This document shows, piece after piece, positions 1 through 64,000 of a stretch of DNA of 64,000 nucleotides (the first letter of the stretch is position 1; each line of letters begins with the position of its first letter). The stretch lies in assembly GCA_027946365.1 (NCBI GenBank), contig JAPEUQ010000005.1, positions 1,612,001-1,676,000 on the forward strand, given 5' to 3'. This stretch comes from Kalmusia sp. IMI 367209. Its lineage: Eukaryota; Ascomycota; Dothideomycetes; Pleosporales; Didymosphaeriaceae. Both the position numbers and the translations under genes were made by a program. The notes beneath the pieces are model-generated. The model ran no database searches, was not told where the DNA came from, and worked only from the letters and a program-made list of their open reading frames with translations.

Positions 1-125
1 CTCCCGCGACACCCTGCCATGCCCACGCGCCCATCGTGAATGCGCTCGCCGTCGCTGTGGCTCCCCTTCCCAAGAAGTCCGCCCGTCGCCCGCGTGCCCC
101 AGACGCCGTCCAGTGGTACCGGGGG

Positions 126-2729
126 ATGAATACTAGCCTGACCGCCTACACCCACCTCGAGTCGCTGCTTCTGTTCCAGTCGCTCCATGCATACGGCGTA
201 GGCCCCCAGGTCTTCAGCAGGATCTCGGAGCTGCTGAAGACCAACCCGCACATCACTGCCGACAAGCGCTTCCAGAGCGGCCGTCTCAGTCCGGATGCCT
301 TGCGCAACTTCTACCTGCACATCTTGAAGGAGGAGCTCAGGAGCGAGCAGGCCCAGCCCGATGGCGACGCTCCCAACGGCGACGCAAAGCCCTCGCGCAA
401 GAGGAAGGCCCCCAGCCCGAGTCTGCCCACCGTGCAAGAGTCGCTGCAGCACCAGCACCTCATCCCGAAGCTGGTCAACAAGCTGTACGCCCACTACCGC
501 CAAGCCGTCACCGACCAGATCAGGCAAGACGAGGAGCGCTACGAACGATTGCAACGGGAGCTCCAGGGCATCGAGCGGGGCGATTGGGACGACCAGTTGA
601 GAGAGAGAGCGAACCAGAGGTCTGCGTCGCGGAGTCCCACCCTCCCCAGGAAGCCGCCGCTACTTTCCCAGCAGACTCCGCCGTCGAAGCCGGGTGCATT
701 TCCTCTGCCATCAGAGGCAAATCGCGTCGATGGGCCGCCAACCCTTGCGCCCGCGCCAGGCGGCGCTTTCCATCCCAATCTTGCGCCTGCCAAAACTCCG
801 CTCTCACAGAACGGTCAGGGTCCAGTAAAGGCCGGCCCGTCTCCTTCGCCACGGAAGACGAAGATACCTGCAGACCAGCAAGGAGCTCCGTCGACGCCTG
901 CGTCACAGGCTGAACTGGACCACGCCCCACAGCCTCCACAGACACCTCGATCGGCAGCATCTCATCCTGCGCAACAGGGTCATCCACCTCCAAATGCGCC
1001 ATACACGGGGCCTTCTCTGGCAAACCAACAGCCGTATCAACAGGCGCACCCTTCAACCCCAGGCTCTCAGATTGTGCCAGTTCCAGGGAGCCAGCATCCT
1101 TCCCACAAGGGCTACCCGCCGCATCTCCAAACAGCTTCAGCACAGCTGCATGGGGCTAAAGGTATGCCGCAACTTGCGCCGAACCTCGAAGCTAAGCCGC
1201 CACATGATTCTCCTTCGAGTCGTCAACGATTGTCGGGGCCGCATCAACCAAGCCCGCTGTCTCCCAGCATTCAAACGCCCCAACAGCAAAAGGGCTTTGT
1301 GCCTATTGCTGGGCAGCCACCCTACGTACCCCAGCATCAACAAGCAGGCCAGCCCCCGCCCCAAGTTGGTTTCATGCTTCCTCCCTTCCAGGTCGCACCA
1401 CAGGATCCTTCACGAGCCTTGCCGCAAGCCACCAATGTTCCCCAACAGCATCAGATCTCTACTCCTGTGAATGGCCGACAGCCCTCCTCCAAGGGCACGC
1501 CGCATACTGGTAGAAATGGAGTCCCTCCGATCCATGCTCTGAATGCTCAAGCAACCAGTTTCTCGTCTCCCTTGGGTATACGTGCTATCCTAAGCGCCTT
1601 ATCGACTCCCACATCACCCAAGACTGTGTGGAAGGCTTCCGCTCGGAGCTTAGGGGGTACACCAGTCCCGCGTCCCGATATCAGTCCTATCGATGACATC
1701 GAGTCCTTTCAAAAGCAAGAAGAGAGTCCCCCAAAGACGAAGACGACGCGGAAATCAAGGGCGAAAGGCAAAGCGAAGCAGAAAGAGCCGGAACCGGAAC
1801 CCCAGATCGAGTCCGACCAGCAGACCGAGGAGACGGTTCCGGAAATGGAGACTAGACAGGGGCGGTCACGACGAAAAGCTCCCATCAAAAGAGGCAGACC
1901 AGGCAGCATTGCTTCTTCACAAGCAGGCACATCCGTACGAGGCCGCAGCAGGAGCCATTCGATACTTTCTCATACGGAGACCATCGCGGCTGATAGCGAA
2001 TCTCAAGCTGGAGGTCGGATCAAGTCGGAGCGAGGGGCCTCGATCGACGTTGCCGACGAAGATGTGGCCGCAACTCCTACCCAAATGTCGACTCGTAGGC
2101 GTGGTGCCGCTACCCAGCCGAACAACAAACGCAAGCGAAATATGCGAGAGGTGACTCCCGAAGAAAGTGAAGGTCGGTCCAGGACTCCCGAGCTGCCCAA
2201 GACGATAATTGCGCTACGGCATTTCTCTCGCATGTGCGCACCTTTGATGAACGACATTGGTTCACATAAGCATGCCTCCACATTCACAACAGCGGTGAAG
2301 GCAAAAGATGCGGAAGGGTACTACGACATCATCAAGCGCCCCACTGATCTCAAAACGATCCAAAAAGCTATCGCAGCGGGGGCAAAGCAAGTCGCAGCTG
2401 CCGCCTCAGGCGACACACCAGCTGGCAGCCCAGGTGGTGCAGGGGGTATTGTCGAGCTGCCTGCCACCCCTGACAATATGCCTCCCAAGGCGATTGTGAA
2501 CTCGTCCCAGCTGGAGAAGGAGCTTATGCGAATGTTTGTCAACGCCGTCATGTTCAACACGGGAGAGGAAGGCGTTGTTGAAGACGCGAGAGACATGTTC
2601 GAGACAGTGCAACGGAGCGTGTCAAGCTGGCGAAGCGTCGAGAGAGCGAGTGGAAGGCTGGAAGTGGAAGAAACGCCGCCAGTATTGGACGACGATGTAC
2701 CAGCGGCTTCTAAAAGGAGGAAGCTTTGA
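126..2729 (+). CDS. BRD8-like bromodomain protein (probable NuA4 acetyltransferase subunit)
   Basis: Single open frame, 867 aa from the ATG at 126. The frame is open to the window edge, but the only upstream start-like codon is a GTG at 36, so I chose the first ATG; its MNTSLTAYTHLESLLLFQSL opening resembles fungal BRD8-type proteins (from memory). The N-terminal ~140 residues are helical and Leu-rich. Residues ~150-690 are low-complexity Pro/Gln/Ser-rich with basic patches (AT-hook or NLS-like). A bromodomain-like region follows at ~690-835, with the YYDIIKRPTDLKTIQ stretch (the ZA-loop/helix B signature), interrupted by an Ala/Gly-rich insertion, then LEKELMRMFVNAVMFN with the conserved acetyl-lysine-binding Asn. 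The C-terminus is a basic KRRKL. The inferred role is chromatin acetyl-lysine reading in a histone acetyltransferase complex. An additional upstream exon outside the window cannot be excluded. Confidence 0.85.
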   Translation: MNTSLTAYTHLESLLLFQSLHAYGVGPQVFSRISELLKTNPHITADKRFQSGRLSPDALRNFYLHILKEELRSEQAQPDGDAPNGDAKPSRKRKAPSPSLPTVQESLQHQHLIPKLVNKLYAHYRQAVTDQIRQDEERYERLQRELQGIERGDWDDQLRERANQRSASRSPTLPRKPPLLSQQTPPSKPGAFPLPSEANRVDGPPTLAPAPGGAFHPNLAPAKTPLSQNGQGPVKAGPSPSPRKTKIPADQQGAPSTPASQAELDHAPQPPQTPRSAASHPAQQGHPPPNAPYTGPSLANQQPYQQAHPSTPGSQIVPVPGSQHPSHKGYPPHLQTASAQLHGAKGMPQLAPNLEAKPPHDSPSSRQRLSGPHQPSPLSPSIQTPQQQKGFVPIAGQPPYVPQHQQAGQPPPQVGFMLPPFQVAPQDPSRALPQATNVPQQHQISTPVNGRQPSSKGTPHTGRNGVPPIHALNAQATSFSSPLGIRAILSALSTPTSPKTVWKASARSLGGTPVPRPDISPIDDIESFQKQEESPPKTKTTRKSRAKGKAKQKEPEPEPQIESDQQTEETVPEMETRQGRSRRKAPIKRGRPGSIASSQAGTSVRGRSRSHSILSHTETIAADSESQAGGRIKSERGASIDVADEDVAATPTQMSTRRRGAATQPNNKRKRNMREVTPEESEGRSRTPELPKTIIALRHFSRMCAPLMNDIGSHKHASTFTTAVKAKDAEGYYDIIKRPTDLKTIQKAIAAGAKQVAAAASGDTPAGSPGGAGGIVELPATPDNMPPKAIVNSSQLEKELMRMFVNAVMFNTGEEGVVEDARDMFETVQRSVSSWRSVERASGRLEVEETPPVLDDDVPAASKRRKL

Positions 2730-4279
2730 CGCATGCGTGATGGAAGTTATCTGTACCTTGGCCTTCTGTGGTGCTGAATGCACAGTACAATCTTCATGCA
2801 TTCATGCAAGTGATGACACTGCTACTTCGTTGATTCGATTTGAGAGGATATCGATATGCGGCGATAGACGTGTTCAATGAAACATAATTATTTCAAACCA
2901 TACGTACCGGCACCTTACCAATGTGCTCTAGATAGACCATGTTTTCACAAGCTGAAGCGTTTCCAATGTTCTACAGCAGTGCAGCAGTGCAGCGGCGCAG
3001 CGGTGCAGCGGTGCTGTGGTGAATGCGGCGTGTAGAGCGTCTGCGATGTTTACCAGGATGCATGCTCGCAAGTATGGTCCGATTATCACCCCACCTCTGC
3101 ATCCAGCGACACCAACACATGCAAAAGATATTCCCGGCGCACGAGAATAGCACCCCACATAACAATCAAAAAGCACTTTACTGAGATCCACGTTCCTGCA
3201 GCCTTGTGCTGAAGCTTTCGGCGGCTTCCGCCCGGTCGCTTCTTCCCGGGCGATCGAGGCTCGCTAGCGGGTTCAGAGCCAGCAGCGCACACAGAGACCC
3301 ATTGGATGGACTGCGAGGGAAAAATTGCCGGATGCATGTGAATGCAAACGGCAAGGTTGACTACGAGAAGGAAGAGGCAGACACCCGAAGGCTCCTCGTC
3401 CTCGGATGGTCGAGGAGATGATGACTAAGGCACAGCGACAAAATGTGGAGACCACGTGCGGAGCAGGAACTTTGGAACCTGTCAGCTCGACGATTCTTCT
3501 ACCAGTTGCCAAGGACTTTGCTCTCTTGGACGATTCGGCCGATGGTGTTATTATCTGATCGATCCGGCTTATTGTCGCGAGGTGATTTTTGACGGGACTG
3601 GCCTCTGGTAGTTTCTTTCTCTACATCGAGAGCAGACCGTTGTCCCTGGGAGATGATGGACTCCATGCATCCATGGTTACCGTGGCTCGCAAACTAGCGG
3701 CATGTCTGCGGCATGCTCTCATGGAAAAAGCGGCATCTTTTTGCATATCCGTTGGCCGCACAGACCAATTTCCGTTCCAAACCACCTGTAGGACTACCTT
3801 CGCCAAAGCATCCTTAGGTAAACCCCTCTCCCGGGAGCTGCCGAGCGCCCTCGTAGAGTGAGCTGTTGATGGTGCCATTGCGGAAGCTGCGCAATGATGG
3901 GCAATGTGTCGGTTGCACGGAGATGGCCCGCACGAAGATGCGGGTCTGGGTATAAGGAAACAAGGCGCGTGGACGGGAAGATCTATAGCATCATCATAGC
4001 CCCCGTCCCCACTAGAATATTCCACACAGGTGCTGGCAACTCGGCATCCCACACCATCCCAGCCTACTACGCTTCCAAGGAAAGTTGCAGGTACTTATAT
4101 CGCCAATACGACGCCGGACGCTTGCACACTTCCAAGTTCGTCGAGACACATCACACCAAGACTCTTGATAGGCCCGAACCCCTCAATTTTTTTCAACCCT
4201 ATCAGCTCCAACTCAAGCAGTGAATATATATACACCGAGTATCCCCAAACAAAAGTCCACGGCAACACTCACCTTCACC
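2730..4279. other. Intergenic region, no gene seen
   Basis: About 1.5 kb between the bromodomain gene and the bHLH gene. Open frames here are short and show no family resemblance. A small GC-rich direct repeat (GCAG/GCGGTGCAGCG units) lies at about 2974-3016. A TATA-like TATATATAC sits at about 4225, close to the bHLH start. Confidence 0.5.
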
Positions 4280-5161
4280 ATGGACTTCACCGACTATTCC
4301 TCGTTTCCAATCTTAGCGAGCCCCGCGTGCTCGCCTACGACCGAGGCCTACTCCTATCCGGCCTTCGACAAGGCATACATTGCAGGCCCCTACACATCAT
4401 CGTCCGATGCATCGCTCGCCGGGCTCGACACCTACTTCGACCGACCCATCTCCTCCGTAGAGGCACCCAAAGGCTTCACTGCGAAATCGCCAGTAACACC
4501 GACGACGACAGCAGCGCAGCTCAAGGCGCCCTTCAACCCGATGTTCGACCAGCCATTCGGACAGATCGAGCCGTTCTCATCCGGCTTCTCCTTCGATGCA
4601 AACACGGCCTCCTTCGACTTCAGCTCGCCCTCCTCGCACCACTCTCGCACACCGTCACTCTGCGGCGACGTCCCGCAGGACACGGCCCCGCTCACCTCTC
4701 CCCCCCTTTCACCACGCCCTCAGCTGAAGCGCGAGTCAACCGACTCCTCCTTCAAACTGGACTCGGCCCCCTCGCCCAAGCGCAAACGCGGCCGCCCCCG
4801 CGTCGACCGCGCCAACTCCTCCACCTCGACCTCCTCCAAAGGCCAGCACCGAACGCCGCGCCTCCCGCACAACCAGGTCGAGCGCAAGTACCGCGAGGGC
4901 CTCAACGCCTCTCTCGAGCGCCTCCGCAGAGCCGTGCCCACGCTGGTCCAGCCAGACGAAGTCTCCCTCCTCAGCCAGCCCCGCCCCAGCAAATCCATGG
5001 TCCTGGCCGGCGCAATCGACTACATCAAAGCCATCGAGAAGGAGCGCGACTTGCTCAGGGAAGAAAACGAACGCCTGCGCACCTGGGGCGACGCTTCTGG
5101 GAATCTCCGGGGAGGTGCATCGAGCTTCGCTGGCTTCTTGCCTACGAATACACGCACTTGA
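4280..5161 (+). CDS. bHLH-leucine zipper transcription factor, SREBP-type basic region
   Basis: Intronless, 293 aa. The ATG at 4280 is preceded by TTCACC (strong Kozak context); an in-frame ATG at 4220 lies in the likely 5'UTR. Residues 1-170 are Ser/Thr/Pro-rich and probably activating. A basic KRKRGRPR motif (AT-hook/NLS) precedes the bHLH at ~190-275. Its basic region HNQVERKYREGLN has Tyr where most bHLH proteins have Arg, a hallmark of SREBP-family factors that bind sterol regulatory elements. An expanded loop and the helix SKSMVLAGAIDYIKAIE follow, then a short heptad zipper. No transmembrane segment is seen, so it is not a membrane-tethered SREBP; it resembles the short soluble fungal members. 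Target genes cannot be read from the sequence. Confidence 0.9.
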   Translation: MDFTDYSSFPILASPACSPTTEAYSYPAFDKAYIAGPYTSSSDASLAGLDTYFDRPISSVEAPKGFTAKSPVTPTTTAAQLKAPFNPMFDQPFGQIEPFSSGFSFDANTASFDFSSPSSHHSRTPSLCGDVPQDTAPLTSPPLSPRPQLKRESTDSSFKLDSAPSPKRKRGRPRVDRANSSTSTSSKGQHRTPRLPHNQVERKYREGLNASLERLRRAVPTLVQPDEVSLLSQPRPSKSMVLAGAIDYIKAIEKERDLLREENERLRTWGDASGNLRGGASSFAGFLPTNTRT

Positions 5162-6569
5162 ATTCGGTGCCCTCTTCCCTCTCTTCCCCCCTTCCCTTCC
5201 GCCGAAAAAGTAGACGGAAGCAGATGAAGAAGAGAGCAATCTCACGTTCCATTGTTTTTTTTTCCCAGGGCAAAAAAATTAGGGCTGAAGACATTGGCTT
5301 CCAAGCACAGAAGTATCGGGAGGAAAGCATATCCAGTACTCTTTTTCCTTTCCTTGCATACGACATACCACACGGTATCAAACGCGTCCATTTCCGACTT
5401 CCCCGCATCTCCCTGCGATGGGTCTTCTTTGCAGCGGGTAACATTGCGCATCGCTTCATTCCATAGGCAAAGCGTCTTCCTTCCTTCCTTCCTTCCCTTC
5501 CTTCATTCGTAGTCATTTCATTCGGCGTCGGGGCTTCGCGTCTCCCGCTCGTTTGCCACCTCCCTCCATCAAGTGCTGAAGAGCGGGGATTGTTTAGGCT
5601 TTTGGTTTTCTTCTTCCAGACTTTGGGGTCTGAGATAAGTCTGAGATCTGGCTTCGGTCATCACATAATAGTAATTCGATTGCGTTCACTTGGTTGTTCT
5701 CACGCGCGAGCGCTGTCTGCACGTGGTACTTTCGTCGTTGGTGATTAGCTGGCATAATGGTTGTGCATTAAAGGAAGTGTAAGATTGAATATGGGTGTGC
5801 GGTCATCGAGGCTCCACGTTAATCTTCGGGTTCTTTCTACATGGGTTTGAATGGTTGGGCTTAGACTGGGCAACGGATTCTTTCGTTTGTCAGGGTGCTT
5901 TGATAACTGGGCTTTGGTTCCACGGGAGAGTGTGCTGGCATGGTATGAGTGAGGGCTCTGGGCTTGCACTGGGATGTGTTGTGATACGTGCACTGAGCAC
6001 ACTTACGAGACTGACGACTGGTGGGTTATCATTGGGGCTGTAACGCTGTTAGATCGGTGATGGTGTTGGTATCTTTGTTGGAGTGCTATGCGTGATATGA
6101 AGTCTTGGATGGACTTGGTGTTCATGATTCCTTGTGGCTCTTGCTTTATTGGAAGAAAAGAAAGAGTTTGGTCAAAGTGAGCTTGCATGTCCTTTGTTTC
6201 AGTAATAAGTAGAGTAATCTCATACGACTTTTCTATTTGTGAACAAGATTGGACGTTCATTGATCGCACCGGGTAAGACACGAGTGCATATTCATAGCAG
6301 TGAGGAATTGTGGTCAATAGCCTGGCGGCTGAGCTAGCTCCTAACGAAGTTCAAACTTCCTAGAGATAGTTTACTAACCTGATCCAGCAAGGGTCTCATA
6401 GTACTAGGGATTTGTGACATAAGTGAGGTATCTAAGCAATACGTGACACTTGTAAAACCCCTCAAAAAAAGCCTACAAAAAAATCTTTACAACTATACTT
6501 CCCGAGCTAATCTTCACGTCCTACTCTCCGCCTCCACACTCCTCCATTCCAATACCACCGCCCACCCCG
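5162..6569. other. Intergenic region with CTTC microsatellite
   Basis: 3'UTR and spacer between the bHLH gene and the converging P450 gene. A (CTTC)n tract lies at about 5476-5505. No supported gene. Confidence 0.5.
5476..5505 (+). repeat. (CTTC)n microsatellite
   Basis: Imperfect run of CTTC units in the bHLH 3' flank. Confidence 0.8.
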
Positions 6570-8280
6570 TCACGCAGGCGTCTTCCTCACATCCGTAATC
6601 TTCACCATCAACGGACTCTTCTCCCACGTATTATACGCCCTCAGCCCCCTAAACTCATCCTTGGGATCCCAAAGCGGCGCCCCATCCGCAAACTCCAAAT
6701 CAAAATGCCACAACAACGCGCCCAAGATAAGCCTCAACTCGACATAGGTCAAATTCCTGCCAATGCAACCGCGCGGCCCCAGCGAAAACGGCTGTGCCGC
6801 TTTCCTAACGTCGCCAGCGTACCGTGCCCTACTCTCGGGCGTATCCAGGAAGCGCTCGGGCACAAACGCGTCCGGGTCCGCGAAGTTGCGTGAAGAGTGC
6901 GCGGCTGCCCACGAGGCGACGCATACGGAGGTTCCGCCGGGGACCATGTGGCCGTCGATTAGGGCGCCGTCTTTCGGCACGGTGCGCAGTAGGCCAATGG
7001 GTACGGGTGGGAAAATGCGCAGTCCTTCTTCGATGCAGGCATTCATGTAGGGGAGGCTGCCTAGGACGTCCATGGTGAGGTCGGCTTCGGTTTTGCAGGC
7101 GGAGCGGAGCTCGTCTTTTATGCGCTGGTATTTGTCGGGGTTGCGCAGGAGGTAGTTGGTTAGGCCGCAGAGTTCGGTGGCGGTGGTTTCGCTGCCGGCG
7201 ACGCTGTTTCATAGTTAGTTTTGAGGTCTAGGGGTTGGGGGAAGGGGATCATTACATGAATAGGGCGGCGTTCATGATGACTTCGTCGTCGGAGACTTCG
7301 TTCTTCTTTTCGCGCTGCTTGAGGATGTACCAGATGAAGTCGCGGTGGTCGGTCTTGGTCGCCATGCGGCGGTTCGTCTTCTCCGTCGAGTTGCGTAGAT
7401 GCTTGTAGCGCCGCTCGCGGATAATGGACGGAATGCACCACATCATGAAGCGCTGTCCGAAACTGCCCGGCGAGGCGAAGCGGCGGGTGGCTTGCTCGAG
7501 GGCGCCTGCTTTGATCGATTCATAGACCAATACGACCCAATTTGCCGACTCTGAACCTTCGCCTATGCACTTTGGTCAGCATGTTTGTGTTTCGATGCTG
7601 AGGGTGATGGAAATACGAACCTTCCTGCAAGCACCCGAACGGTTCGCCAAAACTGAGATCCCCAATGATGTCGAATGTGCAGAAATTGAACCAAGAAACC
7701 ATATTCGCGTGTTCCCCCCTATGGCTCATCTCCCTCAATCGCTTCACGAAAAGGTCCACATACCCCTTCAAGATGGGCTCTTGTTCTAACAACGCCTGCT
7801 TACTAAACGCATGGGCAAGCGCCCTCCTCTGCCTCGCATGATGAATATCTGGGGCCATGGTCAGATTTGTTGCGCCGGGGATAGCCTCTACGGCGCCAAC
7901 ATGGATGGGATCCTTGTCCATGTTGGCCATGCCGACGCGGTGCCCGTAGATGTCTTCCCAGGCTTTGGCCGTGTTGAAACTGAGTTCGTTAGGCATGACG
8001 CGCACGACGGGGCCATAGCGGTCGTGTAGCGTTTTGTAGTCGAAGGAAATGCGGCCGCGGAGGAGAGAGATTATTGAGGGGATGGGGGAGATGCGCCAGA
8101 GAAGGGGCCCCGGGTATTTGGCGAGTGGATGGAGGGTGATGCGGTAGATTGCTACAGTGAGGAAGTAGACGACCAACTTCGACCGTTAGGTAAAAGGTGC
8201 TACAGGAGTAGGAAGATACGAACGACAATGGGTGTCCATATGGCAAATTGCCTGAGGCGCTCTCCGTCGACGAGACCCAT
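6570..8280 (-). CDS. Cytochrome P450 monooxygenase (isotrichodermin 15-hydroxylase-like group)
   Basis: Four exons (8280-8224, 8176-7621, 7562-7256, 7203-6570), 517 aa. The introns are 47, 58 and 52 bp with GT...AG ends and agreeing phases. The N-terminus has a hydrophobic membrane anchor followed by HPLAKYPGP. The I-helix oxygen-binding motif appears as IVAGSETTA across the last splice junction. Other landmarks are ExxR (EEGLR), the PERF motif (FVPERF) and the haem loop FSLGPRGCIGRNL with its Cys ligand. It is full length for a fungal ER-bound class II P450 and would need an NADPH-P450 reductase partner. The SGNH hydrolase and PRISE reductase nearby suggest a metabolite pathway; the substrate is unknown. 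The first short exon is the least certain. Confidence 0.93.
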
Positions 8281-9068
8281 CGTGTCTGATGATGAGCGTA
8301 CTACCCTAGTCCAAATTCCAAAACGGAGGCTGAAAAACCCACAGTCGAATGTAAACTGGAAACAGGAATTCTCAGAATGCGAGAAGGGAAAGAGACACGA
8401 GGAACGCAATCTGGGGAAACAAGCTCCACGACATCCCAAATATACGCCTCCTGAGTGGTCACAGGGACTTGCCCAGATCCTGACGCTAGCGCCCCACTAC
8501 ATTGACTTGGATATCGGCATTGTGGGTGTTCTTCGAGCGAGATGCTTCACGGCACGTTTTCGCCAAAGCATATCCGCTCCAGGTGTGCAGACCAAAGTCG
8601 AGAATGTTTAGATATCTCTTCAAATTTGCCGTACGTGTTAGTGATGGCTATATCAAGTGATTCGATTACATGAAAAGTCGCAAGAGCAGTTTGCACGTGT
8701 GCAAGATTGAAGAAGAACGTTTTAAACTTCATGTCACGTGTTCCGGGAGGAGATGTGTTGTAGTTCTAACTCGTTAGCGCGGTGTTGAAGTGTCTGTTAC
8801 CCCGCAATTTCTCCAGACCAACAGGAACCCCGCTGCTACCAGCAGCCACTGAGCCACTGTGAAACGAACGATTGAATCGTGTCCCTAGAAGGCGATTGCA
8901 GGTTTGAGTCGTGCGATGTTGTCTACGCCGAGCTTCCGCGAGTATCACTCCCCTTGCTTAGCAGAACTTTGCACTGACATGAATGTCACAACATAACGAG
9001 TTTGCGTATTGAAGCTACGAAGGTAACAATCCTCTCATCAAGTGAGTCACTATAACAGCCCAATACAG
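8281..9068. other. Intergenic region, no gene seen
   Basis: Upstream region of the P450 gene and 3' flank of the SGNH hydrolase gene. Only short uninformative frames. Confidence 0.45.
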
Positions 9069-9909
9069 TCAAGCAGGCACCGGGAGAATCCGCGCCTGAT
9101 TCTCCAACACAGCATCAGCCCAAATATCGCCCATATGCGCATAGCCCGCAGGAGACCTGTTAAATATTAGCCAATCCTGATACTCACGGTAACTAGACCA
9201 AAACTTACGGATGTAAATCATCGCTCAACTCATCCGTACCGATGACACTTTGGTCCACAGTAATCACATTGAACCCTTGATCTACTCTTTCTTTCACCAC
9301 CTCCGGTATCTTCGCATTGTATACATCAAACCTCTCCTGGCTCGCCTCAATAGTCGTTTGAACGATCTTCGCCACAAACACTACCGCATCAGGCAGCTCC
9401 TTCAAAATATCATCAATCACGTCGCCTAGCCTCTCCGGCGCCTCACTCCACGGCTCTGCCGCCGTCTCTGCCCTGTTCAGATCGTTGGTTGCGAGATGCA
9501 CCAGCACGACATTGGGCTTGAAATCTAGCGCGGGGCCGAGCACGGCGCGCACGGCGCTGATGGTCCACCCAGAGTGGCCTTCGTTCTGGTTATCCGTCAT
9601 GTTCCCTGAGGTCTGGGTGCCAACGAAATCGACGCTGGCGCCGGCGTCAATGAGGCGCGAACGGAGTTGTTCACGGTAGCCATTGGTCCCTTGGGCGTTG
9701 ATGTAGCCCCATGTTATGGAGTCGCCGAGAGGGAGTATGCGGAGTGGGACGGAGGAGATGTCGCGCAGAGACAGAGGGGCGCTGAGAGTTGTAGGAAGGA
9801 CTGGTAAACAGTCAGTTCAGAAAACATACACGTTTCGGTTGAGTTTATGCTTACGAAATGAGAGCAATGCGCATGGCAGAGCTAGTCTTGTGCTAAGATT
9901 CAGCATCAT
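9069..9909 (-). CDS. Secreted SGNH/GDSL-type hydrolase
   Basis: Three exons (9909-9855, 9800-9209, 9156-9069), 244 aa, with introns of 54 and 52 bp. Exon 1 encodes a Leu-rich signal peptide. Block I PLGDSITWG carries the nucleophile Ser. A central HLATNDLNR gives the block III Asn. The last exon completes the catalytic dyad in DDLHPSPAGY (Asp...His). The family hydrolyses ester bonds (lipids, acetylated sugars or other small esters). The length fits small fungal secreted SGNH esterases. The substrate is unknown. It is transcribed in the same direction as its P450 and PRISE neighbours. Confidence 0.9.
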
Positions 9910-10561
9910 CTTGTCTAGAAATAATTCACGTCTAAGGACCGATAAATATAAGGACTGAATATGCTGGAAAAAGTGCGAAAGGCTGCAAATACTTCAACGT
10001 GTACCATGATCAATAATAATAATTCTAAGCCCTGCTAGATATTCCACCGCTGACCGGGAAATCGTAAGTTGTTTACCCCACCATATATAGTGCCATGGGT
10101 TTTCGGCGCAGAAATTCACCGTGCAGATTCCGCGGACATGGGTAGTTGCCCTCCTTCGGGTCACATGAATACTACAACAGTGGTATGGACTATTCTGGGC
10201 AATACTTTTGAAGAAAAGATTGTCAGTAGTTTCTTAATTTCTTGGTACACTGCCTTTACTCCGCCATCTGGTAGTCTCAGTGGAGTCGTTGTATCACGTC
10301 ATATCTTTGCGATCAACAGGGGGCCTGATGCTAAGCATGACGTAGCGACCAGACCAATTGGGCAGAATATTTCACTCGTATATTGTGAAGACTGGGAGAG
10401 ATGGCACATAAGAAAAGAATTCAAGTTGATGTGTGGCAAGGAAGTTGGGGAAATGATTGATAGTAAAGATGGCGCTAACTTCTTTGAGTTGTGATCGCCG
10501 TGAGATGAGCTCCCGGGATATCTTGTAGCGAAATGACAGAACATCATTGGGAAAACCATAC
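9910..10561. other. Intergenic region, no gene seen
   Basis: Short spacer between two same-strand genes. A 141-codon forward frame (10069-10494) has no recognisable domain and I do not call it. Confidence 0.4.
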
Positions 10562-11844
10562 TCACGGGATGACTTTCGCTTGTCTCATGCGGTCGAAGGC
10601 AATTTTCCAGGTTTCTGGGGTCTTTATCTCCTCGGTGTAGCCCACTTTGTGTGAAGCCTCCATGCTCATCTGGCGATCGAAGTCGAACATTGTCATAATA
10701 TAGTACTGTGATTTTGATTATTAGCTGCTGCAGATTGAGGTAGGAAAAAGCATATGAAGTACGAAAAGATCTTACCTGGAATCCTGGATGTGTGATGTCG
10801 CTATCGACAGAGCCCTTCTTGAGGTTATGCTTCTGCTCCAGCTCATTCCATTCTTTCCTGTGCGCTGCAATATACGCACCAGGCTGTGGCGAATTCTCTT
10901 CCGGTCCAGTGCCCTTTAATCCAAAGTAGTTGCAAATTATTGGCCACTTGCCTTTCCAGTTATCTTCCTGTCCGCCTACATTGAAGCTCTGCGACGCAGT
11001 CTTCTCAGGGTGTAGCGAAGCGTATATAGAGAAATGCGCTACCATATCTTGCGGTGACTCGTTGTATCTATTCACCCATGACTTCTCAGTTCCAGGAAAA
11101 GGGACCTTCGAGCCTTCGCCCTCGACAGCGCGATAGAGGGACAAGTAGAGCGCTAGCGTTTGGGCTAAGCAGTATGCGTTGTTATTTGGGACGAAGCCAA
11201 TGATATTGTCCGGTCGGACCTCACACCAGTTCCACTGCTTTCCTTTTGAAATGCGCTTCAGACAGTCGATCTGATTGTAGTAGAAAAGCTGGGAGAGAGC
11301 GGGCTCGGGGATCGGAGGAAGCGTTTCCCGCAGCGGCAGATCATTTGCGAAAGGGAATTTGTCGAGCATTTGGCAGCCGTAGATTTTTGTGCCGGAGGGT
11401 AGTACGACGTACGATAGCTTGGAAGATAAGGTCTCTATTGCGGTTACGGCGCGCTCGAGCATGGCCTCGTTGGTCTTGCACTCGGCATCGTTATCATCGA
11501 TCTGCTTGTATGCTACAAACTCTTAGTACTCCTACATTATAATGATCCGCGGTAGTGGTCTGCTCACAATAGAAGTATACCTGTGTCACGGAGTCCACAT
11601 CTGGGACCTTTTCCTTGATCGTCTTCTCTAGGTCTTCCTGGGTTCCCTTCAACAGGTCGATTCCAGAGACAATTTGCAGCCTTGGATCATCTGGCCAGAG
11701 GGCCATCTCACGTGTAAGTGGTCGGTTGACAAGCGCAGACACCTTAGTGAAGGCATCTTTGGACGGATAACCATTGAGGATCGAATTGACGATGGCCCAT
11801 CCAGAAATTCCAGATGCGCCGTAGATGAGCGCGTGATTCCCCAT
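10562..11844 (-). CDS. PRISE-type short-chain reductase (progesterone 5-beta-reductase/iridoid-synthase-like)
   Basis: Three exons (11844-11568, 11512-10776, 10705-10562), 385 aa, with introns of 55 and 70 bp. The N-terminal Rossmann motif GASGISGWA binds NADPH. Other landmarks are the conserved YVVLPSGTKIYG strand, an FYYNQIDCL segment containing the family's catalytic-type Tyr, the WNWCEVRPDNIIGFVP block, and a C-terminal tail ending FDRMRQAKVIP. Family members reduce activated C=C bonds of enones. The spliced C-terminus and agreeing phases make the model firm. Co-location with a P450, a hydrolase and an FAD oxidase suggests tailoring of a small molecule, but the substrate is not visible. 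Confidence 0.9.
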
Positions 11845-12457
11845 ATTCGCCAGTACTGCTTGGACTCAGGTGTGAAAAACAAAGGACTGCTTGTCTTGTT
11901 TGTCGATGTAGGCCAAACTCCTTATTACACTGACGCGCCAGGGCAAGGCCCTGAACTTAATACCCCTCTGGCATCCTCTCCGCGCCGCTACACCAAGAGC
12001 CACGGAAGCATTGACATTCCCCAATCCCAGCCTACCGCTCCCCTCCCAGTATAGCGCATTGACCTTGGTCCGCTGATCGCCCTGATGAGCCAGTCCTGCG
12101 GAGAACATCTTCCTGGCGCGATCCTGACACGGCGGGGCACGCGTGCGCGGGGTAGCTGACTCGTGGGAGTTTCTGTTGTCGGACTGGACATCCCGATGAG
12201 CCACTGGATTCGTCTCTATATATCCGAGCATGTTAACCTATAAATTTGTGCAGACGTATGTGCTTAGACCAGGAGATTGCACATGGTGGCCGACAGGACA
12301 ATAATTAAAAATGACGTCAGTCACACGTGACCATGCCTCTGGACTCCCTATCAGTGTGCAGATGCGGATTAGATTAGGACCTCGATATATTGCAAGATAT
12401 TGGCTGATTTATAGTTTTATCTTCAGGTGTTACGAATTTATTTTGTCGTTCAAATCC
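11845..12457. other. Intergenic region, no gene seen
   Basis: Upstream flank of the PRISE reductase gene; nothing supportable on either strand. Confidence 0.4.
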
Positions 12458-12760
12458 TCAGATACCTTCACATCTCCGAGAACGACGTAAGGCTTCAGAG
12501 TAGATCACCGATTCTGATGAATTGAGAATGAGTTTGCCTGATAATTCGATTCGGTATTTCCTAACTTTATCAGGAACTGAAGTCTCAACTACTTTCGGTC
12601 TCGCGATGCGATCTCGTAGCGCCGAAATGGCTGGCGCTTTAATGGCTTCATCCTCTGAACACAGCTCACTTGATGATAACAGATTTTTCAAATATTCACA
12701 TATGTTTGGAGGCCATTCACTTTTATACATGCCCCAGTATGCTCTGAGAATCCTCAGATC
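12458..12760 (-). pseudogene. Unrecognised coding-like fragment
   Basis: A reverse-strand frame of ~100 codons directly follows a TAG that could serve as a 3' splice acceptor. It reads like real protein (aromatic AYWGMYKSEWPPN, then a mixed helical stretch), but I recognise no family. Upstream there is no intact exon joining in phase; the candidates at 12760-12945 hit stops. Best treated as an unknown small gene or a gene remnant. An AT-rich surrounding with many stops fits a relic. Confidence 0.25.
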
Positions 12761-13290
12761 CTAGAACATGATTGAACGCATAGATGATTCGTGTAACGAC
12801 ACCATTGACGTAGGCATCTTAATACGGACTCACTGGTTTTCAACACGATGTCATGATCATGGCTTCTAAGTGTCGTCGGTAGCTTTTTATTGCTTGAATA
12901 GTGTTGTTGATAAAGTTGCATATTGACTTTTCTGCAAGAGAACAAAAGACTACGTTAGCTCATCGGGTGGAAAGGGCTGGTGAAAGATTTGTAAAGTCTT
13001 GAAAACCATAGTCTTAATATTTTAGACTCACAGCATTGGCTATGATTGAATCTCATCTCAATTTGGCATAGATGTCAAGGAACAGGTAGACAGTTACTTC
13101 CCTTACAACACCATCCAAGTCATATCCGTGCAGCAAAATCTGAGGCGAGTGCGTATCCTTTTAACAATAGTGAGTAACAATAGCAGAATACATTTAAGCA
13201 TGCAAGAATCAAACGGTTGTTCAATTCAAAAGTCATCCGTGCTTGCTAATTCACAATGATATATGTTAGGTAAACCCAAACACCTCCTCG
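12761..13290. other. Intergenic AT-rich region
   Basis: AT-rich spacer downstream of the arginase-like gene; no supported gene. Confidence 0.4.
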
Positions 13291-14238
13291 TTACCGCGAA
13301 CCCAACCCGCTAACAATATCTTCGACAAGCTTTTTCGTCATCTTGAGTCCTGGATCGTGGTCAGGGTTCACCTCCGCCAGACTTAGCGCTATGCACCGCT
13401 CGCTTTTGAGGAATGTCTTGATCGCACTCATAGTCTCATGATATCCTATTCCAGTCCAGCTTGGTACATTGCTCAAAGGAAATTCGCCTGGATCAATGAC
13501 ATCGACATCAAGATGGACGACGATATAGTCGACACGCTCCTGCATCCAGCGTAACGCAGCTTCAGCGCTCTGCGTAGGCTTACGCTGTACCGTTTTGGAA
13601 GTAAATACTCGGTGATTGTTATCGAACAGGTAGCCCAGGTGCTCCTGTCTGTTCGCTTGCGAGTTCATGTTCAAGCCGAAGAGCACGATGTTGCTGTTGT
13701 CCACAACGCCGGATCCGTCCGGCTTCGAGAATTCTTTCATACTGTCCAGCGCTCCTTCGCGCAGGGTTAGATGCGTCAATGTCATGCCAGCAATGTTACC
13801 GGTTGAGTTCGGCTCCTTAGGTGTGTACAAATCACAGTCGGCATCAACATAGATGAGTCCTACTCTTTTTGAGGTTCCTTCGAAATGCCGCCAATACGCC
13901 GATAGGATGGGTGGACAATATAGACATTCGCCAGACAGAATCAGTTGGAATTCAGGTACTTCTCGGTCGCCTAGAGCTGATGCAACTGCTTTCGAAACCT
14001 TTTTGCAAGTCTCTACGGTACGTGCTTCGTTGCGGGCGCCATTGGGTTCACGTGAAGATGCGGTCCAACCAGCGAAATCATTTTCGAGAGCGTGAGATTC
14101 GTTTACTTCATATCCCTCATATCTGAGCTTCTCTTGCAGTCCTACAGATTCAAAGGCTGCAGGAGCTCTTGATTTACCGGCGTAGATTGAGCCAATGTCT
14201 GAGGAAACGGAAACGATATTGATGACTTTGGGCGCCAT
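13291..14238 (-). CDS. Arginase/ureohydrolase-fold protein with altered metal site
   Basis: Intronless, 315 aa, the usual size for arginase, agmatinase or formiminoglutamase. Order of family blocks: LSGECLYCPP where canonical enzymes have GGDHS; DADCDLYTP where canonical enzymes have DAHxDxN; STGNIAGM, matching the substrate-loop SGNLHGM; and HLDVDVIDP, the conserved DxDxxDP metal block. Two histidine ligands of the Mn pair thus appear replaced (His to Cys or Leu region, His to Asp), while the Asp ligands persist. The fold assignment is firm, but a canonical arginase reaction is doubtful. It sits between a PRISE reductase and a secreted FAD oxidase; an amidino-group or non-catalytic role in the neighbouring pathway is only inference. 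Confidence 0.85.
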   Translation of the reverse strand: MAPKVINIVSVSSDIGSIYAGKSRAPAAFESVGLQEKLRYEGYEVNESHALENDFAGWTASSREPNGARNEARTVETCKKVSKAVASALGDREVPEFQLILSGECLYCPPILSAYWRHFEGTSKRVGLIYVDADCDLYTPKEPNSTGNIAGMTLTHLTLREGALDSMKEFSKPDGSGVVDNSNIVLFGLNMNSQANRQEHLGYLFDNNHRVFTSKTVQRKPTQSAEAALRWMQERVDYIVVHLDVDVIDPGEFPLSNVPSWTGIGYHETMSAIKTFLKSERCIALSLAEVNPDHDPGLKMTKKLVEDIVSGLGSR

Positions 14239-14587
14239 GGTGGAATGAATTCGTGCTGATACTGATTTACATAGGTGCAGTCAGCAAGTTAATATACTTT
14301 CGCTCTGCAAGCTCAGTTGCCTTCTTTCGATTCAAGCAAGTGTTCCTGCACCTCATGCGTAGTAAGCAAATGTAGCCTCTTGGCTCGCATGCAAGATGAC
14401 GCCACACAGTGTGAACGGGAACAAGCCAAGATCAAGTTAAATAATTTGTTCTAACTACAATCATCCGCGTACAGATTTTCATTCCATTCATTTTATTACT
14501 GATTTCGTGAATTATATACATATAGCGTTACTCGACGCGCGTATCGCTCTCAAGTTTGATAAAAACCAAGCCTGATGCTGAGCAAGT
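14239..14587. other. Intergenic region
   Basis: Short spacer containing the arginase-like promoter and the FAD oxidase 3' flank; nothing else seen. Confidence 0.4.
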
Positions 14588-16333
14588 TCACAACTCTGAT
14601 TTCTCTAATTCAATCTCCGACAGCCGAGGTTCAAGCTTGAAAAAGCCTGGTTGCAATTTTTGGAAGACACCATCTGGATCAACAGCTTTGCGTATTTCTC
14701 TAAGTCGTGCAAGCTTACTTTCGCCGGATCCAGCAAAAACATCTTGTTCTTCGAAAGCGTGGTTTTGGAAGAGGTACGGGTGCAGCTTGCCTCTCGCTCT
14801 CGCACTTTCCCTAAAACGATTTATCAGGTTTCTCATATACTGGCGCATCCGAGGCTCGCTCTTCTCATTGCTCCAGTGTAGATTGATATTGACCACTAAG
14901 AAATTTCATTAGACCATCCTCAGAACATTGCATCAAGAACATACCTGTGAGTGGGCCATCATCCTCGGATAAGCCAAGCGCGTTCCCGCCTCTCTGCTTC
15001 ATCTGATGAAGTGCATTCTGTGTAAGAGGATTATACACGATATAAATCTGGAGATCTATTTCATTTTTGATTGATTCAGTCTCTTCTTTGAAGATCTCGG
15101 CAAATGCCATCGAAACGTCAGCGTCACTCCGTATTGTGATGGATCCGAAGAAGTTGAAGAATCCTTTCGGGTTCATGGTGTCCATTTTCTCCGCCATTGC
15201 CAAAATTGATCTTTGATAGAAATTGGTCTGTAATATGGGAGAGTCTTCCCACATGCCTTCTTGGTTCATTCGCGGAACGCTCTTCGGTAAATCTGGTAGC
15301 TCAGATGCTACCATGCGTTCTGAAATGACATAGCTCAAGGTTGGTACGTGCCATTGCAAAGTGGTCGCAATTTGCCACACATGTGGCGGCATGCTAGTAG
15401 TATGCTTCTCCAAACGATCGAAAACCGTGGCAATGTCGCTCATGTTGAAGAGCTGGAAAGTATACCATGTAGGGGGGTCTATTCAACCAGTGAAGTCAGC
15501 GAGATGCTTTGATGGGATCTAAATTCTGAATACGTACCTTTAAATGCCTCAATAACCACATTCGTGACGATTCCGAAGTTGTTCCCGCCACCTCTCAGCG
15601 CCCAGAATAGATCAGGATTAATGATGGGAGTGGCTTTTACAACTGTGCTGTTGGCTAGAACGACTTCAAATTCCATCACTGTGTCGCAAGCCCAGCCATG
15701 ATTCTCTGAGAAGAACGAGATTCCGCCTACAATGCTCGTTAGATGATGATTGTCTCCTTGGAAGCAGTTTTAGAAGCCTACCCCCGAGTATTGACCCAAC
15801 CACGCCTGTCAAGCTGTTTCTAGTGCCTGTTGCTGACATGTTAAATTGATCGAGCACACGGTACACATCAGCCCAAACGCTTCCGGCTCCAACACTGAGT
15901 TCTGATCTTGTATTACCGCCAACCCTAATGACACTTCTCCTCCTTCGCATATCAATCGTGATACCCTGATTCGCATTTGAGGCGCCTTTGAACGGCGATG
16001 TTCCACCACCGAGAACTGCAAAGTGGCATTGATGTTGTCGTACAATGCTCAGTATCTCTGCCACATGCGCTGACGACTCTGGTTCAATTCTACATATTGG
16101 CTGCGCAGTGGCTTGCTGTGCAGACCATAATGGTACTGCTGCTTCTGGCCTACCAAAATATGAGTTCGGCAGAGCTCGGGCAAGATCCTCGCACTGAACA
16201 ATGATTAGTTTGTTGTGATTAGATATGGACATGGGTGAAGAAAAGCGAAGCATACTGCTAGTTCACATGGTGTATGTGCATGCACGACCGATGAAAGTAA
16301 TAGCAAACTTGCGCAAATTGCAAACGAGATCAT
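14588..16333 (-). CDS. Secreted FAD-linked (berberine bridge enzyme-like) oxidase
   Basis: Five exons (16333-16256, 16193-15782, 15726-15538, 15478-14945, 14895-14588), 506 aa. Introns are 49-62 bp and all phases agree. Exon 1 is a signal peptide (Leu/Ser-rich, ending VVHAH). The PCMH-type FAD domain shows [16 protein letters not shown], the AVLGGGTSP pyrophosphate loop, [20 protein letters not shown] and [16 protein letters not shown]. The C-terminal BBE region is present. Oddity: the loop that normally reads GGGH or SGGH, with the His that forms the covalent 8-alpha-histidyl FAD bond, has Thr here. Such enzymes oxidise alcohols, sugars or alkaloid-like C-H bonds using O2 and occur in many metabolite clusters. 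The adjacent precursor-like peptide and UstYa genes suggest a shared pathway. Confidence 0.92.
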
Positions 16334-16735
16334 GGTAGTAGTGTGGGTGCAAGTTCTGGCCGAAGGAATTGATAGGTCTTATGAAGGATCGGTGGAAATG
16401 ACTGGAAATTGTCCGTGCGGCACTGCCACCCATTCGAGAAGAGTAAAGCACTTCCGGTCCCCACTACGGAAGCATGCGCTCCCATGACTTGAACAAGGCA
16501 TCAAAATTATTCCGCAGACAACCAGTTCTATTCAACATAATTGAAGAGATATAGAAGAACGCATAGCTTCGAGAGATTCCCGACCATGCATATCAATAAT
16601 ATTCACTATGAATTTCACAAAGGGAAAGTGCTGTTGCACGCAGGTCACACATCATACAAAGATTCATTTATTCATTGATAGTGGTAATGTGAGTCTTCTT
16701 CGTGTGCTTTCCATCCTGCAATTCCAATGAATCAC
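16334..16735. other. Spacer between FAD oxidase and precursor-like gene
   Basis: About 400 bp with no gene; holds the FAD oxidase promoter and the 3' flank of the small secreted-peptide gene. Confidence 0.4.
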
Positions 16736-17009
16736 TTAGCAGCCGGTGATGTAAAAAGTGTCGGCATCGGTCTCGGCCTCGGTATCAGCCGCGAGCCTCT
16801 TTGAAGTCGCCTCAGTTCCCTTCGAGCAAGCCTGGCGTTCCACTAGGTTATCGCGTGTGGCAATCTCGGTATCTTCAGGGTGAATTTGTAAGTAATCGAG
16901 TTCCTAAGTGATTGAGATACCACAGTATTGACATACTTTGAATTGGCGCAGGCGCGGCTAAAGCGATAGCAGAGAAGCCGAGGGCTAGAATGAGCTTGGT
17001 GAACTGCAT
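16736..17009 (-). CDS. Small secreted precursor-like peptide (candidate UstYa-associated RiPP precursor)
   Basis: Two exons (17009-16937, 16872-16736), 69 aa, too short for standard ORF lists. The 64 bp intron has a good GTATGT donor and a CTGAAG acceptor; an earlier TTAG acceptor leads to a stop, and the unspliced frame stops after 44 codons. Residues 1-19 form a clear signal peptide (MQFTKLILALGFSAIALAA). A short propeptide follows, then a dibasic KR at 49-50, then the acidic tail LAADTEAETDADTFYITGC to the stop. An N-terminal secretion signal, a Kex2 site and an acidic segment before an aromatic peptide ending (FYITGC) match the layout of ustiloxin/asperipin-type precursors, which are cyclised by UstYa oxidases. 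A UstYa gene lies 1.5 kb away. It could instead be an ordinary small secreted protein; only one core copy is visible. Confidence 0.6.
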
Positions 17010-18529
17010 TTTCGGTGATAAGAGATTGTGTAGTTCTTGACGGAACTTGAATGACGATGATGAAGGTATGCTTGAGACTTGGTTTGATGTTTTGGAGTTA
17101 TTGCAGGCTCTTATATAGTACGGATCACAGTGGAGTTTGAGTTGTCACGTGCATGTGTAGAAAGCGATGTAAGCAGCCTACTTCATTGGGATATGGCAAT
17201 TAACTCCGTTCAAGGGTCAGAGTAGTGCAGGAGCAATTGCATGATCCTTCCATAGAATCTAAACTGTACACGCGGCCGCACTTTCTCATACCCCACTTTT
17301 CTTGGGATAACCGCTTGCTGCATATGGCAGGACTTGCTTACACTTGAACTTAAAGAGGAATCGGCCGAATGAATCATTATCGTTCCCAGTCGTTTACTGT
17401 GAAGGACTTGTCGCCGCGCCTAGGAGCCGAGTATACTTGAAAGCCAAGTCATCTTGGCAGTGTGACGAGGAGTCCTTGTGACATTAGTAGGACGATCATT
17501 GAAACCTCACATAAGATTTTAGAAACGATAACGGCAGGAGATACCGACAGTACTATGCGATTTACCTCATGTAAATGTGGTTGATGGGGCACCGTGCGCA
17601 TAAAAGTAAGCCCAGGTGAGATTCATAAATTTCATATACGTGCATTAGTTGAGCAAATATCTATCTTAAGGAGAATTTTGATATATAGTCTCTACTTCCA
17701 GCACACTAAGTCTTAGTAGGAAGCTACAAATAGACGCAAAGAGCCGAACATCACTTGGGCAATATACGCATGAACGTAGACCATAACATTGGCAAGCTTA
17801 CGGACGTACAATCGAAAGCCTAGAGTTTCTTGGTAGATCTGGGTCCACTGTAGCTCTAGGGTCTCCAGAATTTTTTCATTACTCTGACGAGCATCTAGAT
17901 CGTAGGATTGTCTTGGTATGTGGTCGGCTGCATGAGGCCGCGAATGATATGGTCAAGCGAGTTATTACCATAAGAAGCAAAGTGTGAAACGCAGACCTGG
18001 ATAAAATCCACGTGGAGATCCGCTCGGCAAATCGAGATCTGATCTCAAACCATCGATACGTCCGCTGGAAGTATCTCGAAACAGAACAGTAGCCCATGTG
18101 TATATAGCTGGTAAGAAGAAAAAATGTTGGTCTTCAATTGCTTATCTCTACCACGAAGCCAGGATAGTCTCGGAAAATAATCATAAGGCGTTAGCCGAGC
18201 CGACCCCGCCTCAACGACAAGAATTTATCGGGCCGGTACGGTACGGCTCACGAGCCACTTTTGGAGATGTCGAATCCTTCTGGATTTGTCCATCCTTCGT
18301 GGGATCCTACTTCGACGAAGGAGTGTCGTCCGAACATGCCGAATGGGATGATCTGCCGACTTGGCCGTCGACTGGTCCGTGAAGATTATGGGGCCACGAT
18401 GTTTCGTCTCGATGGTGCCTAGGAGCCAAAGTTCCACCACGAATCTTGGAGAGACAGCAACGAAGGACCTGTTCTCTTTCTTCAGTGGTGTTTCCAAAAC
18501 TGCAAGTTTCCTTGTTATTACCTTTCGCC
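17010..18529. other. Shared upstream region of the peptide and UstYa genes
   Basis: About 1.5 kb between the divergently transcribed peptide and UstYa genes. No coding exon is supported. It may contain a bidirectional control region. Confidence 0.4.
17111..17118 (-). promoter_or_regulatory. TATA box of the small secreted-peptide gene
   Basis: CTATATAA read on the reverse strand about 100 bp upstream of the ATG at 17009, a position typical of strongly expressed fungal secreted-protein genes. Confidence 0.55.
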
Positions 18530-19632
18530 ATGTCCTCCCATAATGGAGCGGAGAAAGTTGCGCTGATGAATGGGGAAGACTTCGAAGAAGAGCTGGACGT
18601 TAAGTCAGGGCGACATGGCGGAGACGAACAGAGACATTACATGACAAGTTTTTGGAAGCAAAACAAGGGCTTCATCGGCTTACACATATGCCTTATCGCC
18701 TTGTATTCGACAATATTTTGGTCATTGTCGGTAGGGTATTGGAAGACTCACCAAGCTTCGTCGAGTAGTCTCGTATATTGTACGCTCATAGAAATTGCCT
18801 TACTACTACGTTCCTTGGCTGACAATTTCATAGCGCCTGCTCACGAAGCTGTCCGCTTCAGAAAGCAAAGTTTCGATGCCGAACTTGTCATCGAGAGTGA
18901 CTACATTGGAGATCCGACGCCTGCAACTGATCATGCCTGGCATGTTCTACTCGGAAGTGAGTCGTCAATGAAATCGAATCTTTTCAATAGAAGCCTGACA
19001 CTTGCGGATAGATATGAACATCGCAGTCCCGGCTTCCGACCTTCAAAAGATCAATACCAAGTCAATTCAGGTACCTGGCGAGCCCGGCATGTACATTGCT
19101 GGTCTCAGTGTCTATCATGAACTCCACTGCTTGGTAAGATCACAAAAGAGTATCTCCGGTGAATCATTAGTAACCCTGAATTTCAGAAACGCCTCCGACA
19201 ACACACCTGGATTGATGTGTACTTCCCCAACCAGACAGCAGAGGATGCGCGACTCCAACGCCTGCATACAGATCACTGCATCGATGTTCTCCGTCAAGCC
19301 ATCCTTTGCCGCGCGGATGTCTCCCTCTTCACACTGCAATGGTCCGAGAATAGCACAGCACCACGAGCTGACTTCTCGCATGAGCACCAGTGCGTCGATT
19401 GGGAGGCTCTCGATGCATGGGCGGGAGAAAGAGCAGTACCAGAGGAGAAAATGAAGCACTTAGAGCATCCCACACATGGTAAGCATACTTTTAATTGGGG
19501 AGATTGACCGTAGGACCAGGAAGCTACAAAGCTAATATGCTAAATGCAGGACCAGCGTTTCCGAATGGGCACGGCAGTCGGCTAGGCGCGTCTGAAGATA
19601 AGAGTCCTACAATATTTGACCATGATCACTGA
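18530..19632 (+). CDS. UstYa-family (DUF3328) oxidase
   Basis: Five exons (18530-18779, 18834-18956, 19012-19133, 19187-19478, 19550-19632), 289 aa. Introns are 53-71 bp, all GT...AG and in phase. The start at 18530 sits in a CGCCATG context, giving a cytosolic N-terminus and one transmembrane helix (GFIGLHICLIALYSTIFW). Splicing restores the family block VYSPAHEAVRF. The luminal part carries both diagnostic HxxHC motifs: YHELHC at the end of exon 3 and HTDHC in exon 4. UstYa proteins are copper-type oxidases that cyclise or hydroxylate Tyr/Ile-type side chains of fungal RiPPs (ustiloxin, phomopsin, asperipin, victorin) and some other products. The secreted precursor-like peptide next door is the obvious candidate substrate. 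Confidence 0.93.
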
Positions 19633-19816
19633 TTCAGGCTGAGACGGTAAGAGCCGGTTCTCTGACAACATTCAAGAATAAAATACAACGAAAACCTATC
19701 GAGAAAAACATGATGTTTAATTATAATGCTATATGCCTTGATGCAAAATACCCTGAAATATCACCGACCAATCCAACGCCCTAATTTCCCCATTATTCCT
19801 ACTACATATATATGAT

Positions 19817-20308
19817 CTAGCAATTATACACCATCGTCAACCCAGCATCTTTCGTATCTGCGAATGCGACCCTTCCCGCCTGGTTCTGACTCGCAATTTC
19901 CATCCTATAACCCATCACACTTTCACACGTCGCTGAGTTAACCACAAACTTAGTTGGTGCCACAGGGCTACTCGCGAACGTGACCGTTCCAAACAGACTA
20001 CCAGGGCTTGAGCCTGTAGTAGTATAGATGTTGACTTGGCTGTTGCCCGAACTGGTGATTGGGTAGCCCGCGGGAAAGTTGACTTGGAGCTGGCAGCCGT
20101 ATGAGCCAGCGGGGATGTTGGAAAAGGTAAGCGCGTTGGTGACTTTGTTAGCGCCATTCGCGCCCTGCGAGATGTCGTAGTTGATGGGAAAGCCGATGCT
20201 TTGCGGGTAGGCAACGCTGCAAGAGCGAGCTGCTAGAGGCTGGGTGGGTGCAGCGGATACGAGAAGAGAAGTGCTCATAAGAGCGACTGCGGTAGTGAAG
20301 TATTGCAT
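19817..20308 (-). CDS. Secreted protein with But2/UBP3-associated C-terminal-like domain
   Basis: Single exon, 163 aa from the ATG at 20308; an in-frame ATG 33 bp upstream would put residues ahead of the signal peptide. The N-terminus has a signal peptide (MQYFTTAVALMSTSLLVSAA). The mature part, SCSVAYPQSIGFPINYDISQ, leads into a beta-rich domain with three Cys that resembles the fungal But2 C-terminal family common in small secreted proteins. The role is unknown; a cell-surface or host-interface function is inference. It faces the UstYa gene tail to tail. Confidence 0.75.
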   Translation of the reverse strand: MQYFTTAVALMSTSLLVSAAPTQPLAARSCSVAYPQSIGFPINYDISQGANGANKVTNALTFSNIPAGSYGCQLQVNFPAGYPITSSGNSQVNIYTTTGSSPGSLFGTVTFASSPVAPTKFVVNSATCESVMGYRMEIASQNQAGRVAFADTKDAGLTMVYNC

Positions 20309-21814
20309 GGCGGGCTGAGGAGGAAGGCAGATGGTAGGCAAAGTGAACGTGATATGAGGGTAGATGGAATTGACGTTCTGTTGTAGAACTTATTCGATGA
20401 AGCTACTAGGTGTTACTAAATCTTGCAAGAATTTCCTATACCTTTATACCCCCCAGAGTCCTACTGTCATAAGATCGTTGATGCTATATTTGTCCTGTTA
20501 GTAACGTTACAGTCCACCAGCTCCGGACGTCGTAGTATAGTGTGATGACGAAATAGTAATACGATATTGGAAGCCATCAGATCGCTACCACCATCGCAGA
20601 GGCCATCATCATCACGAGCAGCTGATACGGAGGCCCCGCGTGCATGTGGCTAAGCTTTGTCGCTGCTGATCTCCCGATTAGTGTGCGCCACCGCTGCGCC
20701 TCACTCGACAATAGAAGGTCATCATGCTTAGTGAGCTACAAAACAGTACATTATAGTAAGAAATCGGCTGCAGTCACCATATGTGAAATGGAAACAACCA
20801 TGGTTGGCGGTAGTGGTGTAACGTTGCTTGAAAGAGGCTGCGCATGGCCCTTCCAGTTCGTCCCAAGGTCTCAGCTTCTCGATGTCCATTGTTGCGAGCC
20901 ACGCCTGGAGCTGAAAGCAGCGGAGACACCTCCGCTCTCTTCTTGAGGTACGCTATAGAGGGAGACTAGGCTAGAAAAGAAGCTTGCAACCGAAAAGGTA
21001 GCGGAACAGGTTCGAGCAACTTCGGAAAATCCTTGCTTGATGCTATGTAGTCTTGAGCATATCAAGACCTGTATCTTGGTGCGCAGTTAAGATGAAAAAG
21101 TCTTTATGTCGATAGAAGGCTGAGGTTCCACGTCTGTGAAAGCCGTTGCTTACTAAGTGATGAATAAGAAGACGTAGACGATTATCGTCTTGAATTCTAA
21201 ACGTCCCATTAAGACTCAGCATACAATCATCTTCAAATTCAAAGCAGTGATAAAAAATAATTGCATCGGCTATCTACGTGTTTCAGGGTAGAACCGCTTA
21301 TGAACCAGTTAACATTGCCATCCACTCTGTTCAGGTAGCCTCACAGTAAAAGCGATTGACCAGTCCCAATGAGCCGCATCGATATTTGCTTTCCCACTAC
21401 TACCATCACCCCCAACACTTCACAGTTCTAGAATGACCTAAGTGTTCGAAGCCACACGATGCCTTCGGCACTTGAAATTTGCGGGGCCACCGCCACGCGC
21501 CAACCCGCATTAATATCGAAGGCTAAACACGAAAACAACACCTCATAACCATCCATCTACATCTGCTAAACTGATCCCGGCTCAGAGGATCTACAATCTC
21601 AAATACTGTCAATCAGCATTGGCATCCACAACAATTGGACCAGGAGATGAGCCCAGGGAGGTTCGCGAGGGGATGACCCGGTCTTGGTCTCCTTTCATAT
21701 ATGCCATCAGCCAGGTGCTTTTATATACTCCATGACTCCCATAGCAATCATCTAGATCTTGTATTCTGAACACCACATTTTGGATTTTGATCCGGAATTC
21801 GACAATACGACAAC
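20309..21814. other. Intergenic region, no gene seen
   Basis: About 1.5 kb between divergent genes; short frames only. Confidence 0.45.
21722..21729 (+). promoter_or_regulatory. TATA box of the SMP-30-like gene
   Basis: TATATA within TTTTATATACTCC about 90 bp upstream of the ATG at 21815. Confidence 0.5.
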
Positions 21815-22780
21815 ATGCGCCTCACCACCGCCTTCACGACCCTCATCTCCCTCGCATCGCTCGTAACAGCGACCCCCCTCACAAAACGCCAGGCTGTAAC
21901 CCAAGTCTACAAATTTACCGGCTCGCCAGTCAAGGCAGAAGGTATCGCCGTCCGCTCTAACGGCCAAATTCTAGTCTCTTTCTTCGACAAAGGCGAAGCC
22001 TGGCTCGTCGATCCGGCCGCGAAGAAAGCGTCCAAAGTCGCCACCTTCACCGACGCAACGTGCTCTGCTGCCATCGCTGAGGTCGCACCCGATGTCTTTG
22101 CTGTCGTAGCGGGGCAGTATGGTAGCAGCAGCAAGGCAGGCTCGTGGGGAGTTTGGAAGGTGGATTTCAGTGCCGGAGGCGCGACACCAACGACAACGTT
22201 GGTGAAGAAGGTGCCGGAGTCGGGAATGTGGAATGGCTTGACGGCGTTCAACAACGACACGGTGCTGGTCGGAGATGCGAGTAAGGGGGCGGTATTCAAG
22301 GTGAATATCAATACCGGGGATTATAGTATTGCGATTCAGGATAGTACCATGGCTCCGTCGAGCGGCATGCCGTAAGTTGTTCACACTTTGTCTCCAGTTC
22401 CAAGGCCAAATTAAAGTGCACGTACTGACCCGTTGCATAGAATGGGTATCGATGGTATTCGCTACGCCAACGGCAACATCTACTACACCAACATCTTCGC
22501 CAACAAGTTCTATAAGATGCCCGTCGACGCCGATGGCAAGAAGACCGGAGCTGCGGTCCAGATCTGGGGCAATCAAATGGCAGACGATATGTATGTGGCA
22601 CCTGATGGTGTAGCGTATGTCGCGGCGACAAATGGTATCGTGAAAGTGACTGCAGATGGGAAAGTAAGCACTGTGGCTACCGTGAGAAGTGGCACGGCGG
22701 TGACCATTGGAGCTGATAAAAGTACACTCTTTGTCGCTGGAAGTGACGGCGCTATCTCTTCGTTCAAGATCCCTGCATAA
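21815..22780 (+). CDS. Secreted SMP-30/gluconolactonase-like beta-propeller protein
   Basis: Two exons (21815-22371, 22441-22780), 298 aa, with a 69 bp intron in phase. A signal peptide (MRLTTAFTTLISLASLVTA) is followed by TPLTKRQ, a KR propeptide site. Repeated propeller-like units follow: KAEGIAVRSNGQILVSF, WNGLTAFNNDTVLVGDA, GIDGIRYANGNIYYTN, DDMYVAPDGVAYVAA and STLFVAGSDGAI. These match the six-bladed SMP-30/SGL fold with Asp/Asn residues that bind a divalent metal in active lactonases. The substrate is unknown. Fungal secreted members occur near metabolite genes but are also widespread alone. Confidence 0.85.
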
Positions 22781-23134
22781 GGTCGAAGTCTTTTGGACAG
22801 TTGGCTATTCGCAGCGTGGAAATATACTCACATTATATATCATCCAAAATACAGAGGTTGCAACAATTATTGCGTAATTAATGTCCGTATAGTCAGTATT
22901 GTGCCTTCCTCCAAGCCTCGAATTCCAGAAAGACAATTGGGATTGCCGATGGACTGAAATAGATTTTACCGTCTTCATACTTTCTTCGCAGGGGAATATT
23001 CCGGACCGCATCCAATTCGATACGGCCGTTCTATCCTCGGCTACCATTTCGGGTCCTGGAGACTCGTTCACTCTTCCACCTCGACGTCAATCATGATAGT
23101 GCTCTCTATGTGTTGATATTGGTGAGGGCAGATA
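22781..23134. other. Short convergent spacer
   Basis: 354 bp between converging genes; nothing seen. Confidence 0.4.
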
Positions 23135-24576
23135 CTAATTGTTTATACTGGAGTCACATTCGCCGCAAAACATATCCATATAGCGGACAAGGGGCCCCTG
23201 GTCCCTGAATCCGCTATCAACCCTAGTGCCGTACCGTTGCTCGGTGGATCTAAGTCGTGAATACACGGTGAAAGCATCGGGTCGTTTTACAGGAATTTGT
23301 TGCACCATATCGCTGCATATAAGAGTGAGGTACAGCAATCGTCCAGAGAAGTTACGGGATTGCATTTTTTTCATTTCTGCTTCAATTAGATCCAAACTCT
23401 CCCCGAAACACATTATTGCGGCCGGTAATCGGCCTAAGGATTCACCCGAAGGCAACGGTCCACTCAAGGCCGAGTAAATTTCGACGAAAACACAGCCGAG
23501 TGAAAAGATGTCAGACTTCGAATTTCTGTCGTCGTGATCAAGTACTTCCGGAGCAGCATATCGTCGCGTGAGCGCGTTAGGTCTTCCTGAAGTAGTACTG
23601 TGACCTAACAGACTGGAATCTAGTGAATGGCCAAAGTCTGTATAAATAACTCTGCCTTTATGTATGAGAATATTCCGCGGTTTTATGTCCTTATGGCGGA
23701 CTTTTTGTTTGTGCATGAAGGCCAGGCCACTGGCTAAACAGCCGAAGGCTCGCCATAGAATAGCTGAACCCATGACATTATCAGTGAACCATTGCTCTCG
23801 GTATTGTCGCAAGAAGTCTTCCAAGTCACCGCTATCGGCTACAGGCTCTAGGATCAGCCCGAAATCACGCTTGTCGATATATGTAGCGAACACGCGTATA
23901 ATGTGTCGATGGCTCTCCAAGCTGCGGATGATTTTAACTTCGTTGTTGAAGATACGTCTCCGATCTTCACTGCCGAATGTGCCCGGAATGCGGATAGTTT
24001 TTCGAGCGAACGCGACGCCGGAACGAACATCTGTGACTTTCTCTACAAAGCCGTTATGTCCATAGCCGAGTACCCCTTGGTGTTGATATGGTAATACGTC
24101 GTCAGCCTTGAGCGAGTAATCCCCTCCTTTTTCAATAACTAGTATGTCTGTGCGGAACTGCGTCAAAATAATGTCATTACAATTGGTCATTGCACGTCTG
24201 CCTTACCTCGCAATGAGGCGGGCCAGGCCTCTACAACGATGTTCTCATACAATCTCGACTCTTCTTGCGATTTGAAGAAAGGGCTATGTACGTCCGCCGA
24301 TGAGCCCACTGGCAATCCTGTCGACGAGCCTACTCTAATTCCTCCGGTCAAGGACACATACTGCCTACGTGTGCCTGCTAAGGGTGGCAACGATGACATG
24401 GACGTCGGGGGCTGCTCTTCGAGGTGTGAATTGCCTGATGATTCATGTCCAGCCAACAAATTCTCCAGATTAAAGAGCCTTTCCCTGGGAAGAGTGTTGT
24501 AGTGTTCGGGGTCATGATGGAGGCAGTGATAGCCGCGACCATCAAATTGGGCGCCGCAGGTTGTGCAAAACGGCAT
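23135..24576 (-). CDS. Protein kinase with N-terminal Cys/His zinc-binding motif
   Basis: Two exons (24576-24207, 24147-23135), 460 aa, with a 59 bp intron joining phase 1 to phase 1. Residues 1-20 contain CTTCGAQFDGRGYHCLHH, a compact CxxC...CxxH zinc-ribbon-like motif. A linker of ~100 residues follows. The kinase domain has the Gly loop GYGHNGFVEKV, a VAFARK lysine, HKDIKPRN in place of HRD, TDFGHS (DFG) and RRYAAPEVLD (APE), so all catalytic residues are present. It resembles the expanded fungal-specific kinase families rather than any conserved signalling kinase. Substrate and localisation are unknown. Confidence 0.85.
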
Positions 24577-24945
24577 TCTGGTGGAGTTGATCGTCTTGAC
24601 TACAGCCGGGACTTGTTCGAGAGTCCGGAAGTGGGGTTCTCCGAGGTGAGATGTTGTTAGGCTGCAAATGTGGAGTTATGTTCGCTGCGCCACCACCTGA
24701 AGGTGGCTGCCATCAATGCAAATGATTCGCTACAAGATACCAGGATGCTGCCTTACATGAAGTCCTCAGGCTATGACAGGCTCTGGCAGGTTGTAGACTC
24801 GGCACGTAACTGTGTGACGGATGACTGAGAAAGGTAGTGATTCAGTTTCAACATCATCGCCGACACACAGTTCCCCTTTTCACATTCACACTTTCCATAC
24901 GAAACAAACACCTTATTCACAAGCTACATGCTGCTTCCTCGCCCT
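24577..24945. other. Spacer, no gene seen
   Basis: 369 bp between same-strand genes; the CBM1 gene 3' flank and the kinase promoter. Confidence 0.4.
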
Positions 24946-25769
24946 CTAGTTGTTCGCCGTCTTATCGTTATAATAATGAATCGTCTGATCCGCACACCCA
25001 CTAGGCGTCTGATACGCATAGTTCCCTAGATTGATATACATCTGCTGCCCCGTGCACACATACCACGCGCTCGGATTCGGCCTCGTCACGCCAGCCACAC
25101 TCCACTGCAAATCGTCGCCCCCAAACTTAAATGTGCCATAAGTGTTCTGCTTCTCTGAGAAGCTCACCGCAAGCGACTCGTTGTTGATGCTGCGCGTCTC
25201 CGATACGGTAGCGTAGAGCAATTTGACGGCTTCTCCGGGCGCAGACACGAGTTGCACGAGCTGCCCATTTTGCACCTGAAATTGGCCGGCGGTCGTGTAG
25301 TCGCCGAGGAGGGCGGGGCCGGTAGCATACAGTGGTTTGGTTTGCATGTATTTGTGGTAGTTGGGTGCGGCGACAGCGCGAATCCAGTAGTAGCCGCTTT
25401 GGAGGGTTTTGCCTGGGCCGGTCCCTGAGGGTGAGCCAGTTGCGGTCGGAGTACCAGCCGTTGTGGCAGCAGGGTTGCTGGGCTCAGGAACTGGGTCTAC
25501 AGGCACGGCCCCTGGTTGGCATTGTGAGTAGTAGTCGCTGAAGAGGCGTTAGTGAAAGGGATGAAGATTGAGAAACGACGAACTTGATGACGACGCAGCC
25601 GGAACCCGTGGCGCACTGAGTATCACCTGAGTAGCTTACTCCACCACCTTTGAGACCAATTAGCTATGGTTCTGGATGATCTACGTGGTGATGTACATTG
25701 TTGCCAGTCTCCCACGGCTGATGCTGTGCCTGCTAACACCGCTAGTGCGACCGCTGAAAAGTGATGCAT
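24946..25769 (-). CDS. Secreted CBM1 (cellulose-binding) protein with novel C-terminal domain
   Basis: Three exons (25769-25697, 25647-25584, 25537-24946), 242 aa, with introns of 49 and 46 bp. A signal peptide is followed by a complete fungal CBM1 built only after splicing: QQCGGVSYSGDTQCATGSGC, then VVINDYYSQC, with all four Cys and the aromatic surface. A Pro/Thr/Ser/Gly linker (~65-90) leads to a ~150-residue domain (YYWIRAVAAPNYHKYMQT ... WYVCTGQQMYINLGNY) that I cannot assign to a catalytic family. It probably binds cellulose in plant material outside the cell. Whether the C-terminal part is catalytic or an adhesion/host-interface module is open. Confidence 0.85.
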
Positions 25770-26374
25770 CTTCACTCAAAACACACAATGAGCCTAAGAC
25801 AAGTGGAACTGAGGTAGCTCTGAACCCCTCAAATTTGAATTACAGAATATTTGAGCGAAAAGTAAACCTCTTCTATGGCGTCGGAGTTTCTCCTTTGCAT
25901 CCAGGCACGCGTGCATGTGATGCTACACATTTAGTGTTCGCAATGTTCATACCGTCGGTCCGTGGCAGCCGGTAGAAACCAGGTATATTAACGACCGGGA
26001 TGGGAAGCGAGTCTGGGGTCTATGCAAATAGATCGCATATACGTCGCCCACCCAATTCCAGCTAAGCTTGTTCAAAACAAGACTGCTAGTATATATTGGA
26101 GTGTGGAGCTTGGTCTGATATTGCACACCGTCGCACCAAGCAATATTCGCGGAGGAAGAATCGCCGTGTCCGCAAGACTGGTGTGACATGCTTGCTCTGC
26201 GAAGGAGTCGTCTACTTGGAGAGCCTAGATTTTGTCTGGAGTGGATGTGTTTCCGGGTTGCTGGATAGGTATGGCATGGGAGAGTTCCACACGGATCCCC
26301 CACGCCTCGTGGGCTATAGCCCGGCGACGAATCCGTTTCAGCGTTGACGTTGAGTGCCTTTTTTCCTCACCCGT
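25770..26374. other. Spacer, no gene seen
   Basis: About 600 bp without a supported gene. Confidence 0.4.
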
Positions 26375-26837
26375 TCAAACTGTCTCCTCTGCAACACCAC
26401 CAACGGGCTCCGGCCTTAACGAAAAGACAATCTTGTGCTTCACAATCTCTACAATCTCCAGCTCCTCCCCTCCTGCTTCCTCGCGCCGCATCCCCTCCTC
26501 CCTCTCCCATAACAACATCTCCGTCCCTGCTGCCCTCCTCTTCCTCAGTACTGCAAATGGCTTCCCAACTTCACTTCCCGCCATCCTCTGGTTCTTCCCC
26601 ACATATAAATATACCCTCTTCATCCACTTCGTATCGCCTCGCCATTGAGCTCAGGATTATATAGCGGAAACACAAGCTTGCCGACCTGTGTACTCAGACC
26701 GCGCGGGCATAGGCGTGAAGCGGATGTCGCCCTGAAGTTCCAGAAGCGCGAGGCCAGAGGGCGTGTGCAGGAGGGCGGAGCGGATTCGATTGGGTGGGGA
26801 CTTGCGAGCGGACGTGGGTGGAGGGGATTGTGGGCAT
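26375..26837 (-). pseudogene. CTF8-like gene, frame-broken
   Basis: Three reading frames on the reverse strand together spell a Ctf8-like protein, a subunit of the Ctf18-Dcc1-Ctf8 alternative clamp loader in sister-chromatid cohesion. An ATG at 26837 opens MPTIPSTHV. A second frame carries SALLHTPSGLALLELQGDIR. A third carries TQVGKLVFPLYNPE. A fourth segment reads TKWMKRVYLYVGKNQRMAG, then KPFAVLRKR and ends LEIVEIVKHKIVFSLRPEPV. The order is right but each junction needs a one- or two-base shift, and the GEVKK region also looks gapped. I see no splice sites that repair it. Either a decayed copy or a local run of assembly indels; neighbouring genes are in good frame. Confidence 0.6.
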
Positions 26838-27285
26838 GATGAGATGTATCTTGGAGAATATGAGGCGACTGAGTAGCTGAGAAGATTTGCACAGTCGCAT
26901 GCGCTGCAACGAATGGTGGTGTTGTGGATTGGGAGCAGGGTTGTTTAGCGGGGCAGGATGGCCCACGCGACGCGTTTTGTCCGTGCGCACTTTGCACTCA
27001 CCTGTGGATTATGATATATATATATATATATGACAAAGTCATCGTTCCGAATAAGAGTCAACTTAATTCAGTCAAACCACAATTTTTAGTACGCAGAAGC
27101 GTGATAATACAATATCATGCGGATGCCGAAATAATTGAAGACACTGGTTCGTTACCCAGGTCCATTGTACCAATCAAACATTTCACACATGCCGTAGGAA
27201 GAGCACATCATATATCATTGTCATATTATCCACTGACAAATTAAGCTACCACCCATGATCCTTATTACCTCACCAATCCGTCGCC
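26838..27285. other. Spacer with AT microsatellite
   Basis: Between the CTF8-like remnant and the ADH gene; contains (AT)n at 27014-27031. Confidence 0.45.
27014..27031 (+). repeat. (AT)9 microsatellite
   Basis: Uninterrupted AT dinucleotide run. Confidence 0.85.
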
Positions 27286-28476
27286 CTACGACCTCTGCCC
27301 AAATACCTTATCGAACCCAACAAGCGTCAGCCTAAACCTCACATTATCATTATTATACACCCTCTCCACCGCCTCCTTGCACCCCTTCTCGCTAATATCA
27401 ATCGTCTCCACCCAACTCTTGATGTTCTGCTTACTCGCCAGCTCAAACATCTCCTCCATCTCAGGCCTGTTTCCAATATGGCTGGCGCCCATGTAGCACC
27501 CATTAGGCGCGAACGCCTTCGCATCCAGCGCCTGCAGCGGCTTGTCGGGAAAGCCGACCATGTGGAAGGTACCGTTCACCTTGAGCGTGGAGAAGTAGTC
27601 GGGCAGGTTGAACTTGTCGGTTGCGTCGGCGCAGTTGAGGATGATATCGAATTGGAAGGCCCAGGGCTCGAACCATTTCTCCTCGGAGGTGATGATGAAG
27701 TCTTTGGCACCGAGCTTGAGGGCATCGTCTTTCTTGTTGGCGGAATGCGAGATTACGTAGGTTTCTGCGCCGAGCGCATTAGACCAGAGGACGCCAAAGT
27801 GGCCAAGACCGCCCCTGGGGATGAGATTAGAAAAGAGTTTTTGGTTTTTCCAAGGCTAACTTACAATCCTACAATGGCGACCTTCTTGCCCTTGCCGGCT
27901 CCTAACCGCTTGAGAGGAGAAAATGTGGTCAAACCGGCGCACAGCATCGGCGCCGCAATAGAAGTGTCGAGGTTATCCGGAATCTTAAAGGTAAAATACT
28001 CATGGGAGCGAATGTGGCTTGAGTAACCACCTTGTGCTATTGTGCCATCCTTGTGGGGTGCACCGTATGTATCAATGGCGTTGGGGCAGTAGTTCTCCTG
28101 ATCTGCTTTGCATTGTGCGCATGTGAGATCCGCACCAATCTGCGCACCAACACCAGCACGGTCGCCAACCTTCAGGTTCTTGACCTTGGAGCCGACCTTG
28201 ACGACTTTTCCGATCACTTCGTGGCCTACACAGAGCGGCAGAGGGATGTCATCTCCCCAGCCGCCCGTGATAGTGTGTACATCGGAAGCACAGACACCGC
28301 AGGCGTCGATGGCGATATCGACATCGTAGTCTTCGAACTTCTTAAGTGGGAGCTAGCAGCCGTGTCAGAAGGTGTGAATTCATTGTAAGGTCTGATCCTA
28401 CCTCTTGTCGCTTAAAAGTGCTCCAGTTCTTAATGTCGGTGACGGCGAACGCGTCAGTAGTCTCGGGGTAGGGCAT
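27286..28476 (-). CDS. Zinc alcohol dehydrogenase, cinnamyl alcohol/ADH6-ADH7 type
   Basis: Three exons (28476-28402, 28352-27865, 27814-27286), 363 aa, with introns of 49 and 50 bp. Catalytic zinc residues are in CGVCASDVH and GHEVIGKVV. Structural zinc cysteines are in the CAQCKADQENYC region. The NADP-binding Rossmann motif GLGGLGHFGV is restored across the last intron. The length is typical of medium-chain dehydrogenases of the yeast ADH6/ADH7 and cinnamyl alcohol dehydrogenase group, which reduce aromatic and branched aldehydes using NADPH in the cytosol. The preferred substrate is unknown. Confidence 0.92.
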
Positions 28477-29677
28477 ATTAGAGATTTTTGGTATCAAAAA
28501 TTAGAGATATAGTCGTGCGAACGCAACAATCTATGATTTAAAGGCAAAGGATGTGGGATCAAACTGTCGAGGGTCGCGCCGTATTTCAACCCCACGCAAG
28601 CACTCTCTGTACCTAGTGGTAGGGGTTTAGTGAGGTCATGGTCCGACAGAGATCGGGTCTATCTCCGTTGTGGCCCGTATCGTAGCGTTCTTGCTACTTG
28701 TCTGATTGGCGCAGTTGAGCCGCTGGCCTCTTTGTGCCCCAATGTGGATTATCGTCACTCGAGCGTCAACGATTTCGATGCATCGTTGACGTATCAAATA
28801 AGCTGCTAAGGTCGTTGCCGCTCTTCAGGCCATTGCCACTGGTCCAGCCCTTGAGGAACACAGGAAAGAAGTCCGAATCCACAATACACATAATTCTAGC
28901 TCGTTGATTGCGCTGGATTTTCTTCGGACGGAAGGTATGCCGAGGTCCCCACGCGCATCAAGCCTCATTTCCTTACTAAGGAATGCTGCGTATGTGACGT
29001 TGTTCCGATCGCGTTCCGATTCCGATGTCACGTTAGCGCGTCCGGCAGCGCCACAGTATTCCTCTACAACACTGCACTGCTGCCGAATAACGTCTTGTGT
29101 GTATTGCCCAAGTCTACCACCGACTCTTCTTCACTCTTTTTCATTATCATAGAAACCTCAATGAGCTCTTCTGGGAACCTTTCCATTCCCTTCCAGCTTC
29201 GTAAAGATACATGGAACTTCGTCGTGACTTGCCCAGTTGGTAACAGTAGCCTGTCATGGAGTTGCTTAAATGCTACCTGCCGAAATGTAACAATGCCATG
29301 CGATCGGTAGCCCTGGATAAATCAACCACTCTCATGATAGAAGCGACATCTGGATACCTGTATTGAGATCTGGCAGCTTCAAGCTCGCACGTTGCTACCC
29401 CGCAAACGCGGGGTAGCAATTGGATCATCGTCCGGCCTTCCGATTTAGGCTTCCCGTATCATGTGCGGACTTCCTTTACCAGGCGCTCTTCGCCTTGCGA
29501 CTGACCAAGGAACAAATGCGTAAAGCTTGTGAGTTGCTTGTTGAAGAGAAGCCGGAGCGCTAAAAACGGCAGTGCCGCGGCTGCGAAATGGAACTCTGAG
29601 CTTAACACGTCGCCACTTTGTGCACCAGCTTCTCTTTATTATCAGTCTCACCACCAGCTTCGAATATCACATTAAAC
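28477..29677. other. Divergent promoter region of two dehydrogenase genes
   Basis: About 1.2 kb between the outward-facing ADH genes; no gene. Holds a perfect 12-bp inverted repeat at 29392-29419. Confidence 0.45.
29392..29419. repeat. Perfect 12-bp inverted repeat (hairpin) upstream of dehydrogenase gene
   Basis: TTGCTACCCCGC and its exact reverse complement are separated by AAAC, about 260 bp upstream of the ATG at 29678. It could be a zinc-cluster factor site (CCCCGC/GCGGGG arms) or a structured element. Confidence 0.6.
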
Positions 29678-30964
29678 ATGGCCACCGACACCCAGACGAT
29701 GAAGGCAGTCCGTTTTCATGGACAGCGTGACCTACGATTCGAGGACATAGCAATTCCAACGGTAGCAAAAGGAAGAGTGAAGATAAGGCCTGCATGGGTT
29801 GGAATCTGCGGTAGTGGTAAGTAGTTTCTGTGTCTATCCTATTGTAGGTCAAGCTTACGAGCAGTATAGACCTACATGAGTATCTTGGTGGACCAGGCCT
29901 ATGCCCTACGACGCCACACCCGATCACCGGGGAGACAGTGCCTTTGACATTTGGCCACGAATTTAGTGGAACAATAGAGGAAGTTGGAGAAGGAGTGGAT
30001 GAATGGAAAGTGGGCGACCGCGTCTCGGTTCAGCCCATCATATACGATGGAACATGCGGTGCTTGTCTGGATAACCTGCACAACTGCTGTTGGAGTAATG
30101 GGTTCATCGGACTGAGCGGTACGTACGAGCTGGAGTGCTTTAGCCTGAGGACGAAGCTAACACCAACAGGCTGGGGTGGTGGCCTTTCTGAGCATGTTGT
30201 TGTACCGACTTCGGCCTTATATCGTCTTCCCGCAAATGTCCCACTACAGATAGGAGGTAATGACTCTTGGATCTTGGAGATAAATTGCGCTGATAAATAT
30301 AGCGCTGGTGGAACCGCTTTCGGTTGGATGGCACGCCGTTAAGACCAGTCCTTTCAAGAAGGGCGACTCTGTCTTGATCCTCGGAGGTGGACCTATTGGT
30401 ATCGCTGTGACGCTAGCTCTCCAGGCGAAAGGAGCAGACAAGATCATCGTCTCAGAGGTTAGCCGCAAGCGACAAGAGTTTGCGAAGAACTTTGGCGCGC
30501 ACCATATTCTCGACCCCACCAAGGAAGATATAGTCAAGAGGTGTAGAGAGATCTGCGATGGCCAAGGTGTTCATGTCGTGTTCGATTGCGCTGGTGTTCA
30601 AGTTGCCTTGGACGCAGCCGTTGAAGCTACGCGCGCCCGAGGAACGATCGTCAACGTCGCTATTTGGGAGAAACCGTGTACGATCACGCCAAATCTCTTC
30701 ACGTTCAAGGAGAGGCGTTATATGGGCGTTGCGACATTTCAAGTGGGAGATTTCCAAGAAGTTATCGTAGGTGCCTTTCTTCGCGTTTCTGAACGGAGGC
30801 TAACAAACGTGCAGGATGCCATTTCCGCTGGTAGTATGAAGCCGCACGATATGATCACGAGCCGAATCAAATTAGACGAGGTTGAGGAGAAAGGCTTTAA
30901 GACGCTAATCAACGATAAGGATAACCAAGTCAAGATCTTGGTGGAGGTGGGAGGCGACGATTAA
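29678..30964 (+). CDS. Zinc-dependent polyol/butanediol dehydrogenase (MDR family)
   Basis: Five exons (29678-29816, 29870-30118, 30170-30256, 30303-30766, 30815-30964), 362 aa, with introns of 46-53 bp and all phases consistent. Catalytic zinc ligands appear in ICGSDLHEY (spliced) and TFGHEFSG; structural zinc cysteines in CGACLDNLHNC. Cofactor motif is LGGGPIGIAV, followed by an acidic residue pattern typical of NAD. The sequence fits fungal (R,R)-butanediol or sorbitol/xylitol dehydrogenase-like enzymes, which oxidise a secondary alcohol to a ketone in the cytosol. It diverges from the ADH gene on its left. Confidence 0.9.
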
Positions 30965-31778
30965 GAAGCGTAACCAAAGAGCACCTTGCTGTCAGATTAG
31001 CTGGATTTACGCGTTGGTCGCACGCTAGTGTGTAGGCTTATTCGATCAGATTGATATGATGCTCCGCAGCTAGTACGTAGTATACTCGGGCGATACCCAA
31101 TGGCCTTTTTTAGTTCACCCAGTCGTGATATTTGCGAGGAGATCTGAAGTGAACCGTGTCCGGTGACAAGTGTGATGTCCGCGCTAGTGGAACTCTTTGA
31201 CGTTGTTTCGACTTCAAGGTTTCGAGATGAAAATGCAGGGACAACGTGGACTACCGAGCCGTCTCTTCCGTGATCTGAGCCTGTTCTGCTCACGTGGAAC
31301 ATGTGATGTTGAGGCGCGTGTGTGACCTCGTATGCATGTGGAATTTTACCTCAGCGATCGAGGCTTGCCTGTGTGGCTCAATGGTGACGCATCCCTGCGT
31401 TAGTCGCTTGTGGCAGCTTGGCCATGATCTTTGCCAGCTTCGCTAAAGGGCAGTCATGACAGAAACGTGCGTGAGTGGACTCTTGCATCGGAGAAAAACT
31501 TGGAGTTGGCCTTTGCGTGAGTGGTGGAAGCTGTCCAGGGTCCACAAATGACGTCGCACTGCCACAAACGGAAGGCTCGTGCGCGTCGATCGGCAAGGCA
31601 AGAACAAGGCTGGTGCTGGGCCTCAGGGCTGCGTCATCGCGTTTGCCAAAGGGACATATAATGCTCCCTTCGTTTGCAGAACTTGCGATACTCATCTCTA
31701 GTATTCGCGCCGATCCTACAGCTTCTGCCCCATCTTTGCCTAATTTCTTTTCGTGCTCTCTTTGAGATATCCTCCACC
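30965..31778. other. Intergenic region, no gene seen
   Basis: About 800 bp; short frames with no recognisable domain. Confidence 0.4.
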
Positions 31779-32657
31779 ATGGCACTCGGAGGCGCTGCAC
31801 TGAAGCTCTTCCAAACCATCCTCTATGCCATCGAATTTTGCTGTGCGGGTATCATTCTCGGCATCTACAGCTACTTCCTAGCAACTCTCGCCGATCGTGA
31901 TCTCACTATCTACACATGGGCAAAAGCTGTTGAGGGCATGTCAGGCGCCGCAGTCCTGTACACCATCTTTGCAGTCCTCCTCACGTGCTGCTTGGGCGGC
32001 AAGTCGTTCTTTGCCTTGATCGCCATGCTCCTGGACCTCCTGTTTTGCGGAGCCTTCATTGCTATCGCGGTCCTCACTCGCGATGGAGCCCACAAGTGCA
32101 GCGGCTATGTTCGCACCCCGCTCGGAAACGGCCAGTCAAACAGCAAGCAGGGTTTCGATAATGCCCAGGGCGACCAGCAGTATACGTACGCTGTGTCTCT
32201 AGGTACTGCCTGCAGACTCAACACCGCCTGTTTCGCCGTCGCTATCCTCGGAGCGTAAGTCAGCTGATAATCGTCTTTTGACCTCTTTATTGACCATCGT
32301 AGTCTGCTCTTCCTCCTTTCTACCCTTGTTCAGCTCGCCCTTGCGCGTCATCATAAGAAGGAGAAGCGCTTTGGTCCTAGCCCTGCCAATAACTACACCA
32401 GTGGCCGTAGCAAGGGATTTTTCGGGCGTCGCAAGGCCAATCGCGGCGGCCTCCGTGACCCCGAAATGTCTGCGGGAGCTGGTACCCTCGCTCCTGGAAC
32501 CCATGATGTTCGACCATCGCACGACACTGCCTACACAGGTTCTACTGTTGCTCCTAACGGCGTCTATGAACCCACCCACAAGCCTATCACTGGTGGATAC
32601 CATACCGCGCCGACCGGTACCTATGCCACGCACAACACGCCTGCCACCAACTACTAG
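31779..32657 (+). CDS. MARVEL-domain-like four-helix membrane protein
   Basis: Two exons (31779-32254, 32303-32657), 276 aa, with a 48 bp intron. Four hydrophobic helices are visible: ~8-40, ~55-75, ~80-100 and one reconstituted across the splice (CFAVAILGA + LLFLLSTLVQLALA). A soluble basic then Gly/Thr/His-rich tail of ~90 residues follows, ending PATNY. The topology and length match fungal MARVEL-like plasma-membrane proteins of unknown detailed role (membrane apposition, eisosome-type organisation). The start ATG has a CCACC Kozak context. Confidence 0.85.
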
Positions 32658-32988
32658 GAATAGTCCCTTGAGTTCTTAATCTTGAGATTGGACCATGAGA
32701 ATGTTTAATTCACTTTTGTTCTGTATGAATATTGATGTTGCATACGATACCAGGAAACAAAGCATTTTTCCACAACAAGTTGTTGAATAGGAGTCAGTTG
32801 AAGGATAGGTGTGTTGTATGATAAACCATGATGAACGTAATAATTAATACGATATTTCGAATTTAAAGTACATTTTTGTGATGCTATAACTTATTCGCCA
32901 ACAAATGGTCCTCCTACCATTACATAACTTTCATTCAAAGGGTATCGTAAACGCCAAACTCCGTAGAGCATCAATTGACCCGATAGTC
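32658..32988. other. Convergent 3' spacer
   Basis: AT-rich convergent spacer between the MARVEL and MHF1 genes; nothing seen. Confidence 0.4.
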
Positions 32989-33478
32989 TTACTGCTTCGC
33001 ACTCCCTTTGCCCTTAGCACCCGCAGGTCGACCCCTCTTTTTGGGCTGCATGTGCGACTCACCCCTCCCCTCAGCTGCCTTCATTTGGTCGAGCTCTTCT
33101 TTCAGCATGATTTCGAGGGCCTCGTTACGCCGGGCCAGTAGCATAACGTCGTCGGCATTGATGACTTTGCGGCCGGCGTGTTTGGAGAACACCTCCAGGT
33201 CACGCGCTGAATTTGCTGCATGGCGAATTAGGATAAGGAATGTAAGGGTGAAGAAAGGGCTGTGTACCGATTTGGGTGTACACGAGTTCAGTCAGTGCAC
33301 CGATGAACTGTGGGGTTGCGTTGAAGTCTTCCGCGCCTTCATTGTCGACGAATTGGCCGATTGAGTACCACAGCGCGGCTTTCAGGCCCTAGGGTTGGAT
33401 CAGCTGAATCGGCTCTGTCACTCGATACAGACTTAAACCTACCTCCTCGCGCTCGAGCGCCTCCTCATTCGAAGCCAT
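32989..33478 (-). CDS. MHF1: MHF1 / CENP-S histone-fold protein
   Basis: Three exons (33478-33443, 33388-33268, 33215-32989), 127 aa, with introns of 54 and 52 bp. The histone fold reads LKAALWYSIGQFVD, TPQFIGALTELVYTQI, then ARDLEVFSKHAGRK and VINADDVMLLARRNEAL, the CENP-S/TAF9-like pattern. A basic KKRGRPAGAKGKG tail (AT-hook-like) follows. MHF1 pairs with MHF2/CENP-X to bind branched DNA with the Fanconi-type helicase and also works at the inner kinetochore. An in-frame ATG at 33571 would add 31 residues; I chose 33478 for family length. Confidence 0.93.
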
Positions 33479-33891
33479 TGTCGCAGCGATTGACAGGCTG
33501 CTTGAGCGAGGGGTGTTCACGACGCGTAGGAGGACGCGCCGGCCCGAAATCTGGCCGATTGGGTCGCGCATTCTGTCACCGCCTACGGTTCTGCCGTTTC
33601 AGACCCGCTTCGAGTGAGGCCGCGCGATTTTGTGAGCGCCATTTGTTGTTTGTCTGGGTCGAAATTCTTTTCTGTATTCTAAACAGTCACGGTGTACATA
33701 TAGCGCACCCGCGCACGTCACTCTTCTAGCATCTCTCGCAATTGCAAGTGATCGCTTGAGCATCCACCACGCCCGCCGAAGCAGCCTCAACAAAACAACA
33801 AAACAAATCGGCACCATCGTCTATAGCGAGCACCGTTGAACGATCCGTTACACATCCTCACACCCACGCCTCGCGCTACAAATCCTCCGAA
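33479..33891. other. Divergent promoter of MHF1 and PGA2-like genes
   Basis: 413 bp between two outward-facing housekeeping genes; no other feature. Confidence 0.5.
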
Positions 33892-34341
33892 ATGGCAGAC
33901 CAAACCTCACTTGGTGAACAAATCACCTTCTATAAAGACAACTTTGTCCGCAACATCACGGGGTCTTTCACGCGCCTCAAGCCTGAAGGCTGGATCCGCC
34001 TCGTCATGATCGTCGGCACCTACTGCCTGATCCGACCCTACCTCATGAAGCTCGGCGCACGCGCCCAAGAGCGCCAACACGCAAAAGACGCCGCGGCGCA
34101 GGCAGGTTCTGGCACAGAAGTGCACCCGAACGAGCTAAGGACGGGCAAGAAGTTTGCGATACCAGGTGTAGAGAGTGACGGGGAAGAGGAAGAGGAGGCG
34201 AAGCCGGCGGAGTGGGGGAAGAAGGCGAGAGTGAGACAGAGGAAGTTCATCAGAGAGACGATGGAAAAAGAAGAGCAGAGGCTGCAGGACGAGCAGGAAC
34301 AGGAGGACTTGAAGGATATTGCAGACCTGTTGGAGGATTAG
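33892..34341 (+). CDS. PGA2-like secretory/trafficking membrane protein
   Basis: Intronless, 149 aa. One membrane helix at ~32-52 (GWIRLVMIVGTYCLIRPYLM) is followed by a charged cytosolic domain with KFAIPGVESDGEEEEE, then WGKKARVRQRK and an acidic coiled-coil tail. This is the layout of yeast Pga2 (processing of Gas1 and ALP), an ER/nuclear-envelope protein needed for protein trafficking. The name rests on domain layout and motif memory, not on a search. Confidence 0.8.
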   Translation: MADQTSLGEQITFYKDNFVRNITGSFTRLKPEGWIRLVMIVGTYCLIRPYLMKLGARAQERQHAKDAAAQAGSGTEVHPNELRTGKKFAIPGVESDGEEEEEAKPAEWGKKARVRQRKFIRETMEKEEQRLQDEQEQEDLKDIADLLED

Positions 34342-34880
34342 GGCGGATTCTGTTGCGATGCGATTGGTACTATGGCCGCTTTCACAAGCTTTCGCAAGCT
34401 TTGCAAGGGTGGATAGGTTACGCAAGGCGCCCTGGATTGTAAGTACTCTCGGTCACGAGTAATTGAGCTTCAGGGGCGCATGAACGTTTCGATTACTTCC
34501 ATTCCTGCGTTTCCGATTTGCGAAGAATGTGGCGGCGTGGCCTGCCCAGTCAACAGACGTCGTGGCATTCGCGAGACATACAGTGCGAGACACACGGTAC
34601 GAGAATGGAATCAGTAACATCCACTACCACCAGTGTCGTCGCGTTGCATATATAACGAGCCCAAATCAATCAATTGTCTCAAATATCTCCCGTTTCTTTT
34701 TTCATCCACATCGCAGTCCTTCCTTTCTTTCGTGTTCTCACTTGTCACCATCTCCACTCTCCTGGAATTCGACGCGTATTCAGGGCAACGACCCGATCTT
34801 CATTCCCTTGCTTTCCGCCATAAAAACAACATCATGGCCCAACCTGGGCGGCAAACCGTCCATGGTTTCTCCACGACACC
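34342..34880. other. Promoter region of the LPMO-fusion gene
   Basis: 539 bp with ATATATAAC at 34648-34655 and pyrimidine-rich tracts at ~34680-34760, likely the core promoter and start site region. Confidence 0.5.
34648..34655 (+). promoter_or_regulatory. TATA-like box of the LPMO-fusion gene
   Basis: ATATATAA about 230 bp upstream of the ATG at 34881, followed by CT-rich tracts typical of fungal transcription starts. Confidence 0.45.
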
Positions 34881-37800
34881 ATGGCTCGTCACTCATTTGT
34901 GCGTACGCTATGTACGCTCTCTCTCCTGCTGCCAGGAGCTCTCTCTCATATGCAGATGTCGGAGCCCTCTCCTCTCCGTGATCCTCACAGCAACCGCACT
35001 TCTGAGCCCAAAGACTACAACATTCTTACGCCTCTTCATCCGGACGGAAGCGACTTTGCCTGTAAATTGTACCAGTACAACACTCCGCTTACCTCAGTCG
35101 CGACCTATGAAGCCGGCCAAACCTACCAAATGAAGCTCATGGGCGGAGCTACGCATGGCGGCGGTTCTTGCCAGGTCTCACTATCATGTGATCTAGGGCA
35201 GCACTTCAACGTGATCAAGAGCATAGAGGGAAACTGTCCGATCCAGAAAGAATACGAATTCACGATACCAGAGGATGCGCAGACGGCCAATCAGTGTCTC
35301 CTAGCCTGGACTTGGTACGTACATCCCCATGGAAGAGCTGCAAAAGCTGACACGTGATAGGTTCAACAAGATTGGGAATCGAGAGATGTACATGAACTGC
35401 GCGGTGGTCGACATCGTTGGTGCAAGCAGCTCTGCGAGGAAGATTGCTGGGCATTCTGGAGCCGCTGGGGCGTCCACCGTGGACACCTCTAACGCTGCTG
35501 CTCAGGCGGTCTTGGCTCGTTACCCGAAGCTGTTTGTTGCGAACCTGAAGGGGGTCAATGATTGCACGACGAAAGAGACTGTTGATGTTGTTTTTGACGA
35601 TCCGGGAACGGATGTTGAGTACGGTGACGGTATCGGTGCCTCTTCCCGCGTTAGACGTCGTCGCAGTACAGGTGCTTGCACTGGTACTGGGCGCTTGACT
35701 GCTGGCAAGGACTCGTCTGCTGGCACCGATTCATCTAGTTCTTCTGACTCATCCTCGTCTGGTGGCTCGACCGGAGGCAATGATGGACAATGGCATTCTG
35801 ACCAAAGTAGCCAAGATTCTTCATCTTCTGGTAGCTCCAATCCCGATCAAGGTAGCCAGAGTTCTTCATCTTATTCTTCCTCTGGCGGCTCCAGTGGGGG
35901 GGATGATGGACAGTACCATCCAGGTCTTAGTAGTAGCCAAGGGTCTGCCTCGTCCGGCACCTCCGGTGGGTTCGATGATGGGCAGTACCATCCTGGTCTC
36001 AAAAGCCTGGGCTCTTCTAGCCAGGGGTCTGCAAACCAGGGTTCCTCATCTTCTGGGAGCTCCAGTGGAGGGGATGATGGACAGTACCACCCCGATCTTA
36101 GTAGCAAGAGTTCTTCATCATCTGGCGGCAGCGATTCTAAGTCATCTTCACCTGCTTCCGACAAGGACGCAAACACAGAGATCGAGGCGGAGCTTAGGAA
36201 ATATCTCAGTACTCTTGGCAAGGACTCTTCTAAAGCCACGTCCGATGATCAGGAAGACGCTTCAACTCCTAACAAGAACACACTGTCGATTTCATTAAAG
36301 CACAAGGCCGCTTCTGGCAAGTTCTACGATCTGAGCAAGAGCAACAGCGACAGCTCTGCCGAAGCAGATTCTGGGCTTTACGCCTATGGTACTGACCGCG
36401 GGTCAAATGCCAAGTTCAGGAATCAGCTCAGTACACGCGGTGCCCAAAACGACGAGCCCACCTCATTACCGGATGCAGAGGGCTCAGAAGAAGATGGCGA
36501 CTCTGATTCATCCGATAACGGCACAGTTCCAGACTCTGGTCGCCTTGATCCCGACACGTCTCCGATCGAACCTGATGACGAGTCTAGTGATTCGCTTCCC
36601 GCTGGGCTGAAGCATGCTTTAGCAGATCTCGATAACACAGATCCGGACGACCCAGATGATGATGCTCTTCAGGGACTGTCTGACGAGCCGGATAACTACG
36701 ATCGCCTGAAGGTGGCTCCGAAGCCCAAAAAGCACAAGGCCGAGAGTTCGTCCAAGCACGTGAAGCATAAGACAAAGAGTGCGACTGAGCATTCGAAGCA
36801 GAAGACGAAACATCACAGTACTCTAGCGACTCACAAACGGACCCACAAATCGTCATCAGCCCCTAGTAATGATACTGCCTGGACAGAAGCTGTATCAAGT
36901 TCTGATGACGTTACTAGTTGGGCAGAGGCTGCTTCAACTCCTGGTGATGCTACTGTTTGGGCAGAGGCCGTATCGACCTCTAGTGAATTTGCTGCCTGGA
37001 CACCTGTCGCGTCTACACCTGTTGTTGAAGTAGTCGTTGAAAAAGAGACCCCTGCAGTGCTCTCAGTGTTTAGTTGGCCAGAGTCGGACTCGGCAAGTCC
37101 GTCAACACCAATCCCAGACGTTACTGAGCCGGTGTCTGCTTTCAGCCCGCCCGCCCCAGCGCCGACCGATGAACCCAGTTTATCCTCCTCTTGCACCCCG
37201 GGTACCTTTTTTTGCAAATCATCAGACCAATTCTATGTCTGTGGTCAATTCGGTGGCAGTAATGAATGGACATATGGCGCGCTTCGAGATGTCTCCAAAG
37301 GCATGGCATGCCAAGGCGGCGTCATTGCTCGCAGAACAGCAAAGGCTAAAAGGGGCTTCGGGTGGTTGATCAATGCCGAGACGAACGATGGCACTGCTAG
37401 CACCACTGATATGAATCCTCTTGACCCCATCTTGAACATCCTAGATGTCCTTATCGACGGCGTCGCGCAGCTGGCGGATGATGACTCTTCTTCCCATAAT
37501 TCCGACCACCAACGCAGCTGGCTCGTTGAACTGAAGCTGCTCAAGCGTCGTCTAGGTTGGTGGATATCCGGATCATCTGAAAGCTCCACCCCGACCAACC
37601 CTCTCGACACCATCACTGTAAAAATTGACACGCTTTCCAAGAGCCTCGATCAGGTCCTCGCCTCCCACACCAGCGACAAAGACAAATCGAGGAAGCGCAG
37701 TATGGGATGGTTTCTCTCCTTCACTGGCAGCAGCGATACCAGCAACGAAGGTAATAGCGAACCTGATCCCCTACAAGACATCCTAGCGAAGGTCGACAGC

Positions 37801-40800
37801 CTCACCGTAAAATTTGAGTCGCTACAGTCTGTATTTGCAGATGGGGACAAGACAGAGACGAAGCGCGGTCAGAGTTTCCTCGGCCTCGGCAGCGATGCTT
37901 TGAATAAGGCGATCCCTCAAGGGACGCCAGATGATCCGTTTGCACCCATATTGGAGAAGCTGAAGGGGTATGAGAATATTCTTCACAAGATCCTCTCCTC
38001 TCACACCAAGTATATGGCTTCTGGTGATGAAGATAACAAGGATAAAGACCATTTGCATAGTTCTAAAGAGTCTCATGAAGAGCATAGAATCGGCAAATTT
38101 CCTTGGGGCAAGCATCCTTCGAATAAGCGCCAAGCTGATGAAGACGAAGACGCCGAGCTTTCCGACGCTCTTGATTCTACCCAAGAAGATCCTGCTCTTG
38201 TTGAACCAGATAGCAGCACTGATTCAGAGGATGAGGACGACGATGACACTCCCGAATCCCAGATCGACGATCTCACTATTGAAATAGACGACGATGCTCT
38301 TAGTGACCCAGGTGAAGTCGTCGATGACGTGGAACCATCATTGGAAACGCTGCTGAACGCAACGGTACCACTGAATACTACACGAACATCCCCCCTAAGT
38401 GCTGTTCCGGAAGAGCCACTTCTCGGTGAAGCTCGACCTCTTGAACGAAGTACCGCGCAGGGTGTTAGCGCTGCACTTGGGAATCAAGGCTCCAGTGCTC
38501 CATCTACAGACGTCAAGTACGCTGGTGATGGTACCGTCGACGACGCTGAGGCTCTTTTTGGCGACCTTCATGGCACCACATCCGACACCAGTACTGGCGG
38601 TACCAGTGTTAGCGGTGACGGTACTGAAGATGATGCAGAGGGTCTTTTTGGCCCTAAGATCAGTATCACGCAGGATGCGCCAGCTCCGCAGAACTCGATC
38701 TTTAACCCACTAACAGATGGTGGTGATGGCACTGAAGACGATGCTGAGTCCCTCTTCGGCAGGAAAGATGTGAACATCACACAAGAAGCCCCCGCCGATG
38801 AACCACCTATGGTAGATGCTCCTATGCTAGACATCCTACCATTGGACCTCGACCCCACAGAGGACATTCCTGACGAGGATAGTACTATCCCAAAGGGTAC
38901 TGACGTAGATCTTGTATTTACTACAGAAGACACTCTTATGATCCATTTCACCACCGAAGATGGTCCCATCAAGAAAATTCCTGAAATAATTGCTCCTATC
39001 GATGATCTGCCTACAGAAGACGGTCCTATCGAAGAATTTCCTACAGTAGATGTTCCTCTCTGGACAAACTCTACAGGAAGTATTGCTATCTGGTCCGAGA
39101 ATTCTACAGCCGATGCTCTTACATCAGACATTCTCACTGAGGCGACTCCTACAGTAGTAGCTCCTATGAGAAACATTCTTGACATAGACGATCCTTCATT
39201 AGACTTTCCCGCCGAGCCGTCACCTATAGAAGTCGCTTCTATTGAAGATGCACCTATTGAGGATATTCCAACTCCTACAGAAGCTCCTATCGAGGCCGCT
39301 CCAACGCAAGCCTTTACCACGACACAGACCGCCTCCCTCGTAGATACAACTTTCGAAGACTCAGGCATCTTCACCTATCTGCCCCAACCAAAGCGCGAAG
39401 TTGACAAGAGGCAAGATTACGGGGATGATGTGGTCGTCCCAGGCTTCTCCTACAGTGATGGTGGTGATGGAGGCAACGGAATCGATGGCGTGGAATACGC
39501 CGTTGCAGACATCTTTGGACAACCAAAGGATGACGTGTATGATGGACTTGAGAATCCTAATGGGTCAGGAGGACCTCCTCAGCCGAAAGCGAGTACACCA
39601 GCTAAGGGGACGGGAAGAAAGAAGGATACCGAGGAAGCGAAAGAGACTGATGAAGAGGACGATGCGAGCGAGGATGAAGAGAGCGCAGACTATGCCCCGG
39701 AAGACTCTGAAGAGCCTAAAGAACCCGAAGAACCTAAAGAGTCTAAGCAGCCTAAAGAGCCTAAAGAGCCCGAAGAGCCCGAAGAGCCCAAAGAAACTGA
39801 AGAGCCTAAAGAGTCTGAAGATTCTAAAGACTCTGAAGGTTCTAAGAAGCCCGAAGAATCTAAAGTCTCTGCTAAGAAACCTCAACAGTCTAAAGGCCCT
39901 GGGGCTTCTGAGAAACCTGGAAAACCTAAAGTCTCGACAGATTCTGATAAGCCTCAAGAATCTGAAGAAGACGACGAAGAAGACGAGGAAGACGAGGACG
40001 AAGAGGGTGATGAAGATGAAGATGAAGATAAAGAAGAGGACGAAGAAGAAGAAGAAGGGGACGAAGGAGGTAACCCATGGAAGCCGGCTGCTATTCGCAA
40101 GGTAAAACGAGAAGAGCTGGCTTCTCTAGGCTTGACATTTAGTGATGGGTCTAACGGAGGTGACGGCGTTGATGTTGATCCAGTTGCTGTCTTTGGCTTC
40201 AATGAACCTGAAAACTATGAACGAGAATGGGGTATCGCTGAGCAAGCTCAGAGAGAGAAACGACAAGCCCCTACTCCTCCCGCTCGAGGCCTCCCTACTC
40301 CCACCCAACATGTCAACCCCGCTGACGTCACTCCTATCGATCCGGCTGCTATTCCTCCCGGCTTCGACTTTAGCGATGGTTCCAACGGTGGTGACGGTGT
40401 AGATGATGATCCAGTTGCTGTTTTCGGCTTCGACGAGCCTGAAGACTATGAAGAGGAATGGGGTGTCGACGAGCAGGCTCAGAGTAACGGCACTGCAACA
40501 CCTACGGTCCGACCTAGTGCGAATGCTGCATCTCCATCTCCAGGCAAATCAAGACAACATCAAGCAGTTCCACCAGCTCCTGCGCCTGAGGAACTTCTTG
40601 CAAACGGAGCTTCCGGACCAGTACCCACTGCAGCAGAGAGACAACAGATCCCAGCCCCAGTTGGTGAAGCTAGCATTATCCCTATCCCTAGGGGTAGTAT
40701 TCTTGGTGAAGCCGTGCCGGCTCCGTCGGTTCCCGTCCAACTTCCTGGGCAGGTTGGCAAGACCATAGCTACGCCTCCAAGCCCCAAGTCCGGCACGATC

Positions 40801-42215
40801 GTGAAGTCGAACGCTCGCCTGCCTGCTCGTCCTCTACCACCTGCTCCCCTTCCCTCAAAGCCCCTCCGCTCCCACCTGCTCCACTCCCACCAGCTCCCTA
40901 CCTCCACAAGCCCTCCACCCCACCGGCTTCTTTACTTCCTCAAGCTTCCCCTACTTTCGAAGCTCCCCCTCTCTTTGAAGCTCCCCCTGTCTCACAAGTA
41001 AGGGCTACCCCAATTCCCACCGTCGGCGTCGACATCCCGCTGAATGATCCTCTTCTCCCCATCGTAGCAGGTAAAACTAAGCCCGCCCCCGGCTTTTACG
41101 ATTCACCTGCTGCTCTCCAGGCCGCGAATGCCGTTCCTCTTGAGCAAGACGTCCCTGAAGCGCAAAGCATCACGGGGCCCATTGGCAAAGCGGGTGCAGG
41201 TGCGTTGGCTGGCGTTCCTAAGCCAAGCGGACTTAACGTGACTGCTGCTCCAAGACCTGATGAGGGTGTGAAGAGTAATGTTGCGGGCGCTCCGAGTACG
41301 AAACCGCCGCCGCCATCTGGAGGTGGCTCTGTGGACCCGGGTGATGGGACGGACGATGCAGCTGAGGCGATGTTCCCGGACCTTGCTCCAGCAGGCGCAA
41401 AAACCGTAAAAACGAAACCTGAGGAAGACGATGGAGAGAGCACAGCTAAGAAGGCTCCAACGAGCGATGACAGTGAAGAACCAAAAGCGGAACCCAAAGC
41501 TAAAGAAGCTAGCGAGGAGAGTGAGGATGATGAACCTGATGAGGAAGACTCAGACACGGATGAAAAAGATCCTTCTGACGACGCTGATGAGGACGAGGAG
41601 GAGGATGATGACGACGACAACGAAGACGCCAAAGAAGAGACGGTGAGGCCTAGACGACCTTCTACCCCTATCATAACACCGCCAGTGGTCCCATTGGCGC
41701 CGCAGTCGTTCCCAGCTGTTATACCCAATATCACCGTCGTAGCCCTCGCAACTGGCGCAGTCGTCAAATTAGCCACCTGGAAAGACGGTGTGCTTATGCA
41801 CGGCGATTCGCCCGCCTCTTCTGCTCCATCTCCATTGCCTACCCCGAACATCGCCGCCTCAATCCTCCCATTCTTTATGGGCCCAGGACCTGTGATCCCC
41901 TCGGGTCTAAGCCTCAACTGGCCTGGTCCATTCAACCTACACAATTTGCCCCCATCAACCACTCTGTCTCCTGTTGTCTCGATGACATCGATTATCGAAC
42001 CTGCTGCTACACCTCTCGCGTTGGAAGCAGCCGGAATACCGCCACCAATGGGCCTGCCGCCATCAGGCCCGCCGGCCCCTCCGCTTCCCGATGTTCCACC
42101 GAGTGCGGAGCCCTCGGTCAAGAGACCTGTGAATAAGGTGGAAGCCGTAAGGAGAGCAGTTGCGATGAAAGAAGAGAGGAACAGGCGTGAGCAGAGTAAG
42201 AAGCTGGCTGGTTAG
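34881..42215 (+). CDS. Giant secreted AA11 lytic polysaccharide monooxygenase with repetitive Kex2-site tail (frame break near 40.85 kb)
   Basis: Exon 1 34881-35314, intron 46 bp, exon 2 from 35361. A signal peptide ends ALS, then mature HMQMSEPSPL supplies the N-terminal copper His; THGGG gives the second His and REMYMNC the axial Tyr, the AA11 (chitin-active LPMO) pattern. Next come a Ser/Gly linker with DGQYHP repeats, Trp-rich repeats, and a Cys domain at 37191-37320 (CTPGTFFCKSSDQFYVCGQF), probably the X278 module that ends ordinary AA11 proteins. Here the frame runs on: ~50-60-residue units ending in KR (37.35-38.13 kb), DGTxDDAExLFG repeats, Glu/Pro/Lys repeats and an acidic run. At ~40.78-40.90 kb the coherent Pro-rich reading moves to another frame, which continues to the stop at 42215. 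No intron of suitable phase is evident, so a one-base indel is likely. Total ~2,430 residues. Confidence 0.8.
35765..36125 (+). repeat. Four DGQYHP-type Ser/Gly repeats in LPMO tail
   Basis: Four copies of [GF]xDDGQ[YW]H[PS] followed by a Ser-rich spacer, encoded at about 35.78, 35.90, 35.97 and 36.07 kb. Confidence 0.75.
37346..38133 (+). repeat. Tandem dibasic-bounded repeat units in LPMO tail
   Basis: Four units of ~50-85 residues each begin after KR (sites at ~37.35, 37.54, 37.69, 37.86 and 38.12 kb). The first three open GFGWLI, LGWWIS and SMGWFL; the middle of each has [ND]PL-x-x-I...KIDxL; the ends are Ser/Asp/Lys-rich. This is the pattern of fungal Kex2-processed repeat proteins. Confidence 0.7.
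38517..38780 (+). repeat. DGT-DDAE-LFG repeats
   Basis: Three copies of GDGT[VE]DDAE[AGS]LFG. A fourth relative (GDGTDDAAEAMF) lies at ~41.34 kb in the post-break frame, and longer cousins (SDGSNGGDGVDxDPVAVFGF) occur at ~40.14 and 40.37 kb. Confidence 0.75.
39700..39960 (+). repeat. Glu/Pro/Lys/Ser short tandem repeats
   Basis: Runs of GAAGAGCCTAAAGA-like units encode EEPKE, EEPKES and related pentapeptides, followed by an acidic Asp/Glu run to ~40070. Confidence 0.8.
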
Positions 42216-43376
42216 CTTAGTTAAAGGCCAATGCGGAAGAAATGAAAAGGGAGAGCGAAATTTGCGCGAGCATGATTGGCGAGAAAGTAAGATGTAACGA
42301 GAAATACGGAAAATGATGAACGTGGTTGGGGTCGGTTCGGATAGGGGAGGTACAAGGGAAGCAAAGACGAACGAAATATCAGAGAGATGGTGTGTCTTTC
42401 TTTGGCGTTTCGATTGATTTTATGTTAGTCATTACATGCATGCTATCATTCTATCCCTACGCCAGTATTTTTATATAGCATAATCATGAATTTTTTTTCC
42501 TAATAGAAATTTCCAGCTCTGGTTTCGTTGTCAGCGGCAGGCAAGCAAGACTCTGCCAGGCCGAGGCATCTTGAAATATCTCTTGTCTACGACACCATAG
42601 CTAAGCTCCGTCTACCACCATACACCACAGTTCCAGAGGTGTAGAGATATAATGGCATATAGGCGCAGCCATCTATCCTTTAATATATGAATGTTCTAGG
42701 AGGATTATTGCGATTTCAAATCCGTGTGCAAACCTTATACTAGAGTAAGGTGCGTCCCTACGTAGCGAGACACCCTGTGTGTCGAGACAAATGAGGGGTA
42801 CTTCGACTTCTAACAGCCGCAAAGACTATGCGTATTATAGATATAGCTATGATTTTGTAAAAATAACCTGCTGTAGCTTATGTTATGTTAATTATCCCCT
42901 CTTCTTAAGAAATATATGTTAGGAGGAGTTCGTTAGTTTAATGGTGCTGGCGAATCTTCAACGCGTACGTAGTTCTAGAAGTAGCCATCTCACTACCACT
43001 CGAATCTACTTGTAGAGCATGCTAGAAGCTTCTCTGTGGCAAATTAATACGGTTATAGAGTTAAGCTAATCCCTGGCCCTCTATGAAAGGAAGAGAGTAA
43101 TAAATTAATAGGTGGTTGCACTGGTTGGCAGGCGGGTTTCTAGGCTGAGGCATCTGCACCCCTCTATTCCCGCCCAGCCGCATGGCCAACCGCGACCACT
43201 TTCTTCCTTTTTGTATTCGCTTGTCCCTCACAACAAAGTTAGGAGCTATATCAATAATCATCACCACAATCAACACCTTGTAGGCATGCACCAAAGCGGG
43301 ACTGTCTGATTATCAATTTGCTTATGCATTCGTTAGCTTTTGCCCATAGTCCGTACATGACGAGTGTGCCTTCAAG
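42216..43376. other. AT-rich spacer with transposon-end-like repeat
   Basis: No gene. Contains one copy of a repeat (about 42745-42890) whose inverted relative lies beyond the NLR gene. Many stops and AT-richness fit decayed, RIP-mutated DNA. Confidence 0.5.
42745..42890 (+). repeat. Transposon-terminus-like repeat, copy A
   Basis: Begins GCGTCCCTACGTAGCGAGAC, then CGAGACAAATGAGGGGTACT and an AT-rich inner part. It aligns with the reverse complement of 49380-49512; many differences there are G/A and C/T transitions, as expected of RIP. Confidence 0.65.
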
Positions 43377-44480
43377 TTAACTAAAGTTTAGAGTGTTTGC
43401 GCTCCCATACATCGTCTGGCCTTGCAATACATTCCTTCCCTGAACAGAGCCAAAATTTTGAAACGTCAGCCCTCCTGCCGGCTTCGACTCGCCTTCCGGG
43501 AGGCTCTCTTGAGTTTCCACCGTCGTGATTGTCTCGTCCACTCTGCGCACCTTTGCTATCTCGGTCCGCGGAAGCACTGACAGCACCTCCTTTGCGCACG
43601 CTGCGGCCGTACCCGCTGCGTATGGCTGCCACTTCTTGTTTTTATGTGAATCGGCATAGTCGCAGATCCCTCGAATGGCAAGACATGGGAAGCTGTTCAT
43701 CAGCCCTGCAGCCTCCATCTCGAAGCAGAGCACTCCGCCAAACTCCTTGCTCACGGTGTCCCTCTCTGCAGCGTATTTGATGACCTGGTTGCCCGACGCA
43801 ATTGTTCCATAATGGATTACAGGTTCTTCGCTGGGTCGCGGCTGTCGGTCGACTTGTCCATCCGCGGTGCATGACTGGCACGTTTGCCCATGTACGTGGT
43901 TGTATTCTGCTTTGAATAGGACGTCCGACCCGGCGGCCTCGCGAGTGAAGTCTGGAAGCCGCCGAAGCTTTGCGATGTGTTCGGCGAGCTTAGTCTTTCG
44001 CCGGACTTGGTTCGATCGCAGCTTGTTGATTGCACCCAGCAATATCGTTGGTGGAGCGTTCAGGAAACCCGTCCGCTGAAACCTGTTTGGAGTTGCCTTT
44101 CCAAAGTCGTATTGTATCACCCCACCGTGGCCTAGATGCGGTTGGCTAACCACCACGTCTCCCAGCCGGATGTCTACCTCTGCGCTCGGCACGCCGCCTC
44201 CAATGCCAACCATTAGGCCGAACCGCACCGATCTGAACGTCGCTCGCAGCTGCGTCGCCACCGCTGCCGCAGGGTTGTTGCCTATCAAGCCTGCCGGCAG
44301 ACACACGATAACGACGTTGTGTTCACCAACCCGTCCGAGTGAGTAAATGTTGGAGTCGTGTTCATCCTGCTCGAGATCTTCATGCTCTTCGTCGAGCATC
44401 TCCTGTGCAGCCGTTAGCTCGATGGGGAGCGCGCATATCCATGCTATAGTGTAGTCGTCACGGCCGAGCCGGCGTGCCAT
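43377..44480 (-). CDS. PNP/UDP-phosphorylase-domain immune-type effector with C-terminal amyloid-like motif
   Basis: Intronless, 367 aa. The N-terminus DYTIAWICALPIELTAA and GLMVGIGGGVP open the nucleoside phosphorylase (PNP_UDP) fold used in fungal NLR proteins. Other blocks are RLGDVVVSQP, VLCFEMEAAGL (ribose-binding Met-Glu), RGICDYADSHKNKKWQPYAA (catalytic Asp) and a terminal helix. After a ~30-residue linker the last ~30 residues read FQNFGSVQGRNVLQG then a GSANTLNF end. The start of the divergently transcribed NLR has the same motif. Homologous effectors include enzymes that cleave purine nucleosides or ATP; activity on ATP is inference here. The most economical reading is that the NLR templates assembly of this protein through the shared motif. 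No secretion signal. Confidence 0.9.
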   Translation of the reverse strand: MARRLGRDDYTIAWICALPIELTAAQEMLDEEHEDLEQDEHDSNIYSLGRVGEHNVVIVCLPAGLIGNNPAAAVATQLRATFRSVRFGLMVGIGGGVPSAEVDIRLGDVVVSQPHLGHGGVIQYDFGKATPNRFQRTGFLNAPPTILLGAINKLRSNQVRRKTKLAEHIAKLRRLPDFTREAAGSDVLFKAEYNHVHGQTCQSCTADGQVDRQPRPSEEPVIHYGTIASGNQVIKYAAERDTVSKEFGGVLCFEMEAAGLMNSFPCLAIRGICDYADSHKNKKWQPYAAGTAAACAKEVLSVLPRTEIAKVRRVDETITTVETQESLPEGESKPAGGLTFQNFGSVQGRNVLQGQTMYGSANTLNFS

Positions 44481-45171
44481 CTAACGATCTATTGGATCGC
44501 AGAAACTCGTGGAGGTCGTGAGTTCGTGGAGATAGATTGCAACTTGCGAAAGCGATATAGCAACGGCAACGGCCGCCGGTCGAGGACACATTGTTGCGTG
44601 CTCAGCCTCACTTTGTCACAGTTGAGGGAGGGCTTTGCAGCACTCACCGGTCGGAGACTCACCGGTCGGAGAGCAGTAATCAGCCAGGGTCGGGGATGCT
44701 CGAGGGCCTTCGCCAACGGCTCACGCCAACTCTCAGGTCCCACTTGTTGCTGGGCCTGTCATTTTGTGCCGAGAGTCACTTTGGAATATCAAGCAGATGA
44801 GGTGAGCCAATACACATCTCATGTTGTTTCTCATAGCAGCTCTTGTTCGATGACCCATACGACATGTGGCTTGGCGAGCATCCATTCCGAGCTGCGAACG
44901 ATGTTGCTGGCGACGCAGAAATTGGCGGGGGCCACCGCTGACCAGGCGGGGGCCGTAACGTTGGGCTAGGCTGCGGCTCCTGCCGAAATCCCTCTCGCTT
45001 GCGCTCAGGTCTGGAGGCTGCACTACGCTCCTCTCACAACACTACACTATTCCCTTTCATTGGACGTGCAAACCACTCTGTTCATCAACGTCAAGAACGT
45101 ATGCGCTTGCTTCATCGCAAGAGCGCATTCATTTCGCCCGTCAGTGGCCTAGCATCAATGAGACCTCTAAT
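44481..45171. promoter_or_regulatory. Bidirectional promoter of the PNP effector and NLR genes
   Basis: About 690 bp between the two start codons, which face away from each other. It includes a perfect 15-bp tandem duplication at 44642-44671. No other coding exon is convincing. Confidence 0.55.
44642..44671 (+). repeat. Perfect 15-bp tandem repeat in the shared promoter
   Basis: ACTCACCGGTCGGAG occurs twice back to back. Each copy holds the palindrome ACCGGT and a CGG triplet, reminiscent of zinc-cluster factor sites. Confidence 0.75.
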
Positions 45172-48100
45172 ATGAGCCTAGCGGGCCCTGACTTCCAATC
45201 GCACGGGCCTGTTCAAGGCAACAACGTGCTCCAAGGTGTAACGACGGGCAACAACACTATAATCAACTTCCTAAAGAGCGGCAAAGGCGGAGCCCCACAG
45301 GGTGAAAGGGAAGGTTTGTACACCCTTGCTAGACCTACAATATACCTCCAGACATCTAACACGTCGCAGCCTGCCTCCGCACCCTCGGCTTCCTCGAGAT
45401 CGACTCGCGCGAGCAAGATATCAGCGCTGCCGTCGAAACAACGTGCGACTGGCTGTTCGATACGCTCGAATTCAAGAAATGGCAAGATCGAACTGATCTG
45501 GTGACCAATAATGGAGTGCTTTGCATCAAAGGAAAGCCGGGTGCGGGCAAGTCGACGTTGATGAAGCATACGCTGGAGCACTGCAAGAACGCCTTTCCCG
45601 ACAATCTGATTATCGCCTACTTCTTCAGCGCCCGAGGAAGCACTCTAGAGAAGAGTCAGCTGGGGATGCTGCGGTCCATCGCATACCAACTTGTCAAAAA
45701 AGACTTTGCGCTGTTTGACCAATTCCTCGACACCTTTCGCGACAGAAACATCACCAGTCAAGGCCGTCAATGGGAATGGCAACCACGACAACTCAAAGCT
45801 TTCATCCGTTCTGTAATCAAACGCTATAGATCAAAGCCACTACTCCTCCTCGTGGATGCGCTGGACGAGTGCAACGAGGCGGAAATGCAGCATGTCGTAG
45901 AAATTCTCGAATCGCTGAGCATCGATGCAAACAGATCAGGTACCACTCTAAGGATCTGTCTGTCCCGACGCCACCATCCGCCTCTCAGAATCGCAAAGAG
46001 CCTGGAGTTGATCGTCGAGGACAACCAAGACCACCGGGAGGATATTGCCACATACATTAGAGCGAAGTTAGCGAGACCGGGACGAGATACCGGAATCGAA
46101 GCCGAGATTGAGAAAAAGGCAAATGGGATCTTCATGTGGGTTGTGCTCGTGGTCAGGTTACTGAACAAAGCCTCGTTGAAGGTGAAGGGCAAGAAAAAGG
46201 CAATGCAGGATGCGCTTGAGGAGATCCCAGGCGAGCTGGAAGAAGTGTTCCGAATTATGTTCAACAAAGATGACAAAGACATGGCTGAGACGGTGCTTAT
46301 GCTGCAGTGGGTACTGTTTGCGCAGCGGCCACTAACGCCAGAAGAGCTTTATGCTGCCGTTGAAACAGGAGACACGGACTTATGGAGTCCATCAAGCGAT
46401 AACGACCACGATTCTATACAGCAGAGCATCGAGAATTTGTCCAAAGGGCTGATCGAGATACGAGGTAGGAATCGGGCAACTGTGCAGTTCATTCATTTGT
46501 CAGTCAACGATTTCCTTCTCCGAAACAAGAGGCTGCAAACGTTGCACCAGGCGCTGGAGCCTGACCCAGTCACTGCTAGCCACCACCGTCTCTGGGCCTG
46601 CTGCTGGTCACTTATTGAGCATGTTAGCAATATAAGCACGAAGAAGACATATAAGGAACTGCGTCGTGAGTACCCATTTCTAGGGTACGCAGCAAGTCAC
46701 ATATTGGACCATGCCAAAAAGGCCCTAGATGAAGGAGCTGCTGGACAAGCAGGTGTTCCAATCAAAGAGTGGCTGCGACACAGTAGCAGCTGGTTCAAAT
46801 GGTGGAAAAGCTTTCTCATTGCTACTGACGCTTCCGACGAGGAAATATACCCAGTAAGAAACATGGATGCAGGACTATTGTACATGCTATCACTTCGTGG
46901 TTATGGAAGCTTGGTTAAGTGCCTGTTGGCTGAGGATGGCGAGGAGGGCGAGGAGGGCGAGGAGGGCGCGGACGTCAACGCTCAGGGTGGCCTCTACGGC
47001 AATGCGCTCCAGGTAGCTATATTACAAAGAGAGCAGCAGATTGTTGAGTTGCTGCTTAAGGCGGGCGCGGACGTCAACGCTCAGGGTGGCTTCTACGGCA
47101 ATGCGCTCCAGGCAGCTTCATATAAAGGAGAGCAGCAGATTGTTGAGTTGCTACTCAAGGCGGGCGCGGACGTCAACGCTCAGGGTGGCGAGTACGGCAA
47201 CGCGCTCCAGGCAGCTTCATATGAAGGAGAGCAGCAGATTGTTGAGTTACTGCTCAAGGCGGGCGCGGACGTCAACGCTCAGGGTGGCTTCTACGGCAAT
47301 GCGCTCCAGGCAGCTTCATTTGATGGAGAGCAGCAGATTGTTGAGTTGCTGCTCAAGGCGGGCGCGGAGGTTAACGCTCAGGGTGGGGAGTACGGTAATG
47401 CACTCCAGGCAGCTTCATTTAATGGAGAGCAGATTGTTGAATTGCTACTTAAGGCGGGCGCGGACGTTAACGCTCAGGGTGGGGAGTACGGCAACGTGCT
47501 CCAGGCAGCTTCATATCAAAGAGAGCAGCAGATTGTTGAGTTGCTACTCAAGGCGGGCGCGGACGTCAACGCTCAGGGTGGGGAGTACGGCAACGCGCTC
47601 CAGGCAGCTTCATTTAATGGAGAGCAGCAGATTGTTGAGTTGCTGCTTAAGGCGGGCGCGGACGTCAATGCTCAGGGGGGCCCGTATGGTAACGCGCTCC
47701 AGGCAGCTTCATATAAAGGAGAGCAGCAGATTGTTGAGTTGCTACTTAAGGCGGGCGCGGACGTCAACGCTCAGGGTGGCGAGTACGGCAATGCGCTCCA
47801 GGCAGCTTCATATAAAGGAAAGCAGCAGATTGTTAAGTTACTGCTTAAGGCGGGCGCGGAGGTTGACGCTCAGGGTGGTGAGTACGGCAACGCGATCCGG
47901 GCCGCCTTATACCGGGGACACTACGATATCGAAAACATGCTCCGTAAGGCAGGAGCAACAGCCATTGCTCAACATACTGAGTTCGAAGTCGTCAACGCCG
48001 GAGTAGCTGACACAGAAGGTGTCAGCGTCGAAAAGAGACATGAAGGCGCTTTGCCCGAAGCTGCGCCAGCCATGGGTTCTCCAAGCACAGAAACGCCTTC

Positions 48101-48272
48101 ACCCGGGATATGGTTTCCACTTCAGCTGCTGTGGATTTATGCTTCCCCGCGCCTGGCCCTGCTTTGGCCAGGACTGTTCTTCATAGGAACAGGCGGAGTT
48201 GTTCTATGGTTGGTGAGAGGTAGACGTGTGGCTTCTACATGGTTTGGAAATATTTGGCGTAATCATATCTGA
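45172..48272 (+). CDS. NACHT-ankyrin NLR receptor with N-terminal amyloid-like motif
   Basis: Two exons (45172-45313, 45370-48272), 1014 aa, with a 56 bp intron (CTAAC branch). Residues ~5-33 hold FQSHGPVQGNNVLQG and a following NNTIINF, matching the neighbour's C-terminus. The NACHT domain begins with the usual CLRTLGFLEIDSREQDI lead, Walker A GKPGAGKST, Walker B LLLLVDALDE, and a C-terminal helical lobe with QFIHLSVNDFLL. From 46965 to 47951 come ten ankyrin-type units of 33 residues (one has 32), almost identical. The tail ends in hydrophobic segments (LLWIYASPRLALLWPGLFFI and a GGVVLWLV stretch), possibly membrane-associating. This is a fungal NLR that would oligomerise on sensing a ligand and nucleate the amyloid-like motif in its effector. 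Confidence 0.95.
46941..46967 (+). repeat. 9-bp minisatellite (GAGGAGGGC)x3
   Basis: Three exact copies encode EEG repeats immediately before the ankyrin array; in-frame length variation is expected here. Confidence 0.85.
46965..47951 (+). repeat. Ten-unit 99-bp ankyrin repeat array
   Basis: Units begin GADVNAQGG and end VELLLKA. Variation is concentrated at the residue after AQGG (L, F, E or P) and at AAS[YF]xxE. Unit 5 lacks one Gln codon (96 bp). The last unit is diverged. Confidence 0.95.
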
Positions 48273-49379
48273 TGGAAGAGATATTTTTATCACTCGGCAG
48301 AGTACATCATTGGCTGGGAAGGTATAGTATGTATGTTCTGCGGGTTTGCGAAGCTTGTTTGGAAAGCACAGGACACCGCCTAGGGTTGAAGTATGTTTTG
48401 GCAAACCTGCCACGGGCTCTGTATCAAACTAGGTAAGTTAGCTTAAGGCTTTTGTTCCTCTATGTAGGGCAAGCGAATGTAGACCAAGAGAAGCTAACCC
48501 CATCAGACGCAGGATGGATCGCACGTAATATTCTTCCACATAGCACGGCATGATAGCTCCTTATCAAGCTTTGTAATGAGCGCCCGAAGTGGGCTGATGT
48601 TGTTCAACTGAAGTACCACCCTGCGCGAGTGAAATCACCTCGACACCACGTACTGCGATGGAAATGGCCATCTTTCTATCCTTATTTTCTTTTATCTCTA
48701 TTCCATAGAGGGGGCTAGGGGTCAAGGTGAATATATACCCTTCTAATTGCCATAGTGAAGCTTTGAGCATCTTCTTAACAGGTGACAGGATGGCTACTTC
48801 AGCAGAGGTGGACGAACACATCGATCACGCTAGCAGGGAGGACGGCCGACCCGCTCTGGCCATGAACTTGTAGGGTGGCGAATTCTAGTGTTTTCAGAGA
48901 ATTAAGTTGGTTGACGGGAGGTATGGCCAAAGGCTGAGGTTGGGCGGGCGGATACCTACGACGCTAACACGTGTTGGCTGACTAAACAAGCGCTAGGGTC
49001 GGCTGAGTCCCAGCACTGCTCCCAATCCCGAGCCGGGTTTACAATGCGCAAAGCCCTAGATTAATAGTAGATTATCCGCGGAGTCATCTTGTATTAGCTA
49101 GGATTGGTGATGCGCTTCCGCTGGGAGTACCAATCGACATAGCAGCCTAGTATAAATCTGCCCGCGACAGCACGCACAATAGCTTCTAAGTACTAGAGGG
49201 AGGTTCTGAGGCTTAGATAGGCCTATCCTACAAAAATTTAGCGCAATAAAGACTTAACTTTGGCGCTGTAGGGAGAGAGGTCTATTACGCCACAAAAGGT
49301 GCTTTCTAAATTAGGCTTAGAGGCAACAATGCAAAGATAAATTTTTAGGAAAGAGTAGATCATAGATATTTAGTGTTAG

Positions 49380-49512
49380 CTATAGCAGATGGTTTTTATC
49401 AAATTATAGCAATATCCGTTGTGCAAATGGGTTTTCTAGTTGCTAAAAGTTAAAGTACCCTTTATTTGTCTCGCCACACCGTGTCTCGCTATGCAGTGAG
49501 GGACGTTAGTAG
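49380..49512 (-). repeat. Transposon-terminus-like repeat, copy B (inverted)
   Basis: Read on the reverse strand it starts TA then ACGTCCCTCACTGCATAGCG, GAGACAC, CGAGACAAATAAAGGGTACT, then an AT-rich interior matching copy A at 42745. The TA before the terminus fits a Tc1/mariner-type insertion. Confidence 0.65.
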
Positions 49513-49858
49513 AATTTGCGAAAATCCCCCACAACAGTCGCAGCTTCAATGGTCCCGAGAGCGGCCCAGTGATCGATAGCTGGCCTTAGCTTTCTTCAAT
49601 AGGCATATTGATAAGGAACTAAATCCTAATATTGCAAGCGCGCGCTGTAGCTGGTGGCCTCGATTGTGGCGACACAGTCAGGCGGCCAGCTACTGCAGCG
49701 CGCAAGTCTAGGCGCCATGCAGCTCGCCTAGGCGAATACCTCAGGATTGTAATTTCCTGGCCTCATTCGTGTCATAAGGACTGCACAGATCCTGCGATGA
49801 TGGAAAAAGTTGCAGATCAAGTACCATTTTGAGGACTGCCACCTAGGCCTGGCTGGTT

Positions 49859-50020
49859 TCCCGCTAAAGCCTGTATCTCAGGGTTACGCCTTTCCAACTA
49901 CGATTCAACATATAGCCGCAGAATGTGCTGATCATATAACTAGCCCAAAGTAGTGTTCACCATGGACCAGTAGCGGTGTTCTCGCGTCTGGATCTCGCTG
50001 ATCTCCCGCTAAAGCCTGTA
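49859..50020 (+). repeat. 17-bp direct repeat pair
   Basis: TCCCGCTAAAGCCTGTA at 49859-49875 and again at 50004-50020. Origin unknown. Confidence 0.6.
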
Positions 50021-51626
50021 CATCGCCTTGTCAGCCTCAATTGGAGATGCAGCTGACAAGAGCGGTCTTCCATATCACCAGCCACGAGGAACAATAATGC
50101 TACTGTTGACAAAAGCATCCACAGTAGATGCAACGACAATCCCATCAGAGACCACAACCTCAACCGCCACTGAGTCACAGACAGCTACATCAACCATGAC
50201 CGCAACTACGACAACTACTGTCGTTCGCACTGCAACCTCGACAGCACCTCGACAGCAACTTACAACAAGATGAGAGGATGGAAAGCACTTCAAGCCATTA
50301 TAATTGATATCCTAATCATTTCGACGTTGATAATAGTCCAGCCAATGTTTACAAGATAAGACTCGACCAATGTGCGGCTGACCGCAATACTCGATTAGAT
50401 TGTCAATTCTTTTATGGCAGATTTGACCCGGCTCGGGCTAGAGGTGCCGATGAAGCATTTTTCACATTGATGATCAACCTTATGATCAGGCGTATCTACA
50501 ATGCGACTTTCCAACTCAGTACTTTATCGATTATGACAAGGGCATAATCGAGCTATACTGAGCACCGATACTCAGGTAGAGACAATTAAAACTTTAATGA
50601 TACTTGATAGTAATATTTCAAAACAGTCGCAAAAGTAATTTTTTAGAATCGCGTCTGATGTCTATTACTGTTAGCCACTCATAGTATCGACAAAGAATGA
50701 TGGCTCGCACTTAGAGTACAGCGGTATTGCGAGACTCCTGTCATCCCGTTCGAAATTGTGGGCGGCGATGGATAGGTATCACAAAGCGTTCGAACCCTGA
50801 TATTTGCCCGTGGAGACCATGAATCGCGTCGAACTCCTATTTAATCTTGAACTCTTATTCTGAGTCAAATGTCTGAGTGTTATCCAAACCCTATCGAAGC
50901 CCATTTAGACTTGTTTGATATCGTTGAACCTCCTTTAATCCTTCTCCTAATCTGGCGAACCTTATCAAAATATGACCGATTCTTATCGGTCCTTTTTTTT
51001 CACCACATTTAGCTATCATCGGACATGGGTTTGAAATTGAAGTCAATCATCGAACTCCATTTAGAGATCGTACTTCATACGCGCACTTCGTCTAACGCTT
51101 GCGGGAGTTCCAATACATACATCAATGGCACGGCCAGTTCATTTAGGAATGCGTGTGTTACCAAGGGCATGCGTGATGAAGATCGAAGAGATGCGAGCGA
51201 TGGCAGACTTATTCGGCTCGAGGCACCATGTCCATCAGTTGTCTAATTGGGAGAACAGCTGTTAGGATAACAACAATCCATCCGACTCGTTGAGTAGTGC
51301 ACGATACTCGTGAAGATACTAGGTTTGATTGCGATGCAGCTCCTGCATAGGGTGACGAGGCGTTGGGCCGCTGCATATTTGGTGGCAACCCATGTGATGG
51401 GACATGACTCGAGGGAACTCCATTTATACATAGCGACATAGCTATCTCTACCACTATCCAACTAGCCCCCTAGCGCAGCGACTCGTCCTTCCTCTTTGCC
51501 CTTTTAATACGCTACATGTTATAGGACAAGGGAGTAGTGCGGTCGACGCGTTACTACCCCCGCGATTCGATTCGGAACCGCTTAATTTACGCGACGCGGC
51601 GTGGAGGCGTCCTTCAGCCCTCGACA

Positions 51627-53228
51627 ATGGTCACGTGTCCATTGTGCAATAAGCAAGTCAATCAGGCCCTCATCAACGAGCACATCGATAGCGGGTGCGT
51701 CGATCATCTCGTCGACCAGAATGATACGCCCAACCCCCAGAAGACGCACAGCTTCTTCACTCCGGCCGGCCGCAAGCCAGCGAAGAACGGACATCCTCCC
51801 TCGTCACCCATAGCTCCACCAGCCGCCATACACCGCACAGAACGCCCCAAAACGCCTCCGCCAGGCACCAAACGACCATTCGACGATACTACAGATATAC
51901 AAGCGAACGAGGACCCGCCGTCGCCTACAGCAGTAAAGCGGAAGAAGCTGAAGGCGGTTGAAGATGCGCAGCCGCTGGCAGAGCGCATGCGGCCCATGAA
52001 GCTCGATGATGTCTTCGGACAAGAGCTGATAGGGCCAAACGGCATCTTGCGCGGCATGTTGGAGAGCAATAAGATCCCGTCCATGGTGCTCTGGGGCAAG
52101 TCGGGCACCGGCAAGACCACCATCGCACGCATCATCGCAAACGCCTCCGGCTCGCGCTTCGTCGAAATCAACAGCACAAGCACGAAGCTCGAGGAAGTGC
52201 GCAAGATCTTCTTCGAGGCTTTGAAGGACCTGCAGCTCACGGGGCGTAGGACCATCGTCTTCTGCGATGAGATACATCGCTTCTCGAAGACGCAGCAGGA
52301 CGCATTCCTTGGCCCGGTTGAGAGCGGAACCATCACACTCATTGCGGCGACGACCGAGAACCCCTCGTTCAAAGTCATCAGCGCCCTCCTGTCACGGTGC
52401 CGGACTTTCACGTTGGACGATCTAAGTGATGATGATCTGCTCAAGATCCTGGAACGCGCCATGGCTGCTGAAGAGTGCACAACCCCCTTGCTGGATACAG
52501 AAATGCTACGGTATTTTGCGTCGTTCTCGGATGGAGACGCGCGAACCGCCCTGAATCTGCTTGAGCTTGCCATGAGCCTGTCGACCAATCCCTCAATCAC
52601 AAAGGAAGAGATCAAGAAGAGGTTGACTAAGACACTGGTCTATGATCGGGCTGGCGACCAGCATTACGAGAACATCTCAGCGCTGCACAAATCGATACGC
52701 GGCTCCGACCCGAATGCTGCCTTATACTATCTCACGCGGATGCTCAAGTCCGGAGAAGATCCGCGATACATAGCGCGACGCTTAGTTGTCGTTGCATCTG
52801 AAGACGTCGGCTTGGCGGACAACACCATGCTCTCCCTTGCGACAGCGACCTACAGCGCGTGCGAGAAAATCGGTATGCCAGAATGCAGCATCAACCTCGG
52901 CCATACCGTCGTCGCCCTTTGCCTCGCACCCAAATCCACGCGCGCATATCGTGGGTTGCGAGCAGCTGAGGCGGCGTTGCAGGAGCCTGGTATCGCAAGC
53001 TTACCAATACCTCTCCACTTGCGAAATGCCCCGACACGGTTGATGAAAGAAATAGGCTACTCGGAGGGCTACAAATACAACCCAGACTATCTAGATGGGA
53101 AAGTCAAGCAGGAGTATCTGCCAGAAGGCTTGAGAGGAAGAACATTCCTAGAAGACGTAGACCTAGGGACGAAGATCGACGAAGATCTAGTAGATGATGA
53201 TATGCTCCGACCAGAGTTGGAAGACTAG
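51627..53228 (+). CDS. MGS1: MGS1/WRNIP1 AAA+ ATPase
   Basis: Intronless, 533 aa. The first ATG of the frame is at 51627; upstream only non-ATG codons extend it. An N-terminal UBZ4 ubiquitin-binding zinc finger reads CPLCNKQVNQALINEHIDSGC (C2HC). A PIP-like TPNPQKTHSFF and an acidic/basic linker follow. The AAA+ core (~140-400) shows Walker A GKSGTGKTT, Walker B IVFCDEIHRF, sensor TTENPSF and an arginine-finger SRC. The C-terminal MgsA/WRNIP1 oligomerisation domain contains DVGLADN and LGHTVVALCLAPKS. The protein binds ubiquitinated PCNA and helps stalled forks in the nucleus. Confidence 0.96.
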   Translation: MVTCPLCNKQVNQALINEHIDSGCVDHLVDQNDTPNPQKTHSFFTPAGRKPAKNGHPPSSPIAPPAAIHRTERPKTPPPGTKRPFDDTTDIQANEDPPSPTAVKRKKLKAVEDAQPLAERMRPMKLDDVFGQELIGPNGILRGMLESNKIPSMVLWGKSGTGKTTIARIIANASGSRFVEINSTSTKLEEVRKIFFEALKDLQLTGRRTIVFCDEIHRFSKTQQDAFLGPVESGTITLIAATTENPSFKVISALLSRCRTFTLDDLSDDDLLKILERAMAAEECTTPLLDTEMLRYFASFSDGDARTALNLLELAMSLSTNPSITKEEIKKRLTKTLVYDRAGDQHYENISALHKSIRGSDPNAALYYLTRMLKSGEDPRYIARRLVVVASEDVGLADNTMLSLATATYSACEKIGMPECSINLGHTVVALCLAPKSTRAYRGLRAAEAALQEPGIASLPIPLHLRNAPTRLMKEIGYSEGYKYNPDYLDGKVKQEYLPEGLRGRTFLEDVDLGTKIDEDLVDDDMLRPELED

Positions 53229-54258
53229 AAGAAGCCGGCTCTGCATCTCTAGATTTATTGGGAGTACCGAGGAAGAAAAGTCGTTAAAGGCGTTCTGACA
53301 GCGATATACGATACCCCGACATCTTTTGGATAGCAATCATCTTATGAAATGCGCATCTTGTCTTCTTAAATTCACGTCGTTGCTCCGATCAGTCATGTGT
53401 TTCCTCAATCTATTAATATATATCACTGACCAGACAACATGCAGGATGCAGCCATGTATTTTACGCGGATGTCGGACCCCAAAGTGTGCCAGCTTGACCC
53501 CGGCTCGCCGAGATCGTGTCTGCAGCCACAGCTATGCTTATTCGCTGGACGGATCAATATACTCGTATTCAGAGCCATTCTTTTTCGGGCATGAATGCGA
53601 ACTGCTACCAACAGTCCAATGAAGAGACACGAACAACCTTTCTAAATGCCCCCATCAAACAATCTCGAGACAAAGTGCCCACTCAAGACCAAGGCATGTA
53701 AATCAGGACAAAATGTAGCATCCGACGATCGCACATCAACAAAGATCCATAATGCCCTCCGAGTCGTACAAACGTGCGGAGTGTCGCGTGAGGCGAAGGT
53801 CATTTATGAAAGCAAGCCACAATACTTTGTGCCTTACATATTGAGACGCTCGGCCACGGTCTGCCAAATCACATCCGCGCTACTACTCAATTCACCCGCC
53901 GATCCAGAAGCCATCGTGACTTTGGCGTCGTTGTGGCGAAAGCCTTTACTATCTCCGCTAGTAACGCTATGCATAGCGTTACACAACGCTGCAATAATCT
54001 CGTATTGAGAGATCGTTGTCCAGTTCCCGTGTGCAGCTCGCTTGGCGGACCGGGATGGGAGCATCTGGCGATAGAGACGACCAGAGCGGTCTGTGGCTGC
54101 TTGGCGAATGTTGTGTCGTGGGTTAAGATGGGGGCGTAGCCGGGTTTCGAGCGTTGAATACTTTCGCGCATCTCACCGAAGAGCTGGAGTTCTGCCTTTC
54201 CTCCAATTGACCAACTTGACTACGATTGAGAAGGCGCTCGCGTAGTAGACGGTTCAAC
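53229..54258. other. Intergenic region with 22-bp palindrome
   Basis: About 1 kb with no supported gene; contains a perfect palindrome at 53961-53982. Confidence 0.45.
53961..53982. repeat. Perfect 22-bp palindrome
   Basis: GTAACGCTATG immediately followed by its reverse complement, with no spacer. Confidence 0.8.
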
Positions 54259-55531
54259 ATGTCTTTCCCTTCTCTCGATGGACATTATGATCCGTTCGAC
54301 AACTATCCAGGCTACGGGTCGATGGCGCCTTGCATGCGTGATTGCGAAGACGGCCTCTTTTTTAATGTACGTGCGATTCCTCCCGTGCCCATCTGCTTTC
54401 CCCCTTACGTCGACGCACGTGTCTAAATCGACCATAGGGCTGCGACAACTCAGCGTGCTGGTGCAAGAAGAATAATCTCGACCGTAGAATCAGCTCGCTC
54501 ACGCGTTGCGCATCCACAGCATGCACTTTCGCGGATCTGAACACCCAGACGGATGTAGACATTCTTAGCGGTATACAGGTATCGTACTGTGTTGACAAGG
54601 GACTTAGTCCTACTGGTATGTCGATGCCGAGTACGGTTGAAGCCAGTGCCACAGATAGTGGGAGTCCTAGCGAGACGGGAGCGTCGAGCACGGAGAACGT
54701 AACTTCTGGGACGGGACCGGATGAGACAGACACGGGATCTGCGACGAGCCCGGGGTCGAGCAGTGGACCGTCAAACACGAGTGGTGAGTGAACGATAATA
54801 TTCTCTTTTCTCTGCTTCCAAACCTTGCGTTGGGTTTTCTCGTCCAAGTCAGTCTTGCGACGTGACTCTCAAGAACCCACCTGACACCTTCCAGCATCTC
54901 CTTCCCAAACACTTTCCTCACCTACCTCCTCAACATCAAGTACTTCCTCCCACCAGCCTGACCGCGCCCAACTGACATGCTCCCAGGCTCGGACCCTACC
55001 AACTCCTCATCACCACCCACGTCCACCTCCTCATCTGGCATGTCCACCGCTGCCAAAGCTGGTATCGCCATCGGTGCCGTCTTCTGCGTCCTTCTCGCCA
55101 TCCTCATAGTAATCCTGCTCCTCCGCCGCCGCAAGCGGCAGCATGATCTCCCCCCTTCCTACCCACCACCTACATCCACACCGTATTCCAACACCGGCCC
55201 GTACGCACCGCCGCCACTCCAGCAGCCTGCGCCCCTGCACATCCCGCCCACGGCTGGCTTCGCAGGCAGCAAAGCCGACGTGAGTCCCATCGAAGAGAAA
55301 GCGCCTGGATTCGCGGTGAGCAGGAAGGAGGTCGGTGGAGGGCAGGGTACGCCTGTAAATCAACCCGCGCAACCTGTGGCATCGCCGGCGCCGACTTCCA
55401 GGTCGAATATGCCAATGGAGGTGCCGGGGAGTATGCCGCCTGCAAGACATGAGATGCATGCGGAGCAGGCACCGGTTTATCAGCAGAGTGGGCAGGGACC
55501 GTGGGCGTATGAGTTGGGAACGGGGCGGTAG
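54259..55531 (+). CDS. CFEM-like Cys-rich single-pass membrane protein
   Basis: Favoured model: exons 54259-54366, 54438-54783, 54895-54939, 54987-55531, 347 aa. A simpler model skips the 45-bp exon (332 aa); both keep frame. The N-terminal domain has eight Cys in CFEM spacing: CMRDC, GCDNSAWCWC, RCASTAC and SYC. A long Ser/Thr/Gly stalk follows, then one transmembrane helix (AGIAIGAVFCVLLAILIVIL), RRRKR, and a Pro-rich cytosolic tail. The layout suggests a cell-surface sensor or adhesion protein with a haem-binding or structural CFEM module. Oddity: no signal peptide precedes the CFEM domain; either an upstream exon is missed or the helix acts as a type III anchor. Confidence 0.8.
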
Positions 55532-56050
55532 GAGGGAGTGGAGACGGTGGATAGCAGCATAGGTGACTTTGGGGTGATGTTGAAGTATAAAGCTGACGCC
55601 GCCATTGTGGTGGATAAACTCTTATTGCGTATTCATGCGGGTTCCTCTTGCCATTTTTACCATTTATTACGATCTGGTTGTTGATAGGACGTGGAAAATA
55701 TGGTTGTCCTACTTTGTGACTGCTGGGGGAAATCGATACAGCGACTGACTTAATTTAGGAATGGGGCTTTCTAAGTAGCATTTTCTCCGTACATACGACA
55801 TACACAAATCGTCAGAAACTCGGTTTTCACGATGTCTGGAGTAAAGTCGATGTCAACAAAGTGAAGATATGCGCTAGCGAGCAGCCAATCATGGGCCTAA
55901 CAAATCTACGCGTCGGGAGCGAACTCGGAGGGATGCGCTGCGGCTGATGACGGCATGGGCCGGCGATATGTGAAAGCACGCAATACGGCGACCGAACAAT
56001 TTGACGATTCACGCTGCGCTCCGATATTGTTGTGCTGTCAACCCTCTGCG
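55532..56050. other. Intergenic region, no gene seen
   Basis: About 520 bp including the aminotransferase promoter; nothing else. Confidence 0.4.
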
Positions 56051-57500
56051 ATGAAAACAATTGCATCTTTGGCTTCTCGAAACATATCCACTTGCTCGAA
56101 ATCCCGTCTGCGATCAGTGAAAGTTGCTGCGAGGAGCCCCACGTTCACCCCGCTGCGCGCCATGTCAGCAACCACAAGGCGCGAGGACCCCTTCAAGCCG
56201 GCTGCGCGGGTCGCAGGCCAGAAGCAGGATGTGTGGTAGGTGCCACTGTGCCAGGGACGTCGTGACATGTCGCTCAGAGTCGTGCAGGTCCATCGTCAAC
56301 GAAGCAGCCGCCGCATCGCCCGTCCAGCCTATCGTGAACATGGGCCAGGGCTTCTTCGGCTACAACCCTCCCAAGTTCGTCCTCGATGCCGCAAAATCCG
56401 CCCTTGATAAGGTCGACTGCAATCAGTACTCGCCTACGAAAGGCCGCCCGCGGTTAAAGAAAGCCATCGCAGATGCGTACTCGCCCTTCTTCGGGCGCAC
56501 GCTCGATCCTGAGAAGGAGGTCACCATCACAACGGGCGCGAACGAGGGCATGCTGAGCGCGTTCATGGGGTTCTTAGAACAGGGCGACGAGGTCATCGTA
56601 TTCGAGCCCTTCTTCGACCAGTATATCTCAAACATCGAGATGCCTGGCGGCAAAGTCGTATACGTGCCCATGCACCCGCCAAAAGAAGGTGCATCCAAGA
56701 CAACCTCAGCAGCGGAGTGGACGATAAACATCGCCGATTTTGAAGCAGCCATCACGCCCAAAACACGCATGATCGTTCTCAACTCCCCGCACAACCCCAT
56801 CGGCAAGGTCTTCTCGAAGGCCGAGCTCCAAGCCATTGCCGACATCTGCGTCAAGCACAACATCATCATTCTCTCCGACGAGGTCTACGACAGACTCTAC
56901 TACGTCCCCTTCACGCGCGTCGCAACCCTCTCGCCGGAGGTTGCAAACCTCACCCTCACAGTCGGCTCCGGCGGCAAGAACTTCTACGCGACCGGCTGGC
57001 GCGTGGGCTGGTTGATCGGGCCCGAGCATCTGATCAAGTACGTCAGCGCCGCGCATACGCGCATCTGCTACTCGTCTGTGTCCCCGCTGCAAGAAGCGAC
57101 CGCCATCGGCTTCGAGCAAGCCGATGCGCACAACTTCTGGGAGGAATCCAAGCGCGAGATGAAGGGCAAAATGGACAAATTCAACGCCATCTGGGACGAG
57201 CTCGGGCTGCCGTACTCAGACCCGGAGGGCGGGTACTTCGTTCTGGTCAACATGTCCAAGGTGCAGTTACCAGACGACTACGAGTTCCCGGCGCACGTCG
57301 CCGAGCGGCCGCGCGACTTCAAGCTAAGCTGGTTCCTGATCAAGGAAGTGGGCGTCGCAGCCATCCCGCCCACGGAGTTCTTCACCCCGGGGAACGCACA
57401 CATTGTAGAGGACTGGCTAAGGTTCGCCGTCTGCAAGGATGACAGCGTGCTTGAGACGGCGCAGGAACGCCTGAGAGGGCTGAAGAAGTATATCAAGTAA
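56051..57500 (+). CDS. BNA3: Kynurenine aminotransferase / cysteine-S-conjugate beta-lyase type (BNA3-like)
   Basis: Two exons (56051-56235, 56288-57500), 465 aa, with a 52 bp intron restoring DVWSIVNEAAA. The first ~40 residues are Ser/Arg/Lys-rich with no acidic residues, a likely mitochondrial presequence; an internal ATG (AMSATTRRED) could give a cytosolic form. Fold type I PLP motifs: NMGQGFFGYNPP, NQYSPTKGRPRLKKA, TTGANEGMLSAF, NSPHNPIGKVF, LSDEVYDRL and the PLP lysine in GSGGKNFYATGWRVGW. It transaminates kynurenine to kynurenic acid and related amino acids; the family also cleaves cysteine conjugates. Confidence 0.94.
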
Positions 57501-59908
57501 TTACTGTCTAGCTTGTTAATATATCCACCATATACCACCATTTGTACATCATTCCTAACCTCGGTCACTACGTCAGACAATTCAGCATCCATGGCCATTG
57601 AGTCTGTGGCTGCGCGCTCTGAGCAATCCTAACAAGTGCTCGAAAATATGTGCATATGCATGGCCTTCGGAAACTAGCTTTAAGATAACTATTCACTAAA
57701 CGAATACGATTGCGGTGACAATCCGCGCATATCTAAACGTCCCATTGGGATCAATATGCCTTAGAAATAATGGAGCGTGTAATTAGACATTAGATGATCA
57801 ACAACGCTACAGTCTCGATGCTCGCTATAGGAGGATCTACAAAGACCCATGGCAGCTTCATCCCGCACACCTCAATCGAGCTTTCCTGCGGCAAAAGCTT
57901 GACACAAACCTACACCTTGATCTAAGACTTCACATGCATGCACATAGGATTGGTGTTTTTGTCAAAACCCACACGTACAACCCCGACTTCAAAGGCGTTT
58001 GGTTCCAGCCAAAGAGACCCGATCATGCCCCAATAGTCGTGACACCGGCGGGTATCGTGAAAGTCCGCTGATTTGCATCCCATTGGACGAGCTCGTCATC
58101 TACTTTAGCTCTATGTATACTCAGCGTGGGTATATACGGCGCCGCATGTGCGATGACGTATACCATGCTACTAGAGAGCTCTTCCCGTTCTCTTCAATTT
58201 CAAATCTGTCTCGGAGGCGGTGCAGTGCTTCGATACGGTCTCTAAGAGTGCTATATTAATCATGAGAAAAGCCGGTTCTGCTGCATCTCGCACGACTCCC
58301 AAAAGCACATCTCGATCGTGGACTGGTCGGCAAGGGACTGTTTGCTCTTGTGACGAGTTCGCATGGCTTTCACCTCGTCCACATGACGTCGTTGGATATA
58401 CTGGCTGGTCATGTCAGCAGTTCACGAGTTTGTCGTTCGGGACTGTTGAACACAGTTGAGGCCATACGCGATGGAGTTGGCACTGCATCCCTGCGATTCA
58501 AAGGTACACCTGGATAGCTATTTGACGTGCCATCACACGTGTTTACATCAAACACCTTCCTATCTTTTGAATGTGAGTCCGTATCGGTCGTAAAGCCGTT
58601 GGTGAGCTGTTAGAGGAACGTTGATAGTGAGACAAACACCCGGGATGATACTAAGGCTATATATATACCTATGTTACCCTATAAATGAGGCTAAGCTACA
58701 CTATCGATACCTGAAGCACCGGACTTGTACATCTCTCTCATACTGGACAAGACTATTGGTCGTCATTGAAAGACGAAAGCTTGGCCACCCTTGATCCGTC
58801 TCTCATCCCCTGTTTTCTGGGGGGCACCGAGGGCTGTAAGGCTGTATCTGTAGTAAACCTAGCTCAAGCCACCTCCTCATGTTATGCTAGAAATATTGGT
58901 GAGCGGCCATGGCCGGAAAGAAGTCTATCCTCCTCTACGCATCCGTCGAATGCTCGCACCATCTTCCTCAAGCCCACAGCCAACCGCCATGCGACCTAAT
59001 GAAGAACTTGCTCAAGAGATTTCAAAAATTCCCCGTCGACCCAGAGGGCCGGCGGAAGCAGGTCAGTTGTAATTTTCAACTAGCAAAAATCTGAGCTCAG
59101 ACGCATCTTCACTGCTACAGATAAAGCCCTTGCACTAGGATGAAGATTTGAAAGAGGGCGGGGGGAGCGGTGGCTTTATATACAAGAAGTGGCACCGATG
59201 GGAGCCTAACACGTGATGAATGAGTCGGGGCTAGAGATAGAGGTGATGGGGAGCAGGCAAGGCAGCAAGGTCACGTGCAAAGAAGCCTAGATGAGACGAG
59301 GTGCGGGCTCCTCTCAACCGATATGATTAATAACGTTCCTCGGTAGATATCTTTCGTGCGAACGAGGCTGATGGCTCTGATTTTCAGGCTCGTTGCGTCT
59401 GCCGCTCTCGGAGGCGGTGTTGTCACTGCCATCAATATCCCAAATCGCGAAATTAGGATCCATACCCCTGCACTCTCCCTGACCAATCCCAGAGCTTCCC
59501 TACGAGGACACTCCGCCGCTCATGCAATTGGCCAGCATTTCCTGGAAATTCGAGATTGGGATCTAATTGGACTATGAGAGTGAGCGAGTTTACAAGGATG
59601 AAGTTGTGATGTTTCGGGGCGGTCGCGAGGGTTGTAGAAACATTTTGCATGAATGTTGGGGACCTTTTGGTATGATGGAACCGAGTCAATGGGGCTGAGC
59701 CTAAAGAAAGGCGCCTGAGAACGTGGCGGTGCTCCAACTTACTGCCTGATCTTGGACTATAACTACATACCTCTGGAACGAATTGACAAAGAGCATTGCG
59801 CGATATACCGATATTTTGTTTCTCAATCACAAGGCCGATCTCGCACGAGCTTCAGACGTACGATAGGCGACTTACTTTCCATTTCCTATACACCATCCCC
59901 CACACAAC
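57501..59908. other. 2.4 kb region without supported genes
   Basis: Only short frames; no domain seen on either strand. May include lineage-specific or noncoding transcripts I cannot detect. Confidence 0.45.
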
Positions 59909-60910
59909 ATGGAATCTACTGCAGGAGTTTCATCTCTTTATGGTTACGGCGCCTTCTCCTGCTGGCTCTGCACCTTAGTCTCAGTCGCAATCTCGTGGAC
60001 CTTTAATCGAAATAGTAGAAGACGAGACTCCATCGGAAACGATTTTATCGTAGCCTTGATGATGCCTTGTATCGCCTTCGTTCATATCGTCATTGAACTC
60101 GACAAGACGCGCAGAAACGACTTAGATACACTACGGAATTCAGACTCCATACGTGCAGCACGCCACATTCTTTTGTGGTTTGCCGCTTGTGGTCCGAGCC
60201 TCGTCCTAAAATCGCTCCTATCAGGTTCGAAGAGAAGAATGAGCTACAGTGCGGCCGTGAGCTTTTTGGCAGGCTTGCTTTCGGCAGCCACCTCAAAGCT
60301 TGAGAACTCAAGAATTAACTTTCTGCTGATCGTTGTGCTCTTCAACATTCTCTTCATTACAATGACCTCCAGTCTTAGCTCGTGGTTTATAGACTATGCT
60401 TGTGGACATTCGAAATGGGTTAATGTATCGTCCTCGGGTCAAGTTGTCATCATTTTGGTCATAAGTTCTTCTATAGGAGCTTTGGCCGCAAACGGCAAGA
60501 CGAGTTACGGTGTGAACGATTTGGAAATCGGCAGCTTCGCGCCATGTACGACGTACTCACTAGCGGAACTTGACCAGACTGTAGCTCTTACAACTGGGAT
60601 CACGACCATAGTCTGCAACTTGATCGATGCTTACAAGTCATACCAACTATCGAGCTGGGAGGAATACAATAGCTGGAAGGACAGATGCAATGCCTACACA
60701 GAGAGAAATTGTTTGAGTGCGCTAGAGATCTCGAAACTGAAGGAAGAGCTGCGCAAGACAGAGATAAGAATGAACGAGGTCTTGAGTGCCCCGGAGTCAA
60801 CATTTTTGGTTACCCTCGAAGTTCATTCCGACTATTGCGAAGTGTGTCAACATCTACAGCAAAAGTGTCGAGCCACTGAAGATGGCCTTCGTTCCTATAA
60901 ATTGATATAG
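59909..60910 (+). CDS. Multi-pass membrane protein of unknown function with C-terminal coiled coil
   Basis: Intronless, 333 aa from the ATG at 59909. About six hydrophobic segments: residues ~12-32, ~45-62, ~85-105, ~112-128, ~138-160 and ~172-192. A further amphipathic stretch precedes a charged coiled coil (~250-295; LKEELRKTEIRMNEVL) and a CxxC-containing end (EVCQHLQQKC). No family recognised. Codon usage and length argue for a real gene; it may be lineage-specific. Confidence 0.7.
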   Translation: MESTAGVSSLYGYGAFSCWLCTLVSVAISWTFNRNSRRRDSIGNDFIVALMMPCIAFVHIVIELDKTRRNDLDTLRNSDSIRAARHILLWFAACGPSLVLKSLLSGSKRRMSYSAAVSFLAGLLSAATSKLENSRINFLLIVVLFNILFITMTSSLSSWFIDYACGHSKWVNVSSSGQVVIILVISSSIGALAANGKTSYGVNDLEIGSFAPCTTYSLAELDQTVALTTGITTIVCNLIDAYKSYQLSSWEEYNSWKDRCNAYTERNCLSALEISKLKEELRKTEIRMNEVLSAPESTFLVTLEVHSDYCEVCQHLQQKCRATEDGLRSYKLI

Positions 60911-61178
60911 TCCATCAAGGCAGTGAGAACCTGGAAGCAAAGAGCAGCACCATGCACGAGTCTTTGTTCCAGATTATGTTTATTATTGGCCGAATTCCCA
61001 CATATCAGCGTGATTCAAGTCGTATGGGCATGTGTTCTCTCATCCCAGACTTCCGATCAATTGATTGAGTCAGTCGATAGACTACGCATTTCCCAGGAGC
61101 AAGGAGTACAGAGAGATTTGCCGTAGGTTCGTGTTGAAAATGTGCTACATACGCATGAGTTCAACGTAGTCGATCAGA

Positions 61179-62702
61179 TCAGTATCGGTACATGTTCTTT
61201 GCCTTACGACGCCTCTTCCTAGCAGGAGGAGGCCCCCACTCGAGATCCTCTGCTTTTCTCTTCGTCCCCGTGCGCTCACTTGTTGCTTTCTCCAAGATCA
61301 TCCGGAGGGTGTCTGACCTTTCCGTCAAGCTCTTCAGCCTTGCAGCCTCGCTGTTCCCATACAGGCTGCTTTCTCCGCGAAGTCGGAGCTGAAATGTCAA
61401 CAATCCCCTCAGCTCGAGCAAAGGCTTCAGAACCGGCTCTGTATACTCATGGTCATCAAATCTACTTTCGGAATTGTTGCCGACGAGAGTGACCGTGAGA
61501 TGCTTCAGATTGGTCATATCGCATAGGATGGTCCGCCATGCTGGGTCCCAGTAACGGAGAAGATCGCCATCATTACGTGCTACTCTACGTTTCGGCGCAA
61601 TCACACGAAATGGACGTTGTTGGTCATAAGGGATCTCCCAAAACATGACAGCTTCGCGTAGGGAGATATTCAACTTGGTAATAGCGGCCAACCTTTGCGG
61701 TCGAACCGTGCGTGCGAACCAGTTCAGCGTCTCGGCATGGTCGAAGTCGAACACAGGGCGCGAGTACAAGAGATGAATGCCCTCTCGGTAGGCTCGTTTG
61801 CATGTCTGTAGTAGGGCTAGCTCGATGTGTGAGATCTTGATTCTGCTTCGAATTTCTTCAATCGTCAGATACGTGGCATTCACCACGACCGTGCCGCAAT
61901 GGCAATCCGAAGTAAATGTATCGAGACGCCAATCTTGTTGACTTCGCTTGCCGTTAACGCTATTCTGAGATTTTCCGGGACACCTCCAATGGCCGACTCG
62001 TTTAGTACGGCTGATCAGATGCAGTGTTGAGTCTGCACCGAGGACTAGACTGAAAATTTCTTCCCGAAGCTCTAGGGGAAGCTTCCACAACAGACAGTGC
62101 GGCTGCTTGTCCGATATGTGGCGCTGCAAGGCCGCAATGGGCTCGCTCTCAATGTGTGTCTGCTGCTGAGTGATATCCGGGTTTGAAGTGGCGGACAAAC
62201 GACGGCCGTGTGTATGAGACGGAGGAGCTGGCTGGCTTTTCTTCTCGACAGCAACGCGCTCCTTCTCGGAATCGAGGCTCTTCTCGCGCTGCCTTAGCAG
62301 CCAAGCTTGTCTACCACAGAGCCTCATGTCGAAAGAATCCTGCGTGGACTCCGAGTCTGATGGAACAAAAGGTACTGAAGGTGGTTCTAGAGATCGCGAG
62401 AACCGAAGCCGCGTATCGGCCAAAGCTTCAGGTTGACTGGCGTCCTCTTCTTTCAGCTCCCTCCTATTTCGAAGCGGTGTCAGTACTGTTCTTGCCATGC
62501 GAACAGTCTGTTTTCCTGTAGTGATTGTACACGGCTCTGGGGACTGCGAAAGCTCGATTCGCGATTTAGCTAATAGGACAGGTTGACTAGCTTCCTCCAC
62601 TTCCAAATTTAGATGATTCCGGTATGCAGTGCCAAATAACAGTTGTTGGCGTGGGGCTCGTCCGCGGGTGGTTCTTCGTGCTGTCTGTTTCGTCCTCGCC
62701 AT
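61179..62702 (-). CDS. Histone H3-tail-mimic protein with DUF7730/F-box-like domain
   Basis: Intronless, 507 aa from the ATG at 62702; the frame also offers an ATG at 62804 (34 residues more). From 62702 the protein starts MARTKQTARRTTRGRAPRQQ. After Met removal, residues 1-8 are identical to histone H3 (ARTKQTAR) and positions 11, 13, 15-17, 19 and 20 also match, while K9, K14 and K18 are replaced by R, R and Q. A second diverged copy (MARTVLTPLRNRR...) follows at ~70. From ~205 comes LLWKLPLELREEIFSLVL, opening the fungal DUF7730/F-box-like domain, with LLQTCKRAYREGIHLLYSRPVF. The C-terminus is strongly basic (PPPARKRRRKAK), an NLS. Probably nuclear; function unknown. Confidence 0.85.
   Translation of the reverse strand: MARTKQTARRTTRGRAPRQQLLFGTAYRNHLNLEVEEASQPVLLAKSRIELSQSPEPCTITTGKQTVRMARTVLTPLRNRRELKEEDASQPEALADTRLRFSRSLEPPSVPFVPSDSESTQDSFDMRLCGRQAWLLRQREKSLDSEKERVAVEKKSQPAPPSHTHGRRLSATSNPDITQQQTHIESEPIAALQRHISDKQPHCLLWKLPLELREEIFSLVLGADSTLHLISRTKRVGHWRCPGKSQNSVNGKRSQQDWRLDTFTSDCHCGTVVVNATYLTIEEIRSRIKISHIELALLQTCKRAYREGIHLLYSRPVFDFDHAETLNWFARTVRPQRLAAITKLNISLREAVMFWEIPYDQQRPFRVIAPKRRVARNDGDLLRYWDPAWRTILCDMTNLKHLTVTLVGNNSESRFDDHEYTEPVLKPLLELRGLLTFQLRLRGESSLYGNSEAARLKSLTERSDTLRMILEKATSERTGTKRKAEDLEWGPPPARKRRRKAKNMYRY
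62640..62702 (-). other. H3-tail-like coding segment
   Basis: Twenty-one codons encoding the ARTKQTAR...APRQQL segment that parallels histone H3 residues 1-20. Confidence 0.85.
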
Positions 62703-64000
62703 TGGTCGGTTCCTGGAGACTGTCGCGTTGCATGCCGCACTTGGTCTCAACTGTACCTTTACTGCAGAGTCTGAGGTGCCTCCAACATGAGGTAATAGAT
62801 ACAAGTGTGGCCTGGGCGTAACTTTAGGTTAGCTGCACTTGTTGCGGCGTTAAGTATAGTCGCGAAGATGGACCGCGATCGCTTGCGAGTACTGCAAAGC
62901 GGGTTGTAGTATAGATGAAGGAGCTAATCTGGAGGCAGTTTATCTGGTCGCTAATACTGGTACGGACGTAAGCAGCTCCTTCAGCTAGCAGGGTGCAGGG
63001 GTCCTAAGGACGCTGTTGCCTTAGCGAAAAGTGGCCATCGTTGAGATCTCGTAGGTGGTCACGAAAATTGAAATATTCTGCCCTATAAGTTGATGTATAC
63101 GACCTGAACATAGGTTTGAGTACTGTACATGAAATCTTGTCCACATGTCTGCAATACTTCGCTCCCTGCTCTTCGGTTAGATGTCAAGAGCAGCGAAGCG
63201 AAACAGGATGCCAGGCCCAAACTTTGCCTGGCTATCAGTCGCCGAAAACCAAAAAGTTTTAGAAAATCCAACAAGCTTGCCATGGGTCATGATTGCACAT
63301 TCGTGGATGGTAAGATCCGACGAAGGCGCCACAGAGAGCTAAGCCACCGCTGTAGAGAGACTGTGCCACCATTAGACTCTTGCTAGGCCCCGGTCAAGCA
63401 CGGTGACAAGGATGCCATTCTCGAAGCCTTCTCATTATCATGATCATCCACATCTGCACGAGATTTCGGTATGCAGCATTGATCTTTGGAAGTCTCAATA
63501 GCAACTTCTTGCCGACATTATCCCTTCTTGCCGACATTAGCCTTGCCACAGACACAAATGTCTGCATAATCCCCTGCAATATGGTGATTTCTTCGTAGAT
63601 ACCATCAATCTACGGACCTGACACATATTTGGGTTGGATATGCACGATACTGCCCACCATAATATCCTAGACACTCGATAAAGGAAGTATAGAACGGAAA
63701 ACAATTGGCCACGTCTTCATTATGGCTTTGCTACTACCTTGCAGTGCAGCTGTACAGACTATCATTGACATTCGTGACGGGACCATGGATCCAGAGCCTG
63801 TCACCAGGGCTCAAAGCCTATGAAGCCTGCGCGGAAAGCGTTCTGATTTAGCATTGGTTAGCTGTTCTGGGTTTCGTCCTCTTCGACATTGCAGCCCTTC
63901 GGCGGAGGACAAGGCGGCTGTCATGGAATAGAATCGTGAGCACTTTATGTTTCGAGATCCATTCCCTCAGTGAACTCAACACCTACTACCCTTGGAGGAT
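62703..64000. other. Right-edge region, no gene seen
   Basis: Upstream flank of the H3-mimic gene and window edge; only short frames. A gene starting beyond the edge cannot be excluded. Confidence 0.45.

Follow-up and report, generated by a model that had tools for sequence, protein, structure and literature searches.

The window analysed here is a stretch of 64,000 nucleotides (contig C26:1612001-1676000) from the endophyte Kalmusia sp. IMI 367209 (Pleosporales, Dothideomycetes), whose genome was searched as 42,784,582 bases in 30 contigs. Within it lie two genes that face away from each other, one encoding an enzyme of the PNP_UDP type and the other an NLR receptor, and the features on which the discussion depends are these:

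43377..44480, minus strand: PNP_UDP effector gene, an intronless open frame of 367 aa (stop included), assigned by PF01048 and fold
43380..43469, minus strand: PNP C-terminal motif, residues 338-367, LTFQNFGSVQGRNVLQGQTMYGSANTLNFS, common to the NLR head
44481..45171, no strand: divergent intergenic region of 691 bp, bounded by the PNP and NLR ATGs
45172..48272, plus strand: NLR gene of the NACHT-ankyrin type, 1014 aa, exons 45172-45313 and 45370-48272
45184..45273, plus strand: NLR N-terminal motif, residues 5-34, GPDFQSHGPVQGNNVLQGVTTGNNTIINFL, common to the PNP tail
45314-45369, plus strand: NLR intron of 56 nt (GTTTGT...CTAAC...CAG, with a fungal-type branch sequence), 3′ of the motif
45441..45965, plus strand: NACHT-type NTPase region, NPHP3_N, residues 72-246 (Pfam, 1.5e-30)
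46960..47902, plus strand: ankyrin array, 9.6 copies of a 99-bp unit with 89% matches (Tandem Repeats Finder; Pfam Ank and Ank_2)
48159..48215, plus strand: hydrophobic segment near the C-terminus (residues 978-996; mean Kyte-Doolittle value of 1.89 across these 19 residues)

The initial annotation had described the two genes as head to head with starts about 690 bp apart, and this is borne out by the divergent orientation and by the 691 bp between the two ATGs. The NLR intron is one among many frame-compatible choices; its junction, together with the C-terminus of our model, is backed by an orthologue from Zopfia rhizophila (P0004), and the public model N0V90_005868 (P0003) agrees at the N-terminus and the first junction and differs at the C-terminus.

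The further claim that the end of the PNP protein and the beginning of the NLR share a segment also proves to be real. When the last 46 residues of the former and the first 48 of the latter are aligned by the Smith-Waterman method, 16 of 30 columns are identical and the score is 67, a value never attained when the tail was shuffled 20,000 times (shuffle maximum 61), so the receptor gene adjoins an effector gene with a homologous C-terminal motif. The same segment is the top local alignment when the two whole proteins are compared, and the match ranks first among 3,670 translated 46-residue stretches of the window, the overlapping frames of the NLR itself aside. The shared motif has the consensus FQNYG[SP]VxGKNVLQGQT..G.SNTLNF and comprises about 27 residues rich in G, N and Q; G, N, Q, S and T together account for 60% of it, against 26% of the PNP domain, and its net charge is +1.

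Conservation of the motif elsewhere was followed from both partners. A profile built from two PNP orthologues gave 7,997 candidates, the best 120 of which were examined (119 besides the window's own protein), and in 12 of these 119 the motif forms the end of the protein (P0002, P0009-P0016, P0019, P0038 and P0062; P0013 was missed by the regular expression and counted by eye). Overall identity of these motif-ended proteins of the best 120 goes down to 62%, and their named hosts, Periconia macrospinosa, Phaeosphaeriaceae sp. PMI808 and Bathelium mastoideum, are all Dothideomycetes. Scarcely any room for a tail exists in 69 of the best 120, which are shorter than 330 aa. Other tails also occur among the best 120 of the 7,997, with IGEQVxxKTVxGNQ in four proteins and VQGNYIGRDxGIF in two. 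On the receptor side, a query with the N-terminal 48 residues of the NLR gave two matches from seven candidates, namely the window's own protein and that of Z. rhizophila, likewise one of the Dothideomycetes, which is 90% identical and keeps the motif, with 32 of 35 residues identical over positions 1-35. A query with the C-terminal 46 residues of the PNP also gave two matches, from three candidates: the window's own protein and that of Periconia.

Both partners were not seen within one other species among the best 120 PNP homologues and the two NLRs from seven candidates. Zopfia appears through its NLR only, no Zopfia-named PNP being among the best 120, and Periconia, Phaeosphaeriaceae sp. 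PMI808 and Bathelium appear on the PNP side only, set beside an NLR search of two matches from seven candidates. Viral contigs contained 29 stretches that fit a pattern, none of them a relative; genome contigs gave one relative, on a fungal-looking contig filed as a bacterial metagenome-assembled genome, and its PNP is without the motif. Neither collection gave a second pair.

A second pair exists in the same genome. The PNP tail matched another contig, C29 (E 1.4e-4), which is unlinked to the window and carries the motif at the C-terminus of a hydrolase and at the N-terminus of an NB-ARC-like/TPR NLR, the two genes again being head to head:

L012:3894-4808, plus strand: C29 alpha/beta-hydrolase gene, its product ending NYGSVSAKNVLQGQQIHGGTNTWNFS (DUF676, 2.2e-6, above cut-off)
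divergent from the hydrolase gene: C29 NLR-like gene, its product beginning MSRAMTTSTYASVETANVLQGLGIHGGHNVFTFT (AAA_16 and NB-ARC below their cut-offs; TPR repeats)

The four motifs were compared with one another by alignment score, with 5,000 shuffles for each comparison. No shuffle reached the scores of the PNP with the hydrolase (88), the hydrolase with the TPR NLR (71), the PNP with its own NLR (67) or the PNP with the TPR NLR (56); the score of the ankyrin NLR with the hydrolase (41) was reached by five of 5,000 and that of the two NLRs with each other (32) by 80 of 5,000. The PNP tail is thus nearer to the tail of the C29 hydrolase than to the head of its own NLR (88 vs 67), the two effector tails being the most alike, and cross-seeding between the PNP and C29 modules is a fair prediction. 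When the Kalmusia genome was searched with either motif by itself, the partner motif did not come back, one and two candidates having been scored, counts that are no measure of family size.

The motif is not a general property of PNP genes in this genome. Ten of the 11 other PNP loci were scanned in six frames (a small match at C13:509439 was left out) with a loose pattern that recovers the C29 pair, and the motif was present at none of the ten; four of them have a P-loop that shares the strand of the PNP and is either in frame with it or a short way downstream, as in a cis-type PNP-NLR arrangement. A third module is found on contig C1, where a HeLo protein carries a PP motif at its C-terminus and, divergent from it, an N-terminal PP motif precedes TPR-NLR frames; both sides are matched by Ses_B above its cut-off.

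As regards the putative effector, the protein matches PNP_UDP_1 (PF01048) above cut-off (2e-12, residues 11-299). A model computed with AlphaFold2 from 44 sequences has a mean pLDDT of 80.9 and falls below 50 in two stretches, residues 127-138 and residues 322-367, the latter taking in the motif and the last part of the linker before it. Foldseek related the model to 271 chains at E <= 0.001, and the best 50 of them, whose TM scores by target length are 0.66-0.82, comprise MTA/SAH-type nucleosidases and futalosine hydrolases; a profile search of the PDB gave 30 sequences at E <= 0.001. In the alignment with the Helicobacter pylori enzyme, residues E256 and D274 fall opposite E175 and D198 (numbering counted on the printed alignment), and PDB entries titled D198N and Asp197Asn indicate that the aligned aspartate has previously been mutated. 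In MTA/SAH nucleosidases, this aspartate has a catalytic role. With its PF01048 match, its MTAN fold and its acidic catalytic residues kept, the protein belongs to the PNP_UDP_1/MTAN superfamily, and the modelled fold is nearest to MTA/SAH nucleosidases. MTA/SAH, adenosine and ATP are each possible candidate substrates. For ATP, the comparison is with bacterial defence, where PNP_UDP superfamily effectors likewise occur in NLR-type immune proteins and the cleavage of ATP by immune PNP domains is mentioned in the available parts of PMC10197012 and PMC12881547. Cleavage of ATP or dATP is the mark of an immune ATP nucleosidase; for the Kalmusia protein, it would be one possible activity.

The receptor gene has the parts expected of a fungal NLR. 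Beside the strong NPHP3_N match, the NACHT match lies under its Pfam cut-off (23.8 of 26.7 bits). The motif at residues 5-34 sits where other fungal NLRs carry their effector domain, and between it and NPHP3_N (from residue 72) there is no effector family among the Pfam families shown. Pfam Ank stretches number nine in the Kalmusia NLR and two in the Zopfia orthologue, and this difference, together with the near-identical ankyrin units, fits the repeat turnover reported for fungal NLRs in the portion of PMC4986451 available. The hydrophobic C-terminal segment is conserved in Zopfia (Kyte-Doolittle mean 1.91) and could be a membrane anchor.

An arrangement of this kind has been described before. 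In 2012, Daskalov et al. (PMC3321046) described, from Aspergillus oryzae, A. terreus and Magnaporthe, paired UDP-phosphorylase and STAND genes with a prion-like extension in common, and in 2022, PNP_UDP/NLR pairs sharing the motif PUASM were described, with amyloid fibrils and a prion-like state demonstrated (Wojciechowski et al., PMC9815663), each of these as given in the accessible sections of the paper. The architecture is therefore known, a precedent that the initial annotation does not mention for motif-linked PNP_UDP/NLR pairs; what may be new is the motif and the second module on C29. According to the excerpts, PUASM pairs resemble the present one in placing a PNP_UDP protein with a C-terminal motif beside a NACHT NLR with an N-terminal motif in the Pezizomycotina, but PUASM is found with PNP_UDP only, whereas the Kalmusia motif also occurs on a hydrolase. 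The UDP-phosphorylase/STAND sigma pairs (PMC3321046, in part) agree in gene architecture and effector family, yet the Kalmusia motif is without sigma repeats or a NACHT_sigma match. NWD2/HET-S of Podospora anserina (PMC4518210 and PMC5485727, in part) likewise consists of an adjoining NLR and effector with N-terminal and C-terminal motifs, but the Kalmusia effector is an enzyme and not a HeLo pore former, its motif is single and not doubled, and the HRAM pattern occurs in it at shuffle level. Pairs of the PP/RHIM-like HELLP type share the head-to-head order and, in part, an N-x-G...G-x-N frame, but differ from the Kalmusia motif, which is without the central Q and gives a profile comparison of 3.9%.

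How the motif stands to the known classes was assessed on 17 instances against shuffles, with definitions as they appear in the available parts of PMC3321046, PMC4518210, PMC5485727 and PMC9815663. HRAM ([NQH]3, hydrophobic residues at 5, 8, 10, 16 and 18, R/K15 and G19; PMC4518210) is matched at 4-5 of eight features, with a shuffle mean of 3.9; sigma, a three-fold repeat, at 2-3 of five positions in form A (GxGxQFN; shuffle mean 2.3) and at 2-4 of eight in form B (GGTQNINT; 2.7); and PUASM (FxGxGxQxxGxGxF) at 2-3 of seven (2.7), the published PUASM peptide aligning at chance level. The full PP pattern is matched at 3-4 of 11 positions, with a shuffle mean of 3.5. The PP core NxGxQxGxN has four of its five positions in 11 of the 17 instances and three of five in the other six, against a shuffle mean of 2.3, so the N-x-G...G-x-N frame may reflect a distant link to PP; the central Q is missing in all 17, and a comparison of the motif profile with five PP-type instances from this genome (hhalign) returned a probability of 3.9%.

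Database families gave a similar picture. With a limit of E 10, the families shown for the PNP, the NLR, the C29 hydrolase, P0009, P0012, P0062 and P0004 do not include Ses_B (those shown for the two ankyrin NLRs leave out the 3 weakest of 28 and the 5 weakest of 30, all beyond E 0.17), and neither do those of the C29 NLR with a limit of E 0.1. Its recovery of a true PP pair on C1 serves as a control for this absence within the same genome. NACHT_sigma (PF17106) is not among the Pfam families shown for the PNP, the NLR and the five other proteins searched up to E 10, and a genome search with it gave no match, with no control above cut-off either. Neither module's motif falls in a Pfam amyloid-motif family among those shown, and a PDB search with the motif profile gave no chain up to E 10. 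Literature searches returned nothing related by title for the string NVLQG and no work joining amyloid, NLR, phosphorylase, prion and Dothideomycetes; of 11 papers that contain PUASM, ten of them listed, two deal with motifs of this kind.

On these comparisons, the motif so far lies outside the HRAM, PP, sigma and PUASM definitions, with two further candidates, PF01048_015 and NLR34, compared by description only. The available text of PMC9815663 presents PF01048_015 as a second PNP_UDP motif, seen in four pairs and unique to PNP_UDP, and NLR34 as a 28-residue ascomycete NLR motif for which no effector was found; the accessible part of PMC12261475 refers to PUASM 1-2. The resemblance to the Kalmusia pair lies in these descriptions, a second PNP_UDP-linked motif in the one case and a 28-residue ascomycete NLR motif in the other. 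Hence the suggestion of a possibly little-studied motif holds as far as the four defined classes are concerned, and the motif may equal one of these two. The wider alternative, that the motif is PF01048_015 (PUASM 2), NLR34 or a divergent PP, which would make it no separate class and the module just another member, is a serious contender, though at somewhat less than even odds. It draws on the 11 instances that keep four PP core positions and on the existence in PMC9815663, as excerpted, of both a second PNP_UDP motif and an unassigned NLR motif. Identity with PP is opposed by the missing central Q, the low profile-profile probability and the silence of Ses_B, which nevertheless detects the genuine PP pair on C1, and identity with PF01048_015 by its description, drawn from no more than four pairs, as restricted to PNP_UDP, whereas the motif is also present on a hydrolase.

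Whatever the class of its motif, the locus is probably a signalling module of the NWD2/HET-S kind, in which one gene supplies the NLR and the other the effector. This reading draws on the motif match, the position of the motif in the NLR, the 12 of 119 PNP homologues and the Zopfia receptor that keep it, and the C29 pair, as well as on the low-confidence tail, the motif's G/N/Q/S/T-rich composition, the retained E256 and D274, and the published precedents. The sense-and-kill module of the initial annotation stands to that extent, in that a receptor/effector reading fits the features tested and the architecture in the parts of PMC3321046 and PMC9815663 at hand, while sensing and killing belong to the predicted steps below. 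Also counted in its favour is the mean pairwise identity of 13 PNPs selected for motif presence, which is 0.80 in the domain, 0.72 in the motif and 0.56 in the linker. Counted against it are the lack, among the best 120 PNP homologues and two NLRs, of a second species with both partners, the motif-only genome searches that returned no partner, the absence of an amyloid-motif family among the Pfam families shown, and the closer likeness of the PNP tail to the C29 hydrolase tail than to the head of its own NLR. The motif is moreover no better conserved than the PNP domain in close relatives, the Kalmusia PNP and P0009 being 0.74 identical in the motif and 0.89 in the domain, and this too weighs on the same side.

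Since the PNP and the NLR carry the same tag, the receptor would, by analogy with the known systems, probably switch the enzyme on by clumping of the tags. The NLR would sense a ligand through its ankyrin array and, as its family suggests, oligomerise through the NACHT domain; the N-terminal motifs so gathered could assemble into a seed of ordered cross-beta structure and serve as template for the homologous tail, itself disordered, at the C-terminus of the adjacent PNP. Clustered and activated in this way, the PNP domain would cut a purine nucleoside or nucleotide at its N-glycosidic bond, and cell arrest or death may follow.

The same observations could be accommodated if the motif were a docking or oligomerisation tag through which the activated NLR recruits the PNP stoichiometrically, without a self-propagating amyloid. 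The sequence evidence is compatible throughout with any homotypic interaction, and no solved structure in the PDB is matched by the motif profile at E up to 10. However, in size, position, composition and disorder the motif matches the fungal amyloid motifs described in the available parts of PMC3321046 and PMC9815663, and those form fibrils where tested, so we regard stoichiometric docking as rather unlikely. Far less probable still is a relic of a split PNP-NLR fusion or of a 5′ segment duplication with no present function, an origin suggested by the divergent neighbourhood of the genes and by the fused or adjacent PNP-NLR arrangements at four of ten other PNP loci. Against this, other species have kept the motif better than the linker, and the motif stands at opposite ends of the two proteins and recurs on the C29 hydrolase and its NB-ARC-like/TPR NLR; in addition, P0038 and P0019 are 0.89 identical in the motif and merely 0.68 in the domain, which also hints at tails moving between PNP domains. 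To a chance or compositional likeness between two G/N/Q-rich tails, conceivable from the biased composition, practically no weight can be given, as same-composition shuffles never attain the motif score (0 of 20,000).

If the module reading is extended to both loci, the motif may represent one more family of amyloid signalling motifs in fungi, distributed in the Dothideomycetes, with one cell holding two unlinked head-to-head modules that differ in their effectors (a nucleosidase and an alpha/beta-hydrolase) and in their receptors (NACHT-ankyrin and NB-ARC-like/TPR), an idea put forward tentatively. Were it true, the short list of such motifs would grow, and one motif family would serve, within one genome, a hydrolase as well as an enzyme from nucleoside metabolism. 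Were the motifs to cross-seed, either receptor could trigger both enzymes, giving a branched NLR network built on one amyloid fold. Two modules with a common motif family and a third without it (the HeLo/PP pair on C1) in the same host would constitute a natural test of specificity, and the finding bears on how immune enzymes of the PNP type, elsewhere fused to NLRs, may be activated in trans.

Elsewhere in the same genome assembly, the RHIM-like PP amyloid motif (Pfam profile Ses_B) occurs above the profile's cut-off in a head-to-head pair on contig C1 (stretch L050):

L050 4131-5267, + strand: HeLo effector whose C-terminus carries a PP motif
L050 4264-1699, - strand: TPR-NLR frames that carry a PP motif at the N-terminus

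PP-like sequences were also found on two further contigs, C28 (stretch L051) and C25 (stretch L052):

L051 922-2043, + strand: PNP_UDP paralogue with a PP-like tail
L051 2593-7347, + strand: TPR protein of 1584 aa with a PP-like N-terminus
L052 4929-4991, - strand: PP-like sequence, under the Ses_B cut-off

The paralogue's C-terminal tail reads NNSGVQVVHYTGSMKNIF. The TPR gene directly follows that of the paralogue, in the same orientation, and its product's N-terminus matches Ses_B at E 0.01, under the cut-off. A Pfam scan (E up to 0.1) detected no NTPase domain in this TPR protein, which is possibly a receptor without a nucleotide-binding domain. The sequence on C25, MASSTSFDHSNSGVQVGNNYGTLH, opens a 96-aa frame.

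Two further features lie in the window:

48159-48215, + strand: hydrophobic C-terminal segment of the NLR
35305-41001, + strand: low-complexity open frame of 1898 aa

The hydrophobic segment, conserved and present in the Zopfia orthologue too, suggests that the NLR may be a membrane-anchored receptor; the public gene model N0V90_005868 has a different C-terminus that lacks it. Ser, Pro and acidic residues abound in the long frame, which matches no Pfam family at E up to 0.001.

NYXK01000071.1 (L053), a contig assigned to a Deltaproteobacteria MAG, probably through a binning error, carries PNP and NB-ARC-like genes of fungal type.

Among the PNP_UDP homologues listed (the best 120 of 7,997 candidates), other short, G/N/Q-rich tails were found, namely IGEQVxxKTVxGNQ (P0024, P0055, P0072 and P0091), VQGNYIGRDxGIF (P0037 and P0084) and GVQANQYIVHGNNIVG (P0119), which are candidates for further signalling motifs.
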